A stretch of 64,000 nt of DNA from Streptomyces sp. NBC_00341 (GTDB lineage Bacteria > Actinomycetota > Actinomycetes > Streptomycetales > Streptomycetaceae). Numbering within the stretch: the first letter of the stretch is position 1; the number at the start of each line of letters is the position of its first letter. The notes under the pieces are model-generated. The model had not been told where the DNA came from, did not search any database, and saw only the letters and a list, made by a program, of their open reading frames with translations. The DNA is taken from contig NZ_CP108002.1 of the NCBI RefSeq assembly GCF_041435055.1, forward strand, positions 6,014,001-6,078,000. The letters run 5' to 3'. This document shows, in pieces, positions 1 through 64,000 of this stretch. The translations under genes were made by a program, and so were the position numbers.

Positions 1-1
1 C

Positions 2-175
2 GACTGGCTGGACCCCTCCCGCACCGACGTGGAGGAGCTGCGGGGCCTGCTCGCGCCCCCGCCCGGCGGCCTGATGCGGGCCTACCCGGTGGCCACCGCC
101 GTCAGCAACGTCCGCAACAACGGCCCCGAGCTGCTGGACGAACTCGCCGCGCCCGAGGTCGGCACGCTGTTCTGA
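2..175 (+). CDS. SOS response-associated peptidase (SRAP/YedK-HMCES family), C-terminal part
   Basis: Only the last 57 codons are in the window; the gene starts to the left. The tail reads WLDP, then a leucine-rich stretch, then YPVATAVSNVRNNGPELLD. This is the conserved C-terminal strand region of SRAP proteins, where 'YPV' and 'VNxVRN' are usual. SRAP proteins form a covalent link with abasic sites in single-stranded DNA through an N-terminal Cys2, which is not visible here. The family assignment rests on this short tail alone. After the stop, a roughly 15-bp unit (GCCACGCTGCTCCGAG) is repeated at 176-191 and 206-221. Confidence 0.6.
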   Translation, partial: DWLDPSRTDVEELRGLLAPPPGGLMRAYPVATAVSNVRNNGPELLDELAAPEVGTLF

Positions 176-271
176 GCCACGCTGCTCCGAGGCACGTCGC
201 TCCTCGCCACGCTGCTCCGAGCCACGCGCCGGACCCCGGCCCGCGCGCCACGGGTTGGTTGGATAGGGGGC

Positions 272-922
272 GTGAACGCCACCCAGAAGGACCCCCGCAC
301 GGAGACGGTCGAGACCGGGGCCGGTACCGCCCGGATCAGCTGGCTGCCCGCGAGCGATCCCCGCCTCCTGCTCGCCCTCGGCCACGGGGCCGGCGGCGGC
401 ATCGAGGCCCGGGACCTGCGGGCGCTGGCCGCCGTACTGCCCGCCCACGGAGTGAGCGTCGCTCTGGTGGAGCAGCCCTGGCGGGTCGCCGGGAAGAAGC
501 TCGCGCCCGCCCCGAAGACCCTGGACACCGGCTGGCGCGGACTGTGGCCGGTCCTGGCCGCCGCCGGGCTCCCGGTCGTCGCCGGCGGGCGCAGCGCCGG
601 TGCCCGGGTGGCCTGCCGCACCGCGTCCGGGCTCGGCGCCCGCGCGGTCCTCGCGCTCAGCTTCCCGCTGCATCCCCCGGGCCGGCCGGAGAAGTCCCGC
701 AAGGACGAGTTGCTGGCCTCCGGCGTGCCCACCCTGGTGGTCCAGGGCGGCAACGATCCGTTCGGCAGGCCCGCCGAATTCCCTCCGGGGGAGTACCGGA
801 TCGCCGAGGTGCCGCACGGGGACCACGGCTTCGCGGTCCCGAAGCGGTCCGGGGTGACCGAGGATCAGGCGATGGAGATCCTCACTTCCGCGGTGACCGG
901 ATGGCTGGCCGGAATCGTGTGA
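272..922 (+). CDS. Alpha/beta hydrolase of the KANL3/Tex30 (dienelactone hydrolase-like) type
   Basis: A 216-residue cytosolic protein starting with GTG. It carries the family's N-terminal GHGAGGG oxyanion-hole segment (about residues 37-43). The nucleophile elbow GGRSAGARVA has a serine near residue 111. Late motifs are GGNDPFG (acid region) and GDHGF (catalytic histidine). This set matches the small alpha/beta hydrolases related to Tex30/KANSL3; the substrate is unknown. There is no signal peptide. It ends ten bases before the sigma-R-type promoter of sigR, so it lies just upstream of that unit and is unlikely to share its transcript. Confidence 0.8.
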   Translation: MNATQKDPRTETVETGAGTARISWLPASDPRLLLALGHGAGGGIEARDLRALAAVLPAHGVSVALVEQPWRVAGKKLAPAPKTLDTGWRGLWPVLAAAGLPVVAGGRSAGARVACRTASGLGARAVLALSFPLHPPGRPEKSRKDELLASGVPTLVVQGGNDPFGRPAEFPPGEYRIAEVPHGDHGFAVPKRSGVTEDQAMEILTSAVTGWLAGIV

Positions 923-932
923 CGTACGGCCC

Positions 933-959
933 GGGAATGTTGGGCGGGGGGCCACTGTT
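933..959 (+). promoter_or_regulatory. Sigma-R autoregulatory promoter of sigR
   Basis: GGGAAT at 933-938 and GTT at 957-959 give GGAAT-N18-GTT, exactly the consensus known for promoters read by sigma-R in S. coelicolor. The predicted start point lies about 45 bases before the ATG at 1010. This fits the published arrangement in which the stress-induced transcript makes a longer, unstable SigR isoform. Confidence 0.8.
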
Positions 960-1009
960 GTGCGGGATGTCGGTACACCAACGTCGTATGTGGAGAGGGA
1001 GTCCGTCGC

Positions 1010-1852
1010 ATGGGTTCGACCATCTGCCCGCGTCGCTCGAACGCCGCTGACCTGGAGTGGACGGTGCTGCACGCGGCCAAGACCACTCCCGAGCGGGCAC
1101 TGAGCGGATCGGATCGACAGCCCGCGCCGGACCAAGGTCGACTATTCTCCGATTCGAGCGGGTCCGGTTTCGGCTCCGCCACAGCGTTGGAGGAGGTGGG
1201 TCCGGTCACTGGGACCGACACAGGGACCGACGACGGCCGCCCGCAGGAGACGACCGCCGAGCGCAACGCGCGCTTCGAGCGCGATGCCCTCGGTTTCCTC
1301 GACCAGATGTACTCGGCCGCGCTGCGCATGACGCGCAACCCCGCTGATGCCGAGGACCTGGTCCAGGAGACGTACGCCAAGGCGTACGGCTCCTTCCACC
1401 AGTTCCGTGAGGGGACCAACCTCAAGGCGTGGATGTACCGCATCCTCACCAACACGTTCATCAACTCGTACCGCAAGAAGCAGCGTGAACCCCAGCGCAG
1501 TGCCGCCGAGGAGATCGAGGACTGGCAGCTGGCCCGTGCCGAGTCGCACATGTCGACCGGTCTGCGCTCAGCCGAGTCCCAGGCCCTCGACCATCTGCCC
1601 GACTCCGATGTGAAGTCCGCGCTGCAGGCGATCCCCGAAGAGTTCCGCATCGCGGTTTATCTTGCCGATGTCGAGGGCTTTGCCTACAAGGAGATCGCGG
1701 ACATCATGGGGACACCCATCGGTACGGTGATGTCCCGACTGCACCGGGGCCGCCGTCAACTGCGCGGCATGCTGGAGGACTACGCCCGTGACCGCGGGCT
1801 CGTGCCGGCGGGCGCCGGTGAGTCGGACGATCGGAAAGGCTCGGGCTCATGA
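1010..1852 (+). CDS. sigR: ECF sigma factor SigR (long sigma-R' form; standard start at GTG 1196)
   Basis: Directs transcription of the thiol-oxidative stress regulon when released from RsrA. The core holds region 2 ([19 protein letters not shown] through [19 protein letters not shown]) and region 4 ([19 protein letters not shown]), and is nearly identical to S. coelicolor SigR. Two starts are plausible. ATG 1010 follows a GGAGAGGGA ribosome site and gives 280 residues. GTG 1196 (residue 63, [10 protein letters not shown]) gives the usual 218-residue factor. In S. coelicolor the extended isoform is made from the sigma-R promoter, is induced by oxidation and is quickly degraded, and the preceding promoter is of that type. 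The stop codon overlaps rsrA (ATGA). Confidence 0.93.
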
Positions 1853-2169
1853 GCTGCGGAGAGCCGCACGAGACGGATTGCTCAGAGGTCCTTGACCACC
1901 TCTATGAGTTCCTCGACCGGGAGATGCCCGACAGCGACTGCACCAAGTTCGAGACGCACTTCGGTGAGTGCTCTCCCTGCCTGGAGAAGTACGGCCTCGA
2001 ACAGGCCGTGAAGAAGCTGGTGAAGCGCTGCTGCGGTCAGGACGACGTACCGACCGACCTGCGCTCCAAGGTGATGGGGCGGATCGATCTGATCCGCTCC
2101 GGCCAGGCGGTGCCCGAACAGGACGTGACGGTCTCCGACAGCGAGCTGCCGGCCGCCGCCAAGGACTGA
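1849..2169 (+). CDS. rsrA: Zinc-binding anti-sigma factor RsrA (ZAS family)
   Basis: Redox-sensitive anti-sigma factor that sequesters SigR while reduced and zinc-loaded and releases it on disulfide formation. It is 106 residues, the usual size. The ZAS motif H37-x3-C41-x2-C44 is present with C11, and C3, C31 and C61-C62 also match the S. coelicolor protein. It overlaps the sigR stop by four bases (ATGA), so the pair is translationally coupled and made in near-equal amounts. Confidence 0.95.
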
Positions 2170-2316
2170 CGCATCACCCGAACGTGCTAATCGCGGCCGT
2201 CCCCCCTGAGTCGCCGCCCCCAACTCGTTAGCCTGGCGCCTCCATCGGCGATGCCGGGGAGTGTCCGCGAACCGGCGGGACCTTCGCGGCCGCGACCTGG
2301 GGGCGGGGCGGATCGG

Positions 2317-3729
2317 GTGAGAGCCACACGCGGCGTGGCGCGGGCGTACATCCTGGCGGTCGCGCTCTGCGCCACACTCTGCGTGCTGCCCGCGCTGCGT
2401 CCCGGCGCGGGCACCCCGTGGACCACCCTCGCACTGCTCACCGGGCTCTACCTGCTGTGCGAGCTCCCCGGGCGCTGCCCCTTCTTCGGCAGCTCCGTGC
2501 CGATCAGTGCCGGATCGTTCTTTCCGCTGCTCCTCGCGGCCGCCTTCCTGCTGCCGCCGGGAGCCGCGGCGCTGGTCGCGATACCCGGCTCGTTCGCCGG
2601 CCGGGTGGAGAACCCCCCGGCCGCCGCCCGCCGCGTCTGGCGGGCGGCCCAGCTCGCCCTCACCGTCTGGGCGGCCTCCCAGGTCCACGCGCTGCTCGGC
2701 GGGCCCGCCGCGCTCGGCGGCTCCGGAACCGGGCGACTGCCGGAGCTCCCGTACGCGCTGCTGCCCGCCTGCGCCGCCGCCCTCGCCTTCAGCCTGGTGC
2801 TGAGCGCGCTGGACGGCTCGATCCTGGCCGCCGCCGAACAGCTGCCCGTCCGGCGCGCCTGGGCCGGGCTGCTGCCCCGCGCGCTCGGCCCGCACCTCGT
2901 GCACGGCCTCGCCGGACTGATGATGGCGGTCCTGTGGAACAGCTCGTACGGGCCGCTGGCCGCGCTCTTCGTCCTGCTGCCGATGTACATCTCCTGCTGG
3001 GTGTTCGCCCAGTACCACCGCGAGCACGCCGCGCACCGCGCCACGATCAGGGCCCTGGTGCAGGCCGTCGACATCAAGGACACCTACACCCGGGGCCACA
3101 GCGAGCGCGTGGGACGCGCCTCCGTGCTGATCGCCGATGAGCTCGGCATGGCCAGGGACCGGGTCGAGGTGCTCCGGTTCGCCGGCATCCTGCACGACGT
3201 CGGCAAGCTCGGCGTGCCGACCCGGGTACTGCGCAAGGACGGGCCGCTGACGCCGCAGGAGCGCCGGGTGATCGAGCTGCACCCGGAGTACGGGCACGAG
3301 ATCGTGCGCGGCATCGGCTTCCTCGGTGAGGCACGGGGCGCGATCCTGCACCACCACGAACGGCTCGACGGCAGCGGATACCCGTACGGGCTCACCGGCC
3401 GCGAGATCCCCGAGTTCGCCCGCGTGGTCGCCGTGGCCGACGCCTTCGACGCGATGACCTCGACCCGGTCCTACCGGCCCGGACGCCCGGTGCCGGCCGC
3501 CGTGGAGGAGCTCAAGCGGTGCGCCGGCACCCAGTTCGACCCGCAGATGGTGCGGGCGCTGGCCCGCGGCCTGGAACGGCACGGATGGGTGTCCGCCGCC
3601 GTGACGGTGACCGGGGCGGAGGTACCGGGGGCGCGCGGCGAGGGGCGGGGCACGGGTCCCCGGGCCGTCCGGGAGCCGGTTCGTCCACCGTCGCCGGACG
3701 GGCTCGACATCGGCGCGTCCGAGCGGTGA
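2317..3729 (+). CDS. Membrane-anchored HD-GYP domain phosphohydrolase
   Basis: About 470 residues. The N-terminal half is an array of hydrophobic segments (to about residue 250). The C-terminal HD-GYP domain has all signature elements: HSERVGRAS, HDVGKLGVP, HHHERLDGSGYPYG and VAVADAFDAMTS. HD-GYP enzymes hydrolyse cyclic di-GMP or related signals. I chose GTG 2317 because it puts a short basic leader before the first membrane segment; an ATG at 2251 would add 22 proline/glycine-rich residues. It shares a GTGA overlap with the next gene, which has the same architecture, so the two may act together. Substrate and partner are inferred only. Confidence 0.8.
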   Translation: MRATRGVARAYILAVALCATLCVLPALRPGAGTPWTTLALLTGLYLLCELPGRCPFFGSSVPISAGSFFPLLLAAAFLLPPGAAALVAIPGSFAGRVENPPAAARRVWRAAQLALTVWAASQVHALLGGPAALGGSGTGRLPELPYALLPACAAALAFSLVLSALDGSILAAAEQLPVRRAWAGLLPRALGPHLVHGLAGLMMAVLWNSSYGPLAALFVLLPMYISCWVFAQYHREHAAHRATIRALVQAVDIKDTYTRGHSERVGRASVLIADELGMARDRVEVLRFAGILHDVGKLGVPTRVLRKDGPLTPQERRVIELHPEYGHEIVRGIGFLGEARGAILHHHERLDGSGYPYGLTGREIPEFARVVAVADAFDAMTSTRSYRPGRPVPAAVEELKRCAGTQFDPQMVRALARGLERHGWVSAAVTVTGAEVPGARGEGRGTGPRAVREPVRPPSPDGLDIGASER

Positions 3730-4961
3730 ACGCCACCCCGGCCGTGCGCGCCGCCGCCCTCGCGCTCACCGCCGCCGCGCTCGCCCACACCCTCTGGTAC
3801 GGGCTCCACGACCCCGGCCACGCCCTCGCCTTCGGCGTGCTCATCGCCGTCGGTGAGCTGGCCCGCTGGGGCTCGCTCCCGGGGGAGCGGGAGCCCGCAC
3901 CGCTCGGCGCCGCCGGGGCCCTCGCGTACGCCCTGCTCGGGCGCAGCGGCGGGGAGCCCACCGGGCAGGACGCCTTCCAGGTGATCGCCGTGCTCGTCGC
4001 GGCCCAGCTCGTCGCCTCCGTGCCCCATGTCGCACGCGGCCGGGGACCCGCCCCCGACCAGGTGGCGCGCCGCGTCCTGACCGTGGCCTTCGCGGCCGTG
4101 TGCTTCCAGCCGCTCTACAACTCCGGCCGGTCCGAGAGCTGGTTCGGCGACGGGCCCTACTACGCCGCCTTCCTGCTCCTGCTGCTCGGCCTCACCGCGC
4201 TGTGCGACGCGGTTCTGGGCGCCCTGCTGCTGCGGGCCGGCACCCCCGTCCCGTACGGCCCGCTGCTCCGCGACGAGCTGCGGGCCCTGCTGGGCATCGG
4301 CTCCGCGGTCTGCGCGACCGGGGCCGTCATGGCGCTCGGGGTCGCCGCGGCCGGGCTGTGGGCGCTGCCCGTCCTGTGCGTACCGCTGCTGCTCACCCAG
4401 CTGTCGTTCCGCCGCTTCGTCGCCGTGCGCACCACCTACCGGCAGACCATCGCCTCGCTCGCCCGCTCCACCGAGATCGCCGGATACACCCCGCACGGCC
4501 ATGCCCGCAGGGTGGCGGCGCTCTGCACGGCCGTCGGCCGTGAGCTGGGGCTCTCCGGGCCCGAGCTCACGGTCCTGGAGTACGCGGCCCTGATGCACGA
4601 CATCGGCCAGCTCTCGCTCGTGGACCCGGTCCCGGACGGCGCCACCGCCACACTGCCCGCCGCGGAGCAGCGCCGGATCGCACTGCTCGGCGGAGCCGTG
4701 GTCCGCCAGACAGGGGTGGACGCGAAGGTGGCCGTCGTGGTCGAGCGGCAGGCCGACCCCTTCCGCGAGCAGCCGCTGTCCGCCAGGATCGTCAGGGCGG
4801 TCAACGCGTACGACGACCTGTGCGGGGAAAGCGCCGGCGGGCCGCTCGGCGCACTGGAACGGCTCAGGCTCGGGACCGGCCACGACTATCAGCCCCAGGT
4901 CGTGGAATCGCTCGCCCGGGTTCTGGCCAGGGACGGTCTGACCCCTGTCCCACCTGGGTAA
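3726..4961 (+). CDS. Membrane HD-domain protein, degenerate HD-GYP paralogue
   Basis: 411 residues from GTG 3726, which overlaps the preceding stop. It mirrors its neighbour: about 230 residues of hydrophobic segments, then an HD domain with HGHARRVAAL and MHDIGQLS. Where the upstream protein has HHHERLDGSGYP, this one has VVVERQADPF, so the GYP motif and the HHE metal ligands are missing. Several metal-binding histidines are therefore absent and it is probably weakly active or regulatory, perhaps in a heterocomplex with the upstream enzyme. It looks like a duplication followed by divergence. Confidence 0.75.
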   Translation: MNATPAVRAAALALTAAALAHTLWYGLHDPGHALAFGVLIAVGELARWGSLPGEREPAPLGAAGALAYALLGRSGGEPTGQDAFQVIAVLVAAQLVASVPHVARGRGPAPDQVARRVLTVAFAAVCFQPLYNSGRSESWFGDGPYYAAFLLLLLGLTALCDAVLGALLLRAGTPVPYGPLLRDELRALLGIGSAVCATGAVMALGVAAAGLWALPVLCVPLLLTQLSFRRFVAVRTTYRQTIASLARSTEIAGYTPHGHARRVAALCTAVGRELGLSGPELTVLEYAALMHDIGQLSLVDPVPDGATATLPAAEQRRIALLGGAVVRQTGVDAKVAVVVERQADPFREQPLSARIVRAVNAYDDLCGESAGGPLGALERLRLGTGHDYQPQVVESLARVLARDGLTPVPPG

Positions 4962-5052
4962 CCCATGGGTAATGAGCGGGCGTCCGGTCGGGCATGGTTG
5001 GATGCGAAGAGAGCGGAAAAACGAGGGTGTCCAGTCGGGACAGGCGGGAATC

Positions 5053-6045
5053 GTGAGGATCTTCGGGAAGGTACGGCATCGGCCCTCCGCCTCTTGGCGG
5101 CAGGCCACGGACCGCGCGTTCACGCTGATCGGCGACGGCCGGTACGAGGACGCGGGCGCGCTGCTGACGCGTGCGGCGGACCTGGAGCCCTGGCTCTCCG
5201 AGTCGTGGTTCAACCTGGCGCTGCTGCACAAGTTCCGGCATGACTGGGAGCAGGCGCGGGCCGCCGGGCTGCGGGCCGTCGCGCTGCTCGACAAGGAGTC
5301 CGGCGCTCCCGACTGGTGGAACGTCGGGATCGCCGCCACCGCGCTGCAGGACTGGCCGCTGGCGCGCCGGGCCTGGCAGGCGTACGGGCTGAGGGTGCCC
5401 GGAGGCGGTCAGCAGACCCCTGCCGCCAACAGCGAGCCGGTCGGTATGGACCTGGGCAGCGCGGCCGTACGGCTGTCGCCGGAGGGCGAGGCCGAGGTCG
5501 TGTGGGGCCGCAGGCTGGATCCGGCGCGGATGGAGGTGCTGTCGATCCCGCTGCCGTCCTCCGGGCGGCGCTGGGGCGAGGTCGTGCTGCACGACGGGGT
5601 GCCGAACGGCGAGCGGATCACCGCGGCCGGGCCCTCGTACCCGGTGTTCGACGAGATAGAGCTGTGGGCGCCGTCCCCCGTGCCGACCTGGGTGGTGCTC
5701 CTCGAAGCCGCCACGGAGGCGGACCGGGACGCCCTGGAGCAGCTGGCCTCCGACGCCGGTTTCGCGGCGGAGGACTGGTCCTCGTCCGTCCGGCTGCTCT
5801 GCCGGGCCTGTTCGGAGAGCCGGATGGAGAGCGACGAGGGCGACGGCGAGCACCTCGACCCGCACGACCACAGCGAGCCGGGCCACCCCGGACCGCTGGG
5901 CCACCGCACCGCCGGTGAGCTGTGGGTACCGGAGCGTGAGTGCGGGCTGGCGGCGCCCGCCGGGCTGGTGCGCGGGCTGCTGGACGGCTGGGTGGCGGAC
6001 AGCCCGGACAGCCGGGAGTGGCGGGATCTGGAAGAGGTCTGCTGA
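5053..6045 (+). CDS. Tetratricopeptide repeat protein, conserved in Streptomyces
   Basis: 330 residues from GTG 5053 (MRIFGKVRHRPSASW); an upstream ATG at 4972 would add 27 basic residues that look non-coding. Residues about 15-110 form two or three TPR-like helical pairs (ALLTRAADLEPWLSESWFNL and the following WNVGIAATALQDWPLARRAW). The rest is a mixed alpha/beta region with a Cys pair (LLCRACSES) and no motif I can name. There is no signal peptide. It sits directly upstream of def in the same orientation with about 100 bp between. Its function is unknown; TPRs suggest a protein-protein interaction role. Confidence 0.7.
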   Translation: MRIFGKVRHRPSASWRQATDRAFTLIGDGRYEDAGALLTRAADLEPWLSESWFNLALLHKFRHDWEQARAAGLRAVALLDKESGAPDWWNVGIAATALQDWPLARRAWQAYGLRVPGGGQQTPAANSEPVGMDLGSAAVRLSPEGEAEVVWGRRLDPARMEVLSIPLPSSGRRWGEVVLHDGVPNGERITAAGPSYPVFDEIELWAPSPVPTWVVLLEAATEADRDALEQLASDAGFAAEDWSSSVRLLCRACSESRMESDEGDGEHLDPHDHSEPGHPGPLGHRTAGELWVPERECGLAAPAGLVRGLLDGWVADSPDSREWRDLEEVC

Positions 6046-6151
6046 CCCGTACCCGTAGGCTGTACGCGCACCGATTCCGGTGCTCGGGTGCCCGGGTCCT
6101 CGCGAGCCGCGGATCCCGGGTCTCAGGTTGTGAGGAAGGCGTACGGCGGAC

Positions 6152-6799
6152 ATGGCGCAGGAGCAGACGGACGAGCAGATCAGCGTCGACGGCGTCGACG
6201 GCGAGGGGTTTCTCGTCGACACAGAGGACTGCGAGGCGCGTGAGGCGGCCTACCGCGAGCGCGGCACCTCGCGCCCGATCACGGTGGTGGGCAATCCGGT
6301 CCTGCACAAGGAGTGCAAGGCCGTCACGGAGTTCGACGACAAGCTGGCCACGCTGATCGACGACATGTTCGCCAGCCAGCGGACGGCGGAGGGCGTGGGC
6401 CTGGCCGCCAACCAGATCGGCGTCGACCTCAAGGTCTTCGTCTACGACTGCCCGGACGACGACGGGGTGCGGCACACCGGCGTCATCTGCAACCCGGTGC
6501 TGGACGAGCTGGCGCCGGAGGAGCGGGTCCTGGACGACGCCAACGAGGGCTGCCTCTCGGTCCCGACGGCGTACGCCTCGCTGGCCCGCCCGGACTACGC
6601 GGTGGTGCGCGGACAGGACGCGAAGGGCAACCCGGTCAAGGTGCGGGGCAACGGCTACTTCGCCCGCTGCCTCCAGCACGAGACGGACCACCTGTACGGG
6701 TACCTGTACATCGACCGGCTCTCCAAGCGCGACCGCAAGGACGCGCTCCGGCAGATGGAGGAGAACACCCCGCGCTACGAGACCGTGCCGAACAGCTGA
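6152..6799 (+). CDS. def: Peptide deformylase
   Basis: Removes the N-formyl group from nascent proteins; a ferrous or zinc enzyme acting at the ribosome exit. 215 residues. The three catalytic motifs are complete and in order: [10 protein letters not shown] (about residue 90), EGCLSVP (cysteine metal ligand) and QHETDHL (HExxH). An acidic N-terminal extension of about 45 residues precedes the catalytic core, as in other Streptomyces deformylases of this group. An inverted repeat at 6823-6856 follows the stop and may end the transcript. Confidence 0.93.
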
Positions 6800-6822
6800 A
6801 CCGGCTGAGCGCACAGCTGTGC

Positions 6823-6856
6823 GGGGCCCTGTTCCGGTTCGCCGGGGCAGGGCCCC
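6823..6856. terminator. Possible hairpin terminator after def
   Basis: GGGGCCCTG at 6823-6831 pairs with CAGGGCCCC at 6848-6856 around a 16-base loop. There is no T-run. It lies between def and the secreted peptidase gene. Confidence 0.4.
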
Positions 6857-6964
6857 CGCCGCTTCCCTCTCCCGTCAACCTGCCTTCCCATGGGCGTAGT
6901 TGACGCGCGTCGACTCGTCCGACAGTCTCTCTGTCCACACCTTCGTCGTGGTAGGGAGCCCCCC

Positions 6965-7696
6965 ATGTTCAGACGTTCCGCGAGACTCCTGCTCGGCCTT
7001 GTCATGACCATGGCTTTCGCGCTGGGCGGGGCCGTGGCCACGGCCGGCACGGCCCAGGCCGACGGCTGCTACACCTGGACCCGCACCCTCTCCCCGGGCG
7101 CCACCGGCAACGATGTCGTCCAGCTCCAGATCCGGGTGGCCGGATACCCCGGGTACAACTCCGTACTCGCCGTGGACGGCTCCTACGGACCCGCCACCAC
7201 AGCCGCCGTCAAGCGCTTCCAGGCCGCCTACGGGCTGGCCGCCGACGGCGTCGCGGGCCCCGCCACCCAGGCCAAGCTCTACGCCCTCCAGGACAACGAC
7301 TGCACGCCCGTCCACTTCACCTACGCCGAGCACAACACCTGCAACAGCACCTGGGCCGGCGGCGCGGTCGCGGCGGGCACGGCGAAGGCCAACGCGCTGA
7401 GCACCATGTGGAAGCTGGAGGCGCTGCGTCACGCGCTCGGTGACCACCCCATCAGGATCAACAGCGGCTTCCGCTCCACGTCCTGCAACAGCGCGGTCGG
7501 CGGCGCGGCCGGCAGCCGCCATCTGTACGGCGACGCGGCCGACCTGGGCGGACTTCCCCTGTGCACCATCGCCCAGCAGGCCCGCAACCACGGTTTCAAC
7601 GGGATCCTCGGCCCGGGGTACCCGGACCACGGCGACCACATCCACGTGAACCAGGGGCCGAGCCACTTCTGGTCGGCGCCGAACTGCGGCATCTGA
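6965..7696 (+). CDS. Secreted zinc D,D-carboxypeptidase, peptidase M15A, with peptidoglycan-binding domain
   Basis: Cell-wall hydrolase exported by the Sec route. 243 residues from ATG 6965, behind the ribosome site GTAGGGAGC. The signal peptide spans about residues 1-32 (RRSARLLLG..., ending near GTAQA). Next is a PG_binding_1 domain (LSPGATGNDVVQLQ to DGVAGPATQAK, about 40-100). The M15A catalytic domain is about 125-243, with zinc ligands in SRHLYGDAAD and DHIHV. The layout matches Streptomyces zinc D-Ala-D-Ala carboxypeptidases. An in-frame start at 6890 would spoil the signal peptide. It converges on the GH20 gene across a strong hairpin. Confidence 0.88.
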   Translation: MFRRSARLLLGLVMTMAFALGGAVATAGTAQADGCYTWTRTLSPGATGNDVVQLQIRVAGYPGYNSVLAVDGSYGPATTAAVKRFQAAYGLAADGVAGPATQAKLYALQDNDCTPVHFTYAEHNTCNSTWAGGAVAAGTAKANALSTMWKLEALRHALGDHPIRINSGFRSTSCNSAVGGAAGSRHLYGDAADLGGLPLCTIAQQARNHGFNGILGPGYPDHGDHIHVNQGPSHFWSAPNCGI

Positions 7697-7734
7697 CTCC
7701 GGCCCGATCCGGAGGACAAGCCCTAGGGCACACG

Positions 7735-7765
7735 TGTGGGGCCCGCCGGGACGGCGGGCCCCACA
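7735..7765. terminator. Bidirectional hairpin terminator
   Basis: A perfect 13-bp stem (TGTGGGGCCCGCC at 7735-7747 with its complement at 7753-7765) and a 5-base loop. It lies between the convergent M15 peptidase and GH20 genes, so it can serve both. Confidence 0.75.
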
Positions 7766-7773
7766 GTCGCGCG

Positions 7774-9690
7774 TCAGGCGGACTTCGCTGTCAGGCGCGT
7801 CCCGCCCGTCGTCTGTACCGCGGCGCCGTCCCCGGCCCGCTCCGTCAGCCGGAGCTGCGAGACGGCGTTGCGCAGAACCAGCGCACCCGCCCCGGCGTCC
7901 AGCTGCCAGCGCTGGGTGCGCGCGTCCGCGGAGCAGGTCCCGAGCGACAGCTCCGCACCCACCTCCAGCGGCGCACCCAGGTACTTCTTCCCGCGCACCG
8001 CGTCCAGACACCCGCCGGTCCGCTCCGAACGGACCGTGTAGTACCCGTCGGCGGTCGCGGTCAGCGTCCAGCCGTCCGTCGCGCCCCGGGTCAGGGACAC
8101 CCCGGAGTCCGCGCCGGGCGCGAGCGACTTCGCTCCGGCACCGAGCCGGTACGTGCCGTTCGCGAGCGGGGTGCGGTCGGTGTTCGCCCAGCCGGGCGCG
8201 TGACCGATCCGCCGGGCCAGCGCCTCGAAACCGGCGTACGTGTCACTCGGCTTCGGGCCGCCCCAGGTGGCCTGGGCGATGAAGCGCAGCGGCATGAAGA
8301 CCTTCGCCTCGACCTCGTTCTCGGTCTCGGCCGCCGCGCTGTCCGGCCAGAGGCTGATCTTCGCGCCGGTCAGGTTCGCGGCCCCGGCCGGCAGCGTCTC
8401 GCCCTCGAAGCTCAGCGGCGTCCAGCCGCTCTCGTACAGCTTCCGGGTATCCATCGTGAAGCCGCCGCGCACCAGGTAGAGCGAGTACGCGGAGTTCATC
8501 ACCGGACGGCCCTCGGCCAGCAGCTCCGACGGCTGCTGGATGGCGCCGCCGCCGAGCCAGTGCTCGACGGCGATGTCGCGGTCCAGCGGCACGGCGCTGT
8601 TGTGGCCGAGCAGCCCGTCGTTCCAGATCCGCAGCGACCGGCCGCCGGCCTTCACATGCGCGTTGACCTGGTTGATGAAGTCGACGAAGAGGTCGTCGGG
8701 GGTGGCCGAAGCACCCCACTTCGCGGTCGCGGCCGTCTGGAGCTGCGGATAGTCCGGGTACGAGGACCCGATCATGTACTCGTCGCCGCCCATGTGCCAG
8801 GTGCGGGTGTCCCACGCCTTCAGGGCCTCGTCGACCAGGGAGGTGTAGTACGTCAGCGCCTCGGGCCGTGAGATGTCCAGCCGGGGCGGTGAGGCGACGC
8901 CGTCCCTGTCCTTGAGCTGGAGCTCGGGGTGGTTCTCCAGATAGGTGTCCATATGGCCGGGGGAGTTGATCTCCGGCACCAGCTCGATGTGGTACTTCTT
9001 CGCCATCGCGGCCAGGGACCGGATCTGCGGCTTGGTGTAGTACCCCCAGAACGCGGACTCCGGGTCGGTGTCGCTCCTGACCTTCGCCTCGATCCACAGC
9101 TGGTTGAGCTTCTGCGAGGCCATGTCCTTCATCAGCCGCTCGAACCACGGCAGGGACACGTTGATGTAGCAGGCGCAGACCCCGACGCCGCGCTCCCGGT
9201 ACGCGGGCACATCGGTCGCGGAGCCCCGGGCCGCGCGGCCGTCGTCGTTCAGCAGTTGGAGCACGGTGCGCGAACCGTAGAACACCCCCGTGGAGGTCGC
9301 CGCGGTGACCGTGACCCGGTCCCCGACATCGAGCCGGTAGCCCTCCGCGCCCAGCGCCCCCTTCAGGGACGCGTCCTGGCGCAGCACCACGTCGCCGGAC
9401 CTGGCCCGGCCCCGGGACACCGGAGCGCCGCCCTTCAGCTCGCCCGCGAACCTCTTGGCGTCGTCGGCGGTGCGCTGCTCCCGTACCCCGTCCAGCACGA
9501 TCCTGGCCCGGTCCGTGAGGGTGAACTCCCCCTCGCCCGGCTGCCACTGCCGCAGCGAGGGCAGCACCTCCGGCGGCGGAGCGGCGGCCGGTCCGTCAAC
9601 GGCGGCGGCGCTCTGCCAGGGCAGCAGAGTGGCGGCGAGCGCGGCCACCACGGCCCCGATGGTCCTTCGTCTTGCCGTCCGGATGTCCAT
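7774..9690 (-). CDS. Secreted beta-N-acetylhexosaminidase (GH20) with C-terminal ricin-type lectin domain
   Basis: Releases N-acetylglucosamine from the ends of chitooligosaccharides outside the cell. 638 residues. The signal peptide (TARRRTIGAVVAALAATLLP, cleaved near AAA) is followed by a GH20b-like N-terminal domain (about 50-165). The catalytic barrel has HMGGDEY, the paired Asp-Glu that perform substrate-assisted catalysis. The C-terminal part (about 545-638) has GGCLDAVRG and QRWQLD, typical of a beta-trefoil carbohydrate-binding module. It lies about 8 kb from the das locus that imports the products, which fits a shared pathway. A 12-bp palindrome (GGTCCATGGACC, 9721-9732) lies 30 bp upstream; it does not match the DasR consensus. 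Confidence 0.9.
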   Translation of the reverse strand: MDIRTARRRTIGAVVAALAATLLPWQSAAAVDGPAAAPPPEVLPSLRQWQPGEGEFTLTDRARIVLDGVREQRTADDAKRFAGELKGGAPVSRGRARSGDVVLRQDASLKGALGAEGYRLDVGDRVTVTAATSTGVFYGSRTVLQLLNDDGRAARGSATDVPAYRERGVGVCACYINVSLPWFERLMKDMASQKLNQLWIEAKVRSDTDPESAFWGYYTKPQIRSLAAMAKKYHIELVPEINSPGHMDTYLENHPELQLKDRDGVASPPRLDISRPEALTYYTSLVDEALKAWDTRTWHMGGDEYMIGSSYPDYPQLQTAATAKWGASATPDDLFVDFINQVNAHVKAGGRSLRIWNDGLLGHNSAVPLDRDIAVEHWLGGGAIQQPSELLAEGRPVMNSAYSLYLVRGGFTMDTRKLYESGWTPLSFEGETLPAGAANLTGAKISLWPDSAAAETENEVEAKVFMPLRFIAQATWGGPKPSDTYAGFEALARRIGHAPGWANTDRTPLANGTYRLGAGAKSLAPGADSGVSLTRGATDGWTLTATADGYYTVRSERTGGCLDAVRGKKYLGAPLEVGAELSLGTCSADARTQRWQLDAGAGALVLRNAVSQLRLTERAGDGAAVQTTGGTRLTAKSA

Positions 9691-9780
9691 CGTCAGAGCC
9701 TGGCCCGACCGGCGGGGCCCGGTCCATGGACCCGTGAGGGAAAGGCTTGGACGAATGATCGGATGTCGACGCGGCCGGTA

Positions 9781-10755
9781 TCAGGCGACTTCGATCAGCT
9801 CCGACGGCCCGCGGAAGGTCCTGCGGTACGCGTTCGGCGTGGTGCCCAAGGAGCGTACGAACTGGTGGCGCAGGGCTGCGGCGTTGCCGAAGCCCGCCAG
9901 TCCCGCGATCGTGTCCATCGTTTCGTCCGATGTCTCCAGGAGGTGCTGCGCCAGGAGCACCCGCTGACGCAGCAGCCAGCGGTACGGCGTGGTGCCCGTC
10001 TCCTGCTGGAAGCGCCGGGCGAAGGTGCGCGGCGACATGTGCGCCTGGGCGGCGAGCTGCTCGACGGTCATCTCCTCGTTCAGATGCCGCTCCATCCAGA
10101 CGAGGGTGTCACCGACCGTGTCGCAGCGGCCCCGGGGCAGCGGCCGCTGGATGTACTGCGCCTGCCCGCCGTCGCGGTGCGGCGGCACCACCATGCGGCG
10201 GGCGATGGTGTTGGCGGCGGCGGGCCCGTACGCCTGGCGGACCAGGTGCAGACAGGCGTCGATGCCCGCGGCCGTGCCCGCGGAGGTGATGACGGAGCCC
10301 TCGTCCACGTACAGCACATCGGGCTCGACGACGGCCCGCGGGAAGCGGCGGGCCAGGGCGTCGGAGTGGCGCCAATGCGTGGTGCAGCGGCGCCCGTCCA
10401 GCAGTCCGGCCGCCCCCAGCACGAACGCCCCCGAGCAGACGCTCAGTACCCGGGCGCCGCGGTCCACGGCCCGGCGCAGCGCGTCCAGGGCCTCCTGCGG
10501 GTACTCCCGGTCCGCGGCCTGGCCGCTGGCCGGCACGGCGATGAGGTCGGCCTCCTCCAGGCGGTCGAGGCCGTGCGGGGTGCTGATGCTGAACCCCGCG
10601 TGGGTGCTGAGCACCGGGCCCTCGCCGGAGACCACGGCGAAATCCTGCACCGGCAGGCCCTCTTCGCTGCGGTCGAGCCCGAACACCTCGCAGAGCACAC
10701 CGAGTTCGAAGGGATGGACCTCACCGAGCAGCAGGACCGCGACATTTTTCAGCAT
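9781..10755 (-). CDS. nrdS: GlxA-type AraC regulator with DJ-1/PfpI domain, NrdS-like
   Basis: 324 residues from ATG 10755. Residues about 1-170 form a DJ-1/PfpI-like domain with the nucleophile-elbow segment SVCSGAFVLG. Residues about 215-315 are an AraC DNA-binding domain with two helix-turn-helix units (VEQLAAQAHMSPRTFARRFQ and AGLAGFGNAAALRHQF). In S. coelicolor the class Ia operon is nrdABS and nrdS encodes an AraC-like protein; position and orientation match that gene here. A 290-bp gap containing an opposing small ORF separates it from nrdB, so co-transcription is less certain, and the symbol rests on synteny from memory. Confidence 0.75.
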   Translation of the reverse strand: MLKNVAVLLLGEVHPFELGVLCEVFGLDRSEEGLPVQDFAVVSGEGPVLSTHAGFSISTPHGLDRLEEADLIAVPASGQAADREYPQEALDALRRAVDRGARVLSVCSGAFVLGAAGLLDGRRCTTHWRHSDALARRFPRAVVEPDVLYVDEGSVITSAGTAAGIDACLHLVRQAYGPAAANTIARRMVVPPHRDGGQAQYIQRPLPRGRCDTVGDTLVWMERHLNEEMTVEQLAAQAHMSPRTFARRFQQETGTTPYRWLLRQRVLLAQHLLETSDETMDTIAGLAGFGNAAALRHQFVRSLGTTPNAYRRTFRGPSELIEVA

Positions 10756-10836
10756 GACCCCAGTGTGGCAGTAATTCGATGCTCTATGACAGTCCTGCCA
10801 CTGCCGGTTTCCGCTCGCACGGACGAGAGTAGGGGC

Positions 10837-11049
10837 ATGAACACATTCCAGAACGTCCTGGGCATATCCGCTGTTATCGCCCTCGTCCTGCTCCCGGCCC
10901 TGATCGGGATCGCCCGCGAGCTCCGCATCGACCGCGAGCTCCGGGACGCGCAACGGAGCCGGAGAACCGCACCACCGGAAACGGCGGACGCCGCACAGCC
11001 GGTGAAGGCCGCACGGCGTCCGTACGTCAGGAGCTGGGCGAGGATCTAG
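10837..11049 (+). CDS. Small single-pass membrane protein, unknown function
   Basis: 70 residues from ATG 10837, preceded by GAGTAGGGG. Residues about 8-26 are hydrophobic (VLGISAVIALVLLPALIGI), followed by a charged Arg/Glu-rich cytoplasmic tail. It runs opposite to both flanking genes, starts 81 bp from the nrdS-like start, and its stop overlaps the nrdB stop by 4 bp. I recognise no family. Codon choice looks like real Streptomyces coding sequence and the ribosome site is good, but the short length keeps confidence moderate. Confidence 0.55.
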   Translation: MNTFQNVLGISAVIALVLLPALIGIARELRIDRELRDAQRSRRTAPPETADAAQPVKAARRPYVRSWARI

Positions 11050-12062
11050 AACTCGTCGTCGAAGCCGACCGTGCCCTCGACCGCCACCTGGTACGCCGAC
11101 GGGCGGCGCTCGAAGAAGTTCGTGAGCTCCTGGACGCCCTGGAGCTCCATGAACGAGAACGGGTTCTGCGATCCGTACACCGCGGGGAAGCCCAGCCGGG
11201 CGAGCCGCTGGTCGGCGACGCACTCCAGGTACTCGCGCATGGACTCGGTGTTCATGCCCGGCAGCCCCTCGCCGCACAGGTCGCGGCCGAACTGCAGCTC
11301 CGCCTCGACGGCCTCCTTCAGCATGTCGGTGACCTGCTGCTGGAGGGCGTCGTCGAAGAGCTCGGGCTCCTCCTTGCGGACGGTGTCCACGACCTCGAAC
11401 GCGAAGCTCATGTGCATGGTCTCGTCACGGAAGACCCAGTTGGTCCCGGTGGCGAGGCCGTGCAGCAGTCCGCGCGAGCGGAACCAGTACACGTAGGCGA
11501 ACGCACCGTAGAAGAACAGCCCCTCGATGCACGCCGCGAAGCAGATCAGGTTCAGCAGGAAACGGCGGCGGTCGGCCTTCGTCTCCAGCCGGTCGATCTT
11601 CTCGACCGAGTCCATCCACTTGAAGCAGAACTGCGCCTTCTCACGGATCGAGGGAATCTCCTCGACCGCGTCGAAGGCCGCCGCCCGGTCGTCCGGATCG
11701 GGCAGATAGGTGTCCAGCAGCGTCAGATAGAACTGGACGTGCACGGCCTCCTCGAACAGCTGCCGCGACAGGTACAGCCGCGCCTCGGGGGAGTTGATGT
11801 GCTTGTACAGCGTCAGCACGAGGTTGTTGGAGACGATCGAGTCACCGGTCGCGAAGAACGCGACGAGCCGCCCGATCATGTGCTGCTCGCCCGGCGACAG
11901 CTTGGCGAGGTCGGAGACGTCGGAGTGGAGGTCGACCTCCTCCACCGTCCAGGTGTTCTTGATCGCGTCCCGGTAGCGCTCGTAGAAGTCCGGGTAGCGC
12001 ATGGGCCGCAGGGTCAGTTCGAAGCCCGGGTCCAGCAGGTTCTTGTTTTCGTTGGTGCTCAT
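11046..12062 (-). CDS. nrdB: Class Ia ribonucleotide reductase, beta (radical-generating) subunit
   Basis: Provides the diiron-tyrosyl radical used by NrdA to reduce ribonucleoside diphosphates. 338 residues. Iron ligands are visible as QLFEEAVHVQFY (EExxH) and RDETMHMSFAFE (ExxxH), and FFYGAFAYVYW carries the core aromatic region. The C-terminal tail ends VEGTVGFDDEF, the flexible end that docks on the alpha subunit. The start ATG overlaps the nrdA stop by one base (TAATG), so translation is coupled. In Streptomyces this enzyme is an alternative to the B12-dependent class II enzyme. Confidence 0.95.
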   Translation of the reverse strand: MSTNENKNLLDPGFELTLRPMRYPDFYERYRDAIKNTWTVEEVDLHSDVSDLAKLSPGEQHMIGRLVAFFATGDSIVSNNLVLTLYKHINSPEARLYLSRQLFEEAVHVQFYLTLLDTYLPDPDDRAAAFDAVEEIPSIREKAQFCFKWMDSVEKIDRLETKADRRRFLLNLICFAACIEGLFFYGAFAYVYWFRSRGLLHGLATGTNWVFRDETMHMSFAFEVVDTVRKEEPELFDDALQQQVTDMLKEAVEAELQFGRDLCGEGLPGMNTESMREYLECVADQRLARLGFPAVYGSQNPFSFMELQGVQELTNFFERRPSAYQVAVEGTVGFDDEF

Positions 12063-14458
12063 TACTGGCAGGCCTCGCAGGACTCGGGGTTTTCGAGGGA
12101 GCAGGCGATCGCGTCCGCGTCGGGTGCGGCGGCCTGCTGTACGGGAATGGGGGCGGCGGCAGCGGCCTGGCCGGACGCGGCCCGCGCGATCCGCGTCGCC
12201 GGGCGCGAGCGCAGGTAGTACGTCGTCTTGAGCCCCTGCTTCCAGGCGTACGCGTACATCGAGGAGAGCTTGCCGATCGTCGGCGTCTCCAGGAACAGGT
12301 TCAGCGACTGGCTCTGGTCCAGGAACGGCGTACGGGCCGCCGCCATGTCGATCAGGCCGCGCTGCGGGATCTCCCACGCGGTGCGGTACAGCGCCCGCAC
12401 GTCCTCGGGGATCCAGGCGAAGCCCTGCACGGAGCCGCTCGCCTCGCGCAGCGCCTCCCGGGTCCGCGCGTCCCACACGCCGAGCTTCTTCAGCTCGTCC
12501 ACCAGGTAGGCGTTGACCTGGAGGAACTCACCGCTGAGCGTCTCGCGCTTGAAGAGGTTGGAGACCTGCGGCTCGATGCACTCGTACACGCCCGCGATCG
12601 AGGCGATCGTCGCGGTCGGCGCGATGGCCAGGAGCAGCGAGTTGCGCATGCCGGTCTTCGCGACCCGGGCGCGCAGCGCGTCCCAGCGCTCCGGCCAGTT
12701 CAGCTCGGTGTCGTAGTGGTCGGGGTGCAGCACACCGCGTGCGGCCCGCGTCTCGGACCAGGCGGGAAGGGGACCCGACCGCTCGGCCAGCGCGCAGGAG
12801 GCCTCGTAGGCGGCGAGCATGATGCGCTCGGAGATCTTCGTGGAGAGGGCGCGCGCCTCGGGGGAGTCGAAGGGCAGCCGCAGCTGGAAGAAGACGTCCT
12901 GGAGGCCCATCGCGCCCAGGCCCACCGGCCGCCAGCGGGCGTTGGAGCGCCCGGCCTGCTCGGTCGGGTAGAAGTTGATGTCCACGACCCGGTCCAGGAA
13001 GGTCACGGCGGTGCGCACGGTGGCGTCCAGGCGCTCCCAGTCGATCGTGCCGCCCTCGACGAACGCGCCGAGGTTGACAGAGCCGAGGTTGCAGACGGCC
13101 GTCTCGCCGTCGTCGGTGACTTCCAGGATCTCGGTGCACAGGTTCGAGGAGTGCACGACGCGGCCCGGCTCCGCGGTCTGGTTCGCGGTCCGGTTGGAGG
13201 CGTCCTTGAACGTCATCCAGCCCTGGCCGGTCTGGGCGAGGGTCCGCATCATCCGGCCGTACAGCTCACGGGCCGGCATGGTCTTGCGGGCCAGGCCCTT
13301 GGCCTCGGCGGCGCGGTACGCGGCGTCGAACGCGTCGCCCCACAGGTCGACCAGCTCGGGCACGTCGGCCGGGGAGAACAGCGACCAGGTTCCGTCCGCG
13401 TCGACCCGGCGCATGAACTCGTCCGGGATCCAGTGCGCCAGGTTCAGGTTGTGCGTGCGGCGCTGGTCCTCACCGGTGTTGTCGCGCAGTTCGAGGAACT
13501 CCTCGATGTCCGCGTGCCAGGTCTCCAGGTAGACGGCGGCGGCGCCCTTGCGCCGGCCGCCCTGGTTGACCGCCGCGACGGAGGCGTCGAGCGTCTTCAG
13601 GAACGGCACGATGCCGTTGGAGTGCCCGTTGGTGCCCCGGATCAGCGAACCGCGGGCCCGGATGCGGGAGTACGAGAGGCCGATGCCGCCCGCGTGCTTG
13701 GAGAGGCGCGCCACCTGGTGGTAGCGGTCGTAGATCGAGTCCAGCTCGTCCAGCGGCGAGTCCAGCAGGTAGCAGGAGGACATCTGCGGGTGCCGGGTGC
13801 CGGAGTTGAAGAGCGTGGGGGAGGAGGGCAGGTAGTCCAGCCGGCTCATCAGCCGGTACAGGGCCGCGACCTCGTCCAGCGCGCGCTCTGAGTTGTCCTC
13901 CGCGAGCCCGGCGGCCACCCGCAGCATGAAGTGCTGCGGGGTCTCGACGACCTGGCGGGTGATCGGGTGGCGCAGCAGGTAGCGGCTGTGCAGGGTGCGC
14001 AGTCCGAAGTAGCCGAAGCGGTCGTCATCCCCGTCGGCGAGCGCCTGTCCCACCAGGGCGTCGAGGGCGGCGGCGTGCAGCGTCACGAACTCGGCGGTGC
14101 GGTCCGCGATCAGGCCCTCGTGGTGTCCGACGGCGACCGAGGAGGAGAAGGACGTCGCGCCCTGCCCGGCGGCCTCGTCCGCGATGGAGCGGGTGAGCAG
14201 CCGGGCGGCGAGCCGGGAGTAGGCGGGGTCCTCGGAGATCAGGCCCGCGGCCGCCTCTGTGGCCAGCGAGCGCAGCTCGGCCTCGTCCGACCGGGCGTTG
14301 CGGCCGCGCAGCGCGGCGGCGGCGACGCGTCCGGGGTCGGTGTCGGGCAGATCCGCGGTGAGCGCGGTGAGGGTCCGCAGCAGTGCGGTGCCCGGTCCGT
14401 CGCTCGTGGTTCCCGTTGATTCGGCCGCTGAAACCGGATCGGCTGGCGCGATGGTCAC
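12062..14458 (-). CDS. nrdA: Class Ia ribonucleotide reductase, alpha (catalytic) subunit
   Basis: 798 residues from GTG 14458, which follows GAGGGAGAG. Substrate-site and thiyl-radical motifs are present: SCYLLDSPLDELDSIYD, SKHAGGIGLSYSRIR, NLCTEILE, and a PTATIASI phosphate-binding segment. The last residues ESCEACQ supply the C-terminal CxxC that shuttles electrons from thioredoxin or glutaredoxin-like reductants. I see no clear ATP-cone motif at the N-terminus. The 5' leader carries a cobalamin riboswitch, so expression should fall when coenzyme B12 is plentiful and the class II reductase can take over. Confidence 0.94.
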   Translation of the reverse strand: MTIAPADPVSAAESTGTTSDGPGTALLRTLTALTADLPDTDPGRVAAAALRGRNARSDEAELRSLATEAAAGLISEDPAYSRLAARLLTRSIADEAAGQGATSFSSSVAVGHHEGLIADRTAEFVTLHAAALDALVGQALADGDDDRFGYFGLRTLHSRYLLRHPITRQVVETPQHFMLRVAAGLAEDNSERALDEVAALYRLMSRLDYLPSSPTLFNSGTRHPQMSSCYLLDSPLDELDSIYDRYHQVARLSKHAGGIGLSYSRIRARGSLIRGTNGHSNGIVPFLKTLDASVAAVNQGGRRKGAAAVYLETWHADIEEFLELRDNTGEDQRRTHNLNLAHWIPDEFMRRVDADGTWSLFSPADVPELVDLWGDAFDAAYRAAEAKGLARKTMPARELYGRMMRTLAQTGQGWMTFKDASNRTANQTAEPGRVVHSSNLCTEILEVTDDGETAVCNLGSVNLGAFVEGGTIDWERLDATVRTAVTFLDRVVDINFYPTEQAGRSNARWRPVGLGAMGLQDVFFQLRLPFDSPEARALSTKISERIMLAAYEASCALAERSGPLPAWSETRAARGVLHPDHYDTELNWPERWDALRARVAKTGMRNSLLLAIAPTATIASIAGVYECIEPQVSNLFKRETLSGEFLQVNAYLVDELKKLGVWDARTREALREASGSVQGFAWIPEDVRALYRTAWEIPQRGLIDMAAARTPFLDQSQSLNLFLETPTIGKLSSMYAYAWKQGLKTTYYLRSRPATRIARAASGQAAAAAPIPVQQAAAPDADAIACSLENPESCEACQ

Positions 14459-14608
14459 GTGGTGCTCTCCCTCGCTCGGCTCTGGGCCGGGGGGGAGCGG
14501 GGCAGCCGGGCGGAGCGGGGCCCCGTCGGGGCAGCACTCCGTGCGGCGTCCACCGGCCCATCCACGAGGCCCGGACGTCTGGGCATCCGGTTCGGTCGAG
14601 CCGGACGC

Positions 14609-14709
14609 GCTGTCGGCAGGTCCTCGGACTCGGGGGTGCACAAAAGCACACCGAATACACCGTTGCGGGACAGTTCCGGATTCGCACCGGATTTCCCTGC
14701 GGCGACAGC
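14609..14709 (-). promoter_or_regulatory. Cobalamin (adenosylcobalamin) riboswitch controlling nrdA
   Basis: On the minus strand, P1 is GCTGTCG (14709-14703) with CGACAGC (14615-14609). Between them come GGGAAATCCGGTGCGAATCC, then CTGTCCCGCAACGGT, and the B12 box GAGTCCGAGGACCTGCC, all in consensus order. The leader to the nrdA start holds further G+C hairpins, for example GCCCC/GGGGC at 14520-14532, that could form the expression platform. B12 control of nrdABS by such a riboswitch is published for S. coelicolor. Confidence 0.93.
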
Positions 14710-14721
14710 GAGCACGAGCAT

Positions 14722-14759
14722 ACATGTGGGGGCCGCCGGATGAGGCAGCCCCCACATGT
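14722..14759. terminator. Hairpin terminator of the GNAT gene, upstream of the riboswitch
   Basis: A perfect 12-bp stem, ACATGTGGGGGC (14722-14733) with its complement at 14748-14759, and a 14-base loop. It lies between the stop of the acetyltransferase gene and the nrdA leader, so it probably insulates the riboswitch from upstream transcription. Confidence 0.65.
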
Positions 14760-14822
14760 TGTGTCGCGTGACCGATCAGGAGACCGTCCGTGTCGTGTCG
14801 CCTGGCCGTCAGGAGAGGCCGA

Positions 14823-15335
14823 TCAGGAGTCCGCCGGGAACTCCAGGCGGTACGTCAGGAGCGAGAGTCCCTCGATCGGATACCAGTCCCTTTCCGGGGT
14901 CCGGACGAAGCCGAGGCGCCCGTAGATCCTATGGGCCCCGCGCATGGCCGGCTGCGTCGACAGGACGATCCCGGTGACCCCCGCGGTGGCCCGTGCGCGG
15001 TCGACGCAGGCCCGGACGAGCGCCTCGCCCGCCCCGGCCCCGCGGGCCTCGCGGGAGACCGCGAGCATCCGGAACTCGGCCTCGTCCGGCGCCGCGATAT
15101 CGGCCCAGCGGTTGCCCGGCGGCGCGTAGGTGACCCCGCCGAGGACGCGGCCCCGGGCGTCCGCCGCGACGAGCACCTCGGCCTCCTCGGCCCGCCGGGG
15201 GACGTCGCGCAGCTGTACCAGGTACGGATCGTCGGCGCCGAAGTCCAGCAGCCCGTCCCCGAGATAGGCCTCGGCGGTGATCTCGCCGAGGGCGGCGTAC
15301 TCGGCGGGCTCGACCGGCCTGATGGTTATGTCCAT
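14823..15335 (-). CDS. GNAT family N-acetyltransferase
   Basis: 170 residues. The acetyl-CoA-binding motif A is seen as FRMLAVSREARGAGAGEALV (V-x4-R-G-x-G-x-G/A type), followed by the motif B region AHRIYGRLGFVRTPERDW. It is a single-domain cytosolic enzyme. The acceptor is unknown; GNATs of this size acetylate small amines or protein N-termini. It is flanked by hairpins on both sides, so it is probably transcribed alone. Confidence 0.8.
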   Translation of the reverse strand: MDITIRPVEPAEYAALGEITAEAYLGDGLLDFGADDPYLVQLRDVPRRAEEAEVLVAADARGRVLGGVTYAPPGNRWADIAAPDEAEFRMLAVSREARGAGAGEALVRACVDRARATAGVTGIVLSTQPAMRGAHRIYGRLGFVRTPERDWYPIEGLSLLTYRLEFPADS

Positions 15336-15395
15336 GCAGGGGAGTCTGCCGCACCCCCGGGCGGCGGTGGCACGGGGTTTTCCGCCCGGACGCGC

Positions 15396-15442
15396 GAACG
15401 GGGAGCCGCACCCCCTCGCAGGCGGGGTGCGGCTCCCCGTTC
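15396..15442. terminator. Strong hairpin terminator after the symporter gene
   Basis: A perfect 19-bp stem (15396-15414 with 15424-15442; arms start GAACGGGGAGCCG) and a 9-base loop, eight bases after the symporter stop codon. Confidence 0.8.
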
Positions 15443-15449
15443 ACCTCGG

Positions 15450-17078
15450 TCAGTGACCGCCAGGGGCCCCGGCCGTGGCCGGCGGGAGCTCCGTCTTCAC
15501 GCCCGGGTCGCCCGCGTCCGCGGTGTAGTCGCCGGGAGAGGTCTCGTCGAGCCCGGCAGGGGCCTTCAGTGCGTTCAGGACGAAGGTGAGGACGACGGTC
15601 ACCACGATGTTCAGCACGAACGCCGTCAGGCCGATGTAGCCGATCTCGCCGATGCCCGGGATCTCCTTGGAGGACCCGCCGAAGTGCGCCTGGGTGGGGC
15701 TGGCGACCCCGTAGGCGGCGGCCGTCCCGTAGACCATGCCGACCGCCCAGCCCGCGAGCAGCGCCCAGCGGTGGAACCACCGGGTGAACAGGCCGCCGAC
15801 CAGGGCCGGCATCGTCTGGAGGATCCAGATCCCGCCCAGCAGCTGGAAGTTGATCGCGACCGTCTTGTCCATGGTGAGGACGAAGGCGAGCGCGCCGACC
15901 TTCACCAGCAGCGACACCAGCTTGGAGATCCTGGTCTCCTGGGCGGGGGTCGCGTCGGGCTTCAGGAAGTCCTTGTAGATGTTCCGGGTGAACAGGTTCG
16001 CCGCGGCGATCGACATGATCGCCGCGGGGACCAGGGCGCCGATGCCGATGGCGGCGAACGCCACGCCCGCGAACCAGTCGGGGAACATGTCCTCGAACAG
16101 CTGCGGGATCGCCAGCTGGCCGTTGTCCACCTTGACCCCGGCGGCGATCGCCATGAAGCCGAGCAGCGCGAGCAGGCCCAGCATCAGCGAGTACAGCGGC
16201 AGGATCGTGGTGTTGCGGCGGATCACGTTGCGGCTGCGGCTGGAGAGCGTCGCCGTGATCGAGTGCGGGTACATGAAGAGCGCCAGCGCCGAGCCCAACG
16301 CCAGCGTGGCGTAACCCCACTGGCCGTCCACGCCGGGCGCGAGCGCACCGGTCGGCTTGGAGCCCGGCGGGCCGTTGAACTTCTCTTGCGCGGCGGCGAA
16401 GATGTCGTCGAAGCCGCCGAGCTTGATCGGGATGTAGATGATCGCCACGGCGATGACCAGGTAGATCAGCCCGTCCTTGACGAACGCGATCAGCGCGGGC
16501 GCGCGCAGTCCCGAGGAGTACGTGTACGCGGCGAGCACAGCGAACGCGATCAGCAGCGGCAGGTCCTTGATGAACCAGTGGGTGTTCTCGCCGCCGCCGA
16601 CGCCCATCACGTCCAGCACCGCCTGGATGCCGACGAGCTGGAGCGCGATGTACGGCATGGTGGCGAGGATGCCGGTGACCGCGACGGCCAGCGAGAGCCC
16701 CTTGGAGCCGAACCGGCCGCGGACGAAGTCCGAGGTGGTGACGTAGCCGTGCTTGTGCGAGACCGACCACAGGCGCGGCAGGAAGGTGAAGATCATCGGG
16801 TACACCAGGATGGTGTAGGGCACCGCGAAGAAGCCCGCCGCGCCGGCCGCGTAGATCGCCGCGGGCACGGCGACGAAGGTGTACGCGGTGTAGAGGTCGC
16901 CGCCGAGCAGGAACCAGGTGACCCAGGTGCCGAAGGACCGTCCTCCCAGGCCCCATTCGTCGAGGCTGGCCTCGTTCTCCGCCTTGCGCCAGCGGGCGGC
17001 CATGAAGCCGACGACCGTGACGGCCAGGAAGAAGAAGATGAAGACGCCGAGCGCGATGCCGTTCACGCCGTCCTTCAT
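15450..17078 (-). CDS. Sodium:solute symporter (SSS family), probably monocarboxylate-type
   Basis: 542 residues with about 13 hydrophobic segments. SSS hallmarks include EWGLGGRSFGTWVTWFLLGG near the N-terminus, a GxxAxxxTxxDF-like VTTSDFVRGRFG, and GIGALVPAAIMSIAAANLFT with downstream RNIYKDF. It is paired with a DUF3311 small membrane protein through an ATGA overlap, a common actinobacterial arrangement for SSS carriers. The substrate cannot be read from sequence; acetate, pyruvate or other monocarboxylates are usual for this subgroup. A dre-like sequence lies about 150 bp upstream of the pair. Confidence 0.88.
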   Translation of the reverse strand: MKDGVNGIALGVFIFFFLAVTVVGFMAARWRKAENEASLDEWGLGGRSFGTWVTWFLLGGDLYTAYTFVAVPAAIYAAGAAGFFAVPYTILVYPMIFTFLPRLWSVSHKHGYVTTSDFVRGRFGSKGLSLAVAVTGILATMPYIALQLVGIQAVLDVMGVGGGENTHWFIKDLPLLIAFAVLAAYTYSSGLRAPALIAFVKDGLIYLVIAVAIIYIPIKLGGFDDIFAAAQEKFNGPPGSKPTGALAPGVDGQWGYATLALGSALALFMYPHSITATLSSRSRNVIRRNTTILPLYSLMLGLLALLGFMAIAAGVKVDNGQLAIPQLFEDMFPDWFAGVAFAAIGIGALVPAAIMSIAAANLFTRNIYKDFLKPDATPAQETRISKLVSLLVKVGALAFVLTMDKTVAINFQLLGGIWILQTMPALVGGLFTRWFHRWALLAGWAVGMVYGTAAAYGVASPTQAHFGGSSKEIPGIGEIGYIGLTAFVLNIVVTVVLTFVLNALKAPAGLDETSPGDYTADAGDPGVKTELPPATAGAPGGH

Positions 17079-17350
17079 GCGGACGCACCCCCCTTGCGGG
17101 CGCGCTGGTCACGCTGCCACAGCTTGTACGCGATCATCGTGAGTGCGGTCGAGATGAGCACCCAGAGCATCTGGTACCAGTAGAAGAACGGGATGCCGAT
17201 GAAGGTCGGGTCGATCTTGGCGTACGAACTCACCCAGAGCATCGCCACGAACGGCGCGATGAGGCAGAGGGCGATGACCACCCGTACGGGTGTGACCGTG
17301 GGTGGTCCTGCTCCTGGGTCCGCTGGCTTTCCTTCTGGTTCTTCCGGCAT
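17075..17350 (-). CDS. DUF3311 small membrane protein, symporter partner
   Basis: 91 residues with two hydrophobic helices (VVIALCLIAPFVAMLWVSSY and FYWYQMLWVLISTALTMIAY). The N-terminus is Pro/Glu-rich and the C-terminus is basic. Proteins of this family sit beside SSS symporters and are thought to be accessory subunits. It overlaps the symporter start by four bases. No other domain is seen. Confidence 0.8.
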   Translation of the reverse strand: MPEEPEGKPADPGAGPPTVTPVRVVIALCLIAPFVAMLWVSSYAKIDPTFIGIPFFYWYQMLWVLISTALTMIAYKLWQRDQRARKGGASA

Positions 17351-17502
17351 GGCGGCGACTCCGTCCCCTCGCTGATCACCGATGTAATGCGCAGGAAATC
17401 TAGGCGAGGGTCCCGGCCAGCGTCACCCCCTGTCCGCATTGCGGTCCGGCAACGGTCGTCCGTTCGGGGGCGGGTGGCCGTGGCGGTTCTCTGCGCCGGA
17501 GA

Positions 17503-17518
17503 AGTGGTGCAGACCAAT
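17503..17518. promoter_or_regulatory. Weak DasR operator (dre)-like site upstream of DUF3311-symporter
   Basis: AGTGGTGCAGACCAAT matches the 16-bp dre consensus ACTGGTCTAGACCACT at 12 positions, with both TGGT and ACCA half-sites intact. It lies 153 bp before the DUF3311 start and just beyond the dasR terminator. Confidence 0.4.
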
Positions 17519-17551
17519 GGCGGTACGAAGTCGCTGCCCGGAGCACGGGAA

Positions 17552-17581
17552 AGCCCCCGTGGAAGCGGTTCCGCGGGGGCT
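17552..17581. terminator. dasR terminator hairpin
   Basis: AGCCCCCGTGGAA (17552-17564) pairs with TTCCGCGGGGGCT (17569-17581), 13 bp with one G-T pair and a 4-base loop. It lies 18 bases after the dasR stop. Confidence 0.7.
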
Positions 17582-17598
17582 GTCGGGGTGCGTTGCGG

Positions 17599-18468
<870 letters not shown>

Positions 18469-18515
18469 TCAGATGTCGGTCCTATAACGGACGCGAGTGC
18501 ACTTCTTATACACCC

Positions 18516-18566
18516 TTGACACCCCTAAAGGTCTAGGCCAAGCTCCCGGTACTGGTCTAAACCATT
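18516..18566 (+). promoter_or_regulatory. dasA promoter with two DasR operators (dre)
   Basis: The better dre, ACTGGTCTAAACCATT (18551-18566), is a near-consensus palindrome. A second, AAAGGTCTAGGCCAAG (18527-18542), is weaker. The -35-like TTGACA is at 18516-18521, and a poor -10 (CAAGCT, 18539-18544) follows at 17-bp spacing. The weaker dre therefore lies between the promoter hexamers and the stronger one just downstream, ideal for repression by DasR. Confidence 0.8.
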
Positions 18567-18650
18567 AAAGACCAGGTTCCAGCCCCAGTAGTACTCGTCG
18601 ACGCTATTTGTGCGGTGGGCGGGGGTTGCAGCATCCCTGAGGAGGGTGGC

Positions 18651-19934
18651 GTGAAGCGCAAGCTCATCGCGGCGATCGGCGTCGCGGGCATGGTGTTCGG
18701 CATGGCGGCCTGTGGTTCTGACGACGACAGCGGCGACGGCAAGAAGGCCGGTGCCGAAGGATACGCGGGCCAGACCCTGACTGTCTGGACGATGTCCGGC
18801 TCGAACCCGCCCGGTTGGACCAAGACGGTCACCGACGAGTTCGAGAAGAAGACCAAGGCCAAGCTGAAGATCGAAGTCCAGGAATGGAACGGTATTCAGC
18901 AGAAGGTCACCACGGCCCTCTCCGAGTCCAACCCGCCCGACGTGCTGGAGATCGGTAACACCCAGACCCCCGCGTACGCCAAGACCGGCGGTCTCGCCGA
19001 GCTCGGTGACGTGAAGAAGGAGATCGGCGGCGACTGGGCCGACGCGGTCAACGCCCCCTCGGTCTTCGACGGCAAGCAGTACGCCCTGCCGTGGTACTTC
19101 GGCAACCGCGTCGTCATGTACAACAAGAAGGTCTTCAAGGACGCCGGTATCACCGAGACGCCGAAGACCCGCGCGGACCTCTTCAAGGCCTTCGACGCCA
19201 TCAAGAAGAAGGGTGACGCCGAGCCGATCTACCTGCCCGGCCAGAACTGGTACTTCTTCGACGGTCTGCTCGTCGGCCAGGGTGTCGAGCCGGTCAAGAA
19301 GGAAGGCGACAAGTACGTCTCCAACCTGAGTGACCCGAAGGTCGGCGCGGCCATGGACGTGTACAAGCAGTACCAGTCCTACTCCAAGGCCCCCAAGGAC
19401 AAGGACGAGGCCACCCCGCAGCAGGCCGAGGTCTTCGCCAAGGGCAAGACCGGCGCCATCATCGCGATGGGCTACGAGGCCGGCACGGCCATCAAGGCCA
19501 ACCCGAAGCTGGAGAAGGACATCGGCTTCTTCACCATCCCCGGTGAGACCGCCGAGAAGCCCGAGGGTGTCTTCCTCGGAGGCTCCAACTTCGCCGTCGC
19601 CGCGGGCAGCAAGAAGCAGGACCTCGCCAAGGAGTTCCTGCGGATCGCCCTGAGCGAGAAGAACGACGGCGCTCTCGTCAAGGAGGCCGGCTGGACCCCG
19701 AAGTCCGAGGCCGGACAGAAGTACGCCGTGGGTCAGCCCGCCGCCGAGGCCGCCGGCCCCGCCGCCGCCAAGTCCGGTGGCACGACGCCGCTGATCCCGG
19801 AGTGGGCCCCGGTCGAGAACCCGCCGAACCCGATCAAGAGCTACATGACACTGGTTCTGCAGGGTAAGTCGTCCGCCGATGCCGCCAAGAAGGTCGAGGG
19901 CGAGCTCAACAAGCGCCTGAGCCAGCAGCAGTAG
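18651..19934 (+). CDS. dasA: Chitobiose/N-acetylglucosamine ABC transporter lipoprotein DasA
   Basis: Extracellular sugar-binding protein of the DasABC importer. 427 residues from GTG 18651, five bases after GAGGAGGG. The lipoprotein signal is KRKLIAAIGVAGMVFGMAAC with the lipidated Cys21. The mature protein is a family-1 solute-binding fold (QTLTVWTMSG, YALPWYFGNRVVMYNKKVF, GAIIAMGYEAG). It is followed by a strong hairpin at 19955-19986 and then dasB; such a hairpin favours extra dasA mRNA over the permease genes. It is controlled by the two dre sites upstream. Confidence 0.95.
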   Translation: MKRKLIAAIGVAGMVFGMAACGSDDDSGDGKKAGAEGYAGQTLTVWTMSGSNPPGWTKTVTDEFEKKTKAKLKIEVQEWNGIQQKVTTALSESNPPDVLEIGNTQTPAYAKTGGLAELGDVKKEIGGDWADAVNAPSVFDGKQYALPWYFGNRVVMYNKKVFKDAGITETPKTRADLFKAFDAIKKKGDAEPIYLPGQNWYFFDGLLVGQGVEPVKKEGDKYVSNLSDPKVGAAMDVYKQYQSYSKAPKDKDEATPQQAEVFAKGKTGAIIAMGYEAGTAIKANPKLEKDIGFFTIPGETAEKPEGVFLGGSNFAVAAGSKKQDLAKEFLRIALSEKNDGALVKEAGWTPKSEAGQKYAVGQPAAEAAGPAAAKSGGTTPLIPEWAPVENPPNPIKSYMTLVLQGKSSADAAKKVEGELNKRLSQQQ

Positions 19935-19954
19935 TAGCAGCAGCGCGACACACT

Positions 19955-19986
19955 CCGGGGCGGCGGGCATCCACCCGCCGCCCCGG
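19955..19986 (+). terminator. Attenuating hairpin between dasA and dasB
   Basis: CCGGGGCGGCGGG (19955-19967) pairs perfectly with 19974-19986 around a 6-base loop. There is no T-run and it lies inside the das operon. It probably causes partial termination or protects dasA mRNA. Confidence 0.7.
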
Positions 19987-20032
19987 CTGTACGCACCGTT
20001 CCTGTAGGGCTCTGTTGGAAGTGATGACGAGC

Positions 20033-21025
20033 ATGGCAGTAGAGACCAATCCGTCGGACGTGGCTAAGACAGCCGCAGGCCGGGGGCAGGGCGGGCAGCC
20101 ACCCGCCGCACCGGGTGGGAAACGCGGGCGGAAGCTGGGCGCGGGGGCCGCGGCCTATCTGCTGCTCGTACCCGCTCTCGCCGTGACGGCGCTCCTCCTC
20201 GGCTATCCCCTGGTGAAGAACGGCATGCTGTCGTTCCAGAACCTCAATATGGGACAGCTGATCCAGCACGTCACCGAATGGAACGGGTTCAAGAACTACA
20301 CGGAGGTCCTCGGCGGAGAGGACTTCTGGCGCGTCACCGTCCGCACCATCGTCTTCACCAGCATCAACGTCGCCCTGATCATGCTGTTCGGCACGCTGAT
20401 CGGACTGCTGCTCGCCCGCCTCGGCAAGCGGATGCGACTGACCCTGATGCTGGGCCTCGTGCTCGCCTGGGCCATGCCCGTCGTCGCGGCGTCCACCGTC
20501 TACCAGTGGCTCTTCGCCTCGCGGTTCGGCGTAGTGAACTACGTGCTCGACCAAATCGGCTTCCACTCCATGGCCGACTACAACTGGACCGGCTCGCAGG
20601 TCTCCACCTTCTTCGTGGTCGGGCTGCTGATCGTCTGGCAGTCGATCCCCTTCGTGGCGATCAACCTCTACGCCGCCACCACGACGATCCCCAAGGAACT
20701 CTACGAAGCCGCCTCGCTCGACGGGGCCGGCAACTGGAAGAGCTTCACCCAGGTGACGTTCCCGTTCATGCGGCCCTTCCTCTACGCGACGACCTTCCTT
20801 GAGGTCATCTGGGTGTTCAAGGCGTTCCCGCAGCTCTTCACCATCAACGAGGGCGGCCCCAACCGCCTCACCGAGACGTTGCCGATCTACGCCTTCGTCG
20901 AAGGGGTCGGAAACCAGCACTACGGCATGGGCGCCGCGATCTCGCTGCTCACCATCCTGATCATGCTGGGGCTGACCTCCTACTACCTCCGCATCGTTCT
21001 CAAGCAAGAGGAGGACGAGCTGTGA
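20033..21025 (+). CDS. dasB: ABC sugar transporter permease DasB
   Basis: One of two membrane subunits of the chitobiose importer. About 330 residues with six membrane helices. The EAA loop is TTIPKELYEAASLDGAGNWK, which contacts the shared ATPase (MsiK in Streptomyces, encoded elsewhere). ATG 20033 is preferred; ATG 20024 and TTG 20015 are in frame, but their spacing to GGAAG (20017-20021) is too short. The stop overlaps dasC as GTGA. No ATPase gene is present in the locus, as is usual for this system. Confidence 0.93.
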   Translation: MAVETNPSDVAKTAAGRGQGGQPPAAPGGKRGRKLGAGAAAYLLLVPALAVTALLLGYPLVKNGMLSFQNLNMGQLIQHVTEWNGFKNYTEVLGGEDFWRVTVRTIVFTSINVALIMLFGTLIGLLLARLGKRMRLTLMLGLVLAWAMPVVAASTVYQWLFASRFGVVNYVLDQIGFHSMADYNWTGSQVSTFFVVGLLIVWQSIPFVAINLYAATTTIPKELYEAASLDGAGNWKSFTQVTFPFMRPFLYATTFLEVIWVFKAFPQLFTINEGGPNRLTETLPIYAFVEGVGNQHYGMGAAISLLTILIMLGLTSYYLRIVLKQEEDEL

Positions 21026-21852
21026 AGCGCTCACTGCTCGGCCGCATCTGGCCCAACGCAACGGCGATCGTCCTCTTCGCCGCTTTCGTCTTCCCCGTCT
21101 ACTGGATGTTCAGCACGGCGTTCAAGCCGACCGGTGACATCATCACCGAGAAGCCGGTCTGGTTCCCGACGAACGTCACGTTCGACCACTTCAAGACGGC
21201 GTACAACGCGCCCGACTTCTTCACGCTGGTCAGGAACTCGCTGACCGTCACGCTGCTCGCGGTCGTCTTCTCGCTGATCATCGCGCTCTTCGCGTCCTTC
21301 GCCCTGGCGCGGATGCGGTTCAAGGGCCGCAAGAGCATGATCCTGGTCTTCATGATCGCGCAGATGGCCCCGTGGGAAGTCATGGTCATCGCGATCTACA
21401 TGCTGGTCCGCGACGCGGACATGCTCAACAGCCTGGTCCCGCTGACCCTCTTCTACATGGTCATGGTGCTGCCCTTCACCATCCTGACGCTGCGCGGCTA
21501 CGTCGCCGCCGTGCCCAAGGAACTGGAGGAGTCCGCCATGGTCGACGGGTGCAGCCGCCCGCAGGCGTTCGTCAAGGTGATCCTGCCGCTGCTCGCCCCC
21601 GGTCTCATGGCGACCTCGCTCTTCGGCTTCATCACGGCGTGGAACGAATTCCCGCTCGTCCTCATCCTCAACAAGGACCCCGAGTCCAAGACGCTGCCGC
21701 TGTGGCTCTCCCAGTTCCAGAGCCAGTTCGGCGACGACTGGGGCGCCACCATGGCGGCGGCCTCGATCTTCGCGGTCCCGATCCTGATCCTCTTCGTCTT
21801 CCTGCAACGTAAGGCCGTCAGCGGTCTCACCGACGGTGCCGTGAAGGGATAA
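21022..21852 (+). CDS. dasC: ABC sugar transporter permease DasC
   Basis: Second permease of the importer, MalG-like, 276 residues and six helices. The EAA motif is VPKELEESAMVDGCSRPQAF followed by KVILPLLAPGL. GTG 21022 overlaps the dasB stop by four bases. Eight bases separate its stop from the dasD start, so dasB, dasC and dasD form one unit. Confidence 0.93.
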   Translation: MKRSLLGRIWPNATAIVLFAAFVFPVYWMFSTAFKPTGDIITEKPVWFPTNVTFDHFKTAYNAPDFFTLVRNSLTVTLLAVVFSLIIALFASFALARMRFKGRKSMILVFMIAQMAPWEVMVIAIYMLVRDADMLNSLVPLTLFYMVMVLPFTILTLRGYVAAVPKELEESAMVDGCSRPQAFVKVILPLLAPGLMATSLFGFITAWNEFPLVLILNKDPESKTLPLWLSQFQSQFGDDWGATMAAASIFAVPILILFVFLQRKAVSGLTDGAVKG

Positions 21853-21860
21853 CGCACCCC

Positions 21861-23396
21861 ATGACCACCCTCGTATCCACCACGGACACCGTCACCCGCG
21901 ACGCGCTCGCCGTCCTGCAGCCGGGGTTCACCGGCACCACGGCACCGGACTGGCTGCTGCGCCGGATCGGTGAAGGCCTCTCCTCCGTCGGGCTGTTCGG
22001 CCGCAACGTCGAGACGCCCGGACAGCTCGCCGCGCTCACCGCCCAGCTCCGCGCCGAACGCGACGACGTGCTCGTCGCGATCGACGAGGAGGGCGGCGAC
22101 GTCACCAGGCTGGAGGTGCGGCACGGCTCCTCCTTCCCCGGCAACCTGGCGCTCGGCTCCGTCGACGACACCGTGCTGACCCGCGCCGTCGCCCAGGAGC
22201 TGGGCCGCCGGCTCGCGGACTGCGGCGTCAACCTCAACTGGGCGCCGTCCGCGGACGTCAACTCCAACCCCGGCAACCCGGTCATCGGCGTACGGTCCTT
22301 CGGCGCGGACCCGCACCTGGTCGCCCGGCACACCGCCGCGTACATCGAGGGCCTCCAGGCCGCCGGCGTCGCCGCCTGCACCAAGCACTTCCCGGGGCAC
22401 GGCGACACCGCGGTCGACTCGCACCACGCGCTGCCGCGCATCGACGTGGACCTGGAGACCCTGCACGCCCGTGAACTGGTGCCCTTCCGGGCGGCCATCG
22501 CGGCGGGTTCCAAGTCGGTGATGAGCGCGCATATCCTGCTTCCCGCGCTCGACCCGCACCGCCCGGCGACGCTGAGCCCGCAGATCCTCACCGGTCTGCT
22601 GCGCGAGGAGCTGGGCTACGACGGACTGATCGTCACCGACGCCGTGGAGATGCAGGCCATCGCCTCGACGTACGGGATCGAGCGCGGCTCGGTCCTCGCG
22701 ATCGCGGCGGGCGCCGACGCGCTGTGTGTCGGCGGCGGCCTCGACGACGACAGCACGGTGCTCCGGCTGCGCGACGCGCTGGTCTCGGCGGTCCGTGCCG
22801 GTGAACTGCCCGAGGAGCGGCTCGCCGACGCCGCCGCCCGGGTACGGGCCCTCGCGTCCTGGACGCGGCGGGCCCGGGGGGCTGTCCCGGAGCCGGGCGC
22901 GGCAGTGCAGGAGGGGACCGCGCCCGGCACCGGGGGCAGCACGGGCATCAGCTCCGACATCGGCCTGATCGCGGCCCGCCGCGCGCTCGTGGTGACCGGC
23001 CCGGCCGAACCGCTCACCGGCCCGGCGTACGTCGCCGCGCTCACCCCGGTCTCGAACATCGCGGTGGGGGACGAGACGCCCTGGGGCGTCGCCGCCGAAC
23101 TGGCCCGGCTGGTGCCGGGCACCGGTACGGACACCTACGGCAGCGAGCACGCGAACCTCGCCGCCGATGTGCTGCGGGCCGCGGGGGACCGGCGCATCGT
23201 CGCGGTCGTCCGCGACGCGCACCGTCACCCGTGGATGACGGAGGCCCTGGACGCGCTGCTGGCGGCGCGTGCGGACACGATCGTGGTCGAGATGGGCGTC
23301 CCCCAGGCCGAACCCCGGGGAGCCTTCCACATCGCCACCCACGGAGCCGCCAGGGTCTGCGGCCTGGCAGCGGCAGAGGTCATCACCGCCGCCTGA
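21861..23396 (+). CDS. dasD: Glycoside hydrolase family 3 beta-N-acetylglucosaminidase DasD
   Basis: Splits imported chitobiose to N-acetylglucosamine in the cytosol. 511 residues and no signal peptide. GH3 NagZ-type motifs are present: DEEGGDVTRL, KHFPGHGDTAVDSHHALP (the His-Asp acid/base loop of GH3 glucosaminidases) and GLIVTDAVEMQAI with the nucleophile aspartate. The C-terminal 150 residues are an extra domain lacking recognisable motifs. It sits eight bases after dasC and converges on nagB across a dispersed repeat. Confidence 0.92.
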   Translation: MTTLVSTTDTVTRDALAVLQPGFTGTTAPDWLLRRIGEGLSSVGLFGRNVETPGQLAALTAQLRAERDDVLVAIDEEGGDVTRLEVRHGSSFPGNLALGSVDDTVLTRAVAQELGRRLADCGVNLNWAPSADVNSNPGNPVIGVRSFGADPHLVARHTAAYIEGLQAAGVAACTKHFPGHGDTAVDSHHALPRIDVDLETLHARELVPFRAAIAAGSKSVMSAHILLPALDPHRPATLSPQILTGLLREELGYDGLIVTDAVEMQAIASTYGIERGSVLAIAAGADALCVGGGLDDDSTVLRLRDALVSAVRAGELPEERLADAAARVRALASWTRRARGAVPEPGAAVQEGTAPGTGGSTGISSDIGLIAARRALVVTGPAEPLTGPAYVAALTPVSNIAVGDETPWGVAAELARLVPGTGTDTYGSEHANLAADVLRAAGDRRIVAVVRDAHRHPWMTEALDALLAARADTIVVEMGVPQAEPRGAFHIATHGAARVCGLAAAEVITAA

Positions 23397-23408
23397 CCCG
23401 TTCTCCCC

Positions 23409-23494
23409 CAATCGCCGGACGGCCAAATCAAGCCCGTCCGGCGATTGAGGACAGGACCTCGCGCCAAATCAAGCCCGTCCGGCGATTGAGGACA
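23409..23494. repeat. Streptomyces dispersed intergenic repeat (two direct copies plus one inverted copy)
   Basis: A 31-bp unit occurs at 23423-23453 and again, identical, at 23464-23494. Its core is CAAGCCCGTCCGGCGATTG. An inverted partial copy, CAATCGCCGGACGG, is at 23409-23422 and can pair with 23434-23447. The same motif is scattered between genes in many Streptomyces genomes. Here it separates the convergent dasD and nagB genes and can fold as a terminator for dasD. Confidence 0.8.
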
Positions 23495-23528
23495 AGGCGT
23501 CCACCACGACGCACCCGCGCATACGCGA

Positions 23529-23563
23529 GAGGGGCCGGACACCACACAGGTGCCCGGCCCCTC
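23529..23563. terminator. nagB terminator hairpin
   Basis: GAGGGGCCGG (23529-23538) pairs with CCGGCCCCTC (23554-23563). It lies 18 bases past the nagB stop, between nagB and the dispersed repeat. Confidence 0.65.
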
Positions 23564-23580
23564 CCACGTACCGCAGAAAC

Positions 23581-24366
23581 CTAAATACCCTGCCACAGCG
23601 GCTTCGCCGCATACGTGGCGCGGAAGTAGTCCGCCAGCTTCAGCTTCGACGCCGCCGCCTCGTCGACCACTATCGTCGCGTGCGGGTGCATCTGGAGCGC
23701 CGACGCGGGCACCACGGAGGCCACCGGCCCCTCGACCGTCGCCGCCACGGCGTCGGCCTTGCCCTCGCCCGTCGCGAGCAGGATCGGGTGGCGGGACTCC
23801 AGGATCGTGCCGATGCCCTGGGTGATCACGTGGTGCGGCACCTGCGTGATGTCGTTGTCGAAGAAGCGCGCGTTGTCGACCCGGGTCTGATCGGTGAGCG
23901 TCTTGATCCGGGTACGGGAGGCGAGCGAGGAGCACGGCTCGTTGAAGCCGATGTGCCCGTCGGTGCCGATGCCCAGCAGCTGGAGGTCCACCCCGCCGGC
24001 CTCCGCGAGCGCCCTGTCGTACGCCTCACAGGCGGCCTGGACGTCCTCCGCGGAGCCGTCGGGGCCCATGAACGAGGACTCGGAGAGACCGAGCGGCTCG
24101 ACGACCTCGCGCAGGACGACGGAGCGGTACGACTCCGGGTGGCCCGCCGGCAGCCCGACGTACTCGTCGAGCTGGCAGATGCGGGCGCGCGAGGCGTCCA
24201 CGGCACCGGAGCGGACCTTGTCCGCCAGCGCCTGGTAGATGGGCAGCGGGGTCGAGCCGGTGGCAACGCCGAGAAGGGCGTCGGGCTTACGGCTCAGCAG
24301 GGTGCCGATGGCCCCCGCGATCAGTTCGCCGCCTGCCTTGGCGTCCGGGACGATGACAACTTCCAC
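23581..24366 (-). CDS. nagB: Glucosamine-6-phosphate deaminase NagB
   Basis: Converts glucosamine-6-phosphate to fructose-6-phosphate and ammonia, the step that removes the DasR inducer. 261 residues. Signature motifs are ATGSTPLPIY, CQLDEYVGL (catalytic Asp) and LGIGTDGHIGFNEP (active-site loop), with VPHHVITQGIGTIL following. A dre site lies 29 bp upstream, so DasR should repress it. The divergent SIS-domain isomerase shares that intergenic region. Confidence 0.95.
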   Translation of the reverse strand: MEVVIVPDAKAGGELIAGAIGTLLSRKPDALLGVATGSTPLPIYQALADKVRSGAVDASRARICQLDEYVGLPAGHPESYRSVVLREVVEPLGLSESSFMGPDGSAEDVQAACEAYDRALAEAGGVDLQLLGIGTDGHIGFNEPCSSLASRTRIKTLTDQTRVDNARFFDNDITQVPHHVITQGIGTILESRHPILLATGEGKADAVAATVEGPVASVVPASALQMHPHATIVVDEAAASKLKLADYFRATYAAKPLWQGI

Positions 24367-24394
24367 GCGGGGCCTGCCGATCTGGAGTGAATCA

Positions 24395-24410
24395 TGTGGT
24401 ATAGACCAAT
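24395..24410. promoter_or_regulatory. DasR operator (dre) between nagB and the SIS gene
   Basis: TGTGGTATAGACCAAT keeps the TGGT-TAGACCA core of the dre consensus. It sits 29 bp before the nagB start and 184 bp before the divergent SIS gene. Confidence 0.75.
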
Positions 24411-24593
24411 CAAAGTCCTAATCTAGCAGACCCCGCCCACGCGGACGAAGCCCCCGGGCGCCCGTCGGACGAACGGCGGGCGACGCGTCCGCAATCCCGC
24501 CGGGTGCCGTCCGCTGGCGGCCCCTCGGTGCCCCGTGTTCGACTTGGGTGCGTCCCAGCAGACGCATCGGCACATCACCGGGAGGCACCAGAC

Positions 24594-25664
24594 ATGTCCG
24601 CCACCTACCCGGCAGACGAGGGCGAGCTGCCCGGCCGGATCATGGCCGGCGAGATGGCCGAGCAGCCCGCGATGCTCCGCCGCATCCTCGACGACGGAGC
24701 CCCCGCCATCCGCGCGGTGGCGGCCGAGATCGCCGCGCGCAAGCCGCGCTTCGTCCTGCTCACCGCCCGCGGTACGTCGGACAACGCCGCGCTCTACGCG
24801 AAGTACCTGATCGAGATCACGCTCGGGCTGCCCTGCGGTCTGGCCTCGATGTCCACCACCACCGCGTACGGCGCGAAGCCGGATCTCAGGGACGTCCTGG
24901 TCATCACCGTCAGCCAGTCCGGCGGCTCGCCCGATCTGGTCGCGTCCACCAGGGCCGCGCGGGAGGCCGGCGCGGTGACGCTGGCCGTGACCAACAACCC
25001 GGACTCGCCGCTCGCCGCGGTCTCCGAGTACCACATCGACATCCTGGCGGGCCCGGAGAAGGCGCTGCCGGCCACCAAGACGTACACCGCCTCGCTGCTG
25101 TCGCTGTACCTGTTCGTGGAGGGGCTGCGCGGCGGCGACGGTGCCGCCGCCGCGGTCCTGCCGGAGCTGGCCGAGGCGGTCCTGGCCCGAAAGGACGAGG
25201 TCAAGGCCCTGGCGTCGCGCTACCGCTTTGCCGAGCGCATGGTCATCACCTCGCGCGGCTACGGCTATCCCACGGCCAAGGAAGCCGCCCTGAAGCTGAT
25301 GGAGACGAGCTACATCCCCGCTCTCTCCTATTCCGGGGCCGACCTGCTGCACGGCCCCCTCGCCATGGTCGACAACATCTCCCCGGTGATCGCCGTGGTC
25401 ACCGACGGCCGGGGCGGCGAGGCCCTCCAGCCGGTGCTCGACCGGCTGCGCGGGCGGGGCGCCGACCTCTTCGTGGTCGGCCCGAAGGCCCAGGTGCAGG
25501 CGGCCTCGGCGGGCTTCGTACTGCCGACCGCCGGGGTCGCGGAGGAGGTCCAGCCGATCCTGGAGATCCTGCCGCTGCAGATGCTGGCGTACGAGGTGAC
25601 GATCGCCCGGGGCCAGGATCCGGACGCCCCGCGCGCGCTGGCGAAGGTCACGGAGACGCACTGA
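24594..25664 (+). CDS. SIS-domain aldose-ketose isomerase/deaminase, GlmS-like without glutaminase domain
   Basis: 356 residues from ATG 24594, preceded by GGAGG. Two SIS domains are present: the first has TARGTSDNAALYAKYL and ITVSQSGGSPDLVAS, the second has VITSRGYGYPTAKEAALKLME. It resembles the isomerase half of glucosamine-fructose-6-phosphate aminotransferase and lacks the N-terminal Cys glutaminase domain. Such stand-alone proteins act on amino-sugar phosphates as deaminases or isomerases. Divergence from nagB over a shared dre places it in N-acetylglucosamine catabolism. The exact substrate is not visible. Confidence 0.85.
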   Translation: MSATYPADEGELPGRIMAGEMAEQPAMLRRILDDGAPAIRAVAAEIAARKPRFVLLTARGTSDNAALYAKYLIEITLGLPCGLASMSTTTAYGAKPDLRDVLVITVSQSGGSPDLVASTRAAREAGAVTLAVTNNPDSPLAAVSEYHIDILAGPEKALPATKTYTASLLSLYLFVEGLRGGDGAAAAVLPELAEAVLARKDEVKALASRYRFAERMVITSRGYGYPTAKEAALKLMETSYIPALSYSGADLLHGPLAMVDNISPVIAVVTDGRGGEALQPVLDRLRGRGADLFVVGPKAQVQAASAGFVLPTAGVAEEVQPILEILPLQMLAYEVTIARGQDPDAPRALAKVTETH

Positions 25665-26017
25665 GAGCCGTTCCCGGAAACACCCGCGGGCCACGGCGCC
25701 GGGCCGGGACCCTCAGCCCGACCAGCACCGCAGCCCGGAGTAAGACCGCCCGGAGGCGGTCAGTCGGGCCGGCGGTGTGCGGTGCCCCCGGCCCGGGAGA
25801 GGTACCGGCGCAGTCAGGGCAGAGAGCGCGGGTACCTCGTTCCGCTCTCCTGTGCGGGGAGAGCGGAGGTTCTGTCTTCTGCATTGTGGACTAGACCATT
25901 CACGCCTGTCCATCCATGGGACACGGTATTTTCCGGCCCTACCCTCCACACGCGGGGCCGGGCCGTCCGGTTCGGTACCTGTCCGCATCCACAGGTACGC
26001 TCGCACGCGTGCCCTCC
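25665..26017. other. 353-bp intergenic region with a hairpin and a DasR-like operator
   Basis: There is no convincing gene. A 9-bp hairpin (CCGCTCTCC at 25842-25850 with GGAGAGCGG at 25858-25866) may end the SIS transcript. Just after it is the dre-like palindrome annotated at 25885-25900, within the presumed promoter region of the histidine kinase gene. Confidence 0.6.
25885..25900. promoter_or_regulatory. DasR operator (dre)-like site upstream of the PdtaS-type kinase
   Basis: TTGTGGACTAGACCATT contains TGTGGACTAGACCATT, which matches dre through TGG-CTAGACCA with one substitution in the core. It lies 118 bp before the kinase start. No other gene follows, so if it is functional it controls the kinase. 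Confidence 0.6.
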
Positions 26018-27484
26018 ATGAACGACCTCGTCCGCCAGCACACCGCCCTGAGTGACACCGACCTCGAGTGGCTCCATCTGCTGGTCTCGGAGTGGCAACT
26101 GCTCTCCGACCTCTCCTTCGCCGACCTGGTCCTCTGGGTCCCCACCCGCGACGGCACCCGCTATGTGTCCGTCGCCCAGATGCGGCCCAACACCGGCCCC
26201 ACCTCCTACCAGGACGACATGGTCGGCCACCTGGTGCCGCGCGGTCGCCGCCCGCTGCTGGACGCGGCGCTGGACGAGGGCCGGATCGTGCGCGAGGGCG
26301 ACCCGGAGTGGCGCGAGGAGGTTCCGGTACGGGTCGAGTCGATCCCCGTACGGCGGGAGGGCCGCGTCCTCGGGGTGATCGCCCGCAACACCAACCTCCT
26401 CACCGTCCGCACCCCGTCCCGGCTGGAGCTCACCTATCTCCAGTCCGCCTCCGACCTGGCCCAGATGATCGCCGCCGGGTCCTTCCCGTTCCCCGGCCAG
26501 CAGGTGGACATGGACGCCTCGCCGCGGGTCGGTGACGGGCTGGTCCGGCTCGATGCCGACGGCGTCGTCCAGTACGCCAGCCCCAACGGCCTCTCCGCCT
26601 ATCACCGCCTCGGCCTCGCCTCCGACCTGGTCGGACAGCACCTCGGCGGGATCACCGCGGAACTCGCCCCCTCCCGGGGCCCGGTGGACGAGGCGCTGGT
26701 CAAACTGGCCAGCGGTTACGCGCCCCGTGAGTTCGAGGTCGAGTGCACGGGCGGGGTGATCCAGCTCCGGGCGATCCCGCTCAAGCCCAAGGGGGTCCGG
26801 ATCGGCTCCCTGGTCCTGCTCCGGGACGTCACGGAACTGCGCCGCCGCGAGCGCGAGTTGATCACCAAGGACGCCACCATCCGGGAGATCCACCACCGGG
26901 TGAAGAACAACCTCCAGACGGTGGCGGCCCTGTTGCGGCTGCAGGCCCGCCGGATGGACTCCGAGCAGGGCCGCGAGGCGCTCAACGAGGCGGTGCGGCG
27001 AGTCGGTTCGATCGCCATCGTGCATGAGACGCTGTCCCAGAATCTGGACGAGCGGGTGGAGTTCGACGAGATCGCGGACCGGGTCATCGCCATGGTCGCG
27101 GAGATCTCGCCGGGCAAGGTGACCTGCCGTCGGACGGGACGCTTCGGCATCCTGGACGCGGAAGTGGCCACTCCGCTGGCCATGGTCCTCACCGAAGTGC
27201 TGCAGAACGCCCTGGAACACGCCTTCGGCGTCGCCGAGTCGGGCACGGTCGAGGTCTCCGCGGTCCGGGGCGGTTCTCCCACGGAGGCGCGGCTGCTGAT
27301 CACCGTCCAGGACGACGGCTGCGGTCTGCCCGAGGGATTCGACCCGCAGCGCACCGGCAATCTGGGGCTCCAGATCGTGCGGACGCTGGTGGAGGGTGAG
27401 TTGAGCGGGACGTTCGGCATGGTGCCGGCGCCGGAACGCGGCACCCAGGTCATCCTCGACATCCCGGTCCGCGCCGACAAGTAG
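26018..27484 (+). CDS. pdtaS: PdtaS-type sensor histidine kinase (GAF-PAS-HisKA_2-HATPase)
   Basis: 488 residues, cytosolic, with no membrane helix. A GAF-like N-terminal domain (about 1-150) is followed by a PAS domain (about 170-275, GLVRLDADGVVQYASPN). The HisKA_2 box is EIHHRVKNNLQTVAALLRLQ with H292/H293. HATPase motifs are ALEHAF, DDGCGLPEGF and GNLGLQIV. This is the layout of mycobacterial PdtaS, whose partner is an ANTAR response regulator acting on RNA; no such partner is encoded here. ATG 26018 is chosen, with GTG 26009 the alternative. The dre-like site upstream suggests a link with aminosugar status. Confidence 0.85.
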   Translation: MNDLVRQHTALSDTDLEWLHLLVSEWQLLSDLSFADLVLWVPTRDGTRYVSVAQMRPNTGPTSYQDDMVGHLVPRGRRPLLDAALDEGRIVREGDPEWREEVPVRVESIPVRREGRVLGVIARNTNLLTVRTPSRLELTYLQSASDLAQMIAAGSFPFPGQQVDMDASPRVGDGLVRLDADGVVQYASPNGLSAYHRLGLASDLVGQHLGGITAELAPSRGPVDEALVKLASGYAPREFEVECTGGVIQLRAIPLKPKGVRIGSLVLLRDVTELRRRERELITKDATIREIHHRVKNNLQTVAALLRLQARRMDSEQGREALNEAVRRVGSIAIVHETLSQNLDERVEFDEIADRVIAMVAEISPGKVTCRRTGRFGILDAEVATPLAMVLTEVLQNALEHAFGVAESGTVEVSAVRGGSPTEARLLITVQDDGCGLPEGFDPQRTGNLGLQIVRTLVEGELSGTFGMVPAPERGTQVILDIPVRADK

Positions 27485-27533
27485 CCGACAAGCGGTAGCG
27501 GTAGCCGCCGCCCGGACCCGAGCGGCGGCACAG

Positions 27534-27573
27534 CAGAGAGCCCGGACCGTTGGTGAACGGTCCGGGCTCTCTG
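27534..27573. terminator. Bidirectional hairpin terminator between pdtaS and wblE
   Basis: A perfect 18-bp stem (27534-27551 with 27556-27573; arm CAGAGAGCCCGGACCGTT) and a 4-base loop between two convergent genes. Confidence 0.85.
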
Positions 27574-27681
27574 GTCAAGCATGCGCTTCGGGGGTACTGC
27601 GCGCTGCGACTCGGGGGAGGGCGGGGTGATGCGTACGCTCTGTACGCGCCGCCGGGCTCAGGTTCGTAGCGGTGGCGTCGG

Positions 27682-27939
27682 TCAGGCGCTGGCGTTGCGC
27701 GCCCGGTTGCGAGCGGCGCGGCGCTTCATTGCGCGGCGCTCGTCCTCGCTGAGGCCACCCCAGACACCCGAGTCCTGGCCGGACTCGAGCGCCCACTGCA
27801 GGCACTGCTCCATGACGGGGCAGCGACGGCAGACGGCCTTGGCTTCCTCGATCTGCAGCAGCGCAGGACCGGTGTTGCCGATGGGGAAGAACAGCTCCGG
27901 GTCTTCCTCACGACAAACGGCGTTGTGACGCCAGTCCAT
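27682..27939 (-). CDS. wblE: WhiB-like iron-sulfur transcription factor WblE
   Basis: 85 residues from ATG 27939, behind AAGGAGAG. The four cluster cysteines are C9, C37, C40 and C46 (CxxC-x5-C), followed by the turn GVWGGLSEDERR and a basic tail (KRRAARNRARNASA) for DNA or sigma-factor contact. This matches the short, essential-type WblE/WhiB1 group, which binds an oxygen- and NO-sensitive [4Fe-4S] cluster and regulates with the principal sigma factor. It is single-cistron, with a long upstream region. Confidence 0.93.
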   Translation of the reverse strand: MDWRHNAVCREEDPELFFPIGNTGPALLQIEEAKAVCRRCPVMEQCLQWALESGQDSGVWGGLSEDERRAMKRRAARNRARNASA

Positions 27940-28257
27940 GGCTGCTACCTCTCCTTGGTATACGTACTGTGGCTTGTGAATGTGAACGCTTTCACGAATC
28001 CCCCCGCAGGTGTCGGGCCGACGCCCAGATGAACTGGTTGTGGTCCTGTGAAGTGAGGAGGGGTTCTGGCTCTCAGTGGAGGCCGTTGTTGCGGGCCGTC
28101 CCGATCGCCATGTAGAGATTCGCAAACCTCGGCGGCGGATACAACCCCTACAGGAAAGTTTTTTTTGATTCCTCGGTGTCGGCTAGGTCACAGCCGTACT
28201 TCTAGAGGGTGGAAGCCAGTCCAAACGTTCGAGTTAAAGGACTTTGGTCCCTTCCAC
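27940..28257. other. 318-bp wblE upstream region
   Basis: No gene is seen. GTGAACGCTTTCAC (27982-27995) is an inverted repeat 43 bp before wblE and could be an operator or part of the leader. A run of eight T at 28159-28166 is notable in this G+C-rich DNA. I could not fix the wblE promoter; a sigma-R-like GGAAT is present on the minus strand, but its distance to GTT is 22 rather than 18. Confidence 0.5.
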
Positions 28258-29226
28258 TCACACAATCACACGCAGTGCACGGCGTACGCCTGTGAACGTC
28301 ACACTTGTGCGCACCCCCAGGTGGTCACCGTCCATCTGGAAGGGCAGTGGAGCCTTTGAATGCAAGGTGAAGTCTGTGAGGTCATGCAGTGAAACCGCGT
28401 GCTTACCGCGCGGCCCCTTCTCGGGGCTCGAAGTGAGCAGCTGGGTCGCGTAGCGGGTGACCGCCGCCGTCGACAGCCGTTGCAGGCCGAGGACGTCCAG
28501 GGCGGTGTCGAACGAGGCCTTCGGGGAGGCGTACATCGGGCGATTCCCCAGGTAGGTCCAGGGTGCCGTATTGCAGATTATGGAGAGCGCGAGCTCGGTG
28601 ACCGGTTCCTGTCCGGGCACTTCGAGCGTGATCATTCCCTGCCGTCGGTGCGGTTCCTCAAGGAATTGGCGCAGTACCTGGCGGACGTACAGGGCATGGG
28701 TCGAACGCTTTCCCTGTTCCCGTCGCTGTTCGACCCGGCCGATGACGCCCGCGTCGAATCCGAGGCCGGCGCAGAAGGTGAACCAGCGTTCCGGCACGGA
28801 TTCGTCCTCCGTGCCCGGGGTGCCGGCCGCGAGGCCCAGTCCGACGGTGCGTTCCGTTCGGTTGGCCAGTGCGTCCAGGATGGCGCCGGTGGCCTCCACC
28901 GCGTCGTTGGGCAGCCCGAGGGCGCGCGCGAAGACATTGGTGGAGCCGCCGGGTACGACGGCGAGTTTCGGCAGGTTGTCGATGTCGGGGCCGTTGTGCA
29001 GCAGGCCGTTCACGACCTCGTTGACCGTGCCGTCACCGCCGAGCGCCACCACGAGATCGATGTCGTCGCTGTCGGCGGCCCGGCGCCCCAGGTCGCGGGC
29101 GTGCCCGCGGTACTCGGTGGTCACGGCCTCCAGCTTCATCTCGCTGGCCAGCGCGTGGATGAGCACGTCACGGGTGCGGGCACTGGTGGTGGTAGCAGCT
29201 GGATTGACCACAAGAAGTGCGCGCAT
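28258..29226 (-). CDS. Diacylglycerol kinase-family lipid kinase
   Basis: 322 residues. The nucleotide-binding loop is ALGGDGTVNEVVNGL (GGDGT signature), followed by VVPGGSTNVFARALGLP, as in DgkB/YegS-like enzymes. The N-terminus is RALLVVNPAA. Members phosphorylate diacylglycerol or related lipids at the membrane. It lies upstream of wblE in the same direction, separated by 318 bp, so it probably has its own transcript. Confidence 0.88.
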   Translation of the reverse strand: MRALLVVNPAATTTSARTRDVLIHALASEMKLEAVTTEYRGHARDLGRRAADSDDIDLVVALGGDGTVNEVVNGLLHNGPDIDNLPKLAVVPGGSTNVFARALGLPNDAVEATGAILDALANRTERTVGLGLAAGTPGTEDESVPERWFTFCAGLGFDAGVIGRVEQRREQGKRSTHALYVRQVLRQFLEEPHRRQGMITLEVPGQEPVTELALSIICNTAPWTYLGNRPMYASPKASFDTALDVLGLQRLSTAAVTRYATQLLTSSPEKGPRGKHAVSLHDLTDFTLHSKAPLPFQMDGDHLGVRTSVTFTGVRRALRVIV

Positions 29227-29389
29227 GTCCGCCAGACTACCTACCGCGGGGTATCGGCCTGAAGTCCTGCCCGATGACCTTCACGCAGGGTGACGGTGCG
29301 GGCGCGATGGGCCGATCGTGGCTGCCGCGTTCCGGTGGATTCGCGACCCCGGCTTCGCGTTCGCGGCTCCGGAGTGCCAACCTGCATGG

Positions 29390-29875
29390 GTGAGTACTCA
29401 GGAGAACGCGCCCTCGTCGATGCCTCTGGTGGAACCGCCGAAGCCGGCCAGGATCACGCTCGTGGCCGGACTCAACGCCCTGGAGGGCGCGGCCCTCGTC
29501 ATCGGCGGAATCTACATGCTGGTCATGGGGCTGCTCGGCCGCCCCGAGAGCCCGCAGCAGGCCGAAATGGGCGGTCTGACGCTGATCGCGCTCGGGCTGA
29601 TCCCGGTGTTCGCCGCCCGTGGACTGCTGCTGCGGCGCAGCTGGAGCCGGGGCCCCGCCCTCATCACCCAGATCATCGCGCTGCCGGTGGCGTGGACGCT
29701 GCTGCGGTCCCAGGGCGTGCTGATCCCGGCCGGGATCGTCCTGGCGGCGGTGTCACTGACGGCGCTGTACCAGCTGGCCAGGCCGACGACGATCGGCGCC
29801 CTGGGGATCCGCCGGCCGGGCGCGGAACCCGAGCCGGAGCCCGAGTCGAAGTCCGGCAGGGACACCGCCGCCTGA
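29390..29875 (+). CDS. Hypothetical membrane protein, Streptomyces-conserved
   Basis: 161 residues from GTG 29390. An earlier in-frame start at 29318 would add 24 residues without a better ribosome site. Four hydrophobic segments span about residues 20-125 (LVAGLNALEGAALVIGGIYM; LTLIALGLIPVFAARGLLL; LITQIIALPVAWTLL; IPAGIVLAAVSLTALYQL). The tail is acidic and proline-rich (EPEPEPESKS). I recognise no functional domain. It is divergent from the lipid kinase and convergent with sigH. Confidence 0.7.
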   Translation: MSTQENAPSSMPLVEPPKPARITLVAGLNALEGAALVIGGIYMLVMGLLGRPESPQQAEMGGLTLIALGLIPVFAARGLLLRRSWSRGPALITQIIALPVAWTLLRSQGVLIPAGIVLAAVSLTALYQLARPTTIGALGIRRPGAEPEPEPESKSGRDTAA

Positions 29876-29936
29876 CGTGTGCGCGCGAACGGGGTGCGGA
29901 CGGCCGCCGGTCTCCCGGGGCCGCGGCACCGTCCGG

Positions 29937-30917
29937 CTACTCCTCGACGAGCAGTCGCTCGCGCAGCTGTGCCAGGGTGCGGGCCAGCAGCCGTGAGACG
30001 TGCATCTGCGAGATGCCGACCTCCTGCGCGATCTGTGACTGGGTCATGTTGCCGAAGAAACGGAGCAGCAGAATCCGCTTCTCCCGTGGCGGCAGGTCCT
30101 CCAGCAGCGGCTTGAGCGACTCCCGGTACTCGACGCCCTCCAGCGCCTCGTCCTCGGAGCCGAGCGTGTCCGCGACCGCGGGGGACTCGTCGTCCGTGTC
30201 CGGCACGTCCAGGGAGAGCGTGCTGTAGGCATTGGCCGATTCCAGCCCCTCCAGTACCTCCTCCTCGGAGATGCCGAGCCGCTCCGCCAGCTCGTGCACC
30301 GTGGGTGAACGGCCGTGCTGCTGGGACAGCTCCGCGGTCGCCGTGGTCAGCGACAGCCGCAGCTCCTGGAGGCGGCGCGGCACCCGCACCGCCCAGCCCT
30401 TGTCGCGGAAATGGCGCTTGATCTCACCGACGACCGTGGGCGTGGCGTACGTCGAGAACTCGACCCCCCGCTCCGGATCGAACCGGTCCACCGACTTGAT
30501 CAGGCCGATCGTGGCGACCTGGGTCAGATCGTCCAGCGGCTCTCCCCGGTTGCGGAACCGCCTGGCCAGGTGCTCCACGAGCGGCAGATGCATCCGGACC
30601 AGCCGGTTGCGCAGTTCGGCCTTCTCGGGCGAGCCCTCGGGGAGCTTGCCCAGCTCGATGAACAACGCCCGCGCCCCGCTGCGGTCGTGTGGATCGTGGT
30701 GCCTGTGCTCGCTCATCTGGCCTGCCCGCTCCGCCTGCGACTGCTCCACCGCGACCGTACGGCCGGCGGGCCCGTCCGCCCCGTCCACCGCACGGGGCAG
30801 GTCCGCCTCGTCCACCGGATGAGTCAGGGCCTGCTGGTCCGGGATGCCTGCCGCGTGCACCACCCCAGGTCGGATCGTCTCGTCCCGCACAGGACCGTCC
30901 CCGTTCCCGTTGCTCAC
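29937..30917 (-). CDS. sigH: Stress-response sigma factor SigH (SigB/SigF family)
   Basis: Alternative sigma factor for osmotic stress and aerial development in S. coelicolor. 326 residues. Region 2 is LPLVEHLARRFRNRGEPLDD through EFSTYATPTVVGEIKRHFRD. Region 3 is SPTVHELAERLGISEEEVLE. Region 4 is LPPREKRILLLRFFGNMTQS with an HTH in QSQIAQEVGISQMHVSRLL. The N-terminus is about 65 residues longer than in typical SigF proteins, and an internal Met (MSEHRHHD) could begin a short isoform; several SigH isoforms are known in S. coelicolor. GTG 30917 overlaps the prsH stop, so the antagonist gene is read first. Confidence 0.92.
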   Translation of the reverse strand: MSNGNGDGPVRDETIRPGVVHAAGIPDQQALTHPVDEADLPRAVDGADGPAGRTVAVEQSQAERAGQMSEHRHHDPHDRSGARALFIELGKLPEGSPEKAELRNRLVRMHLPLVEHLARRFRNRGEPLDDLTQVATIGLIKSVDRFDPERGVEFSTYATPTVVGEIKRHFRDKGWAVRVPRRLQELRLSLTTATAELSQQHGRSPTVHELAERLGISEEEVLEGLESANAYSTLSLDVPDTDDESPAVADTLGSEDEALEGVEYRESLKPLLEDLPPREKRILLLRFFGNMTQSQIAQEVGISQMHVSRLLARTLAQLRERLLVEE

Positions 30918-31327
30918 GCCGGCCCGGGTCCCGCGCCGCGCTGTTTGTACAGGCTGATGCTGACCGTCCGGTCGTCGGCGACCGTGGAGTCGACCTTCCC
31001 GGCCAGTGCCGAGAGCACCGTCCAGGCGAAGGTGTCACGTTCCGGGGCCCGCCCGTCCGTCGTGGGGGCCGATACCGTCACCTCAAGTGAGTCGTCGATG
31101 AGACGGAAGACGCAGCTGAGGACGGAGCCGGGCACGGCCTGCTGAAGCAGGATCGCGCAGGCCTCGTCGACCGCGATGCGAAGATCCTCGATCTCGTCGA
31201 GAGTGAAGTCCAAGCGCGCTGCGAGGCCGGCCGTGGCCGTGCGCAGCACCGACAGGTAGGCACCCGCAGCGGGCAGCCGGACCTCTACGAAGTCCTGATT
31301 CCCGGGCTCGCCTGCGATCTGGGACAC
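30914..31327 (-). CDS. prsH: Anti-sigma factor PrsH (RshA/UshX), RsbW-type kinase fold
   Basis: Binds and inhibits SigH; released by anti-anti-sigma partners. 137 residues from GTG 31327, after GGAGGTGAG; a TTG at 31339 would add four residues. The GHKL ATPase fold is seen as LDEIEDLRIAVDEACAILL (N-box) and TFAWTVLSALAGKVDST. It overlaps sigH by four bases (GTGA), so synthesis is coupled. Confidence 0.9.
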   Translation of the reverse strand: MSQIAGEPGNQDFVEVRLPAAGAYLSVLRTATAGLAARLDFTLDEIEDLRIAVDEACAILLQQAVPGSVLSCVFRLIDDSLEVTVSAPTTDGRAPERDTFAWTVLSALAGKVDSTVADDRTVSISLYKQRGAGPGPA

Positions 31328-31460
31328 CCTCACCTCCAAGGTGGCACAAACTCATTCGAGGATCCGGGAAGAGTGCCCCGGAGCCATGCGGTACGTCTTC
31401 GGTTCTTGGTCCGGCGACGCTATCGCGATCCATGATGCCGTGTCGCCAAGACCCCGTCCC

Positions 31461-31475
31461 ATGACTGTCACTCAT
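31461..31475. promoter_or_regulatory. Possible BldD-type operator upstream of prsH-sigH
   Basis: ATGACTGTCACTCAT is the centre of an inverted repeat (CATGA-N7-TCATG) and keeps 7 of 10 fixed positions of the published BldD consensus NTNACNCWGNGTNAN. It lies about 134 bp before prsH. BldD repression of a sigH promoter is known in S. coelicolor. The match is imperfect. Confidence 0.35.
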
Positions 31476-31559
31476 GGTAGGCCCACGAGTACACACAGTG
31501 GCTAGAGGTCTGCGGCGGTCAATTACGAACAACAGGCGCCGGTTTGACGTACCCAGACG

Positions 31560-31820
31560 TCAGACGATCGAACCGTGCTCGAAGCACCAACGCCAGCTTT
31601 CACCGGGTTCGAAGCTCCGCATCACCGGATGACCGGTCTCCTTGAAGTGCGTCGTGGCGTGCTGCATCGGTGACGAATCACAGCAGCCGACATGGCCGCA
31701 GACCAGGCAGAGCCGCAGCTGCACGGGGTGGGTGCCGGCTGCCCGGCATTCGAGACAGGCATCACTGAGGGGTGCGGGCTCGGGGCGCGGCAGATCTGAT
31801 ACGTGCGGGCACTCACTCAT
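31560..31820 (-). CDS. UBP-type zinc-finger protein
   Basis: 86 residues from ATG 31820. The zf-UBP zinc ligands are CPHVSDL, CLECRAAGTHPVQLRLCLVC, GHVGCCDSS and HATTHFKETGHPV; this Cys/His array holds two to three zinc ions. The C-terminus has SWRWCFEHG, as in most bacterial stand-alone copies. In eukaryotes the fold binds the ubiquitin C-terminus; the bacterial role is not known. It diverges from the antiporter gene, with only 35 bp between starts. Confidence 0.85.
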   Translation of the reverse strand: MSECPHVSDLPRPEPAPLSDACLECRAAGTHPVQLRLCLVCGHVGCCDSSPMQHATTHFKETGHPVMRSFEPGESWRWCFEHGSIV

Positions 31821-31855
31821 GATTGCCAGGTTACGACGGATGCGAGGACCGTGAG

Positions 31856-33454
31856 ATGGACGCGTTGCCACTGGTGGCACTGGTCGCGGCGAGCGCGGCG
31901 GTGGCGGGGCTGGCCCGCCGTACCCCGGTGCCGGCCCCGCTGCTTCTGGTGGCCATGGGGCTGATCGGCAGCTATGTGCCGGGGGTGCCGACGTACACCC
32001 TGAACGCGCACATCGTGCTGCCGCTCCTGCTGCCACCGCTGCTCTACACCGCCGCGGTCGACAGCTCCTACCTCGACCTGCGGGCCAACCTCCGCCCCGT
32101 CGCGCTGCTCTCCGTCGGCTACGTGCTGTTCGCGACCGTCGCGGTCGGCTGGCTGGCCTACCGGCTGGTGCCCGATCTGCCGCTCACCGCCGCGCTGGTG
32201 CTGGGCGCCGTGATCGCCCCGCCGGACGCGGTGACGGCCGCGGCCATCGCCCGCCGGGTCGGCCTGCCCGCCCGGGTCACGACGATCCTCCAGGGCGAGT
32301 CCCTGGTGAACGACGCCACCGCGATCACCGCGTACAAGGTGGCCCTCGCGGCGGCCGTGGGCGAGGGGATGAGCTGGGGCGCCGGGATCGGGGAGTTCTT
32401 CCTCGCGTCGGTCGGCGGCGTCGCGGTCGGCCTGGTGCTCATGGTGCCGCTGCACTGGCTCCGCACCCACCTCAAGGAGCCCCTGCTCCAGAACACCCTG
32501 TCGCTCCTGATCCCCTTCGTGGCGTACGCGGCGGCCGAGCGGGTGCACGCCTCCGGAGTGCTCGCGGTGGTCGTCGTCGCGCTCTACCTGGGCCACCGGT
32601 CCTGGCAGGTCGACTTCGCCACCCGGCTCCAGGAGGCCGCGGTCTGGAAGATGGTCGCCTTCATCCTGGAGTCCGCGGTCTTCGCGCTGATCGGCCTCCA
32701 GCTGCCCTTCGTACTGAAGGGGCTCGGTACGTACGCCGTCACGGACGCCCTCTGGTACGCCGTGGCGGTGTTCCTGGCGGTCGTCGTGGTCCGGTTCATC
32801 TGGGTCTATCCGGCGACCTATCTGCCCCGGTTGCTGTCGAAACGGATCAGGGAGCGGGAACCCGGGACCGACTGGACCGCGCCGCTCATCGTCGGATGGG
32901 CCGGGATGCGCGGTGTCGTCTCGCTGGCCATCGCGTTCTCCATCCCGATGGCCACGGCCGACGGCGCGGACTTCCCGGCCCGCAACCTGGTGCTCTTCCT
33001 GACGTTCACCACGGTCATCGGCACCCTGGTCATCCAGGGGCTCACCCTGCCGCTCCTGGTGCGCGTCCTGAGGCTCCCGGGGCGCGACCGGCAGGCCGAG
33101 ACCCTCGCGGAGGCGCAGGCGCAGAGCGAGGCGTCCACGGCCGCAGAGGCACGGCTGGAGGAACTGCTCGCCGACGAGCGCAACCGGCTGCCGCAGCCGC
33201 TCACCGACCGGCTGCGCACCGTTCTGGAGCGGCGCCGCAACGCCGTGTGGGAGCGGCTGGGGGCGTCGAACCCGGTGACGGGGGAGTCGGCGGACGACAC
33301 CTACCGGCGCCTCGCCGGCGAGATGATCGAGGCGGAGCGCGAGGTCTTCGTGCGGCTGCGGGACGAGCGCGGCATCGACGACGAGATGATGCGGACCCTG
33401 CTCAGGCGCCTCGACCTGGAGGAGGCGGCGGCCTACCGGGAGGAGTCGGACTGA
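31856..33454 (+). CDS. CPA1-family Na+/H+ antiporter
   Basis: 532 residues from ATG 31856, behind GAGGACCGTGAG; a start at 31823 would add 11 residues. Residues about 1-415 hold about 12 membrane helices. CPA1 core motifs are ALVLGAVIAPPDAVTAAAI, LQGESLVNDATAI (the NhaP-type acidic pair region) and IVGWAGMRGVVSLAIAFSIP. The C-terminal tail of about 110 residues is charged and helical (EAQAQSEASTAAEARLEELL), probably a cytosolic regulatory tail. Its last 22 bases overlap the convergent PLP-enzyme gene. Confidence 0.9.
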   Translation: MDALPLVALVAASAAVAGLARRTPVPAPLLLVAMGLIGSYVPGVPTYTLNAHIVLPLLLPPLLYTAAVDSSYLDLRANLRPVALLSVGYVLFATVAVGWLAYRLVPDLPLTAALVLGAVIAPPDAVTAAAIARRVGLPARVTTILQGESLVNDATAITAYKVALAAAVGEGMSWGAGIGEFFLASVGGVAVGLVLMVPLHWLRTHLKEPLLQNTLSLLIPFVAYAAAERVHASGVLAVVVVALYLGHRSWQVDFATRLQEAAVWKMVAFILESAVFALIGLQLPFVLKGLGTYAVTDALWYAVAVFLAVVVVRFIWVYPATYLPRLLSKRIREREPGTDWTAPLIVGWAGMRGVVSLAIAFSIPMATADGADFPARNLVLFLTFTTVIGTLVIQGLTLPLLVRVLRLPGRDRQAETLAEAQAQSEASTAAEARLEELLADERNRLPQPLTDRLRTVLERRRNAVWERLGASNPVTGESADDTYRRLAGEMIEAEREVFVRLRDERGIDDEMMRTLLRRLDLEEAAAYREESD

Positions 33455-34380
33455 GGGCCGGCAGGCGGTTCCGCCGGGTCCGGGCGTCCGGTGATCACGG
33501 CGGCGACCGCGCTTCCGGCGGGGAACGCGCCCTCCCCGGCCAGCGTCGTGAGCGCGTAGAGGAGTTTGGCCACATAGAGCCGCTCGACCGGCAGCCCGTG
33601 CCGGTCCTCGAAGTCGTCCGCGAAGGCGTGCAGCGCGTCGGTGGTACGGGCGTAGCCGCCGAAGTGGAACCGCTCGTCCAGGGACCAGTCGCCGGCCGGT
33701 CCGCCGAACGCCTCTCGCTGGAGGTCGTGTACCGCCTCGCCCAGGAAGCCGCCGCGCAGGACCGGGACGCCGAGCGCGCGCTGCCCCGGCGCGAGCCCGG
33801 CGGCGAGGCCCGCCAGGGTGCCTCCGGTGCCGCAGGCCACCGCCGCCACGTCGGCCAGTCCTCGCAGCTCGCGCCCGAGCTCTGTGCAGCCCCGTGCGGC
33901 CAGGGCGTTGCTGCCGCCCTCCGGGATGACCTCGCAGGCGCCGTGGGCGCTCAGCAGCCCGGCCAGGACCTCTGGATCGGCCTTGGCGCGGTAGGTCGCA
34001 CGGTCCACGAAGTGCAGCCGCATCCCGTCGGCGGCGCACCGCGCCAGCGAGGGGTTGAGCGGCCGGTCGGCCAGCTCGTCGCCGCGGACGACGCCGACGG
34101 TACGGAAGCCGAGCAGCCGTCCCGCGGCGGCAGTCGCCCGCAGGTGGTTGGAGTACGCCCCGCCGAACGTCAGTACGGGACGTCCGGCGGCGGCGAGCAG
34201 GTTGGGGGCGAGCTTGCGCCATTTGTTGCCCGGCAGATCCGGGTGGATCAGATCGTCGCGCTTGAGCAGCAGCCGTACGCCGTACCGGCCGAAGCGGTCG
34301 TCCTCGGCCGGCTGCAGGGGTGACGGAAGCGCCGGCCGCAGCCGGGAGAGGGCGGGCGGGCCGGGTGGTGTGGCGGGCAT
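33433..34380 (-). CDS. PLP-dependent enzyme of the ACC deaminase/D-cysteine desulfhydrase family
   Basis: 315 residues, fold-type II. The PLP lysine region is LLKRDDLIHPDLPGNKWRKL, followed by LTFGGAYSNHLRATAAAGR and VACGTGGTLAGLAAGL (phosphate-binding loop). These motifs fit 1-aminocyclopropane-1-carboxylate deaminase and D-cysteine desulfhydrase; the two cannot be told apart from sequence alone here. The 3' end overlaps the antiporter gene by 22 bp on the opposite strand. Confidence 0.85.
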   Translation of the reverse strand: MPATPPGPPALSRLRPALPSPLQPAEDDRFGRYGVRLLLKRDDLIHPDLPGNKWRKLAPNLLAAAGRPVLTFGGAYSNHLRATAAAGRLLGFRTVGVVRGDELADRPLNPSLARCAADGMRLHFVDRATYRAKADPEVLAGLLSAHGACEVIPEGGSNALAARGCTELGRELRGLADVAAVACGTGGTLAGLAAGLAPGQRALGVPVLRGGFLGEAVHDLQREAFGGPAGDWSLDERFHFGGYARTTDALHAFADDFEDRHGLPVERLYVAKLLYALTTLAGEGAFPAGSAVAAVITGRPDPAEPPAGPQSDSSR

Positions 34381-34473
34381 GTCCCCATTGTGGACGTGCC
34401 CGCTCGATTGTGGACGGGCGCGCTTGTGGACGGGCCCCGGGCTGCGGACGTGCCCCGGGCGGACCGTGGGCGG

Positions 34474-35064
34474 CTACTTCATGCGGTCATGGATCCTGGC
34501 CCGCATATCGGCCATCGTGAAGCCGCGCGGGTCGACCTTGCCCGGTTGCCACTCCAGGTGCCCGATGACGGACTTGGCCGTCCAGCCGTGATGGCGGCAG
34601 ATCGCGGCCGCGACCTTCTCGATGGCTTCGAGCTGGACGTCGGGCCAGGGGTCCTTCCCGTCGCCGAGGTTCTCGCACTCGAAGCCGTAGAAGTGCCGGT
34701 TCCCGTCGGTGTTGGCCTCGTTGTCCGGCGGCAGGCTCTTCTCCGCGACGACGGCGCGCAGTACGTCGTCGTCGCCGAGGCCGGCGTGGTTGGCCCTGCC
34801 GTAGCCGACCAGGTGGACGCGGCCGTCCTTGGCGATGACGCCGTGGCACAGCGGCCCCGGCAGGTCGCTGTGGCCGTCGCGGCAGAGCTGGACGGTGGCG
34901 GCGGTGCCCTTGGTGACGGTGTGGTGGATCATCACGCCGTTGACCGGGCCCCAGTCGCCCTGCTGGTTGCGGTTGTGGGTTCGCCAGTCGCCTACCTGCA
35001 CGACGGTGAGCCCCTCGTCCTTCAGGGCGGCGAGGAAGGTGCTCGCGGACATGGGTGAGGACAT
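34474..35064 (-). CDS. N-acetylmuramoyl-L-alanine amidase (Amidase_2/PGRP type)
   Basis: 196 residues behind GGAGT. Zinc ligands are in GVMIHHTVTKG (first His) and SVIGHLEWQPGKVDP (second His and catalytic Lys), with the Tyr-containing HFYGFECENLG region between. There is no signal peptide, so export would need a holin-like or lysis route; phage endolysins and some Streptomyces housekeeping amidases share this form. There are no other phage genes nearby. Confidence 0.87.
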   Translation of the reverse strand: MSSPMSASTFLAALKDEGLTVVQVGDWRTHNRNQQGDWGPVNGVMIHHTVTKGTAATVQLCRDGHSDLPGPLCHGVIAKDGRVHLVGYGRANHAGLGDDDVLRAVVAEKSLPPDNEANTDGNRHFYGFECENLGDGKDPWPDVQLEAIEKVAAAICRHHGWTAKSVIGHLEWQPGKVDPRGFTMADMRARIHDRMK

Positions 35065-35212
35065 GGCCGACTCCTTTGCGCGTGGGGAGATATGCCCGTG
35101 GTGCGCTTGTACCCGGTAAACAGGTCCCCGAGCCAGTCATGCGCTGTTGACGGGGCTCTGTTCGGGCGGTGTGCGAGCCGATCCGGTCAATTCCGCGAGC
35201 ACCGGACGCGGT

Positions 35213-36409
35213 TCAGCCCCTGGCGAGCCACAGGTCGGGGCCGAACACCTCGTAGTGGATGTCGGCGGCGGGGACGCCCTTGGCGAGCAGCTGGGTGCGC
35301 ACGGACCGCATGAAGGGCAGCGGGCCGCACAGGTAGGCGTGGGTGTCGGACGGGACGGCCAGGTCCGTCAGGTCGACCAGGCCCGTGCGGTTTCCGGGGT
35401 GGCCGGGGCCGGGATTCTCGTACCAGAAGTGCGCCGAGGCGTCCGGGAGTTCGCCGGTGAGCGTGGCGTGGTCGGTGCGCAGGGCGTGGTCGTCGGGGGA
35501 GCGGTCGCCGTGCACGACGGTGACCGGGGTGCGGTGGCCGTCGTTCGCCAGGTGCTCCAGCATCGAGAGCATCGGGGTGCACCCGATGCCCGCGGAGGCG
35601 AGCAGGAGCGGGGCGTCGGCGGAGTCCAGCACGAGGTCGCCGTACGGGGCCGAGACGCTGAGCAGGTCGCCCGGCCGGACCCGGTCGTGCAGCCGCCGCG
35701 AGACCTCGCCGTCCGGGGCGCCGTCCCCGTGCACCCGCTTGACGGTGATCGAGCGGAGCGGGGAGCCGGGAGCGCGGGACAGGCTGTACTGGCGTATCTG
35801 GCGTGCGCCGTCCGGGAGTTCGCACCGCACCGAGACGTACTGGCCGGGGCGGAAGCCGGGGGCGGGCGCACCGTCGGCGGGGCGGAGCCGGAAGGTGGCG
35901 ACGTCCGCGGTCTCCTCGGTCCGGGAAACCACCTCCCAGTCCCGCCAGACGTCACCGGCGAGCACTCCCTGCTGCGCGTACAGCCGCTCCTCGATCGCTA
36001 TGAGGGCGTTGGCCATCAGCCAGTAGACCTCGTCCCAGGCGGCGGCGACCTCCGGAGTCACGGCGTCACCGAGCACCTCCGTGATGGCGGCGAACAGGTG
36101 GGTGTGGACGACGTCGTACTGGGCGGCCGTGATGCCGAGCGAGGCGTGCTTGTGCGCGATGCGGCCGAGCATGACGTCGGGGCGGGTTTCGGGGTGCTCG
36201 ACCAGCTGCGTCGCGAAGGCGGCTATGGAACCGGCGAGCGCCTGGCGCTGGGCGCCGGAGGCCTGGTTGCCTCGGTTGAAGAGATCGCGCAACAGCTCGG
36301 GGTGGGCGTCGAACAGCTTGCGGTAGAAGAGATCCGCGATGTCTCCGATGGCCGCGCCGACGGCGGGCAGGGTGGCACGGACGGTGGCGGTCGACTGCTC
36401 GGAGAGCAT
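35213..36409 (-). CDS. hmp: Flavohemoglobin, nitric oxide dioxygenase
   Basis: Converts NO to nitrate using O2 and NAD(P)H. 398 residues from ATG 36409, behind GAGGAGTC. The globin domain (about 1-135) has the proximal-His segment RIAHKHASLGI and E-helix FATQLVEHPET. The FAD domain has RQYSLSRAPG (RxYS) and the NAD domain has LLASAGIGCTPMLSML and YLCGPLPFM. A 23-bp NsrR-type site lies 18 bp upstream, and nsrR is the next gene upstream, so NO should induce it. Confidence 0.94.
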   Translation of the reverse strand: MLSEQSTATVRATLPAVGAAIGDIADLFYRKLFDAHPELLRDLFNRGNQASGAQRQALAGSIAAFATQLVEHPETRPDVMLGRIAHKHASLGITAAQYDVVHTHLFAAITEVLGDAVTPEVAAAWDEVYWLMANALIAIEERLYAQQGVLAGDVWRDWEVVSRTEETADVATFRLRPADGAPAPGFRPGQYVSVRCELPDGARQIRQYSLSRAPGSPLRSITVKRVHGDGAPDGEVSRRLHDRVRPGDLLSVSAPYGDLVLDSADAPLLLASAGIGCTPMLSMLEHLANDGHRTPVTVVHGDRSPDDHALRTDHATLTGELPDASAHFWYENPGPGHPGNRTGLVDLTDLAVPSDTHAYLCGPLPFMRSVRTQLLAKGVPAADIHYEVFGPDLWLARG

Positions 36410-36426
36410 CGTGACTCCTCGTATGG

Positions 36427-36449
36427 AATTGGTATTTGATATGCGCATT
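36427..36449. promoter_or_regulatory. NsrR-type operator of hmp
   Basis: A 23-bp 11-1-11 imperfect palindrome, with half-sites AATTGGTATTT and ATATGCGCATT around a central G. Its A+T-rich arms and ends resemble the S. coelicolor NsrR sites at hmpA promoters as I recall them. Confidence 0.7.
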
Positions 36450-36516
36450 TACGGGCGAGCTGGAGGATGGGGGCGGGGCGAGGGGTTTGTGGTCCGGTGC
36501 CCGGGGCGGGTGTGGT

Positions 36517-36966
36517 TCAGTCGCCGGGTGGTGGCCCGCCGCTGATGCCGATCAGGAGCGGTCCCGTGGGGGAGGCGACGAGTTCCGCGACGGTGATCGG
36601 GTCGAGCGTGGCGTAGAAGGCTTCCGCCGCCTCGCGCAGCGCCCCGCGCAGTCGGCACGCCGACCGCAGCGGGCAGGGGGTGGTGCCGTCGCACTCGACG
36701 ACGTCGCCGGGGCCCTCCAGCTCGCGGACGAGCCCGCCGATGGACGCGGTCGGGCCGCCCGGGGCCAGGGTGAGCCCGCCGCCCCGGCCCCGTCGCGCCT
36801 CGACCAGGCCGAGGTGCTGGAGCCTGGCCACGACCTTCGCGGCGTGGGAGTACGGCACCTGCATGGCCGCCGCCACCTCGCGGGTGGTCGGCGGATCCTC
36901 GTTCTCCACGACTGCGAGGCGCATCAGTACGCGCAGTGCCACGTCGGTGAATCTCGTCAGCCGCAT
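36517..36966 (-). CDS. nsrR: Rrf2-family NO-sensing repressor NsrR
   Basis: 149 residues from ATG 36966. The N-terminal winged helix (TREVAAAMQVPYSHAAKVVA) binds DNA. The cluster-binding cysteines are C92, C98 and C104 (C-x5-C-x5-C), with D8 and E84 at the positions that help ligate the [4Fe-4S] cluster in S. coelicolor NsrR. Nitrosylation of the cluster relieves repression. It lies upstream of hmp in the same direction with 107 bp between, and has its own 23-bp operator. Confidence 0.92.
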   Translation of the reverse strand: MRLTRFTDVALRVLMRLAVVENEDPPTTREVAAAMQVPYSHAAKVVARLQHLGLVEARRGRGGGLTLAPGGPTASIGGLVRELEGPGDVVECDGTTPCPLRSACRLRGALREAAEAFYATLDPITVAELVASPTGPLLIGISGGPPPGD

Positions 36967-36982
36967 GACGGTCACGCTAGAT

Positions 36983-37005
36983 AATTGGCATCCCAGATGC
37001 AAGTT
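36983..37005. promoter_or_regulatory. NsrR-type operator of nsrR (autoregulation)
   Basis: A 23-bp 11-1-11 palindrome with arms AATTGGCATCC and AGATGCAAGTT around C. The reverse strand reads AACTTGCATCT..., close to the NsrR sites I recall for S. coelicolor. It starts 17 bp before the nsrR ATG. Confidence 0.75.
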
Positions 37006-37141
37006 AACTGCTCCGCGGGCATCGCGCAGCGTTGTGCCCAGCCCAAAGCCCTATTAGTCACACTCTTTTGTGTAATGGCGCGCCGAGTCACGTGCTGAAA
37101 GGCTTCTTCAGCAGGTCAGCCGATGATGGAGAGGACGTCAG

Positions 37142-38548
37142 ATGTCCGTTGGTGAAGAGGTTCAGAACGCGCAGGTGCCGCCGCAGCAGAGTCTTGGCAC
37201 GGCAGCCGCGCGGAACCTCGCGACGACCACCAAGTCCGCCCCGCAGATGCAGGAGATCACCTCGCGGTGGCTGCTGAAGATGCTTCCGTGGGTCCAGGTG
37301 CAGGGCGGCACATACCGGGTGAACCGCAGGCTGAGCTACTCGGTCGGCGACGGCCGGGTGACCTTCGTACAGACCGGAGACCGGGTGGCGGTCATCCCCG
37401 CCGAGCTCGGTGAACTCCCGGCCCTGCGGGGCTTCGGGGACGAGGAGGCGCTCGCGGAGCTGGCCCGCAGGTGCGAGCAGCGTGACGTTCCCGCCGGACA
37501 GCTCCTGGCCACGGCCGGTGACGCGGCGGACCGGGTCTTCCTGTTGGCGCACGGCAAGGTCGAGAAGATCGGCACCGGCCCCTACGGGGACGAGACGGTG
37601 CTCGGGGTGCACGCCGACGGGGCCTACTTCGGTGACCACTCCCTCGTCGAGGGGGACGCCCTCTGGGAGTACACGGCCCGCGCCGTCACGAACTGCACCG
37701 TACTGACGTTGCAGCGGGCCGATGTGCTCAACCTCGCGGAGCGGTCCGATTCGCTGCGCGAGCATCTCGCCGGACTGCTGGCCATCCCGCAGCAGCGCAC
37801 CAACAACTACGGCGAGGCGGCGATCGACCTGTCCGCGGGGCACGTCGGGGAGGCCCTCGTCCCGCACACGTTCGTCGACTACGACGCCGCGCCCCGCGAG
37901 TACGAACTGAGCGTCGCGCAGACCGTGCTGAAGGTCCACAGCCGGGTCGCCGACCTGTACAACCAGCCGATGAACCAGACCGAGCAGCAGTTGCGGCTCA
38001 CGGTCGAGGCGCTGCGCGAGCGCCAGGAGCACGAGCTGATCAACAACCGCGAGTTCGGCCTGCTCAACAACTGCGACTACGGCCAGCGGCTCCAGCCCCA
38101 CGACGGTGTGCCCGGTCCGGACGACATGGACGAACTGCTCTCGCGCCGCCGCGGATCGAAGCTCTTCCTGGCTCACCCCCGGGCCATCGCCGCCTTCGGC
38201 CGGGAGTGCAGCAAGCGCGGACTGGTCCCGGAGAGCGTGGACGTCGGCGGTCACCGCATCGCGACCTGGCGCGGGGTTCCGATCTTCCCGTCCAACAAGA
38301 TCCCGGTCAGCGACGCCCGCACCACCTCGATCATCTGCATGAGGACCGGTGAGGCCGAGCAGGGCGTCGTCGGACTTCAGCAGACCGGCATCCCCGACGA
38401 GATCGAGCCCAGCCTGTCGGTCCGGTTCATGGGGATCGACGAGCAGGCGATCATCTCCTACCTCGTGACGGCCTACTACTCGGCGGCCGTACTGGTACCG
38501 GACGCCCTCGGTGTCCTGGAGAACGTCGAGGTAAGCCGCTGGCGTTAG
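37142..38548 (+). CDS. Family 2B encapsulin nanocompartment shell protein with cNMP-binding insertion
   Basis: 468 residues behind GGAGAGG. It builds an HK97-fold protein shell. The N-terminal arm and P-domain strand region ([11 protein letters not shown]..., [11 protein letters not shown]) are interrupted at about residues 90-215 by a cyclic-nucleotide-binding-like domain ([32 protein letters not shown]). The rest is typical of the family: [75 protein letters not shown] and [20 protein letters not shown]. No signal peptide. A leader hairpin lies at 37093-37113. The next gene is a polyprenyl synthase, a known cargo type for this family. Confidence 0.9.
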
Positions 38549-38557
38549 TCCGTGTCC

Positions 38558-38594
38558 GCAGCGGGTCCCGGCCGCCACGGGCGGGACCCGCTGC
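38558..38594 (+). terminator. Hairpin after the encapsulin gene
   Basis: GCAGCGGGTCCC (38558-38569) pairs perfectly with 38583-38594. It begins nine bases after the encapsulin stop, within the presumed shell-cargo operon, so it should lower read-through to the cargo gene. Confidence 0.7.
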
Positions 38595-38636
38595 CCGGCA
38601 CGCGCCGCGGTCCTCAGTAGCCACAGCAACCACCCA

Positions 38637-38673
38637 CGTCCCGGCCCGGAGCGACAGCGTCCGGGCCGGGACG
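38637..38673 (+). terminator. Second hairpin between encapsulin and cargo genes
   Basis: CGTCCCGGCCCGGA (38637-38650) pairs perfectly with 38660-38673, a 14-bp stem with a 9-base loop. It ends 26 bases before the cargo start codon. Confidence 0.7.
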
Positions 38674-38699
38674 GCAACGACCGGGGTGACCGATTGACC

Positions 38700-39743
38700 A
38701 TGACCCGTACCGACGCCGCCACCGAGGGCAACGAGGCCGCGGCTCTTCTGGAGTACACCCGATCCCTCGTCGACCCCCACCTGCGGGCGGCGGTCGCCTC
38801 GCTGCCCGGATCCATCCGGCGCGTCGCCATGTACCACTTCGGCTGGCAGCACGCCGACGGCAGCCCGGCCGGAGGCGGTGCGGGCAAGGCGATCAGACCG
38901 GCGCTCGTGCTGGCCGCCACCCGGGCGCTCGGAGGTGACCCCAGGGACGCCGTGCGGGCGGCCGTCGCCGTGGAGCTGGCGCACAATTTCACCCTGCTCC
39001 ACGACGACGTCATCGACGAGGACCGGACCCGCCGGCATCGCGCCACCGCCTGGACGGTGTTCGGCATCCCGGACGCCGTCATCGCCGGCGACGCGATGCT
39101 GGCCCTCGCCCAGCGGCTGCTGGCCGAGGACGCCCGAGCGGTCTCGCCACGCGCCTCGGCCCGGCTCTCGACCTGCGTCATCGAACTGTGCGCCGGCCAG
39201 CAGGCCGACTGCGCCTTCGAGGAACGGGGCCCGGAGGAGGTCACGCTGGACGAGTGCCTCACCATGGCCACGGCCAAAACGGGCGCTCTGCTCGGCTGCG
39301 CCTGCGCGGTGGGCGCGCTCTACGCGGGCGCCGACGAGCGCGCCGTCGGAGCGATGGACGGCTTCGGCCGGGAGGCCGGGCTCGCCTTCCAGCTCATCGA
39401 CGACCTCATCGGCATCTGGGGCGACCCGGCCCAGACGGGGAAGCCCGTCGGGGCCGATCTCACCGCCCACAAGAAGTCGCTGCCCGTGGTCGCCGCGCTC
39501 ACCTCCGGTACCCCGGCGGCCGCTGAGCTGGCCGCCCTCTACCGCGGTCCGATGAACACGGTCGGCGAGGTGAGCCGTGCCTCCGACGCCGTCGACCGGG
39601 CCGGCGGGCGCGACTGGGCGCAGATCTGCGCCGCGGACCGGATGGCACGGGCCGTGCACCACCTGTCCCGCGCGGTGCCCGACCTGTCCGCGGCGGGCGA
39701 CCTCCTCGCCCTGGCGGAGTTCGTCACGCGCCGGACCCACTGA
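38700..39743 (+). CDS. Polyprenyl diphosphate synthase, probable encapsulin cargo
   Basis: Condenses isoprenyl diphosphates into longer chains. 347 residues from ATG 38700; TTG 38694 is two codons upstream. The isoprenyl-synthase motifs are all there: GAGKAIRPALVLAATRA (substrate Lys/Arg), the first Asp-rich motif LLHDDVIDEDRTRRH and the second FQLIDDLIGIWGD. Phe sits five residues before the first Asp-rich motif, a position where bulky residues limit product length to about C15-C20 in related enzymes. Polyprenyl transferases next to family 2B shells are described as encapsulated cargo. The N-terminal extension before the fold is only about 15 residues, so no long targeting domain is visible. 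Confidence 0.85.
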   Translation: MTRTDAATEGNEAAALLEYTRSLVDPHLRAAVASLPGSIRRVAMYHFGWQHADGSPAGGGAGKAIRPALVLAATRALGGDPRDAVRAAVAVELAHNFTLLHDDVIDEDRTRRHRATAWTVFGIPDAVIAGDAMLALAQRLLAEDARAVSPRASARLSTCVIELCAGQQADCAFEERGPEEVTLDECLTMATAKTGALLGCACAVGALYAGADERAVGAMDGFGREAGLAFQLIDDLIGIWGDPAQTGKPVGADLTAHKKSLPVVAALTSGTPAAAELAALYRGPMNTVGEVSRASDAVDRAGGRDWAQICAADRMARAVHHLSRAVPDLSAAGDLLALAEFVTRRTH

Positions 39744-39886
39744 GCGAAGCAGTGGGGGAGCCAAGGAGCCGAGGAGTGAAGGAGCGTGACGCGACAGGGC
39801 GATGATCGGCCGAGGTCACGGGCCTCGCGCGGGGAAGTGGAGGGCGGCAGGGGGAGTGTCCGAGGCACGGGCTACAGTCCCTGCCC

Positions 39887-40555
39887 ATGACAGATGAGTC
39901 GTGGGCAGGGTGGTACCGGGACCGGCAGGGATCCGATGCCGTCATCCTCACCACCGACGGACAGCAACTCCACCTCCGTATCCGGGGAGTCGACTTCGAG
40001 GGCGACAGCTTCGACGGCCTCCGCCCCGCGGCGGGCACGCCGGACCAGGGCGAGATGTTCGCCCTGGCGGACGGCGTGCTCAACGACTGCGTCCTGGAAT
40101 GGGACCTGCCGTTCCCGGTCGTCGCGGACGGGGTGCCCGAACAGGCGCGGCTCAGCTGCCTGCTGTCGCTGCGCCGGCCGGATCCGTACCTCTACCTGGA
40201 GCTGCAGTTCGGCGGAGCGGGCTTCCGGTCCCACCGGGCCGAGAGCGACTTCGGCTCCGCGCTCGCCACCATCCAGCGGGTTCTTCCGCCCGGAGTCCGG
40301 CTCCAGACGTGCATCGCCTGTGCCTTCTCGGACTACTTCCCGGCGCCCGGCCGAGGTCTCTCCGGCGGCCTCGCCTGCTTCCGGGGGGCCAAAGAGGCCT
40401 ACCGGGGGGCGGACGGGGAGGGCGATGTCCTCGATCTCTGGGACCGGCGCAGCGGATTCGTCCAGGAGACCTACAGCTGCCCGGAGTTCGAGCCCAGGCC
40501 GACGGCCGGCGCGGGTACCGGACACCGCGGAGCGTTCCCCCTCGAACTGGCCTGA
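39887..40555 (+). CDS. Uncharacterised DUF6304-like protein
   Basis: 222 residues from ATG 39887. It resembles a Streptomyces family annotated DUF6304. There is no signal peptide or membrane helix. The first 130 residues look like beta strands (QQLHLRIRGVDFEGDSFDGL; LYLELQFGGAGFRSHR). The second part has CIACAFSDYFPAPGRGLSGG, LACFRGAKEAYRG and LDLWDRRSGFVQETYSCPEF, with several conserved aromatic and Cys residues. Function unknown. A hairpin follows the stop. Confidence 0.65.
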   Translation: MTDESWAGWYRDRQGSDAVILTTDGQQLHLRIRGVDFEGDSFDGLRPAAGTPDQGEMFALADGVLNDCVLEWDLPFPVVADGVPEQARLSCLLSLRRPDPYLYLELQFGGAGFRSHRAESDFGSALATIQRVLPPGVRLQTCIACAFSDYFPAPGRGLSGGLACFRGAKEAYRGADGEGDVLDLWDRRSGFVQETYSCPEFEPRPTAGAGTGHRGAFPLELA

Positions 40556-40591
40556 CCGACGCCTCACCAGCACCCGTACCGGACCGTCACC

Positions 40592-40628
40592 GAGCCCGCC
40601 TGACAGCGCGTCACCGTCAGGCGGGCTC
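40592..40628. terminator. Hairpin terminator after the DUF6304-like gene
   Basis: GAGCCCGCCTGAC (40592-40604) pairs perfectly with 40616-40628, a 13-bp stem with an 11-base loop. Confidence 0.75.
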
Positions 40629-40636
40629 CGCATTGC

Positions 40637-40678
40637 CCCACGGCCCACGGCCCACGGCCCACGGCCCACGGCCCACGG
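40637..40678. repeat. Six perfect copies of a 7-bp tandem repeat
   Basis: CCCACGG is repeated six times without error, then decays into CCCAATGCCCGTGGCC-type units to about 40725. It lies between a terminator and the promoter of the next operon. Copy number is probably variable between strains. Confidence 0.9.
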
Positions 40679-40749
40679 CCCAATGCCCGTGGCCTACGGC
40701 CCAATGCCCGTGCCCCGCTGCCCACGGTCCCGGCCCCATTGCCGCACCT

Positions 40750-40778
40750 CCATTGTTCTATTAGCATGCAAACAATGG
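40750..40778. promoter_or_regulatory. Palindromic operator/promoter of the DUF1648-GntR operon
   Basis: CCATTGTT (40750-40757) and AACAATGG (40771-40778) are a perfect inverted pair. The 13-base spacer contains TATTAG, a possible -10. It lies 8 bp before the first start codon. The small GntR regulator encoded second in the operon is the likely ligand. Confidence 0.6.
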
Positions 40779-40786
40779 AGGTTTCT

Positions 40787-41770
40787 ATGAACCGTAGAAA
40801 TGTCGGCCGTGTGGGTCTTGCCGCGCTGCCGTTCGCACTCGCCCTCGCTGCCGACCTCATCCTGTTCGCGACCTGGCGTGACCGGCTCCCCGCGCAGATG
40901 GCCAGCCACTTCGTGGGCAACGGCCAGGTGGACGACCACGCGAGCCGGGGTTCGTACATCGCGATCGTCGTCGTGCTGTTCGCCGGGATCGGCGCCCTGT
41001 GGGTCCTGATGGCGGTCGCGGGGAAGTACACCGGCCGCTCGTACGGGAGGCTCGTCGCGAGTGGTTATGCCGTCGCCGGAGGCCTCGGCTACCTGATGGC
41101 GGTCGTCCTGTTCGTCAACGTGGATGCCGCCCGGGACGCGCAGGGCCGGGCGCAGGGCGTCACGTTCCCGATGTGGCACCTGGCCGCGGGCGTGGGAGTC
41201 GCCGCGCTCGCCTTCGGGCTCGGGCTGCTGCTCGCCGCGCTCCTTCCCCGGGAGGAGGACCCGGCCGGTCTCCGTCCGGTCGGCGGCGGCGAACGGATCG
41301 AGCTGGCCGACGGGGAGATCGCGGGGTGGGCGCGCAATGCCGGGACCTGGTGGCTGCCGTTGGTCCCGCTCGTCATGATCGGAGGCGGGATCGTCCTGCT
41401 GTTCACCGCCGACTGGATCGCGGCGACGTCGGCTCTCCTGGTCGGCGCGCTCCTCGCGGTCTTCGCCCGCCCGTACGTGACGGTGGACCGGCGCGGCCTC
41501 ACGGTCTCCGGGATGCTGCCGTGGCCGCGGATAAGAGTCCCGCTCGACCGGATCGAGGCGGCGGACAGCCGTAAGATCAATCCCCTGGCCGAATACGGCG
41601 GCTGGGGCTACCGGATCCGCCCCGGCCGTACCGGAGTCATGATCCGGTCCGGTGAGGGAATCGTGGCGGACCTGGCCGGTGGACGGCAGTTCGCGGTGAC
41701 CGTCGAGGACTCGGCGACCGCCGCGGCGCTGCTCAACACCCTCGTCGATCAGCGTCGAACGGAAAAATGA
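40787..41770 (+). CDS. DUF1648-type membrane protein
   Basis: 327 residues from ATG 40787, behind GGAGG. About six hydrophobic segments. The DUF1648 hallmark is near the N-terminus: RDRLPAQMASHFVGNGQVDD. The C-terminal 100 residues look soluble and PH-like (VPLDRIEAADSRKINPLAEY, GWGYRIRPGRTGVMI). It overlaps the following GntR gene by four bases (ATGA). Such pairs are common in Firmicutes and actinomycetes and are thought to respond to envelope stress. Confidence 0.82.
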   Translation: MNRRNVGRVGLAALPFALALAADLILFATWRDRLPAQMASHFVGNGQVDDHASRGSYIAIVVVLFAGIGALWVLMAVAGKYTGRSYGRLVASGYAVAGGLGYLMAVVLFVNVDAARDAQGRAQGVTFPMWHLAAGVGVAALAFGLGLLLAALLPREEDPAGLRPVGGGERIELADGEIAGWARNAGTWWLPLVPLVMIGGGIVLLFTADWIAATSALLVGALLAVFARPYVTVDRRGLTVSGMLPWPRIRVPLDRIEAADSRKINPLAEYGGWGYRIRPGRTGVMIRSGEGIVADLAGGRQFAVTVEDSATAAALLNTLVDQRRTEK

Positions 41771-42129
41771 CCATGCTTTTCCGGGTCGATCCCACCTCCA
41801 CCGTGCCGCTCGGCGACCAGATTGCCGCCTGCGTGCGCCGTGCCGTCGCCGACGGGACGGTCGGTCCGGGCGAGCGGCTGCCCGCCGCCCGGGTCCTCGC
41901 CGAATCGCTGGGCGTCAATGTGCACACGGCGCTGCGCGGCTACCAGCGGCTGCGCGAAGAAGGGCTGATCGAACTGCGCCGGGGCCGCGGCGCGATGGTC
42001 GCCTCGGGTGTCTCGCCGCACCGGGCCAGGCTGCTGGACCGGGTACGCGAGATGGTCGGTGGCGCACGTGAGCTCGGGATGACGGACGACGAACTGCTGG
42101 CCCTCGTCCGTACCGAACTGAACCGGTGA
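41767..42129 (+). CDS. GntR-family regulator, YtrA subfamily
   Basis: 120 residues: a GntR winged helix (VPLGDQIAACVRRAVADGTV; RLPAARVLAESLGVNVHTAL; EGLIELRRGRGAMVA) plus a short helical tail for dimerisation instead of a full effector domain. This is the YtrA type, which usually controls its own operon with a membrane protein. It is coupled to the DUF1648 gene by an ATGA overlap. Confidence 0.87.
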   Translation: MTMLFRVDPTSTVPLGDQIAACVRRAVADGTVGPGERLPAARVLAESLGVNVHTALRGYQRLREEGLIELRRGRGAMVASGVSPHRARLLDRVREMVGGARELGMTDDELLALVRTELNR

Positions 42130-42211
42130 CAGTCCCGAGCGAGCGAACGAGTGAACGAGTGAACGAGCGCACGCGCGAAGGGCCGAAGGCGCAGGCCTTT
42201 GCGCACACGTG

Positions 42212-42242
42212 AGGGGCCACCCCGTCCTGCGAGGTGGCCCCT
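42212..42242. terminator. Bidirectional hairpin terminator
   Basis: AGGGGCCACC (42212-42221) pairs with GGTGGCCCCT (42233-42242) between the convergent GntR and snapalysin genes. Short GAACGAGT repeats (42145-42165) precede it. Confidence 0.7.
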
Positions 42243-42259
42243 GTCCGCGCGTGCTGTGG

Positions 42260-42931
42260 TCAGGAACCGCTGCGGGCGAGCGCGGCCGCGAAGCCGTTCT
42301 GCCAGAGGTAGTTCACCTGGTTGCGCTCATTGGTGTCCGGATACGGGTTGGTGCAGGACGGGCCGGGGCCGCCGCCCGACATCAGCTCGCTGCACGGACC
42401 CGAGTAGTCGTCCGGCAGGCCGAGCACGTGCCCGGTCTCGTGAGTCGTGACGCGGGTCGAGTCGTACTGCTGGTTCTGCGCGTAGTCGAGGAAGATGTAG
42501 CCGTTGCCGTGTCCGTCGGTGCTGGCGTACGAGCCGCTCGGGTCGTTGCCCTCGTAGTAGGTGAAGTCCGCGTTGGACCCCTCCTGCAACTGGACGTTGG
42601 AGACCGAGCTGTTCCAGATCTGCGCGCTGTTGGCTATCTGGGTGCGGAAGCTGGGGGCGTTGGCGGTGCTGTAGACGATGGTGACCGACTGGACGCCCGG
42701 GTGGGCGGCCCGCTTCTCGGCCACCGACTTCGCGACCGCCTCGAAGAACGCCTTGTTGGCGGCGGCGCTCTCGTGCGATCCGGAGTGCGAGGTGTACGCG
42801 ACGTGGGGGGCCGTCGCGGAAGAGGCAGGTGCGGGGGCGGCAGAGGTGAGCGCGGGTGCGGTTCCCAGCGCGGCGGCGAGGCCGAAGCCGAGGCCGACCA
42901 CGGCCGATATGACGGTCCTGGGGTGTCTCAT
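42260..42931 (-). CDS. snpA: Snapalysin, secreted small neutral metalloprotease (peptidase M7)
   Basis: 223 residues. A signal peptide ([19 protein letters not shown], cleaved near residues 30-33) is followed by a propeptide and the mature protease. The zinc site is [16 protein letters not shown], with Asp as third ligand as in the snapalysins. Two Cys pairs ([16 protein letters not shown]) fit the known disulfides. It diverges from a LysR gene, the usual snpA-snpR arrangement, in which the regulator activates protease expression. Confidence 0.92.
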
Positions 42932-43047
42932 GGGGGGTCTCCTACCAGTTACCTGTCCGAGGAACCCGTCCGATCATCGGACTCGGACGGGGGCGGTACG
43001 GAGAGAGTGTGGGTGAATCGGAGCCCCGGCGGATGATGCCAACCGGC

Positions 43048-43064
43048 GATAGCGCCGCCCTATC
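43048..43064. promoter_or_regulatory. Putative LysR-type operator between snapalysin and its regulator
   Basis: GATAG (43048-43052) and CTATC (43060-43064) are inverted with a 7-bp spacer, giving the T-N11-A dyad typical of LysR sites. It is 117 bp before the protease and 145 bp before the regulator start. Confidence 0.5.
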
Positions 43065-43208
43065 ACCCGGCCGTAGCTCCTGGGCGTGGACGCGATGAAC
43101 CGAGCGGGCACAAACGGTGTCCGGCGTTCCACCTACCGCTGAATTACAGGAGTTTGATGGGATTGGGACGTCTGGTGCTGCATGGCGGCGCCGCCCTAGT
43201 CTCGCGGT

Positions 43209-44162
43209 ATGGAGCTTGAGGTGAGGCACCTCAGGGCGCTGTGCGCCATCGCCGACACCGGCAGCCTGCACCGGGCGGCCCGCAGGCTGGGCGTGAGCCA
43301 GCCCTCGCTCACCACCCAGCTGCGCCGGATCGAGAACTCCCTCGGCGCAGAACTGTTCAGCCGCGAACGCACCGGCTGCCGCCCCACCCTGCTCGGCCAC
43401 GCCGTCCTGAGCCGGGCCCGTCCGCTCGTGGACGGCATGCGGGCGCTGGTCACCGACGCCAAGGCGGAGGCGGACGCGGCCCGGTCCGGCGGTCCCCGGC
43501 TGCGGATCGGCTGCACCGCCAGCCGGGTCATCGGCGGCTGGCTGCGCAGGCTGCGCATCCGGCTGCCCGGCACGGACATCACACTGCGGGTCGACGTGTC
43601 CGCCCACGCGCTGCTGCGCGCGGTCGAGGCGGGCCGGCTCGACGTCGCCTTCGTGCACGAGGTGGAGGGCTGCCCGCTCTACGTGCCGGACGGCCTGGTG
43701 CAGCGGGTGCTCCTGGACCGCGAACCGCAGTTCATCTCGATGGCCCGCGACCACCCGGCCGCCGCCCTGCCCGTCGTCGACCTGACCGACCTGGCGGCCG
43801 ACCGGTGGATGGTCGATCCCACGGTGGACGGCGAATGGGACGGCCTGCGCCGGGTGTTCGGCGCGGCCGGTGTCGCGCCGACCGTGCTGCACGGCGACTA
43901 CCTCACCGCCGCCTCCCTCGTCGTGCTCGGCGAGGCCGTCGCGCCCTGCCAGCCGACCTCGGGCCCGCGCGACGACATGGCCATCCGCCCGCTGCGCGAC
44001 GACCCGCTCGCGGTCCGGCTGCTGCTGGTCTCCCGGCCGGGCGCCGACACGGCGGCGGTGTACGGGGAGCTGGAGGCCGCGTACCGGGAGGCGGCCCGGC
44101 AGGTCGACGGCTACCACCAGTGGCTCCTGCGCAACCGGAGCCCGCTCGCCCACTCGTCCTGA
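43209..44162 (+). CDS. LysR-family regulator, SnpR-like
   Basis: 317 residues. The N-terminal LysR helix-turn-helix is VRHLRALCAIADTGSLHRAARRLGVSQPSL, followed by LTTQLRRIENSLGAELFSRE. The C-terminal effector domain (about 95-300) includes LRIGCTASRVIGGWLRR. It is divergent from snapalysin, so by analogy with snpR it is the protease activator. The start ATG 43209 fixes the usual LysR N-terminus. Confidence 0.88.
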   Translation: MELEVRHLRALCAIADTGSLHRAARRLGVSQPSLTTQLRRIENSLGAELFSRERTGCRPTLLGHAVLSRARPLVDGMRALVTDAKAEADAARSGGPRLRIGCTASRVIGGWLRRLRIRLPGTDITLRVDVSAHALLRAVEAGRLDVAFVHEVEGCPLYVPDGLVQRVLLDREPQFISMARDHPAAALPVVDLTDLAADRWMVDPTVDGEWDGLRRVFGAAGVAPTVLHGDYLTAASLVVLGEAVAPCQPTSGPRDDMAIRPLRDDPLAVRLLLVSRPGADTAAVYGELEAAYREAARQVDGYHQWLLRNRSPLAHSS

Positions 44163-44283
44163 GCGCGTACCGGAACGGGCCGGGCGGGTGCGGAACGGGT
44201 CGAACGCGTACCCGAACGCGTCCGATTCAGCCCAGAGCGAGGCCGGTTCCGGTCCGGGGGTGCGGGGAGGCAGAGTCGGGTCC

Positions 44284-45297
44284 ATGAGGCTTCTGATGCT
44301 GGGTGGTACCGAATTCGTCGGCCGGGCCGTCACCGAGGACGCGCTCGCGCGCGGCTGGGAGGTCACCGTGTTCCACCGGGGCCACCACGAGCCGCCGCCC
44401 GGCACGGCCGAACTGCTCGGTGACCGCACCGCGGAAGACGGCCTGGCCGCGCTCGAATCCGCCGGTGGGCCGGAGGACGGCTCGTACACCTGGGACCTGG
44501 TCGTCGACACCTGGAGCGGTGCCCCCTCCGCCGTACGGGACGCGGCCCGGCTGCTCGCGGGCCGGGCCCGGCGGTACGCGTACGTCTCCAGCCGGTCCGT
44601 CTACGCCTACCCGGCCCCGGCGGGTCTGCCGGAGGACGGTCCGGTGGTGGACGGTGCCTCACCCGACGCCGACGGTGACGTCTCGTACGCGCTGGCCAAA
44701 CGCGGTGGCGAACTGGCCGCGCTGGACGCCTTCGGTGACCGCGCGCTGCTCGTCCGCGCGGGGCTGATCATCGGCCCCTGGGAGAACATCGGCAGGCTGC
44801 CCTGGTGGCTGACGCGGATCGCCAGGGGCGGACCCGTACTGGCCCCGGGGACACCCGGTCTGCCCCTTCAGTACATCGACGCCCGTGACCTCGCCGGATG
44901 GCTGCTGGACGCCGCCGGGAACGGACTGCACGGACCGTACAACCTGGTCAGCCGCCCCGGGCACACCACGATGGGGGAGCTGCTCGACGCCTGTGTGCGG
45001 GTCACCGGCTCCGATGCCGAGCTGCGCTGGACCGACACGGAGACGATCCTCGCGGCGGGCGTCGAGCCCTGGTCGGACCTGCCGGTCTGGCTGCCGCCGG
45101 GGGAGCTGTACGACAGCCTGCACCAGGGCGATGTCAGCCGGGCGCACGCCACCGGGCTGCGCTGCCGGCCGGTCGGGGAGACGGTCGAGGACACCTGGAA
45201 GTGGCTGTGCGAACGGGGCGGCAGCGCACCCCAGCGCCCCGACCGCCCCACGGTCGGCCTCGATCCGCAGACCGAGGCGAAGCTGCTGACGGGCTGA
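44284..45297 (+). CDS. NAD-dependent epimerase/dehydratase (extended SDR)
   Basis: 337 residues from ATG 44284. The N-terminal nucleotide loop is MLGGTEFVGRAV (GGTxFxG). The active-site pieces are YVSSRSVYAYP, and SYALAKRGGELAALDAF (Y-x3-K). The fold and lengths match isoflavone-reductase or sugar-epimerase-like SDRs of actinomycetes; substrate unknown. The 3' end of the coding region runs into an 8-bp tandem repeat. Confidence 0.82.
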   Translation: MRLLMLGGTEFVGRAVTEDALARGWEVTVFHRGHHEPPPGTAELLGDRTAEDGLAALESAGGPEDGSYTWDLVVDTWSGAPSAVRDAARLLAGRARRYAYVSSRSVYAYPAPAGLPEDGPVVDGASPDADGDVSYALAKRGGELAALDAFGDRALLVRAGLIIGPWENIGRLPWWLTRIARGGPVLAPGTPGLPLQYIDARDLAGWLLDAAGNGLHGPYNLVSRPGHTTMGELLDACVRVTGSDAELRWTDTETILAAGVEPWSDLPVWLPPGELYDSLHQGDVSRAHATGLRCRPVGETVEDTWKWLCERGGSAPQRPDRPTVGLDPQTEAKLLTG

Positions 45298-45412
45298 CGG
45301 GCTGACGGGCTGTCAGTCCGTCAGGCTGGCGGGCCTACGAACTGGCGGGCCTACGAACTGACGGGCCGACGGGCTGGCGGGCTGGCGGGCTGGCGGGCTG
45401 GCGGGCTGGCGG
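45285..45412. repeat. Tandem 8-bp repeat arrays at the end of the epimerase gene
   Basis: Three copies of GCTGACGG (45285-45308) include the stop codon of the upstream gene. Five perfect copies of GCTGGCGG (45373-45412) follow after imperfect intermediates such as GGCGGGCCTACGAACT, which is itself doubled. Likely made by slippage. Confidence 0.85.
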
Positions 45413-45491
45413 GCGCCCGGTTGGTGGAAGCGGGCGCCCGACCGGCGTGGCACAACTGATAAGCACTCAATAAAGCTGCATATTGCGCTGT

Positions 45492-46865
45492 ATGGGAACA
45501 AAAGCGCGTAGAAGCGGTAAAATTCACCGCGTGGCGGTGACGGTGGCGGCAGCGGCGGCCATGGTGGGGGCCATCGCGCCCACCGCCGCCGCTGATCCGC
45601 TGCCCGGCGGACTCGGACCGTGTCTGGGCGACGACTGCCCCACCGACTGGAACGACCCGAACAACGGACCCGTGGTCAACCACGACAGCAACATCAACAT
45701 CTACGTGGGTGGCGACTACCTGGTCAGGGAGGCGGCGGCCGAAGCCGAGGGGAAGATCGTCACTCTCGGCCGGTTCGACGTGAACAAGCGGGCCGGAGCC
45801 TCACAGATCTACGACGTCGGCGTCGCGGGCGTCGGCTCACGGGTGCCGCCGCCCAACGGCAGCGACTACCTGACGGTCGGCGGCGACCTCACGATCGCGA
45901 GCGGTCAGCGGCTGCTCGCGGAGGAGATGGCGAACACCGGACGCGTCCGGTACGCCCAGACGCTGAGCGGCACCGTCGAACCGGACACGGCGCCGATCAG
46001 CGACCCGGACGCGATCGTCCCCTACGCGGACCTGCGCGGGCAGCTCACCGAGGCCAGCCACTGCTACGCGTACGACGACAACGCCGACCACCGCCGTCCG
46101 GTGACCGGAACCACCGAGAACAACGGTTCCGAGACCGTGTTCACGGGCGACGGCACCTCGCCGCTCCAGGTCTTCGCGCTGGACGCCGATATCGCCTCCG
46201 GCACGGGCGGCGACCAGGGCATCGTCTTCAGCGGTGTCCCGGCCGGCGCCACCGTGCTGGTCAACGTGTACGGCACGACCCGCAACATCAGTACGTACAT
46301 GGGGTCGCTGCCGCAGTCCGGTCTCCGCGAGAACCTGCTGTGGAACTTCCCGGACGCCACGCAGATCGGGCTGGGGGGAAGCGGCCAGTTCCAGGGCAGT
46401 GTGCTGATCGGCCAGCAGTCGAGCCAGACCCGGCTGGACGTAAGCGGAACCAACGGCCGTTTCTACAGCGCGGGTTCGCTCACGCACACGTCTGCGGGCG
46501 AGTCGGGTGGTCAGGAGCTGCATGCCTACCCGTTCGACGGCGATCTGCCGGACTGCGACGCGGAGCCGTCGCCCACGCCGACCCCGACGGACTCACCCAC
46601 CCCGACCCCGACCCCCACCCCGACGCCCACGGACTCGCCCACGCCGACCCCGACGGACACGCCGGGACCGTCGCCGTCGCCGTCGGAGTCGACCCCCGGC
46701 CCCCGGCCCACCCACTCCTGGCCGCACCGGCCCCATCCGGGAGGAGAACTCCCGAACACGGGTTCGCGCGGCGGTGAATGGGTGATCGGCGGCATCGCGG
46801 CCGCGCTGCTGGTCGCGGGTTCTGCGGCCACGCTGATGGCACGCAGGACGCGCCGACGCGGCTGA
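45492..46865 (+). CDS. Secreted LPXTG-anchored surface protein with choice-of-anchor A domain
   Basis: 457 residues from ATG 45492. Signal peptide [20 protein letters not shown] with cleavage near TAAA. Residues about 60-350 are a choice-of-anchor A domain ([47 protein letters not shown]), usually found in bacterial adhesin-like proteins. A linker of PTPTPTDS repeats (about 362-405) spans the wall. The sorting signal is ELPNTG, then hydrophobic [20 protein letters not shown] and the basic tail ARRTRRRG. LPxTG differs from the LAxTG favoured by Streptomyces class E sortases. No sortase gene lies nearby. Confidence 0.88.
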
Positions 46866-46895
46866 GACCCCACTGGTCTGGCCTAGTTTTGGTCC

Positions 46896-47252
46896 ATGGC
46901 CGAACTTCTGCACCTCACCGAAGGCCCGCTGTGGGAGGCGGCCCGCGGGATCGGGACGTACGAGATGTCCACCCGCGGCCGCACCCTGCAGGAAGAGGGC
47001 TTCATCCACTGCTCGCTGCCCCACCAGCTCCCCGGTGTGGCCGAGATGCTGTACGGCGCCGGGAGCCGGGCCGGAGGCGGTGACCAGGACCTGGTGGTGC
47101 TGGTCATCGACACCGAGCGGCTCCCCGCGCCCGTGCGGTACGAGTCGGTCACACCCGGCGGCGAGGAGTTCCCGCACATCTACGGACCGGTTCCGGTCGA
47201 CGCGGTCGTGGAGGTGCGCCCCTGGCAGCGCAAGGAAGGCGACCCGTCATGA
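46896..47252 (+). CDS. DUF952 family protein
   Basis: 118 residues. The DUF952 pattern is complete: HLTEGPLWEAARGIGTYE, LQEEGFIHCSLPHQLPGVAE, LVVLVIDTERLPAPVRYES, FPHIYGPVPVDAVVEVRPW. The fold is related to ADP-ribosyltransferases, but activity is untested in most members. It overlaps the following gene by four bases (ATGA). Confidence 0.85.
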   Translation: MAELLHLTEGPLWEAARGIGTYEMSTRGRTLQEEGFIHCSLPHQLPGVAEMLYGAGSRAGGGDQDLVVLVIDTERLPAPVRYESVTPGGEEFPHIYGPVPVDAVVEVRPWQRKEGDPS

Positions 47253-48184
47253 CCTCATCGGACGACGACAGGACCGGCCCCGACGACCTCACGAACGGCC
47301 CCCTCACGGCGGTCACCGGCGCGAGCGGTGCGCTCGGCGGCCGGGTCGCGAAGCGGCTGGTCCGGGCGGGCGTTCCGGTCCGGCTGCTGGGCCGGGACCC
47401 GTCTCGGCTGCCCGAACTGCCCGGCGCCGACACCGCGCCGGCCGCGCCCTACGGCGATGGGGAGGCGATGCGCCGCGCGCTGGCGGGGGCGCACACCCTG
47501 TTTCTCGTATCGGCGCACGAGAGCCCGGACCGGGTGCGCGAGCACATCAGCGCCGTGGACGCGGCGACGGCCGCGGGCGTCGAACGGATCGTGTACGTGT
47601 CGTTCCTCGGCGCGGCGCCCGATGCGACGTTCACCTTCGCCCGGGACCACTGGGAGACCGAGGCGCACATCCGGGTCTCCGGCGTCCGCCACACCTTCCT
47701 GCGTGACAGCTGGTACCTCGCGGGCCTCCCGGCGATGACCGGTGCCGACGGCGTGCTGCGCGGCCCGGCCGGTGACGGCCGGGTGGCCGCGGTGGCCCAC
47801 GAGGACATCGCGGACGCCGCGACCGCCGTACTGCTGCCCGGCGGCGCCACCGCGGACACCGCGCACGACGGGGCGACGTACGAACTGACCGGCCCCCGGG
47901 CCTTCACCCTCGCGGAAGCGGCTGAGGAGCTGAGCCGGGCCGCCGGACGGGCCATCACCTATGTGCCGGAGACGCGGGAGGAGGCCTACGCCTCACGCTC
48001 GGGGTACGGGGCGCCCGACTGGGAGGTGGCGGGCTGGGTGACGTCGTATGAGGCCATCGCGGCCGGCGAGATGGCCACGGTCTCGGACGCCGTGCAGCGG
48101 CTCACCGGCCGGCCGCCCAAGGACCTGGCCAGCTACCTCAGGGAGCACCCGGACAGCTACCGGCACCTCCTCCTTCCGGGCTGA
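47249..48184 (+). CDS. NmrA-like NAD(P)H-binding protein (atypical SDR)
   Basis: 311 residues. The nucleotide-binding motif is TAVTGASGALGGRVAKRL near residue 20. ERIVYVSFLGAAPDATFTF and RHTFLRDSWYLAGLP are the usual NmrA/QOR2-like landmarks; the catalytic Tyr-x3-Lys is absent. Relatives are quinone reductases or redox sensors. It is coupled to the DUF952 gene by an ATGA overlap, and the next gene starts eight bases after its stop. Confidence 0.82.
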   Translation: MTSSDDDRTGPDDLTNGPLTAVTGASGALGGRVAKRLVRAGVPVRLLGRDPSRLPELPGADTAPAAPYGDGEAMRRALAGAHTLFLVSAHESPDRVREHISAVDAATAAGVERIVYVSFLGAAPDATFTFARDHWETEAHIRVSGVRHTFLRDSWYLAGLPAMTGADGVLRGPAGDGRVAAVAHEDIADAATAVLLPGGATADTAHDGATYELTGPRAFTLAEAAEELSRAAGRAITYVPETREEAYASRSGYGAPDWEVAGWVTSYEAIAAGEMATVSDAVQRLTGRPPKDLASYLREHPDSYRHLLLPG

Positions 48185-48191
48185 GGGCGTC

Positions 48192-48806
48192 GTGCGCACG
48201 GAAACCCCTTGGGGCCCCTGGGATCCGCTGTCCCTCCCCGGAACCGCCGCCCTGCTCGCCCCGCTGCGCACCCCGTGGTGGATCGCGGGCGGCTACGCGG
48301 TCGAGCTGGCCGTCGGCCGCGCCTACCGCGAGCACGGTGACGTCGACGTGCTCCTGCTGCGCCGGGACCAGCTCGCCGTCCAGCGGACGCTGCCGGGCTG
48401 GGAGTGGTGGGCCGCCGATCCGCCCGGCACGCTGCGGCCGTGGGACTCCGGCGAGGTCCTGCCGGCGGACGTCCACGACATCTGGTGCCGGCCGGGGCCG
48501 GACGAGCCGTGGCGCGTCCAGTTCATGCTCGACGACGTGGCGGGCGACGACTGGGTGTTCCGGCGCGACCCCAGGATCAGGCTGCCGCTGGACCGGCTGG
48601 GCGCGGTCTCCGGGGACGGCGTCCCGTACGTCGTGCCGGAGGTCCAGCTGCTGTACAAGTCCCGGTCCCGGCGCCCCAAGGACGAGCTGGACTTCGCGGC
48701 CGCGCTGCCCGTCCTCACTGACGGTCAGCGCTCCTTGCTGACCGAGACGATCACCCTGGCCGAAGGCGCGGACCACCCCTGGGCGGCCCGGCTGCGGGCG
48801 GGCTGA
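48192..48806 (+). CDS. Nucleotidyltransferase-fold protein, aminoglycoside adenylyltransferase-like
   Basis: 204 residues from GTG 48192. The N-terminal WWIAGGYAVELAVGR and REHGDVDVLLLRRDQ give the GG...hDhDh-type metal site of nucleotidyltransferases (H-G-D-V-D). The middle is WCRPGPDEPWRVQFMLDD, and LLYKSRSRRPKDELDF is near the C-terminus. The pattern is that of the aminoglycoside-2''-adenylyltransferase-like family. Resistance activity cannot be assumed. It probably ends the DUF952-NmrA operon. Confidence 0.75.
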   Translation: MRTETPWGPWDPLSLPGTAALLAPLRTPWWIAGGYAVELAVGRAYREHGDVDVLLLRRDQLAVQRTLPGWEWWAADPPGTLRPWDSGEVLPADVHDIWCRPGPDEPWRVQFMLDDVAGDDWVFRRDPRIRLPLDRLGAVSGDGVPYVVPEVQLLYKSRSRRPKDELDFAAALPVLTDGQRSLLTETITLAEGADHPWAARLRAG

Positions 48807-48841
48807 GTCCCGCACCCCTGGGCGGCCCGGCTGAGTCCGGC

Positions 48842-49453
48842 TCAGCTCACGTACGCACCCGCCCTCGCGGCCGCCGCGGCGGCGTCGGCGGCCCGGTCGG
48901 CGGCCGCCGCGTCGAGCGGGTCGCCGCTGGCCAGCAGTCGGTAGTAGAGCGGCGCGGAGACGGCTCGGATCACCTCGTCCGGATCGGTGCCCGCAGGCAG
49001 CTCCCCGCGCTCGACGGCCTCGGTGACGCAGCCGGACCACTCCTTGATGCGGATGGCGTAGAAGCGGTGCAGCGCCGCCGCCGTGCGCTCGTCGCAGGTC
49101 GCCGCCGCGATCACGGAGCGGAACAGGGCGCCCTGGCGGGCGTCGGTGAGGGTCCTGAGCACGAGCCGGGCGTTGGCCCTGAGGTCCTCGTCCAGTGAGC
49201 CGGTCGCCGTGCGCGGGGAGGACTGCTCGGCCATGTCGTCGAGCAGCTCCGCGATCAGCCCGGTGGGGCTCGACCAGCGGCGGTAGACGGTCGTCTTGCC
49301 GACCTCCGCGCGGCGCGCGACATCGGCGAGATCGAGGCGGTCGAAGCCGTGCTCCGCCAGCGCGTCACCCGCCGCGCGCAGGACGGCCTCCCGGACCCGG
49401 GCGGTGCGCCCGCCGGGCCGGACCGTACCGGGTTCCACACCCTCAGACGTCAT
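48842..49453 (-). CDS. TetR-family repressor of the adjacent MFS exporter
   Basis: 203 residues. The N-terminal HTH is LDLADVARRAEVGKTTVYRR (about residues 40-60), preceded by VREAVLRAAGDALAEHGFDR. The C-terminal domain (TetR_C type) ends with an Ala-rich helix. It diverges from the MFS gene over 101 bp that contain a palindrome, so the usual model is repression of the exporter and itself until a drug binds. Confidence 0.87.
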   Translation of the reverse strand: MTSEGVEPGTVRPGGRTARVREAVLRAAGDALAEHGFDRLDLADVARRAEVGKTTVYRRWSSPTGLIAELLDDMAEQSSPRTATGSLDEDLRANARLVLRTLTDARQGALFRSVIAAATCDERTAAALHRFYAIRIKEWSGCVTEAVERGELPAGTDPDEVIRAVSAPLYYRLLASGDPLDAAAADRAADAAAAAARAGAYVS

Positions 49454-49505
49454 AACGGGTCTCCAGTTCCATTAACACCCTCTCCTCTGCTACGGTCGCC
49501 TCATC

Positions 49506-49529
49506 TTAACGGAACTACGGAACCGTTAA
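49506..49529. promoter_or_regulatory. TetR-type operator between the repressor and the MFS gene
   Basis: TTAACGG (49506-49512) and CCGTTAA (49523-49529) form an inverted repeat with a 10-bp spacer that contains a GGAACTACGGAACC doubling. It is 26 bp before the MFS start and 53 bp before the repressor start. Confidence 0.65.
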
Positions 49530-49554
49530 CACCTCGACCCGAGGAAGGCCGACC

Positions 49555-51051
49555 ATGTCCGCACCCAGCCAGACCCCGTCTCGCACACCCCGCGCGCCCC
49601 TTGGCGCTACGCCGCAAATGGATGCCGCTCCGCCGTCGCCGCCCCGGATGACCGGCCGGCAGAAGCTCGTACTCGCTCTCCTCCTCGGCGCCCAGTTCAT
49701 GATCGCGGTGGACTTCTCGATCCTGAACGTCGCACTGCCCGTCGTCGGCGAAGGCCTCGGCTTCGCACTTGCGGACCTCCAGTGGATCGCCACCGCGTTC
49801 GCCCTCGCCGCCGCCGGATTCACGCTCCTGTTCGGCCGGGTGGCCGATCTCGTCGGCCGTAAGCGCCTGTTCGTCGGCGGCATGGTCGTCCTCGGCCTCT
49901 CCTCCGCGCTGGGCGGGCTGGCGACCTCCCCTGAGGTGCTGCTCACCGCCCGGGTCCTCCAGGGTCTCGCCACCGCGGCCGTCACCCCGGCCGGACTCGC
50001 CCTGCTGACCACGGCTTTCAAGGAGGGCCCGCTGCGCGAACGCGCCCTGGGCCTCAACGGGGCCCTGATGTCCGCCGGGTTCACGGCGGGCGCGATCCTC
50101 GGCGGGCTGCTCACCGATCTGCTCTCCTGGCGCTGGGCGTTCTTCGTCAACGTGCCCGTCGCCGCGCTGGTCGTCGCCCTGGCCCCGTCCGTCATCACCG
50201 ACTCACGCCCGGCCGAACGGCCCCGCCTCGACGTGCCCGGAGCCGCGACCGTCACCGGCGGCCTGCTGCTCCTGGTCTACGGACTGACCCAGGCGGGCGC
50301 GACCGGCTGGACCACGCCCACCACCCTGGCCGCGCTCCTCGCGGGCATCGCGCTGCTCATCGGCTTCTGGTTCGTCGAGAAGAGGGCCGCCGCACCGCTC
50401 GTCCCCGTCCACATCCTCAAGCGCCGCAGCGTCATCTGGGGCAACGCCACCGGCCTGATCGCCTTCGTCACCGAGACCTCGCTGGTCTTCCTGCTGACGC
50501 TCTACCTCCAGGAGGTCCTCGGCTACTCGCCCCTCGCGACGGGGCTCGCCTTCGGCGTCCTCGGCATCGGCACGGTCATCGGCGGCACCCTGGGCGGCCG
50601 GGCCGTCGGCCGGTTCGGCAACCGCACCACCATCGTCACCGGCGGCGTCGTCCAGGCGGCGGCCACCCTCTCCCTGGTCGCGCTCGGCACCTCCGGGACG
50701 TGGATCTGGCTGCTCCTGGCGGCCACGTTCATCGGGGGCATCGGCAACATGCTGATGATCGTCGGCTTCATGGTCACCGCCACCTCCGGCCTCCCGGACG
50801 AGGAACAGGGCCTGGCCACGGGCCTCGCCACGATGACCCAGCAGGTCGGCATCACCCTCGGCATCCCGGTCATGAGCGCCGTCGCCACCGCCCGGATGGC
50901 CGCCCTGGGGGACACGGGCCCCGACGGGGTCCTCTCCGGGGTCGCGGTCGCGATCCTCGTCAACTCCGCGCTGGTCCTGGCCGGGGCCCTGCTCGCCGGC
51001 GCCTTCCTGGGCCGCGGGCGAGCGGAGCGGGCGGCGGTCACGCCATCCTGA
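49555..51051 (+). CDS. MFS drug exporter, DHA2 family (14 helices)
   Basis: 498 residues with about 14 membrane segments. DHA2 hallmarks are QFMIAVDFSILNVALPVVGE (motif D1), LFGRVADLVGRKRLFVGG (motif A) and VLQGLATAAVTPAGLALL (motif B). The antiporter motif C region is TAGAILGGLLTD. It is related to EmrB/QacA exporters; the substrate is unknown. It is controlled by the divergent TetR protein through the operator in between. Confidence 0.9.
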   Translation: MSAPSQTPSRTPRAPLGATPQMDAAPPSPPRMTGRQKLVLALLLGAQFMIAVDFSILNVALPVVGEGLGFALADLQWIATAFALAAAGFTLLFGRVADLVGRKRLFVGGMVVLGLSSALGGLATSPEVLLTARVLQGLATAAVTPAGLALLTTAFKEGPLRERALGLNGALMSAGFTAGAILGGLLTDLLSWRWAFFVNVPVAALVVALAPSVITDSRPAERPRLDVPGAATVTGGLLLLVYGLTQAGATGWTTPTTLAALLAGIALLIGFWFVEKRAAAPLVPVHILKRRSVIWGNATGLIAFVTETSLVFLLTLYLQEVLGYSPLATGLAFGVLGIGTVIGGTLGGRAVGRFGNRTTIVTGGVVQAAATLSLVALGTSGTWIWLLLAATFIGGIGNMLMIVGFMVTATSGLPDEEQGLATGLATMTQQVGITLGIPVMSAVATARMAALGDTGPDGVLSGVAVAILVNSALVLAGALLAGAFLGRGRAERAAVTPS

Positions 51052-51091
51052 TCACGCCGCTGATCGCACTCTCCCGATCACACTCTCCCGA

Positions 51092-51880
51092 TCACACCGT
51101 TTTGATCGAGCCTCCGTCGATGATGTGGTCCGCGCCGGTGGTGCTGCCGGCGCGGGGGGAGGCGAGGCAGGCGACGAGCGCGGCGACCTCGTCCGGGTCC
51201 ACGAGCCTACCGGTGACCATGCCGACGGCGGCCGGGAGACCGGCCAGGAGCTGCTCGTGCTCCACGCCCATGGACCTGGACAGCTCGGCCCCGTACCCGT
51301 CGGGACTCTCCCACATGGCGGTGCGGACGGGGCCGGGCGAGACGGTGTTGACGCGCACGCCCAGGGGACCGAACTCCTCGGCCAGGGCCTTGCCCAGCGC
51401 GGTCAGCGCCGCCTTCGCCGTGGTGTACGGGACGGGGCCGGCGTGCGGGGTCCTGGCCCCGTTCGAGGAGATGTTGACGACGGAACCGCGACTCTCCGTC
51501 AGGTGGGGCAGGGCCGCCCGGGTGGTGCGGACGGCGGTCAGGAAGTTCAGGTTGAACGCCTCCGACCACTGCTCGTCCGTGAAGCTGAGGAAGCCGCCCG
51601 TCGGGTCCGCGCCCGGGTCGCCGCCACCGACGTTGTTCACCAGCAGATCGAGCCCGCCGAGCTCGGCGGCGGCCAGGGCGACGAGCCGGCCGGGGGCGTC
51701 GGCTGCGGCGAGATCCATGGCGACGCAGATCGCTCCGGTCTCCTTGAGCTCCGGCGTGATGGTCCGCGCCGCGCCGACCACGCGCATGCCCTCGCCCGCC
51801 AGCGCGGAGACGGTGGCCAGGCCGATTCCCCGGCTTGCGCCGGTCACGATGGCGGTCTTGTCGGTCAGTTGCAGGTCCAT
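51092..51880 (-). CDS. Short-chain dehydrogenase/reductase (classical SDR)
   Basis: 262 residues. The cofactor loop is AIVTGASRGIGLATVSAL (TGxxxGIG). The active-site set is VNNVGGG, VVNISSNGA and PYTTAKAAL (Y-x3-K). VNTVSPGPVRTAM is the downstream structural motif. Substrate unknown. It diverges from a TetR gene over a 135-bp region with a palindrome, so it is the probable target of that regulator. Confidence 0.87.
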   Translation of the reverse strand: MDLQLTDKTAIVTGASRGIGLATVSALAGEGMRVVGAARTITPELKETGAICVAMDLAAADAPGRLVALAAAELGGLDLLVNNVGGGDPGADPTGGFLSFTDEQWSEAFNLNFLTAVRTTRAALPHLTESRGSVVNISSNGARTPHAGPVPYTTAKAALTALGKALAEEFGPLGVRVNTVSPGPVRTAMWESPDGYGAELSRSMGVEHEQLLAGLPAAVGMVTGRLVDPDEVAALVACLASPRAGSTTGADHIIDGGSIKTV

Positions 51881-51981
51881 GAGGCACCCCTCTGCCTAGA
51901 TGGGTCGCTAGTGATGCAACAACCCTAGAACCTGCAACACTAATGTCGCAAGTTAAGGGCGACCGGCGACTGTCCCGTAGC

Positions 51982-51993
51982 CTGTTCGAACAG
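51982..51993. promoter_or_regulatory. Palindromic operator between the SDR and TetR genes
   Basis: CTGTTCGAACAG is a perfect 12-bp palindrome located 22 bp before the TetR start. Two GCAAC-type repeats (51915-51950) lie closer to the SDR gene. Confidence 0.55.
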
Positions 51994-52015
51994 ACACTGG
52001 GATGTGAGGAGCCTC

Positions 52016-52609
52016 GTGGACCGGAAGAGTCAGCAGCGACCGTTGCGCGCGGATACGGAGCGGACGGTCAGGGCGATCCTGGAAGCCGCGGAGCGGGTCC
52101 TCGGCGCCAACCCGGCCGCCACGATGGAGCAGATCGCCGAGGCGGCGGGCGTCGCCCGCACCACGGTGCACCGCCGGTTCAGCAGCCGCGAGGCCCTGGT
52201 GTCCGCCCTGCGTGAGTGGGCTGCCCGGCAGTTCCACGAAGCCGTGACGAGCGCCCACGCCGACAGCGCCCCGCCACTGGTCGCCCTCTACCAGGTGACC
52301 GCCAACGTCCTGCGCGTCAAGACCGGCTGGGGCTTCGCGATGGGCGCCACCACCCCGGAGGACCCCGAGGTGGCCCGCGTGCACGCCGAAGTGCTCGACC
52401 AGTGCGAGCGGCTGTTCCGACGCGCCCTGGAAGCCGGCGTCCTGCGCCCCGGCACGGACCTGGCCTGGGCGCGCCGCGTCTACTACGCCCTGATCCACGA
52501 GGCCGCCCAGACCCGTGCCACCGAAACCGGGAACGTGGACGAACTGGCCGCACTCGTGGTCGACACGTTGTTGCGCGGGGTGGGGCAGGGCGGGCTGCTC
52601 GGCTCTTGA
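52016..52609 (+). CDS. TetR-family regulator
   Basis: 197 residues from GTG 52016, chosen because GAGGAG (52006-52011) lies at the right distance; GTG 52004 would overlap that site. The HTH is TMEQIAEAAGVARTTVHRRF (about residues 40-60). The C-terminal region is all helical with no cofactor motif. It diverges from an SDR gene and probably represses it. Confidence 0.85.
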   Translation: MDRKSQQRPLRADTERTVRAILEAAERVLGANPAATMEQIAEAAGVARTTVHRRFSSREALVSALREWAARQFHEAVTSAHADSAPPLVALYQVTANVLRVKTGWGFAMGATTPEDPEVARVHAEVLDQCERLFRRALEAGVLRPGTDLAWARRVYYALIHEAAQTRATETGNVDELAALVVDTLLRGVGQGGLLGS

Positions 52610-52664
52610 GGGGGCGGCGTGGCACCGCTCATCGGTTCGGGCGCGGGCTCACCTTCCGAAGGGG

Positions 52665-53174
52665 TCAGCCCAGGCGTCCCAGGCATCTCAGGCGTCCCTC
52701 GGGAAACCTGTACTCCATGAGGAGGTTCTCGCCCTCGCTCGCCACCTGCCGGAACCCGGCCTTCTCCCAGGCACGTACTGCCCGCAGATTCCCTCTCGCG
52801 GGATCGACGGTCACGCGCCGCCACCCAAGGTCCCCGCCCAGGTGCGCAAGGAGCACGCGAGCCGCATCCGGCCCCAGGCCCCGCCCTCTCGCTTCCGGCC
52901 CCAACACCATGTCGATGCCGCCTTCGGCCACTCCGGCCCGCCAGTACTGGGCGTAGCCCACCGGTGTGCCTTCTGCCAGCACCAGGAATGACTCCACACG
53001 CGGCCGGCGCCTCCCCACGTACTTCTCAGCCACCTCGGCACGCGATAGCGGTACGCCGCCCCAGTGCTCGACGAACTCAGGCGAAGCGAACCACTGGGCC
53101 AGCAGGTCCACATCACCCTCGGCCGTCGGGACAAGCCGGGTCAGCACCCCGTCGAGAACGACTCCATCGGCCAT
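52665..53174 (-). CDS. GNAT acetyltransferase, AAC(6')/RimJ-like
   Basis: 169 residues from ATG 53174; an upstream start at 53210 would add 12 residues. Motif A is IDMVLGPEARGRGLGPDAAR, and the motif B region is NLRAVRAWEKAGFRQVASEG. FLVLAEGTPVGYAQYW is the preceding strand. It resembles aminoglycoside 6'-N-acetyltransferases and RimJ-like proteins; the acceptor is unknown. Confidence 0.82.
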   Translation of the reverse strand: MADGVVLDGVLTRLVPTAEGDVDLLAQWFASPEFVEHWGGVPLSRAEVAEKYVGRRRPRVESFLVLAEGTPVGYAQYWRAGVAEGGIDMVLGPEARGRGLGPDAARVLLAHLGGDLGWRRVTVDPARGNLRAVRAWEKAGFRQVASEGENLLMEYRFPEGRLRCLGRLG

Positions 53175-53224
53175 CAGCCACTCTCCGGTTCGGCTGGGAA
53201 GGGCACGCAAGGCGGCAAGTCACG

Positions 53225-53641
53225 TCATGCAGGGGTGCCGTAGTAGCCAGGCTGTGCCACCAGGATTGAGCTGAAGTAGTAACCCTGCTCTTCCTCCGGC
53301 TCGTCGTCGGCAGCGAACGGACGCCAGAAACTCAGCAGCGGATCTTGGGCTATGAACGAAGCAGTGTCGTCGGGGTCTTCCTCGATGGAGGCCAATCCAC
53401 CAACGCGCCGGACGACCTCCCGGGCCGGAAGGGCGAATACGTCCACGTCCCGGAAGAGCACTCGGTCCGTCTGGGTAGACGGCCTTCCCAGCTCGATGGC
53501 TTCGAGGGTGTCGCGGACGCAGTGGATGCTGATCATCAGCCCGCTGGGGCGGAAGACGTGCTGACCTGGCCGGTCGGACTCCGATACTGCGGAAGGATCA
53601 CGGAGCGAGTAGAGCGCCATGCCGGCCGCGTGCCGAGTCAT
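53225..53641 (-). CDS. Hypothetical protein with a disturbed N-terminus
   Basis: 138 residues if it starts at ATG 53641. The coding pattern continues upstream as PTGVGPLRIGM, where related Streptomyces proteins start with a short leader ending 'GPLRIGMT'. In that frame no good start codon is near. A one-base shift brings ATG GAC TTC GGC CCC (about 53678) into line, so a one-base indel may have damaged the start. The body is acidic and has LMISIHCVRDTLEAIELGRP, VLFRDVDVFALPAREVVRRV and GYYFSSILVAQPGYYG. I do not recognise the function. It may be a recent pseudogene. Confidence 0.5.
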   Translation of the reverse strand: MTRHAAGMALYSLRDPSAVSESDRPGQHVFRPSGLMISIHCVRDTLEAIELGRPSTQTDRVLFRDVDVFALPAREVVRRVGGLASIEEDPDDTASFIAQDPLLSFWRPFAADDEPEEEQGYYFSSILVAQPGYYGTPA

Positions 53642-53838
53642 TCCGATCCGCAACGGGCCAACGCCGGTCGGCGGGGCCGAAGTCCATGCCGGGCATGATG
53701 CCAAACGGGTCCGACACCGAGCGGGGACCTCCCGGCGGACGGCTGCCCTGTCGCGGGCTTGCCTCGAACTGCCAGCGGTTCCAGGCGGTGCGGCAGGATC
53801 CTGGCGATGCTGTTCACTGCCCTTGCCTGCGACTGGGG

Positions 53839-54384
53839 CTACCAGCTGCCGGATGGCCGACTGGGATCGACCTTCAGCCGCAGCCGGACGTAGTCGCTGT
53901 CCATGGGGCCCGGACGCCGCGCACCGTCCGGCCGCCAGCCGTGCCGGGCGTAGAAGCGCTGCGCACGAGTGTTGGACGCCCAGCACTCCAGCACTCCCTC
54001 AGCACACCCCGCGGCGGCTGCCCGCACGACGAACTCCCGGTGCAGGGCCCCGCCCACCCCGTGTCCCCAGGCGTGCGGCAGCACCCCGATCTGGTACAGC
54101 TCATAGTGCGTCGCGGAGCCGAGCTCCTCGTGGTGCGGCGGACCGGCGGTGAGCAGGCCGACCACCGAACCATCCGAGTCCTCCGCGCACAGCGTGGTCC
54201 GCGTCCAGGTGGCGAGCACCCGTGCCCAGGCATCGCGCCGCTCCACCCACGCGTCCGGGGCGGCCAGCTCCTGATCAGGCATGCCGCCCGCGGTGTAGTA
54301 CGCGGTCCGGGTGCGGGTGTGGACGTCTGTCAGGGTGTCGACGTCCTCGGTGGTCGCCTCGCGGAGGCGAAATCCCTCGTCCAT
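53839..54384 (-). CDS. GNAT acetyltransferase
   Basis: 181 residues. The fold is seen in REATTEDVDTLTDVHTRTRT (alpha1), LYQIGVLPHAWGHGVGGALH (motif A) and LECWASNTRAQRFYARHGWR (motif B). It is a typical stand-alone N-acetyltransferase with an unknown acceptor, and lies at the start of the accessory region. Confidence 0.83.
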   Translation of the reverse strand: MDEGFRLREATTEDVDTLTDVHTRTRTAYYTAGGMPDQELAAPDAWVERRDAWARVLATWTRTTLCAEDSDGSVVGLLTAGPPHHEELGSATHYELYQIGVLPHAWGHGVGGALHREFVVRAAAAGCAEGVLECWASNTRAQRFYARHGWRPDGARRPGPMDSDYVRLRLKVDPSRPSGSW

Positions 54385-54547
54385 GCCCCTCCGGACGCCC
54401 TCGCCGGCCCCATCAGTTCCCCCTCGTCAAGCCGTTACCGCCTGCCGTCACCGACCGAGGCGGCCACCTGCCCGTCCCGGCTGTCGAACAGTGACGGTGG
54501 CTTCCCGGTGCGGCTGCACGATACAGCCCTCGTCAGGGACTACGCCC

Positions 54548-54583
54548 GTCTGTACCCCGGCCAGTGGCGGCCGGGGTACAGAC
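54548..54583. terminator. Hairpin terminator of the three-gene small-ORF operon
   Basis: GTCTGTACCCCGGCC (54548-54562) pairs perfectly with 54569-54583, a 15-bp stem with a 6-base loop, 50 bases past the last stop of the minus-strand operon. Confidence 0.75.
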
Positions 54584-54632
54584 AGGTGCACACAGGGTGC
54601 GGCTGCGCGAGCCGTGCATCGCTGGAGGGAGA

Positions 54633-54821
54633 TCAAATCTGTCGATCACGCATCCGTTGCGTGCGGGATTCCTGCAACCAGGTCAGATTCGCGAGTACGT
54701 CTCCGATCTGGCCGCGCAGCCCCCGGATGTGCGCAGGGCAGCCATATGTATGCGGGCCGTCGGTGCGCCCAACGGGCTTGACGAGGCCGGTGGTGCCGCA
54801 AGTGATGCAGGCTGACGTCAC
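54633..54821 (-). CDS. Small Cys-containing protein, unknown
   Basis: 62 residues from GTG 54821, which overlaps the stop of the upstream gene. It has CITCGTTG and HTYGCPAH, a possible zinc ribbon, then a helix ending in a basic tail (LQESRTQRMRDRQI). Third and last gene of an overlapping operon divergent from an XRE regulator. Function unknown. Confidence 0.6.
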   Translation of the reverse strand: MTSACITCGTTGLVKPVGRTDGPHTYGCPAHIRGLRGQIGDVLANLTWLQESRTQRMRDRQI

Positions 54822-55075
54822 GCAGCTACCCCTTGCTGCGGGCTCTTCGGGGCGGCGACGAGACGGCTGCGTGCGACCTCTTCGTAATCGGTATGCCCCA
54901 TCCGCCCGGCGTGCTTCAGCGCCCAGTGATCCGGGTCGATGTGGGAGGGGCTCGGCTCGGACGTCGCGGTGCAGTCGGGTTCGAGGCAGCGGACCACGAT
55001 GACGGTCTGCGGCAACTCACCGCGAGGAGCGCCGATCGTCCACTCAACGAACCGCATCACCGAGCGGGGACTCAT
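54818..55075 (-). CDS. DUF7848-like small protein
   Basis: 85 residues from ATG 55075. The order RFVEWTIGAPRGELP, VVRCLEPDCTATSEP, HWALKHAGRMGHTDYEEVAR fits a Streptomyces family named DUF7848: a zinc-finger-like CxxxxC stretch with a histidine pair. It overlaps both neighbours by four bases (ATGA and GTGA). Function unknown; members commonly sit beside XRE regulators. Confidence 0.65.
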   Translation of the reverse strand: MSPRSVMRFVEWTIGAPRGELPQTVIVVRCLEPDCTATSEPSPSHIDPDHWALKHAGRMGHTDYEEVARSRLVAAPKSPQQGVAA

Positions 55076-55332
55076 CGGCGGGTCTCCCGCCAGGCGCGGC
55101 CGAGGTGGGCGGCGGTGCCGCACGGGGTGCCGGCGCGGCAGGCAGCGCACTGAGCAGTGTGGCCGAGGAGTTCCCGGTACGCGGCCTCCGTGTCCGCCGC
55201 ACGGTGGCGGGGGCATTCGCAGTCAGGGAAGGCTGCCGTGCGATCTACCGTCACAACCGGGATGACCGGGGCCTCCGGCCGCAAGACGCGGGTAAGGCCG
55301 TGACGGTCAACCTCGTATACCTTGATCGTCAT
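55072..55332 (-). CDS. Small Cys/His-rich hypothetical protein
   Basis: 86 residues from ATG 55332, with GTG 55335 one codon before. It begins TIKVYEVDRHG and continues VIPVVTVDRTAAFPDCECPR, then HTAQCAACRAGTPCG, giving two potential zinc-binding Cys/His clusters. First gene of the three-gene overlapping operon, with a 175-bp gap to the divergent XRE gene. I do not recognise a named family. Confidence 0.6.
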   Translation of the reverse strand: MTIKVYEVDRHGLTRVLRPEAPVIPVVTVDRTAAFPDCECPRHRAADTEAAYRELLGHTAQCAACRAGTPCGTAAHLGRAWRETRR

Positions 55333-55507
55333 CACGGGTGACCACCCCGTCGCTGATGGTGAGGAACGTGGTCCATGATGACTTCCCTTCCACTACGCTG
55401 AATTGCCCGGTCAGGGCTGTGACTTCGACAGTAGGGAGCAGCGGACGCTGCTTGAACCGACCACAGGTACGGGTGCCCGGCCGGGGTTGCCGGGCGAGGG
55501 GGAAGCC

Positions 55508-56635
55508 ATGGACATCAACCCGTTGGCCACCCTGACCAGCGGTCAGGGAACAGTCGCCCGCAGCCGCAGCGGCATCATCTCCGGGTACGTCTTCCGCGTG
55601 ATCCGCGAGCAGCTCGGACATACCCAGGACACTCTCGCGGAGGAGTTCCACGTCTCATCCGACACCATCGCCGGATGGGAGTCGGGTCGCCGGCCACTGA
55701 CCGCGGTGCCCGTCGGGCAGATGTTCATGCACCGTCATCAACTCCTGCAGCTGGGCAGCGCACCCTCTCTTCTTGCGGTGCTGGAGCGAGCCATGGAGGC
55801 GGACGTCCTGCTGTCCGGCGCGCTCGACGAGGACGCAGAGACACTCGACAGCCCGATCGGGGCGTGGGTCATGCGGCGCGACCTCATCGAGGTTCTCTCC
55901 TGGCCGCTCAACGGCGTCGCGCCCACACCGCTCCGGTCTCTTCCTGACCCGCCCCGCCCGCGACGCGGCCCCGTGCCGACCGGGCCGGAGCTGGCGACCG
56001 ACGACCGGAAGAGGTTCTTTTCCCGCATGCGTCGCACCGCCGAGCAAGCGCGTGGCGCAGAGTGCTTCCTCCTCCGCCGCCAGGCCCTCTACCTCGCCGG
56101 TTACGACGACGCCGCGGATACCTCCGAATGGCTGGCACTGCAACAACGCACCGAGCGACCTGGCGACTGGCTGACGGTGTGGCTCAACTCCCGTTCGGTC
56201 GCAGCTGTGTCGGCCAGGCAAGGGGACCAGGAGCGGATGGGCCACTTCATCACGGCAACCCTCGCCGACAACGACGCGGGCGAGGCGGCCAATCTGAACT
56301 ACTGGGCCTACTGGGCCTACTGGATCGGCGAGGCCGGCGGTCTCCAGCTGTCCGATGACTTCATTGCTATCCCGAACCCAGGCCCTTGGCCAGGGGACAA
56401 GCTGATGCGCCACCTCGTCCGGGGCCTCACTCCACGTCATGGGTTCTTCGACCTCAACGTCCACACTCTGTGGACTCTGCTTGCGGCCCGCCCGAACCTG
56501 CTGCGTCCCGGAACTCGTGCCGGACTGGACCTGCGCGCTGCCCTCCCCGTGATGTTGGATGGCCGGGAGCTGTCGGCGCGCACACGCCGGGAACTCGAAG
56601 CCATCCGGTACGCGATCCGCCTCGCCGAGGCGTGA
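55508..56635 (+). CDS. XRE-family regulator with long C-terminal domain
   Basis: 375 residues from ATG 55508, behind GAGGGGGAAG. The helix-turn-helix is [20 protein letters not shown] followed by [20 protein letters not shown] (about residues 22-62). The remaining 300 residues are helical and lack a recognised domain ([60 protein letters not shown]). The layout resembles regulators adjoining NUDIX or HD phosphohydrolases in Streptomyces. It is followed 12 bases later by an HD-domain gene and is divergent from the small-ORF operon. Confidence 0.8.
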
Positions 56636-56647
56636 GAGGAGACGGGC

Positions 56648-57229
56648 GTGGCTGACGACCTGTCCGCAGTGGCGCGCTTCCTGTACGAAGCGGGCACGCT
56701 CAAGCACACGCGTCGAAGCGGCTGGTGGATGGCAGGCGTCAAGGATCCGGAGAGTGTCGCCGAACACTCGTGGCGCACCTCGCTGATCGCCTCACTGATC
56801 GCGAAGCTGGAAGGAGCCGACCCGGCGCAAGCCGCCTATCTCGCCGTATGGCACGACACGCAGGAAACCCGCACCGGGGACGTGAACCATGTCGGGAAGA
56901 AGTACGCCCCCGCCGGTGACCCACAGGCCGTGACCGCCGACCAGACGGCCGGCATGCCCGAAGCCCTCGCGTCCGCTGTCCGCCTTGTCGTCGCCGAGTA
57001 CGAGGCCAAGGAGTCTCCCGAGGCCATCTGCGCCCGGGACGCGGACAAGCTGGAATGCCTGCTCCAGGGCATCGAGTACCAAGCCCAGGGCTACGAGAAC
57101 GCGCAGCGCTGGATCGACAACAGCCGCGGCCGTCTGGTCACTGGGACGGGGCAGCGCCTTGCGGACGAGCTCCTCGGGCAGGGCTCGCTGGACTGGCTCC
57201 GCGAGGCCCTCGGCGAAACGGAACACTGA
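56648..57229 (+). CDS. HD-domain phosphohydrolase, YfbR/HDDC2-like
   Basis: 193 residues. HD residues are seen in SVAEHSWRTSLIASLIA (first His) and VWHDTQETRTGDVNHVGKKY (HD plus E-T-x-x-x-G-D), with DADKLECLLQGIEYQAQG giving the last Asp. This is the 5'-deoxynucleotidase YfbR/HDDC2 pattern, which hydrolyses nucleoside monophosphates. It is in a unit with the XRE gene (12-bp gap), so the regulator may respond to nucleotides. Confidence 0.82.
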   Translation: MADDLSAVARFLYEAGTLKHTRRSGWWMAGVKDPESVAEHSWRTSLIASLIAKLEGADPAQAAYLAVWHDTQETRTGDVNHVGKKYAPAGDPQAVTADQTAGMPEALASAVRLVVAEYEAKESPEAICARDADKLECLLQGIEYQAQGYENAQRWIDNSRGRLVTGTGQRLADELLGQGSLDWLREALGETEH

Positions 57230-57302
57230 CCCAGAACGCGAAGAAGCGCCCCCCGCCGCAGCCGGACGGATTCCAGGGACCGTCGCGACCCAGGTGAAGT
57301 GG

Positions 57303-57695
57303 TCAGTGCCGCCGGCCGGTTTCGCCGCCGGGGCCTACCAGGACTGGTTCGAGCCCTGAGCCGGTGAGGCTCCAGGACTCGTAATCGGGGTCCGGATCGA
57401 CGCCGAGTCGAGTGCCGTCGTCGAAGCAGAGGGACAGGGTGCCGAGCCCGGTGACCTCGGCTTCGATGACGACCTTGGTGAACAGGCCGAGGAGCGGTGC
57501 CAGTGCCGTTCCCGTCCCGGGCAAGAGGACCTGGGTGCCGACGGCATCGGTGACGGTGATCCGCGTCTCGATGACGAGTTCGCCGTCGAGACGGATGCGG
57601 CCGTCGCGCTCGTGATCAGCGAAGCTGATCCGTACCTGTTAGTCGAAGGCGATGCGTGTGACACGGGCGCCGACCAGTTCTGCGGGGACTTTCAC
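57303..57695 (-). pseudogene. DUF6188-like protein gene with a premature stop
   Basis: The reading frame runs from GTG 57695 (or 57698), behind GGAGG, to the stop at 57303. A TAA at 57641-57639 interrupts it after VGARVTRIAFD. The frame then resumes as QVRISFADHERDGRIRLDGE, and continues through TKVVIEAEVTGLGTLSLCF and VDPDPDYESWSLTGSG. In DUF6188 proteins this junction is 'AFDYQVR', so a single change of TAC/TAT to TAA explains it. The rest of the frame is intact, so the mutation is recent. A truncated 73-residue product from 57524 is possible. Confidence 0.75.
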
Positions 57696-57710
57696 CACGC
57701 CTCCAGTGGC

Positions 57711-57880
57711 TCAGTGGGCCGTGAGCAGTGTAGACAGGCGCTCAACTGGGTTTCCCGGCCGAGCGTCTTGCGTGAGCGGCTGTTGAGCTCGGCGGTTGCG
57801 GTGGACCGGGGCGTCGGTGGAGACGTTGAACTCGTGGTGACGGCCCATCTGGCTGCCCTGGCACCAGGTCAAGGAGCTTC
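57711..57880 (-). mobile_element. IS30-family transposase remnant
   Basis: Conceptual minus-strand translation gives TWCQGSQMGRHHEFNVSTDAP, then AELNSRSRKTLGRET and, one frame over, VERLSTLLTAH and a stop at 57713-57711. These match the DDE segment and the 'LNxRPRKTLGWETPxER' C-terminus of IS30 transposases. The central part, with the second Asp and the Glu loop, is deleted. No terminal inverted repeats could be set. Confidence 0.65.
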
Positions 57881-58330
57881 AGGGGAGAGGCCTTGACGGT
57901 TTCGACCAGATTGGGTTTGTCCATGAGAACGGGCTCTGGCGCACTGCGAAACACAGCCACCGAGGCCGCGACCGCAATTCCCGACGCCTCCCTCGGGAAC
58001 TCGGCACCGCGGAGCGCCCCGCCGAGATCCTCAGCCGGCGCATCACCGCGCAGCCGAACAGGCGGACGCAATCGGCTCGAAACGCACGCGGCCAAAGAGA
58101 GGCCATGTGGAACTGACCAGCTGGGTAGGCGTCTGCGAGGAGCTGGGAGAGACGCAGCGCGCTGCGACGGTGCTCTCGTCGATCTCGGCCTCACGCTTCA
58201 TCTCCCGCAGAGGGCGTGCGCTCCTGGGCGCGGTCGCGCATACGGCCGATCTCGGTTGCCGGATACGAGCGATCCGGTGGTGCCGATGTCCAGGCGGGAA
58301 GAAGCGCGACCGACTCCTCTGCCGCAGAAG
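57881..58330. other. 450-bp stretch without an intact gene
   Basis: Frames here are broken and have poor codon bias. I found no domain signature on either strand. It is likely decayed mobile-element DNA between the IS30 scar and the integrase-tail/att repeat. Confidence 0.6.
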
Positions 58331-58422
58331 CCCGGCGGGCCAGGTGCGGTCAGGTGGCCGTCATGGCCAGCGAAATCGCAGGTCAGACGGTCTAGCCGAG
58401 GATCAGGCCTTCTTGGTCTCCT
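58331..58422 (+). repeat. Att-like direct repeat, copy 1 (integrase tail plus sodN 3' end)
   Basis: 92 bp that match 61306-61397 with about eight substitutions. On the plus strand it encodes CGQVAVMASEIAGQTV-stop, the C-terminal tail of a tyrosine integrase. It then carries GATCAGGCCTTCTTGGTCTCC, which is the complement of the last sodN codons and stop. No sodN gene is attached to this copy, so it looks like the left attachment scar of an inserted element. Confidence 0.8.
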
Positions 58423-58434
58423 AGGTTCCGTCCG

Positions 58435-58478
58435 CTCCTGGCCATCGCGGACAGAACCTAGTCCGCGATGGCCAGGAG
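58435..58478. terminator. Hairpin terminator of the minus-strand small-gene operon
   Basis: A perfect 18-bp stem (58435-58452 with 58461-58478; arm CTCCTGGCCATCGCGGAC) and an 8-base loop. The stop codon of the 89-residue ORF lies in and beside the loop. Confidence 0.75.
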
Positions 58479-58727
58479 CTGCACCAGGCCAACCCAGTTC
58501 TCCTCGTCAGCTTCGGTGTGGACGGCGCGGACCCTAGAGCGGCCAGGAGGCAGCGAGATCCCTGCCTGTACAGGAAGTCCACCACCCGGATATTCCACGT
58601 TCAGCTCAGCACCTGCTTCGGCGGAGTCCATGAGTACAGCGGGACCGTCCGTGATCCACATCCCGCACTCCTCCCACTGGGTGACGAGATCTGCGAGGAC
58701 AGCTGCTGCTTCCAGGCACCTCAACAA
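58458..58727 (-). CDS. Small hypothetical protein downstream of the YrhB-like gene
   Basis: 89 residues from ATG 58727, overlapping the upstream stop by a few bases. It has VLADLVTQWEECGMWITDGP and GGLPVQAGISLPPGRSRVR, a mixed alpha/beta pattern without a known motif. The coding end is set by the 18-bp terminator. It probably forms a unit with the YrhB-like gene. Function unknown. Confidence 0.6.
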   Translation of the reverse strand: MLRCLEAAAVLADLVTQWEECGMWITDGPAVLMDSAEAGAELNVEYPGGGLPVQAGISLPPGRSRVRAVHTEADEENWVGLVQLLAIAD

Positions 58728-59275
58728 TTCGCGGCTCTGGGGACGGTCACCACGGACGCGTCGGTAGGCGCCACCAGCTCCCTGGAGGCGACGTCTGCAA
58801 GGTGCGCCGGAGCGTCGCCGTGTTGCAAGGCGGTCACGTACTCGATGATTTGGGTGTGGGAGAGCACTGGCACTCGTTGGCGCAGGGTGTGCATGGCGTG
58901 AACCCTCCCATGGGCGCCTGCCACCGCTCGGACCTCATCGTGCAGATCGTCCACCGCGGTCTGCGTGACCTGCCTTCGAATGCGCACTCGGTAGTCCGCC
59001 TCCCACGCGTCCGTTACTGCGGCGACGACACCGATCTGATGCAGGCTTCCGTCGACGCGGTCAACAAGGTACGGCCCATTCCCGGCCAGCGCGAAGTCTG
59101 GTTTTCGAGTGCGCAGGTACTCCTCAGATGTCCAGGAAATGATCCATACCAGCTCATGCTGCTCTACATGCGACAAAGCCATGCGTATCGGCTCAAGCCC
59201 GAGCGACAGCTCTCGCTGGTAGTCGCGTTCCAGCTCTTCCTCGACGATCTGAACCGCGGCATCTCGTTCAATCAC
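58721..59275 (-). CDS. YrhB/Imm35-like protein
   Basis: 184 residues from GTG 59275 (IERDAAVQIVEEELERDYQR). The hallmarks are HELVWIISWTSEEYLRTR, then ALAGNGPYLVDRVDGSLHQIG, typical of the YrhB family that includes immunity protein 35. The C-terminal 80 residues (DDLHDEVRAVAGAHGRVHAM...) are extra and helical. Proteins of this family act as immunity factors or as chaperone-like proteins; no adjacent toxin is seen here. Confidence 0.72.
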   Translation of the reverse strand: MIERDAAVQIVEEELERDYQRELSLGLEPIRMALSHVEQHELVWIISWTSEEYLRTRKPDFALAGNGPYLVDRVDGSLHQIGVVAAVTDAWEADYRVRIRRQVTQTAVDDLHDEVRAVAGAHGRVHAMHTLRQRVPVLSHTQIIEYVTALQHGDAPAHLADVASRELVAPTDASVVTVPRAANC

Positions 59276-59501
59276 TTTGGCAGCATCTCGTACGGCCCGG
59301 GTGGCTACCACCAAGTTTCCTGCTGGCTTCAGGTCTTGGCAGACCGCAGTGGACGCAGGTGAACGGCACCAACAGGCGCTGCTGATTCTCCGAGCGATGG
59401 GGTACCGGACGATCACTCACGGTGACCCCGTCACAGAAGCTGAGCCAGAACCCAAGCTCGTGAACATCGCCAGCCCCGAGTGGCAGGTGTCGGGCAGGCA
59501 T
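59268..59501 (-). CDS. Possible small hypothetical protein upstream of the YrhB-like gene
   Basis: 77 residues from ATG 59501, ending with a stop that overlaps the next start by 8 bp. It contains GAGDVHELGFWLSFCDGVTV and TCVHCGLPRPE with a CxxC. The overlap and same orientation argue for a real gene, but no family is recognised and coding bias is moderate, so this could be a non-coding frame. Confidence 0.35.
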   Translation of the reverse strand: MPARHLPLGAGDVHELGFWLSFCDGVTVSDRPVPHRSENQQRLLVPFTCVHCGLPRPEASRKLGGSHPGRTRCCQSD

Positions 59502-59582
59502 GGGCACCTGCCACAAGTCCAGTCAGCACAGGGCATCCGATGCGTCATGCGAGGGTGCTTTGCAGCCGATGTGGCAATGCGC

Positions 59583-60203
59583 CTACTCCTGGGACGGAGC
59601 GTCGGTCCAGAAGGCGTGGGCCTTCTTCAGGAGCTCCTTGGCGGCGTTGCCGTACGATGCCGCACCGCTCAGCGTGGCGAAGGCTTTGCTGTAGAGATCG
59701 AGCTCGCCCTGTTCCGTGATGTCCACGGAGGACGAGACGAGTTCGACATGCGCCCGTTCGTCGGCGCCGTAGATGTTGAACCCGTGGACGGGGAACAGGT
59801 CCACCCGCGCGGTGGAAGGAAGGATCCCGAGCGTGAGCGAGGACAGACCGAGTTCTCGCACGAGGCGCTCGATCTGTTGTCTCATGACCTCGGGGCCGCC
59901 GATGTTCGTGTAAAGAGCCTGCTCCCCGAGGACGACGTCGTAATGGTGCTCGCCGTCGTACAGCACCTCCTGCCGCTGCATGCGCTTGGCGACGCCCGCC
60001 GGCACGTCGTTCGGGATGCCAAGGAATTCGACGACCTGACCGAGAATCACGGTGGCGTATGCCTCGGTCTGGAGAGTGCCCCAGATCATCGTGGGCACGT
60101 ACGCCTTTCCCTCGCGCGTGTCCCGATACCAGCGCACGACGTCGTCCTGAGTCGCCTCGGTACCAGCGGACAGACGATCCGTCCACGGAATGGAACTGGT
60201 CAT
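59583..60203 (-). CDS. Stand-alone DUF5753 protein
   Basis: 206 residues from ATG 60203, behind GAAGGG. It holds the DUF5753 domain that normally follows an XRE HTH in Streptomyces: VVRWYRDTREGKAYVPTMIW, GTLQTEAYATVILGQ, RMQRQEVLYDGEHHYDVVLG, GEQALYTNIGGPEVMRQQIE and LGILPSTARVDLFPVHGFNI. No HTH is encoded in front. It is either a natural short form or a gene that lost its DNA-binding part. Confidence 0.78.
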   Translation of the reverse strand: MTSSIPWTDRLSAGTEATQDDVVRWYRDTREGKAYVPTMIWGTLQTEAYATVILGQVVEFLGIPNDVPAGVAKRMQRQEVLYDGEHHYDVVLGEQALYTNIGGPEVMRQQIERLVRELGLSSLTLGILPSTARVDLFPVHGFNIYGADERAHVELVSSSVDITEQGELDLYSKAFATLSGAASYGNAAKELLKKAHAFWTDAPSQE

Positions 60204-60355
60204 CGCATCCCTTCCTGAGTGATGCCGCCGGGACGGCTTCGATGGTGTTGCTGTTCCGGTTGAGGATGGCGCCAAGCATCCGATGGTGAAAGGGCGGGAA
60301 TTGGTTGGACCACGCGCTCGACCCTCGGCAGTCGAGGACGAGTAGCGGAGCGCCT

Positions 60356-60886
60356 CTATTGCCAGCCGTTGAGGGAGACTTGCGGGCCGCCCGCGAGGTA
60401 TCGGCGGAGGGCACTTGAGGTGGTGTCCACGAAGGCGTCAGGGATGGCCTCGACATCGACCCAGCGGACCTGGGAGTGCTTGTGGGGTTCGCGGTTTTCG
60501 GGTTCGCCGGTCCATTCGTGGGTGGCGAAGACGACGGTGAGGAAGCCGTTGGGGGCTTCGACGCCCCAGGCGCCGTGGATGATGTGGGCGACCTTGAGGG
60601 ACTCGGGCTTCACGGTGAGGCCCGTCTCCTCGTAGAGCTCGCGGACCGCAGTTTCGGTGATGGGCTCGCCGGGCTCGCTCTTCCCGACGGGGAGGTCCCA
60701 CATGCCCTGGGCGAACTTGGCGTTCTCGCTGCGTTGGAGGAGGACGACGCGGTTCGTGGCCTTGTCGTGGACGATGACGGCGGCGACCAGCAGGGTCATG
60801 GATTCGAGGGCCGGCTTGAGCGCCTTCAGTTGGTCATCGGTCTGCTGGGCCACGGTGTTCCCTTCTTTGGGCGGGTTGTTGGGCAT
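60356..60886 (-). CDS. NUDIX hydrolase
   Basis: 176 residues from ATG 60886; GTG 60853, behind GAAGGGAACACC, is an equally good start and gives 165. The Nudix box is complete: GKSEPGEPITETAVRELYEE followed by TGL. VAAVIVHDKATNRVVLLQRS precedes it. Members hydrolyse nucleoside diphosphate derivatives. It follows the stop of a broken XRE regulator by one base (TAACATG), so it was the second gene of a regulator-NUDIX operon. Confidence 0.88.
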   Translation of the reverse strand: MPNNPPKEGNTVAQQTDDQLKALKPALESMTLLVAAVIVHDKATNRVVLLQRSENAKFAQGMWDLPVGKSEPGEPITETAVRELYEETGLTVKPESLKVAHIIHGAWGVEAPNGFLTVVFATHEWTGEPENREPHKHSQVRWVDVEAIPDAFVDTTSSALRRYLAGGPQVSLNGWQ

Positions 60887-60887
60887 G

Positions 60888-61080
60888 TTAGGCGCGGGCT
60901 CGGCGCGCGAGATCGGCCGCGCCGGGGACTCGACGGCGCTGGTAGATCACGAGGGTGGAGCGGATCGAGGTGATTGCCTTGCGGGTTCGGGCGGAGGCCA
61001 TGCCCTCCATGAGGACCAGCGCTTGGGTCCAGGCCACGAAAGCGGCGTCCGCTCCGGCTTGGGCGGCGAGGAGAGCGCGG
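60888..61080 (-). pseudogene. C-terminal remnant of a regulator that preceded the NUDIX gene
   Basis: An open minus-strand frame reads ALLAAQAGADAAFVAWTQAL, VLMEGMASARTRKAITSIRS and YQRRRVPGAADLARRARA before TAA at 60890-60888. This is the end of the XRE-type regulators that pair with NUDIX genes in Streptomyces. The 5' part, including the HTH, is missing and replaced by integrase-derived DNA, so the gene was truncated by an insertion or deletion. Confidence 0.65.
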
Positions 61081-61114
61081 GGCGACCAACGGGTTCCAGC
61101 CGACCGCTGCGTAG

Positions 61115-61370
61115 CGCGGGCATGCGTGATGACCCACGACCTGCGGCACTTCTACGCCTCCGCGCTCATCACAGGCGGGGCGGGCGTCAGCACGTCCAGA
61201 TGGTCCATGGCTACGCGGCTGCCGTCATCACCCTGCGGATCCACCCGCACCCACGCCCGAACGAAGAAGACCGCACCCGGTCCGTGACGGACGCCCTTGC
61301 GGGCGCCCGGCGGGCCGGGTGCGGTCAGGTAGCCGTCGTGGCCGACGAAATCGCAGGTCAGACGGTCTAG
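61115..61370 (+). pseudogene. Tyrosine recombinase (integrase) C-terminal fragment, frameshifted
   Basis: The plus strand encodes THDLRHFYASALITGGAGV with the H-x-x-R catalytic box. A frameshift follows, then VQMVHGYAAAVITLRIHPHP and a tail CGQVAVVADEIAGQTV to the stop at 61368-61370. Normal relatives read 'LGHSSAVITLRTYTHLWP', so the catalytic Tyr is now His in IHPHP. The N-terminal two-thirds of the gene are absent. It is therefore inactive. Its tail and the adjacent sodN 3' end are duplicated at 58331. Confidence 0.8.
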
Positions 61371-61397
61371 CCTTGGATCAGGCCTTCTTGGTCTCCC
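61306..61397 (+). repeat. Att-like direct repeat, copy 2 (right junction, sodN attached)
   Basis: Matches 58331-58422. It contains the integrase tail and stop, a short spacer, then GATCAGGCCTTCTTGGTCTCC, which here is the true 3' end of sodN. The last seven codons of sodN are therefore within the attachment region and are regenerated by recombination. Confidence 0.8.
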
Positions 61398-61773
61398 AGA
61401 AGATCTTGTCGATCTGGGCGATCAGGTCCAGAGCCTTCTGGCCGGTCGCCGGGTCGTTCGAGCCCTTGGCCGCGGAGAGCGCCTTCAGGGTGTCGTTGAC
61501 CAGCTGGTGCAGCTCCGGGTACTTCTCGAAGTGCGGCGGCTTGAAGTAGTCGCTCCAGAGCACCGAGACGTGGTGCTTCGCGAGCTCGGCGCGCTGTTCC
61601 TTGATCAGGATCGAGCGCGTGCGGAAGTCCGCGTCCTCGTTGGCCTGGTACTTCTCCTGGACGGCCTTGACCGACTCCGCCTCGATGCGGGCCTGGGCCG
61701 GGTCGTACACGCCGCAGGGGAGGTCGCAGTGGGCGCTGACCTTCACCTTGGGGGCAAACAGGCGGGAAAGCAT
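61378..61773 (-). CDS. sodN: Nickel superoxide dismutase precursor
   Basis: Dismutes superoxide with a Ni(II)/Ni(III) centre. 131 residues from ATG 61773. A 14-residue leader (MLSRLFAPKVKVSA) is removed to expose the N-terminal nickel hook HCDLPCGVYDP, with His15, Cys16 and Cys20 as ligands. The four-helix mature domain ends DLIAQIDKIFWETKKA. The maturation protease gene sodX is divergent. The 3' end serves as an apparent attachment site for integrative elements and is intact. Confidence 0.96.
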   Translation of the reverse strand: MLSRLFAPKVKVSAHCDLPCGVYDPAQARIEAESVKAVQEKYQANEDADFRTRSILIKEQRAELAKHHVSVLWSDYFKPPHFEKYPELHQLVNDTLKALSAAKGSNDPATGQKALDLIAQIDKIFWETKKA

Positions 61774-61952
61774 GGGGCTGTCCTTCCTCGTGATCGTCTT
61801 CTCAGGTGGGACATTACTCCGTGAGAGCCGCGAAATAGTGGGTGCCCCCATGGGCTTAGGCCAAAAGTCCAGGGTGAGGATGGGACCAGTGGCCGAATGT
61901 ACGGAACGCTGTGGTGGACGGTGTACTGGACGGACGGGGAGGTGCCGGAGAG

Positions 61953-62411
61953 ATGCGGGAGGTGCCGGAGTTGCCGGAGCTGACCGATGAACAGCCCGGA
62001 CGCGGGCTGGCGGCGCGGGTGCCGTTCCAGGTGGTGGAGGTGACGGGGCCCTCGATGGTGCCCACGCTCCACCACGGGGACTGGCTGCTCGTGCAGTACG
62101 GGGCGCCGGTGCGTCCCGGTGATGTGGTGATCCTGAGACACCCGTTCCAGCAGGACCTGCTGGTCGTCAAACGGGCCATGGAGCGGCGGACCGGCGGCTG
62201 GTGGGTGCGCGGTGACAACCGGTTCGCGGGTGGCGACAGCACGGATTACGGGACCGTGCCCGAGGAGCTGGTGCTGGCCAGGGTGCGGGCGCGCTACCGG
62301 CCGTTGACGAAGGATCAGCGCTCGTTGCGCGGGGTGGCGGGCTGGGCGGTCTCCGCGTTGCGGCCCGTCTCGGCGGCGCGCTCCGTCTCCAGGCGCTTGC
62401 GGGCCCGGTAG
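61953..62411 (+). CDS. sodX: Nickel SOD maturation protease SodX (signal peptidase S26-like)
   Basis: Cleaves the SodN leader. 152 residues from ATG 61953, although upstream GTG 61911 is in frame. The serine motif is VVEVTGPSMVPTLHHGDWLL (SM). The lysine motif is RHPFQQDLLVVKRAMERR, and WWVRGDNRFAGGDSTDYG is the GDN box. The gene diverges from sodN. Its last 97 bases lie on top of the 3' end of the CGNR gene on the other strand. Confidence 0.92.
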   Translation: MREVPELPELTDEQPGRGLAARVPFQVVEVTGPSMVPTLHHGDWLLVQYGAPVRPGDVVILRHPFQQDLLVVKRAMERRTGGWWVRGDNRFAGGDSTDYGTVPEELVLARVRARYRPLTKDQRSLRGVAGWAVSALRPVSAARSVSRRLRAR

Positions 62412-62944
62412 GCGGCGACGTTGGCGCGGGTGGCGCAGCGGTCGGAGCAGTAGCGGCGGGAGCGGTTGGTCGAGGTGTCGAGGTAGGCGTTGCGGCACGG
62501 CGCCGCCTCGCACAGGCCGAGCCGGTCCACTCCGTAAGAGGTGAGGTGGAAGGCGAGGCCCATCGCCGCCGTGGCCGCGTAGCCCGCCGTGGCGTTGGAC
62601 GGGTGGTCGGCCAGGTGCATGTGCCAGTCCGGCTTTCCGTCCGCGTCCCGGATGTCGTGGCCGGAGATCTGCGGGCTGACCGGGAACTCCAGCAGTAGTG
62701 AGTTGAGCAGGTCCACGGCCAGCGTCTCGTCGCCGCCGTCGGCCGCCTCGAAGACCGAGCGGAGCCGGGCCCGGACGGACCGGAAGCGGGTCACGTCCGC
62801 GTCGGTCGCCCGCCGGGCGGCCTGCCCGTTGACACCGAAGAGCTCGCGCACCGCGTCGACCGTGGTGAGGGTGTCCTTGTTGCGGGCCGGCTCCTCGGTG
62901 TTGACCAGGCGCACGGCGTAGTCCGAGTAATAGGCCAGTTCCAC
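62315..62944 (-). CDS. CGNR zinc-finger, ABATE-domain protein
   Basis: 209 residues from GTG 62944, behind AAGGAC. The N-terminal ABATE-type domain (YSDYAVRLVNTEEPARNKDT ...) is followed by the CGNR zinc finger: LCEAAPCRNAYLDTSTNRSR, YCSDRCATRANVAAYRARKR. These are putative stress-related transcription regulators. The C-terminal 32 codons overlap sodX in antisense. Confidence 0.87.
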   Translation of the reverse strand: MELAYYSDYAVRLVNTEEPARNKDTLTTVDAVRELFGVNGQAARRATDADVTRFRSVRARLRSVFEAADGGDETLAVDLLNSLLLEFPVSPQISGHDIRDADGKPDWHMHLADHPSNATAGYAATAAMGLAFHLTSYGVDRLGLCEAAPCRNAYLDTSTNRSRRYCSDRCATRANVAAYRARKRLETERAAETGRNAETAQPATPRNER

Positions 62945-63034
62945 TTGTAGTCCTTACGGCGTCGGTCTAAGGTCGGTGCGACGATGATGTAATGGGCGTC
63001 TATGGGCCCAGGGTATTACATGGGAGGGTTTCGG

Positions 63035-63796
63035 GTGACGGAGTCAGCGCGGGGTGCCGACTGGAGGTCCTGGCAGGAGAGCTGGGACCGGCAGCAGGAG
63101 TGGTACATGCCCGACCGCGAGGAACGCTTCCGCGTGATGCTCGACATGGTCGAGGCCCTGGTGGGTCCCGAACCGAGGGTGCTCGACCTCGCGTGCGGTA
63201 CGGGAAGTATTACGGACCGGCTGCTCCGGCGGTTCCCCAAGGCCACCAGCACCGGTGTCGATCTCGATCCCGCACTGCTCGCCATCGCCCGCGGCACCTT
63301 CGACGGCGACGAGCGCGTTACCTTCGTCACCGCGGACCTCAAGGACCCGCGGTGGCCGGACGCCCTGCCGCACGGCTCCTACGACGCGGTCCTCACCGCA
63401 ACGGCCCTGCACTGGCTGCACAGCGAGCCGCTCGCCGCTCTCTACGGGCAGCTCGGCGGCCTCGTCCGGGACGGCGGGGTGTTCATGAACGCCGACCACA
63501 TGACCGATCCGGACACCCCCCGGATCAACGTCGCCGAACGCGCCCACCGGCACGCCGCCATGGACGGGGCCAGGGCCGGCGGCGCCCTCGACTGGGCGGA
63601 CTGGTGGGCACTGGCCGCGAAGGACCCGGTACTCGCCGGGCCGACCGCCGAGCGGTTCGAAATCTACGGCGAGCACGCGGACGGCGACACGCCCTCCGCG
63701 CGCTGGCACGCGGACACCCTGCGCGCGGCCGGCTTCGGTGAGGCGCGGGCCGTCTGGTCCTCGCCCTCGGACAGTCTGGTGCTCGCGGTGAAGTAG
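63035..63796 (+). CDS. Class I SAM-dependent methyltransferase
   Basis: 253 residues from GTG 63035, chosen because GGGAGG (63022-63027) is seven bases upstream; ATG 63002 and 63020 precede that site. Motif I is VLDLACGTGSITDRLLRRFP, motif II is STGVDLDPALLAIARG, and motif III is YDAVLTATALHWLHS. Substrate unknown. It is divergent from the CGNR gene and ends before a strong terminator. Confidence 0.85.
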   Translation: MTESARGADWRSWQESWDRQQEWYMPDREERFRVMLDMVEALVGPEPRVLDLACGTGSITDRLLRRFPKATSTGVDLDPALLAIARGTFDGDERVTFVTADLKDPRWPDALPHGSYDAVLTATALHWLHSEPLAALYGQLGGLVRDGGVFMNADHMTDPDTPRINVAERAHRHAAMDGARAGGALDWADWWALAAKDPVLAGPTAERFEIYGEHADGDTPSARWHADTLRAAGFGEARAVWSSPSDSLVLAVK

Positions 63797-63810
63797 CGGC
63801 ACCCTCGACG

Positions 63811-63846
63811 GAGGGGCGGCGCGGACTACGGTCCGGGCCGCCCCTC
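63811..63846 (+). terminator. Rho-independent terminator after the methyltransferase gene
   Basis: GAGGGGCGGC (63811-63820) pairs with GCCGCCCCTC (63837-63846). The inner CGGAC and GTCCG extend the stem around TACG, and TTTT follows at 63851-63854. Confidence 0.8.
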
Positions 63847-63936
63847 AGTGTTTTCCGGCCGGCGCCGCAACCCGCCCGGCACCCCACCGCACTGGAAGGG
63901 TGAGACGGTCCGCACCAGCGGACCCGGAGAGGGGCG

Positions 63937-64000
63937 GTGACGATGCGGATCGATGACGATGCTGCTCTGCACGCCTTCGTCGAGAACAGACGCACCGCGC
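63937..64000 (+). CDS. Start of an unidentified gene (5' partial)
   Basis: Begins at GTG 63937, behind GGAGAGGGG, and reads TMRIDDDAALHAFVENRRTA before the window ends. Twenty-one codons are too few for a family call; the RBS and codon bias support a real start. Confidence 0.55.
   Translation, partial: MTMRIDDDAALHAFVENRRTA

What the first reader, a model, noticed from the sequence alone, without database searches (positions are those of the whole stretch)
37142..39743. Encapsulin nanocompartment operon: family 2B shell with cNMP-binding insertion and a polyprenyl synthase
The shell protein has the HK97-like segments and a cyclic-nucleotide-binding-like insertion (FGDHSL...YTARA) at about residues 90-215. 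The neighbour has complete FARM and SARM Asp-rich motifs. Family 2B shells with polyprenyl transferase cargo are described in the literature, but the encapsulated product, the ligand of the insertion and why prenyl synthesis should be caged are, to my knowledge, open. This is the best candidate here for an exciting system.
Basis: partly seen in the sequence, partly recalled or inferred. Interest (0 to 1): 0.72.

Follow-up and report, generated by a model that had tools for sequence, protein, structure and literature searches.

The report
Encapsulin shell with prenyl synthase partner
A Streptomyces-type bacterium carries a gene for a virus-like protein shell beside a gene for an enzyme that builds short isoprenoid chains; the pair is an already catalogued kind, but how, or whether, this enzyme gets into the shell is not settled.

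Summary
Window 37142-38548 encodes a family 2B encapsulin shell (NF041163, 766 bits, cut-off 400); 38694/38700-39743 encodes its partner polyprenyl transferase, PT (NF041169, 487 bits, cut-off 450). The kind is known: about 900 PT operons are published (PMC8346489).

The second Asp-rich motif is DDxxG, not complete, in 75 of 75 intact PTs read. The cNMP-like domain lacks the canonical phosphate-site Arg in 80 of 81 shells and has an invariant Trp there; a relative's domain reportedly binds no cyclic nucleotide.

Results from these calls: (1) of 114 Streptomyces genomes with this PT, 112 have it beside a shell gene; (2) this PT has only about 10 disordered N-terminal residues and no cyclase-type loading motif, so packaging is unproven; (3) a 22-bp element was found 26 times in 61 genomes, 25 of them 110-142 bp before this shell's HMM start; (4) 50 of 75 loci have a hairpin between shell and PT.

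In passing: the published cyclase loading motif GLGTSAAR resembles the shell's own N-arm SLGT[AS]AAR.

The parts
37142..38548 (+). family 2B encapsulin shell protein, 468 aa; N-arm with [10 protein letters not shown] (residues 17-26), HK97-fold parts before and after the insertion
   Evidence: NF041163 766 bits; PF19307 454 bits; PDB 9bhu 663 bits, 9bje 618, 9bix 601
37418..37786 (+). cNMP-binding-like insertion (about residues 93-215) in the E-loop region; PBC-like stretch residues 163-181 with G164, D165, W175
   Evidence: PF00027 61.5 bits; PDB alignments; column counts over 81 shells; modelled with confidence although the HK97 part was not
38700..39743 (+). short-chain trans-prenyl diphosphate synthase (PT), 347 aa, FARM DDVID, SARM DDLIG; TTG at 38694 is an alternative start
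   Evidence: NF041169 487 bits, IdsB model 368 bits under its cut-off 475; AlphaFold pLDDT 87, best fold match 3nf2, TM 0.90, 43% identity
37055..37078 (+). conserved element TAGTCACACTCTTTTGTGTAATGG, 62-64 bp before the shell ATG; probably promoter or operator
   Evidence: 1 match in the window, 0 expected; aligned in 81 of 81 loci; strict 22-bp form in 58 of 81 loci, 0 elsewhere in 1.29 Mb; 26 matches in 25 of 61 genomes, 25 of them 110-142 bp before the shell HMM start
38558..38594 (+). hairpin 10 nt after the shell stop, 17-nt arms, 94% complementary
   Evidence: long-stem hairpin between shell and PT in 50 of 75 loci
38637..38673 (+). second hairpin, 14-nt arms, 100% complementary, 27 nt before the PT ATG
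36517..36966 (-). divergent Rrf2-family (NsrR-like) regulator; its start at 36966 is inferred, ORF to 37002
   Evidence: PF02082 104 bits; NsrR model 86.8 bits, under its cut-off 182; neighbour in 23 of 80 loci, 3-4 kb away in 4 more
36984..37005 (.). imperfect palindrome AATTGGCAT-N-ATGCAAGTT, NsrR-type (label recalled)
   Evidence: sequence; TTGCAT-N-ATGCAA with up to 2 mismatches within 200 bp of the shell start in 24 of 81 loci

Best explanation
This is a single-component family 2B encapsulin locus of the EshB type. Shown here: one shell gene with an Enc2-like diagnostic motif, followed by a PT that is almost inseparable from it in Streptomyces. Inferred: about 60 shell subunits self-assemble, with the cNMP-like domains outside above the two-fold pores (as solved for relatives). 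The PT is a short-chain (C15-C20) trans-prenyl diphosphate synthase that is carried inside or on the shell, with IPP and the allylic substrate entering through the pores and the domain setting pore access without binding cAMP or cGMP. The shell gene has its own conserved promoter element, and a hairpin behind its stop probably lowers read-through into the PT so that much more shell than enzyme is made. How the PT is loaded is not explained by the known cyclase motif or by an N-terminal extension.
For: Family models over cut-off for both proteins. Closest solved chains are family 2B shells. Shell motif 1 is RRRG in 81 of 81, like the S. lydicus Enc2 that assembles alone (PMC12407261, section 11 read). 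PT follows the shell in 75 of 80 fetched loci; 3 of the other 5 end 111-235 nt after the shell. PT-anchored: 112 of 114 PTs over cut-off in 150 Streptomyces genomes lie within 1 kb of a shell gene. PT fold confident. Element and hairpins.
Against: No shell-bound PT has been shown here or in the papers seen. PT lacks an evident loading domain. Two of 80 loci (L040, L056) have the shell and no PT behind it. The gap of 145 bp with hairpins (51-690 bp between HMM ends in 98 genomes) allows two transcripts. NF041169 was built on shell-linked PTs, so its cut-off partly selects for linkage. Chain length rests on family and FARM context, not assay. The AlphaFold model of the HK97 part failed (pLDDT 48), so the shell fold rests on homology.
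Confidence: 0.62

Rival explanations
1. The PT is a co-regulated partner that works outside or on the surface of the shell, and the lumen is meant for a terpene cyclase encoded elsewhere, such as the genome's solitary geosmin synthase, which carries a shell-N-arm-like tail.
For: PT has no LGT motif (1 of 76 locus PTs, 0 of 120 homologues in the first 110 residues) and only about 10 disordered N-terminal residues. The geosmin synthase at C1:296932-299142, 5.75 Mb away, ends ...SGPTGLGTSSARV.... The published cyclase motif is GPTGLGTSAAR (PMC8346489, passages); the shell N-arm is LGT[AS]AAR in 79 of 81.
Against: Co-occurrence does not favour it: a C-terminal geosmin-synthase tail aligns in 54 of 112 genomes with the PT-shell and in 23 of 31 without (p = 0.014, the opposite direction; 143 of 150 genomes were in the capped list). 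The strict pattern GLGT..R was met in 8 of 30 fetched synthase tails, looser variants by eye in 30 of 30. One synthase beside a shell gene (L173) lacks the motif.
Confidence: 0.17
2. The cNMP-like domain senses cAMP or cGMP and gates the shell.
For: PF00027 61.5 bits over its cut-off 27.5; G164 invariant, acidic residue at 165 in 81 of 81.
Against: Arg at neither position 174 nor 175 in 80 of 81 shells; W175 in 81 of 81. HMMER places the arginine column at 174 or 175 depending on the template, so both were checked. PMC12407261 (section 11 read) reports that a family 2B domain does not bind cyclic nucleotides.
Confidence: 0.05
3. The shell is an NO-responsive compartment under the NsrR-like regulator that is divergently transcribed next to it.
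For: Rrf2/NsrR-like and flavohaemoprotein genes are the divergent neighbours; palindrome 50 bp from the shell element.
Against: Adjacent in only 23 of 80 loci and 3-4 kb away in 4 more; the palindrome is found in 24 of 81, whereas the shell element is in all 81 alignments with or without it.
Confidence: 0.06
4. The shell is mainly a developmental or regulatory particle (EshA/EshB line of work: sporogenic hyphae, ppGpp, antibiotic production) and the PT linkage is secondary.
For: eshB (SCO5249) and eshA (SCO7699) are paralogues and both promoters rise during development (PMC3878966, passages). SCO5249 is raised in the second mycelium (PMC3610822, table passage). EshA is tied to ppGpp in a review (PMC6627660, passages).
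Against: The 112 of 114 linkage argues for a joint function. That SCO5249 is the PT-linked shell is recalled and was not tested here.
Confidence: 0.1

Closest known systems
Family 2B encapsulin operons with polyprenyl transferase (Andreas and Giessen 2021, PMC8346489, passages seen; about 900 operons, 888 in Actinobacteria)
   Same: one family 2B shell gene with a PT gene behind it, PT of family NF041169
   Different: published PTs are said to have a 50-100 residue disordered N-terminal domain; this PT has about 10 disordered residues, though some orthologues have longer tails
EshA / 2-methylisoborneol shell (PDB 9bhu; second shell of this genome, L092)
   Same: family 2B shell, 64% identical to the window's shell, same N-arm and insertion
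   Different: linked to a methyltransferase and a 2-MIB synthase with the motif GPTGLGTASLR, not to a PT
S. lydicus two-component shell Enc1/Enc2 (PDB 9bje, 9bix; PMC12407261)
   Same: family 2B shells; motif 1 here is Enc2-like RRRG
   Different: only one shell gene at this locus; the other shell gene of the genome is 1.3 Mb away
EshB, SCO5249 of S. coelicolor (PMC3878966)
   Same: second eshA-like paralogue of a Streptomyces; developmentally induced
   Different: orthology to the window's shell is inferred from recall, not tested

Membership tests
Family 2B encapsulin shell | HK97-fold family 2 shell sequence | tested here: met
   PF19307 454 bits; NF041163 766 bits, cut-off 400; 9bhu 663 bits
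Family 2B encapsulin shell | internal cNMP-binding-like domain | tested here: met
   PF00027 at residues 114-201
Family 2B encapsulin shell | assembly into a closed icosahedral shell | not testable with these tools
   AlphaFold of the HK97 part failed; inferred from solved relatives
Family 2 encapsulin PT cargo (NF041169) | PT over the curated cut-off beside a family 2 shell gene | tested here: met
   487 bits, cut-off 450; 145 bp behind the shell
Family 2 encapsulin PT cargo (NF041169) | disordered N-terminal domain of 50-100 residues (as published) | tested here: not met
   pLDDT under 50 only at residues 1-9 and 104-112, first helix from residue 12; the non-shell paralogue L093 has the longer tail
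Family 2 encapsulin PT cargo (NF041169) | physical loading into the shell | not testable with these tools
   needs co-purification or cryo-EM
Terpene-cyclase-type loading motif (GPTGLGT / GPTGLGTSAAR) | motif in the putative cargo | tested here: not met
   LGT in the first 110 residues of 1 of 76 locus PTs and 0 of 120 homologues
Canonical cNMP-binding domain | phosphate-binding cassette with Gly, acidic residue and Arg | tested here: not met
   Gly 81 of 81, acidic 81 of 81, but Arg at 174 in 1 of 81 and at 175 in 0 of 81; alignment to 3co2 and 4muv
trans-Prenyl diphosphate synthase | FARM DDxxD | tested here: met
   DDVID; FARM pattern matched in 75 of 76 PTs
trans-Prenyl diphosphate synthase | SARM DDxxD | tested here: not met
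   DDxxG in 75 of 75 intact PTs, also in both paralogues of this genome and in 3nf2, so a lineage variant rather than a loss
Two-component family 2B system | two shell genes within 10 kb | tested here: not met
   two shell genes over cut-off in the genome, 1.3 Mb apart

The most novel reading that the evidence does not exclude
Family 2B shells load cargo by mimicry of their own N-arm: the conserved cyclase motif (G)LGTSAAR copies the shell segment SLGT[AS]AARNL, so that cargo replaces an N-arm at its docking groove. The shell in this window keeps that groove but its neighbour PT lacks the motif; the shell would then be a general isoprenoid compartment that can take a cyclase from elsewhere in the genome, for example geosmin synthase, while the PT feeds it from inside by another route or from the surface.
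Probability: 0.15. Interest if true: 0.68.

Novelty: new member of a known kind. Interest (0 to 1): 0.38.

Why it matters
PT-linked family 2B shells are among the commonest encapsulins of Streptomyces (114 of 150 genomes sampled have the PT over cut-off), yet product, loading route and domain ligand are open in the papers seen. The results here make three points directly testable: whether a PT with almost no N-terminal tail is loaded at all; which regulator reads a nearly private 22-bp element in front of the shell gene; and whether cargo loading works by copying the shell's N-arm.

Tried and rejected
Cyclic-nucleotide gating: rejected as unlikely (and PMC12407261). My first wording, 'Trp sits on the Arg position', was softened: HMMER puts the Arg column at 174 or 175 depending on the template, and the in-genome 2-MIB shell has Arg-Trp at the equivalent pair.

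NO regulation through the NsrR-like gene: neighbour in a minority of loci, element independent of it.

Second shell component at the locus: none. Further operon members: the stretch between PT and DUF6304 varies (an acetyltransferase-like ORF in L037, TetR-like and reductase-like ORFs in L065, named by eye), so only shell and PT are constant.

Element as a palindromic operator: RTYACAC-N6-GTGTRAY fits the window, but the left half changes to CCCAC in many loci, so a simple palindrome is not supported. A sigma-70 consensus scan found no promoter and no U-tract terminator in 36400-40000.

Geosmin synthase as trans cargo: co-occurrence ran the other way. That test used only the C-terminal tail; several tail-less synthases keep a GTSAA-type motif between their two domains (5 examined: 4 GTSAA, 1 GTSAV), so it is weak either way. 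The degenerate DNA pattern for LGT[AS][AS]xR is common by chance (24 matches in the genome against 54 for the reversed control), so the motif alone proves nothing.

Rfam RF02735 (Sernc350, antisense) matches the minus strand of the shell gene; most simply this reflects homology of the coding sequence, since Sernc350 was defined against the cNMP-domain gene SACE_3976 (PMC3827479, passages).

AlphaFold of the whole shell failed and was not used for fold claims. No PADLOC match for shell, PT or DUF6304.

Full report
What is there. The window is C1:6014001-6078000 of a 9.06-Mb genome of a Streptomyces-type organism. At 37142-38548 (+) lies a 468-aa shell gene. It meets the curated models for a family 2B encapsulin shell (NF041163, 766 bits, cut-off 400) and for the HK97-like and cNMP parts (PF19307, PF00027). 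Its best solved relatives are family 2B shells: 9bhu 663 bits, 9bje 618, 9bix 601. The next gene, 38694/38700-39743 (+), is a polyprenyl transferase (PT) over the cut-off of the family 2 encapsulin cargo model NF041169 (487 bits, cut-off 450). In the protein search most of the named close homologues listed already bear that name.

Details of the observation. FARM is DDVID. SARM is DDLIG; DDxxG holds in 75 of 76 PTs read, the 76th (L090) being truncated. The same variant is in both other related synthases of the genome and in 3nf2, so it is a lineage trait. An AlphaFold model (20-row alignment; pLDDT 87, pTM 0.88) matches 3nf2 with TM 0.90 and 43% identity. Phe at the fifth position before FARM (HNFTLLHDD) fits a short-chain product (C15-C20) by family knowledge that I recall; this was not tested. 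One paralogue, 44% identical, sits beside genes that look by eye like a hopanoid cluster.

Linkage. PT lies directly behind the shell in 75 of 80. Three of the other five end 111-235 nt after the shell; two (L040, L056) lack the PT with 8000 and 1656 nt available. The converse: in 150 Streptomyces genomes, 148 have a family 2B shell over cut-off and 114 a PT over cut-off. Of these 114 PTs, 98 lay within 1 kb of a shell in the capped listing and 14 more in a full listing of the remaining genomes. The last two (G074, G109) lie on contigs without a listed shell; that of G109 starts 196 bases from its contig end. In the order, 215 of 293 genomes have the PT at E <= 1e-136, 3 of them outside the genus. 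Caution: the PT model was built on shell-linked proteins.

Is the PT cargo? The 2021 survey (PMC8346489, passages read) says PT cargos carry a disordered N-terminal domain of 50-100 residues without a conserved motif. Here only residues 1-9 have pLDDT under 50 at the N-terminus and the first helix starts at residue 12. Of 195 PTs counted (75 or 76 locus PTs with starts chosen by me, plus 120 homologues), 145 have fewer than 20 residues before the first-helix motif; the others have up to 70-79 residues and one over 100. The paralogue in the hopanoid-like cluster has a longer tail than the shell-linked PT. An LGT motif of the cyclase type is in the first 110 residues of 1 of 76 locus PTs and of 0 of 120 homologues. 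So loading, if it happens, does not use the known motif or a conserved extension. No experimental PT loading appeared in the papers seen; the searches were (open-licence papers only). I recall a 2024 paper on the 2-MIB shell, which is not in the library and was not seen.

The cNMP-like domain. Over 81 shells the insertion is the most variable part: mean column entropy 0.92 bits against 0.28 for the HK97 part after it. G164 is invariant, residue 165 is D in 65 and E in 16, residue 174 is Arg in 1 of 81, and residue 175 is Trp in 81 of 81. The PBC arginine of solved domains aligns to 174 or 175 depending on the template. The 2-MIB shell of this genome has Arg-Trp there, so the pair is not identical across family 2B. 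PMC12407261 (section 11 read) reports that a family 2B domain binds no cyclic nucleotide.

Shell type. Motif 1, which separates S. lydicus Enc1 (TVWK) from Enc2 (RRRK), is RRRG in 81 of 81. Enc2 alone assembles (PMC12407261, section 11). There is one shell gene here, and the only other one over cut-off in the genome is 1.3 Mb away, in a 2-MIB operon.

Regulation. A stretch 62 bp before the shell ATG, window 37055-37078, aligns in 81 of 81 loci (best 25-mer within 400 bp, 0-8 mismatches; eight positions identical in all). Its strict 22-bp form is upstream of the shell in 58 of 81 loci and nowhere else in 1.29 Mb of fetched DNA. In 61 whole genomes it occurs 26 times, in 25 genomes, with 0 for the reversed control. 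Of these, 25 lie 110-142 bp before the HMM start of a shell and the 26th 347 bp before one. None is in the 15 of the 61 genomes without the PT, and 25 of the other 46 have it. It may be a promoter or an operator; it is not a sigma-70 consensus.

Behind the shell stop the window has two hairpins (17-nt arms 94%, 14-nt arms 100%). A perfect stem of 9 bp or more lies between shell and PT in 50 of 75 loci, against 5 of 75 upstream, 0 of 75 inside the shell gene and 80 of 1500 shuffles, and 13 of 73 behind the PT. In 39 of the 50 the longest stem starts 4-23 nt after the stop. Sequences differ between loci, so the structure rather than the letters is kept. L077 (gap 871 bp) and loci without PT were left out. 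No U-tract follows in the window. Partial termination that favours shell over enzyme is my inference.

Literature on this branch. eshA (SCO7699) belongs with 2-MIB genes (PMC6428758 and PMC5839063, passages). eshB (SCO5249) is its paralogue and is induced in development (PMC3878966, passages; PMC3610822, table passage); it is a possible AtrA target (PMC13170358, passage). That SCO5249 is the PT-linked shell is recalled, not tested.

N-arm mimicry. The shell N-arm reads LGT[AS]AAR in 79 of 81, and exactly LGTSAAR in 11. The published cyclase motif is GPTGLGTSAAR (PMC8346489, passages). In this genome the 2-MIB synthase has GPTGLGTASLR, and the solitary geosmin synthase, 5.75 Mb from the window's shell, ends in GPTGLGTSSARV. 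Of 30 synthase tails fetched, 8 meet the strict pattern GLGT..R and 30 show a looser variant by eye (the list was ranked by similarity to a tail-bearing query). Against: one shell-adjacent synthase lacks it (L173), and tails are not commoner in genomes with the PT-shell (54 of 112 against 23 of 31). A search for the motif string in the paper library gave only the 2021 survey, and 'mimic' occurs in neither of the two main papers. This is a lead, not a result.

Verdict. A real, well-conserved member of a catalogued kind. The specific additions are the tail-less PT, the arginine-less domain, the nearly private promoter-like element and the hairpin behind the shell gene.

Noticed in passing
shell residues 17-26 (window about 37190-37219); L092 2-MIB synthase; L127:160-2373: The shell N-arm SLGT[AS]AARNL resembles the published cyclase loading motif GPTGLGTSAAR; the solitary geosmin synthase carries it at its C-terminus far from any shell gene.
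   Followed up: partly
35213-36448 (-) and 36517-36966 (-): Flavohaemoprotein-like gene and NsrR-like Rrf2 regulator, divergent from the shell gene; adjacent in 23 of 80 related loci and 3-4 kb away in 4 more.
   Followed up: partly
37175-37680 (-): Rfam RF02735 (Sernc350, antisense RNA of Saccharopolyspora) matches the antisense strand of the shell gene with 87 bits; probably coding homology, but antisense transcription could be checked.
   Followed up: partly
39887-40555 (+): DUF6304 protein gene downstream of the PT, kept in most related loci at varying distance.
   Followed up: no
L092 5305-9137: A complete-looking 2-MIB set (shell, 2-MIB synthase, methyltransferase-like ORF) in the same genome.
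   Followed up: partly
G000:C1:87780-88808 and 148724-149752: Two prenyl synthase hits with identical scores on opposite strands near a chromosome end, suggesting an inverted duplication.
   Followed up: no
L040, L056: Shell genes of this type without a PT behind them.
   Followed up: partly
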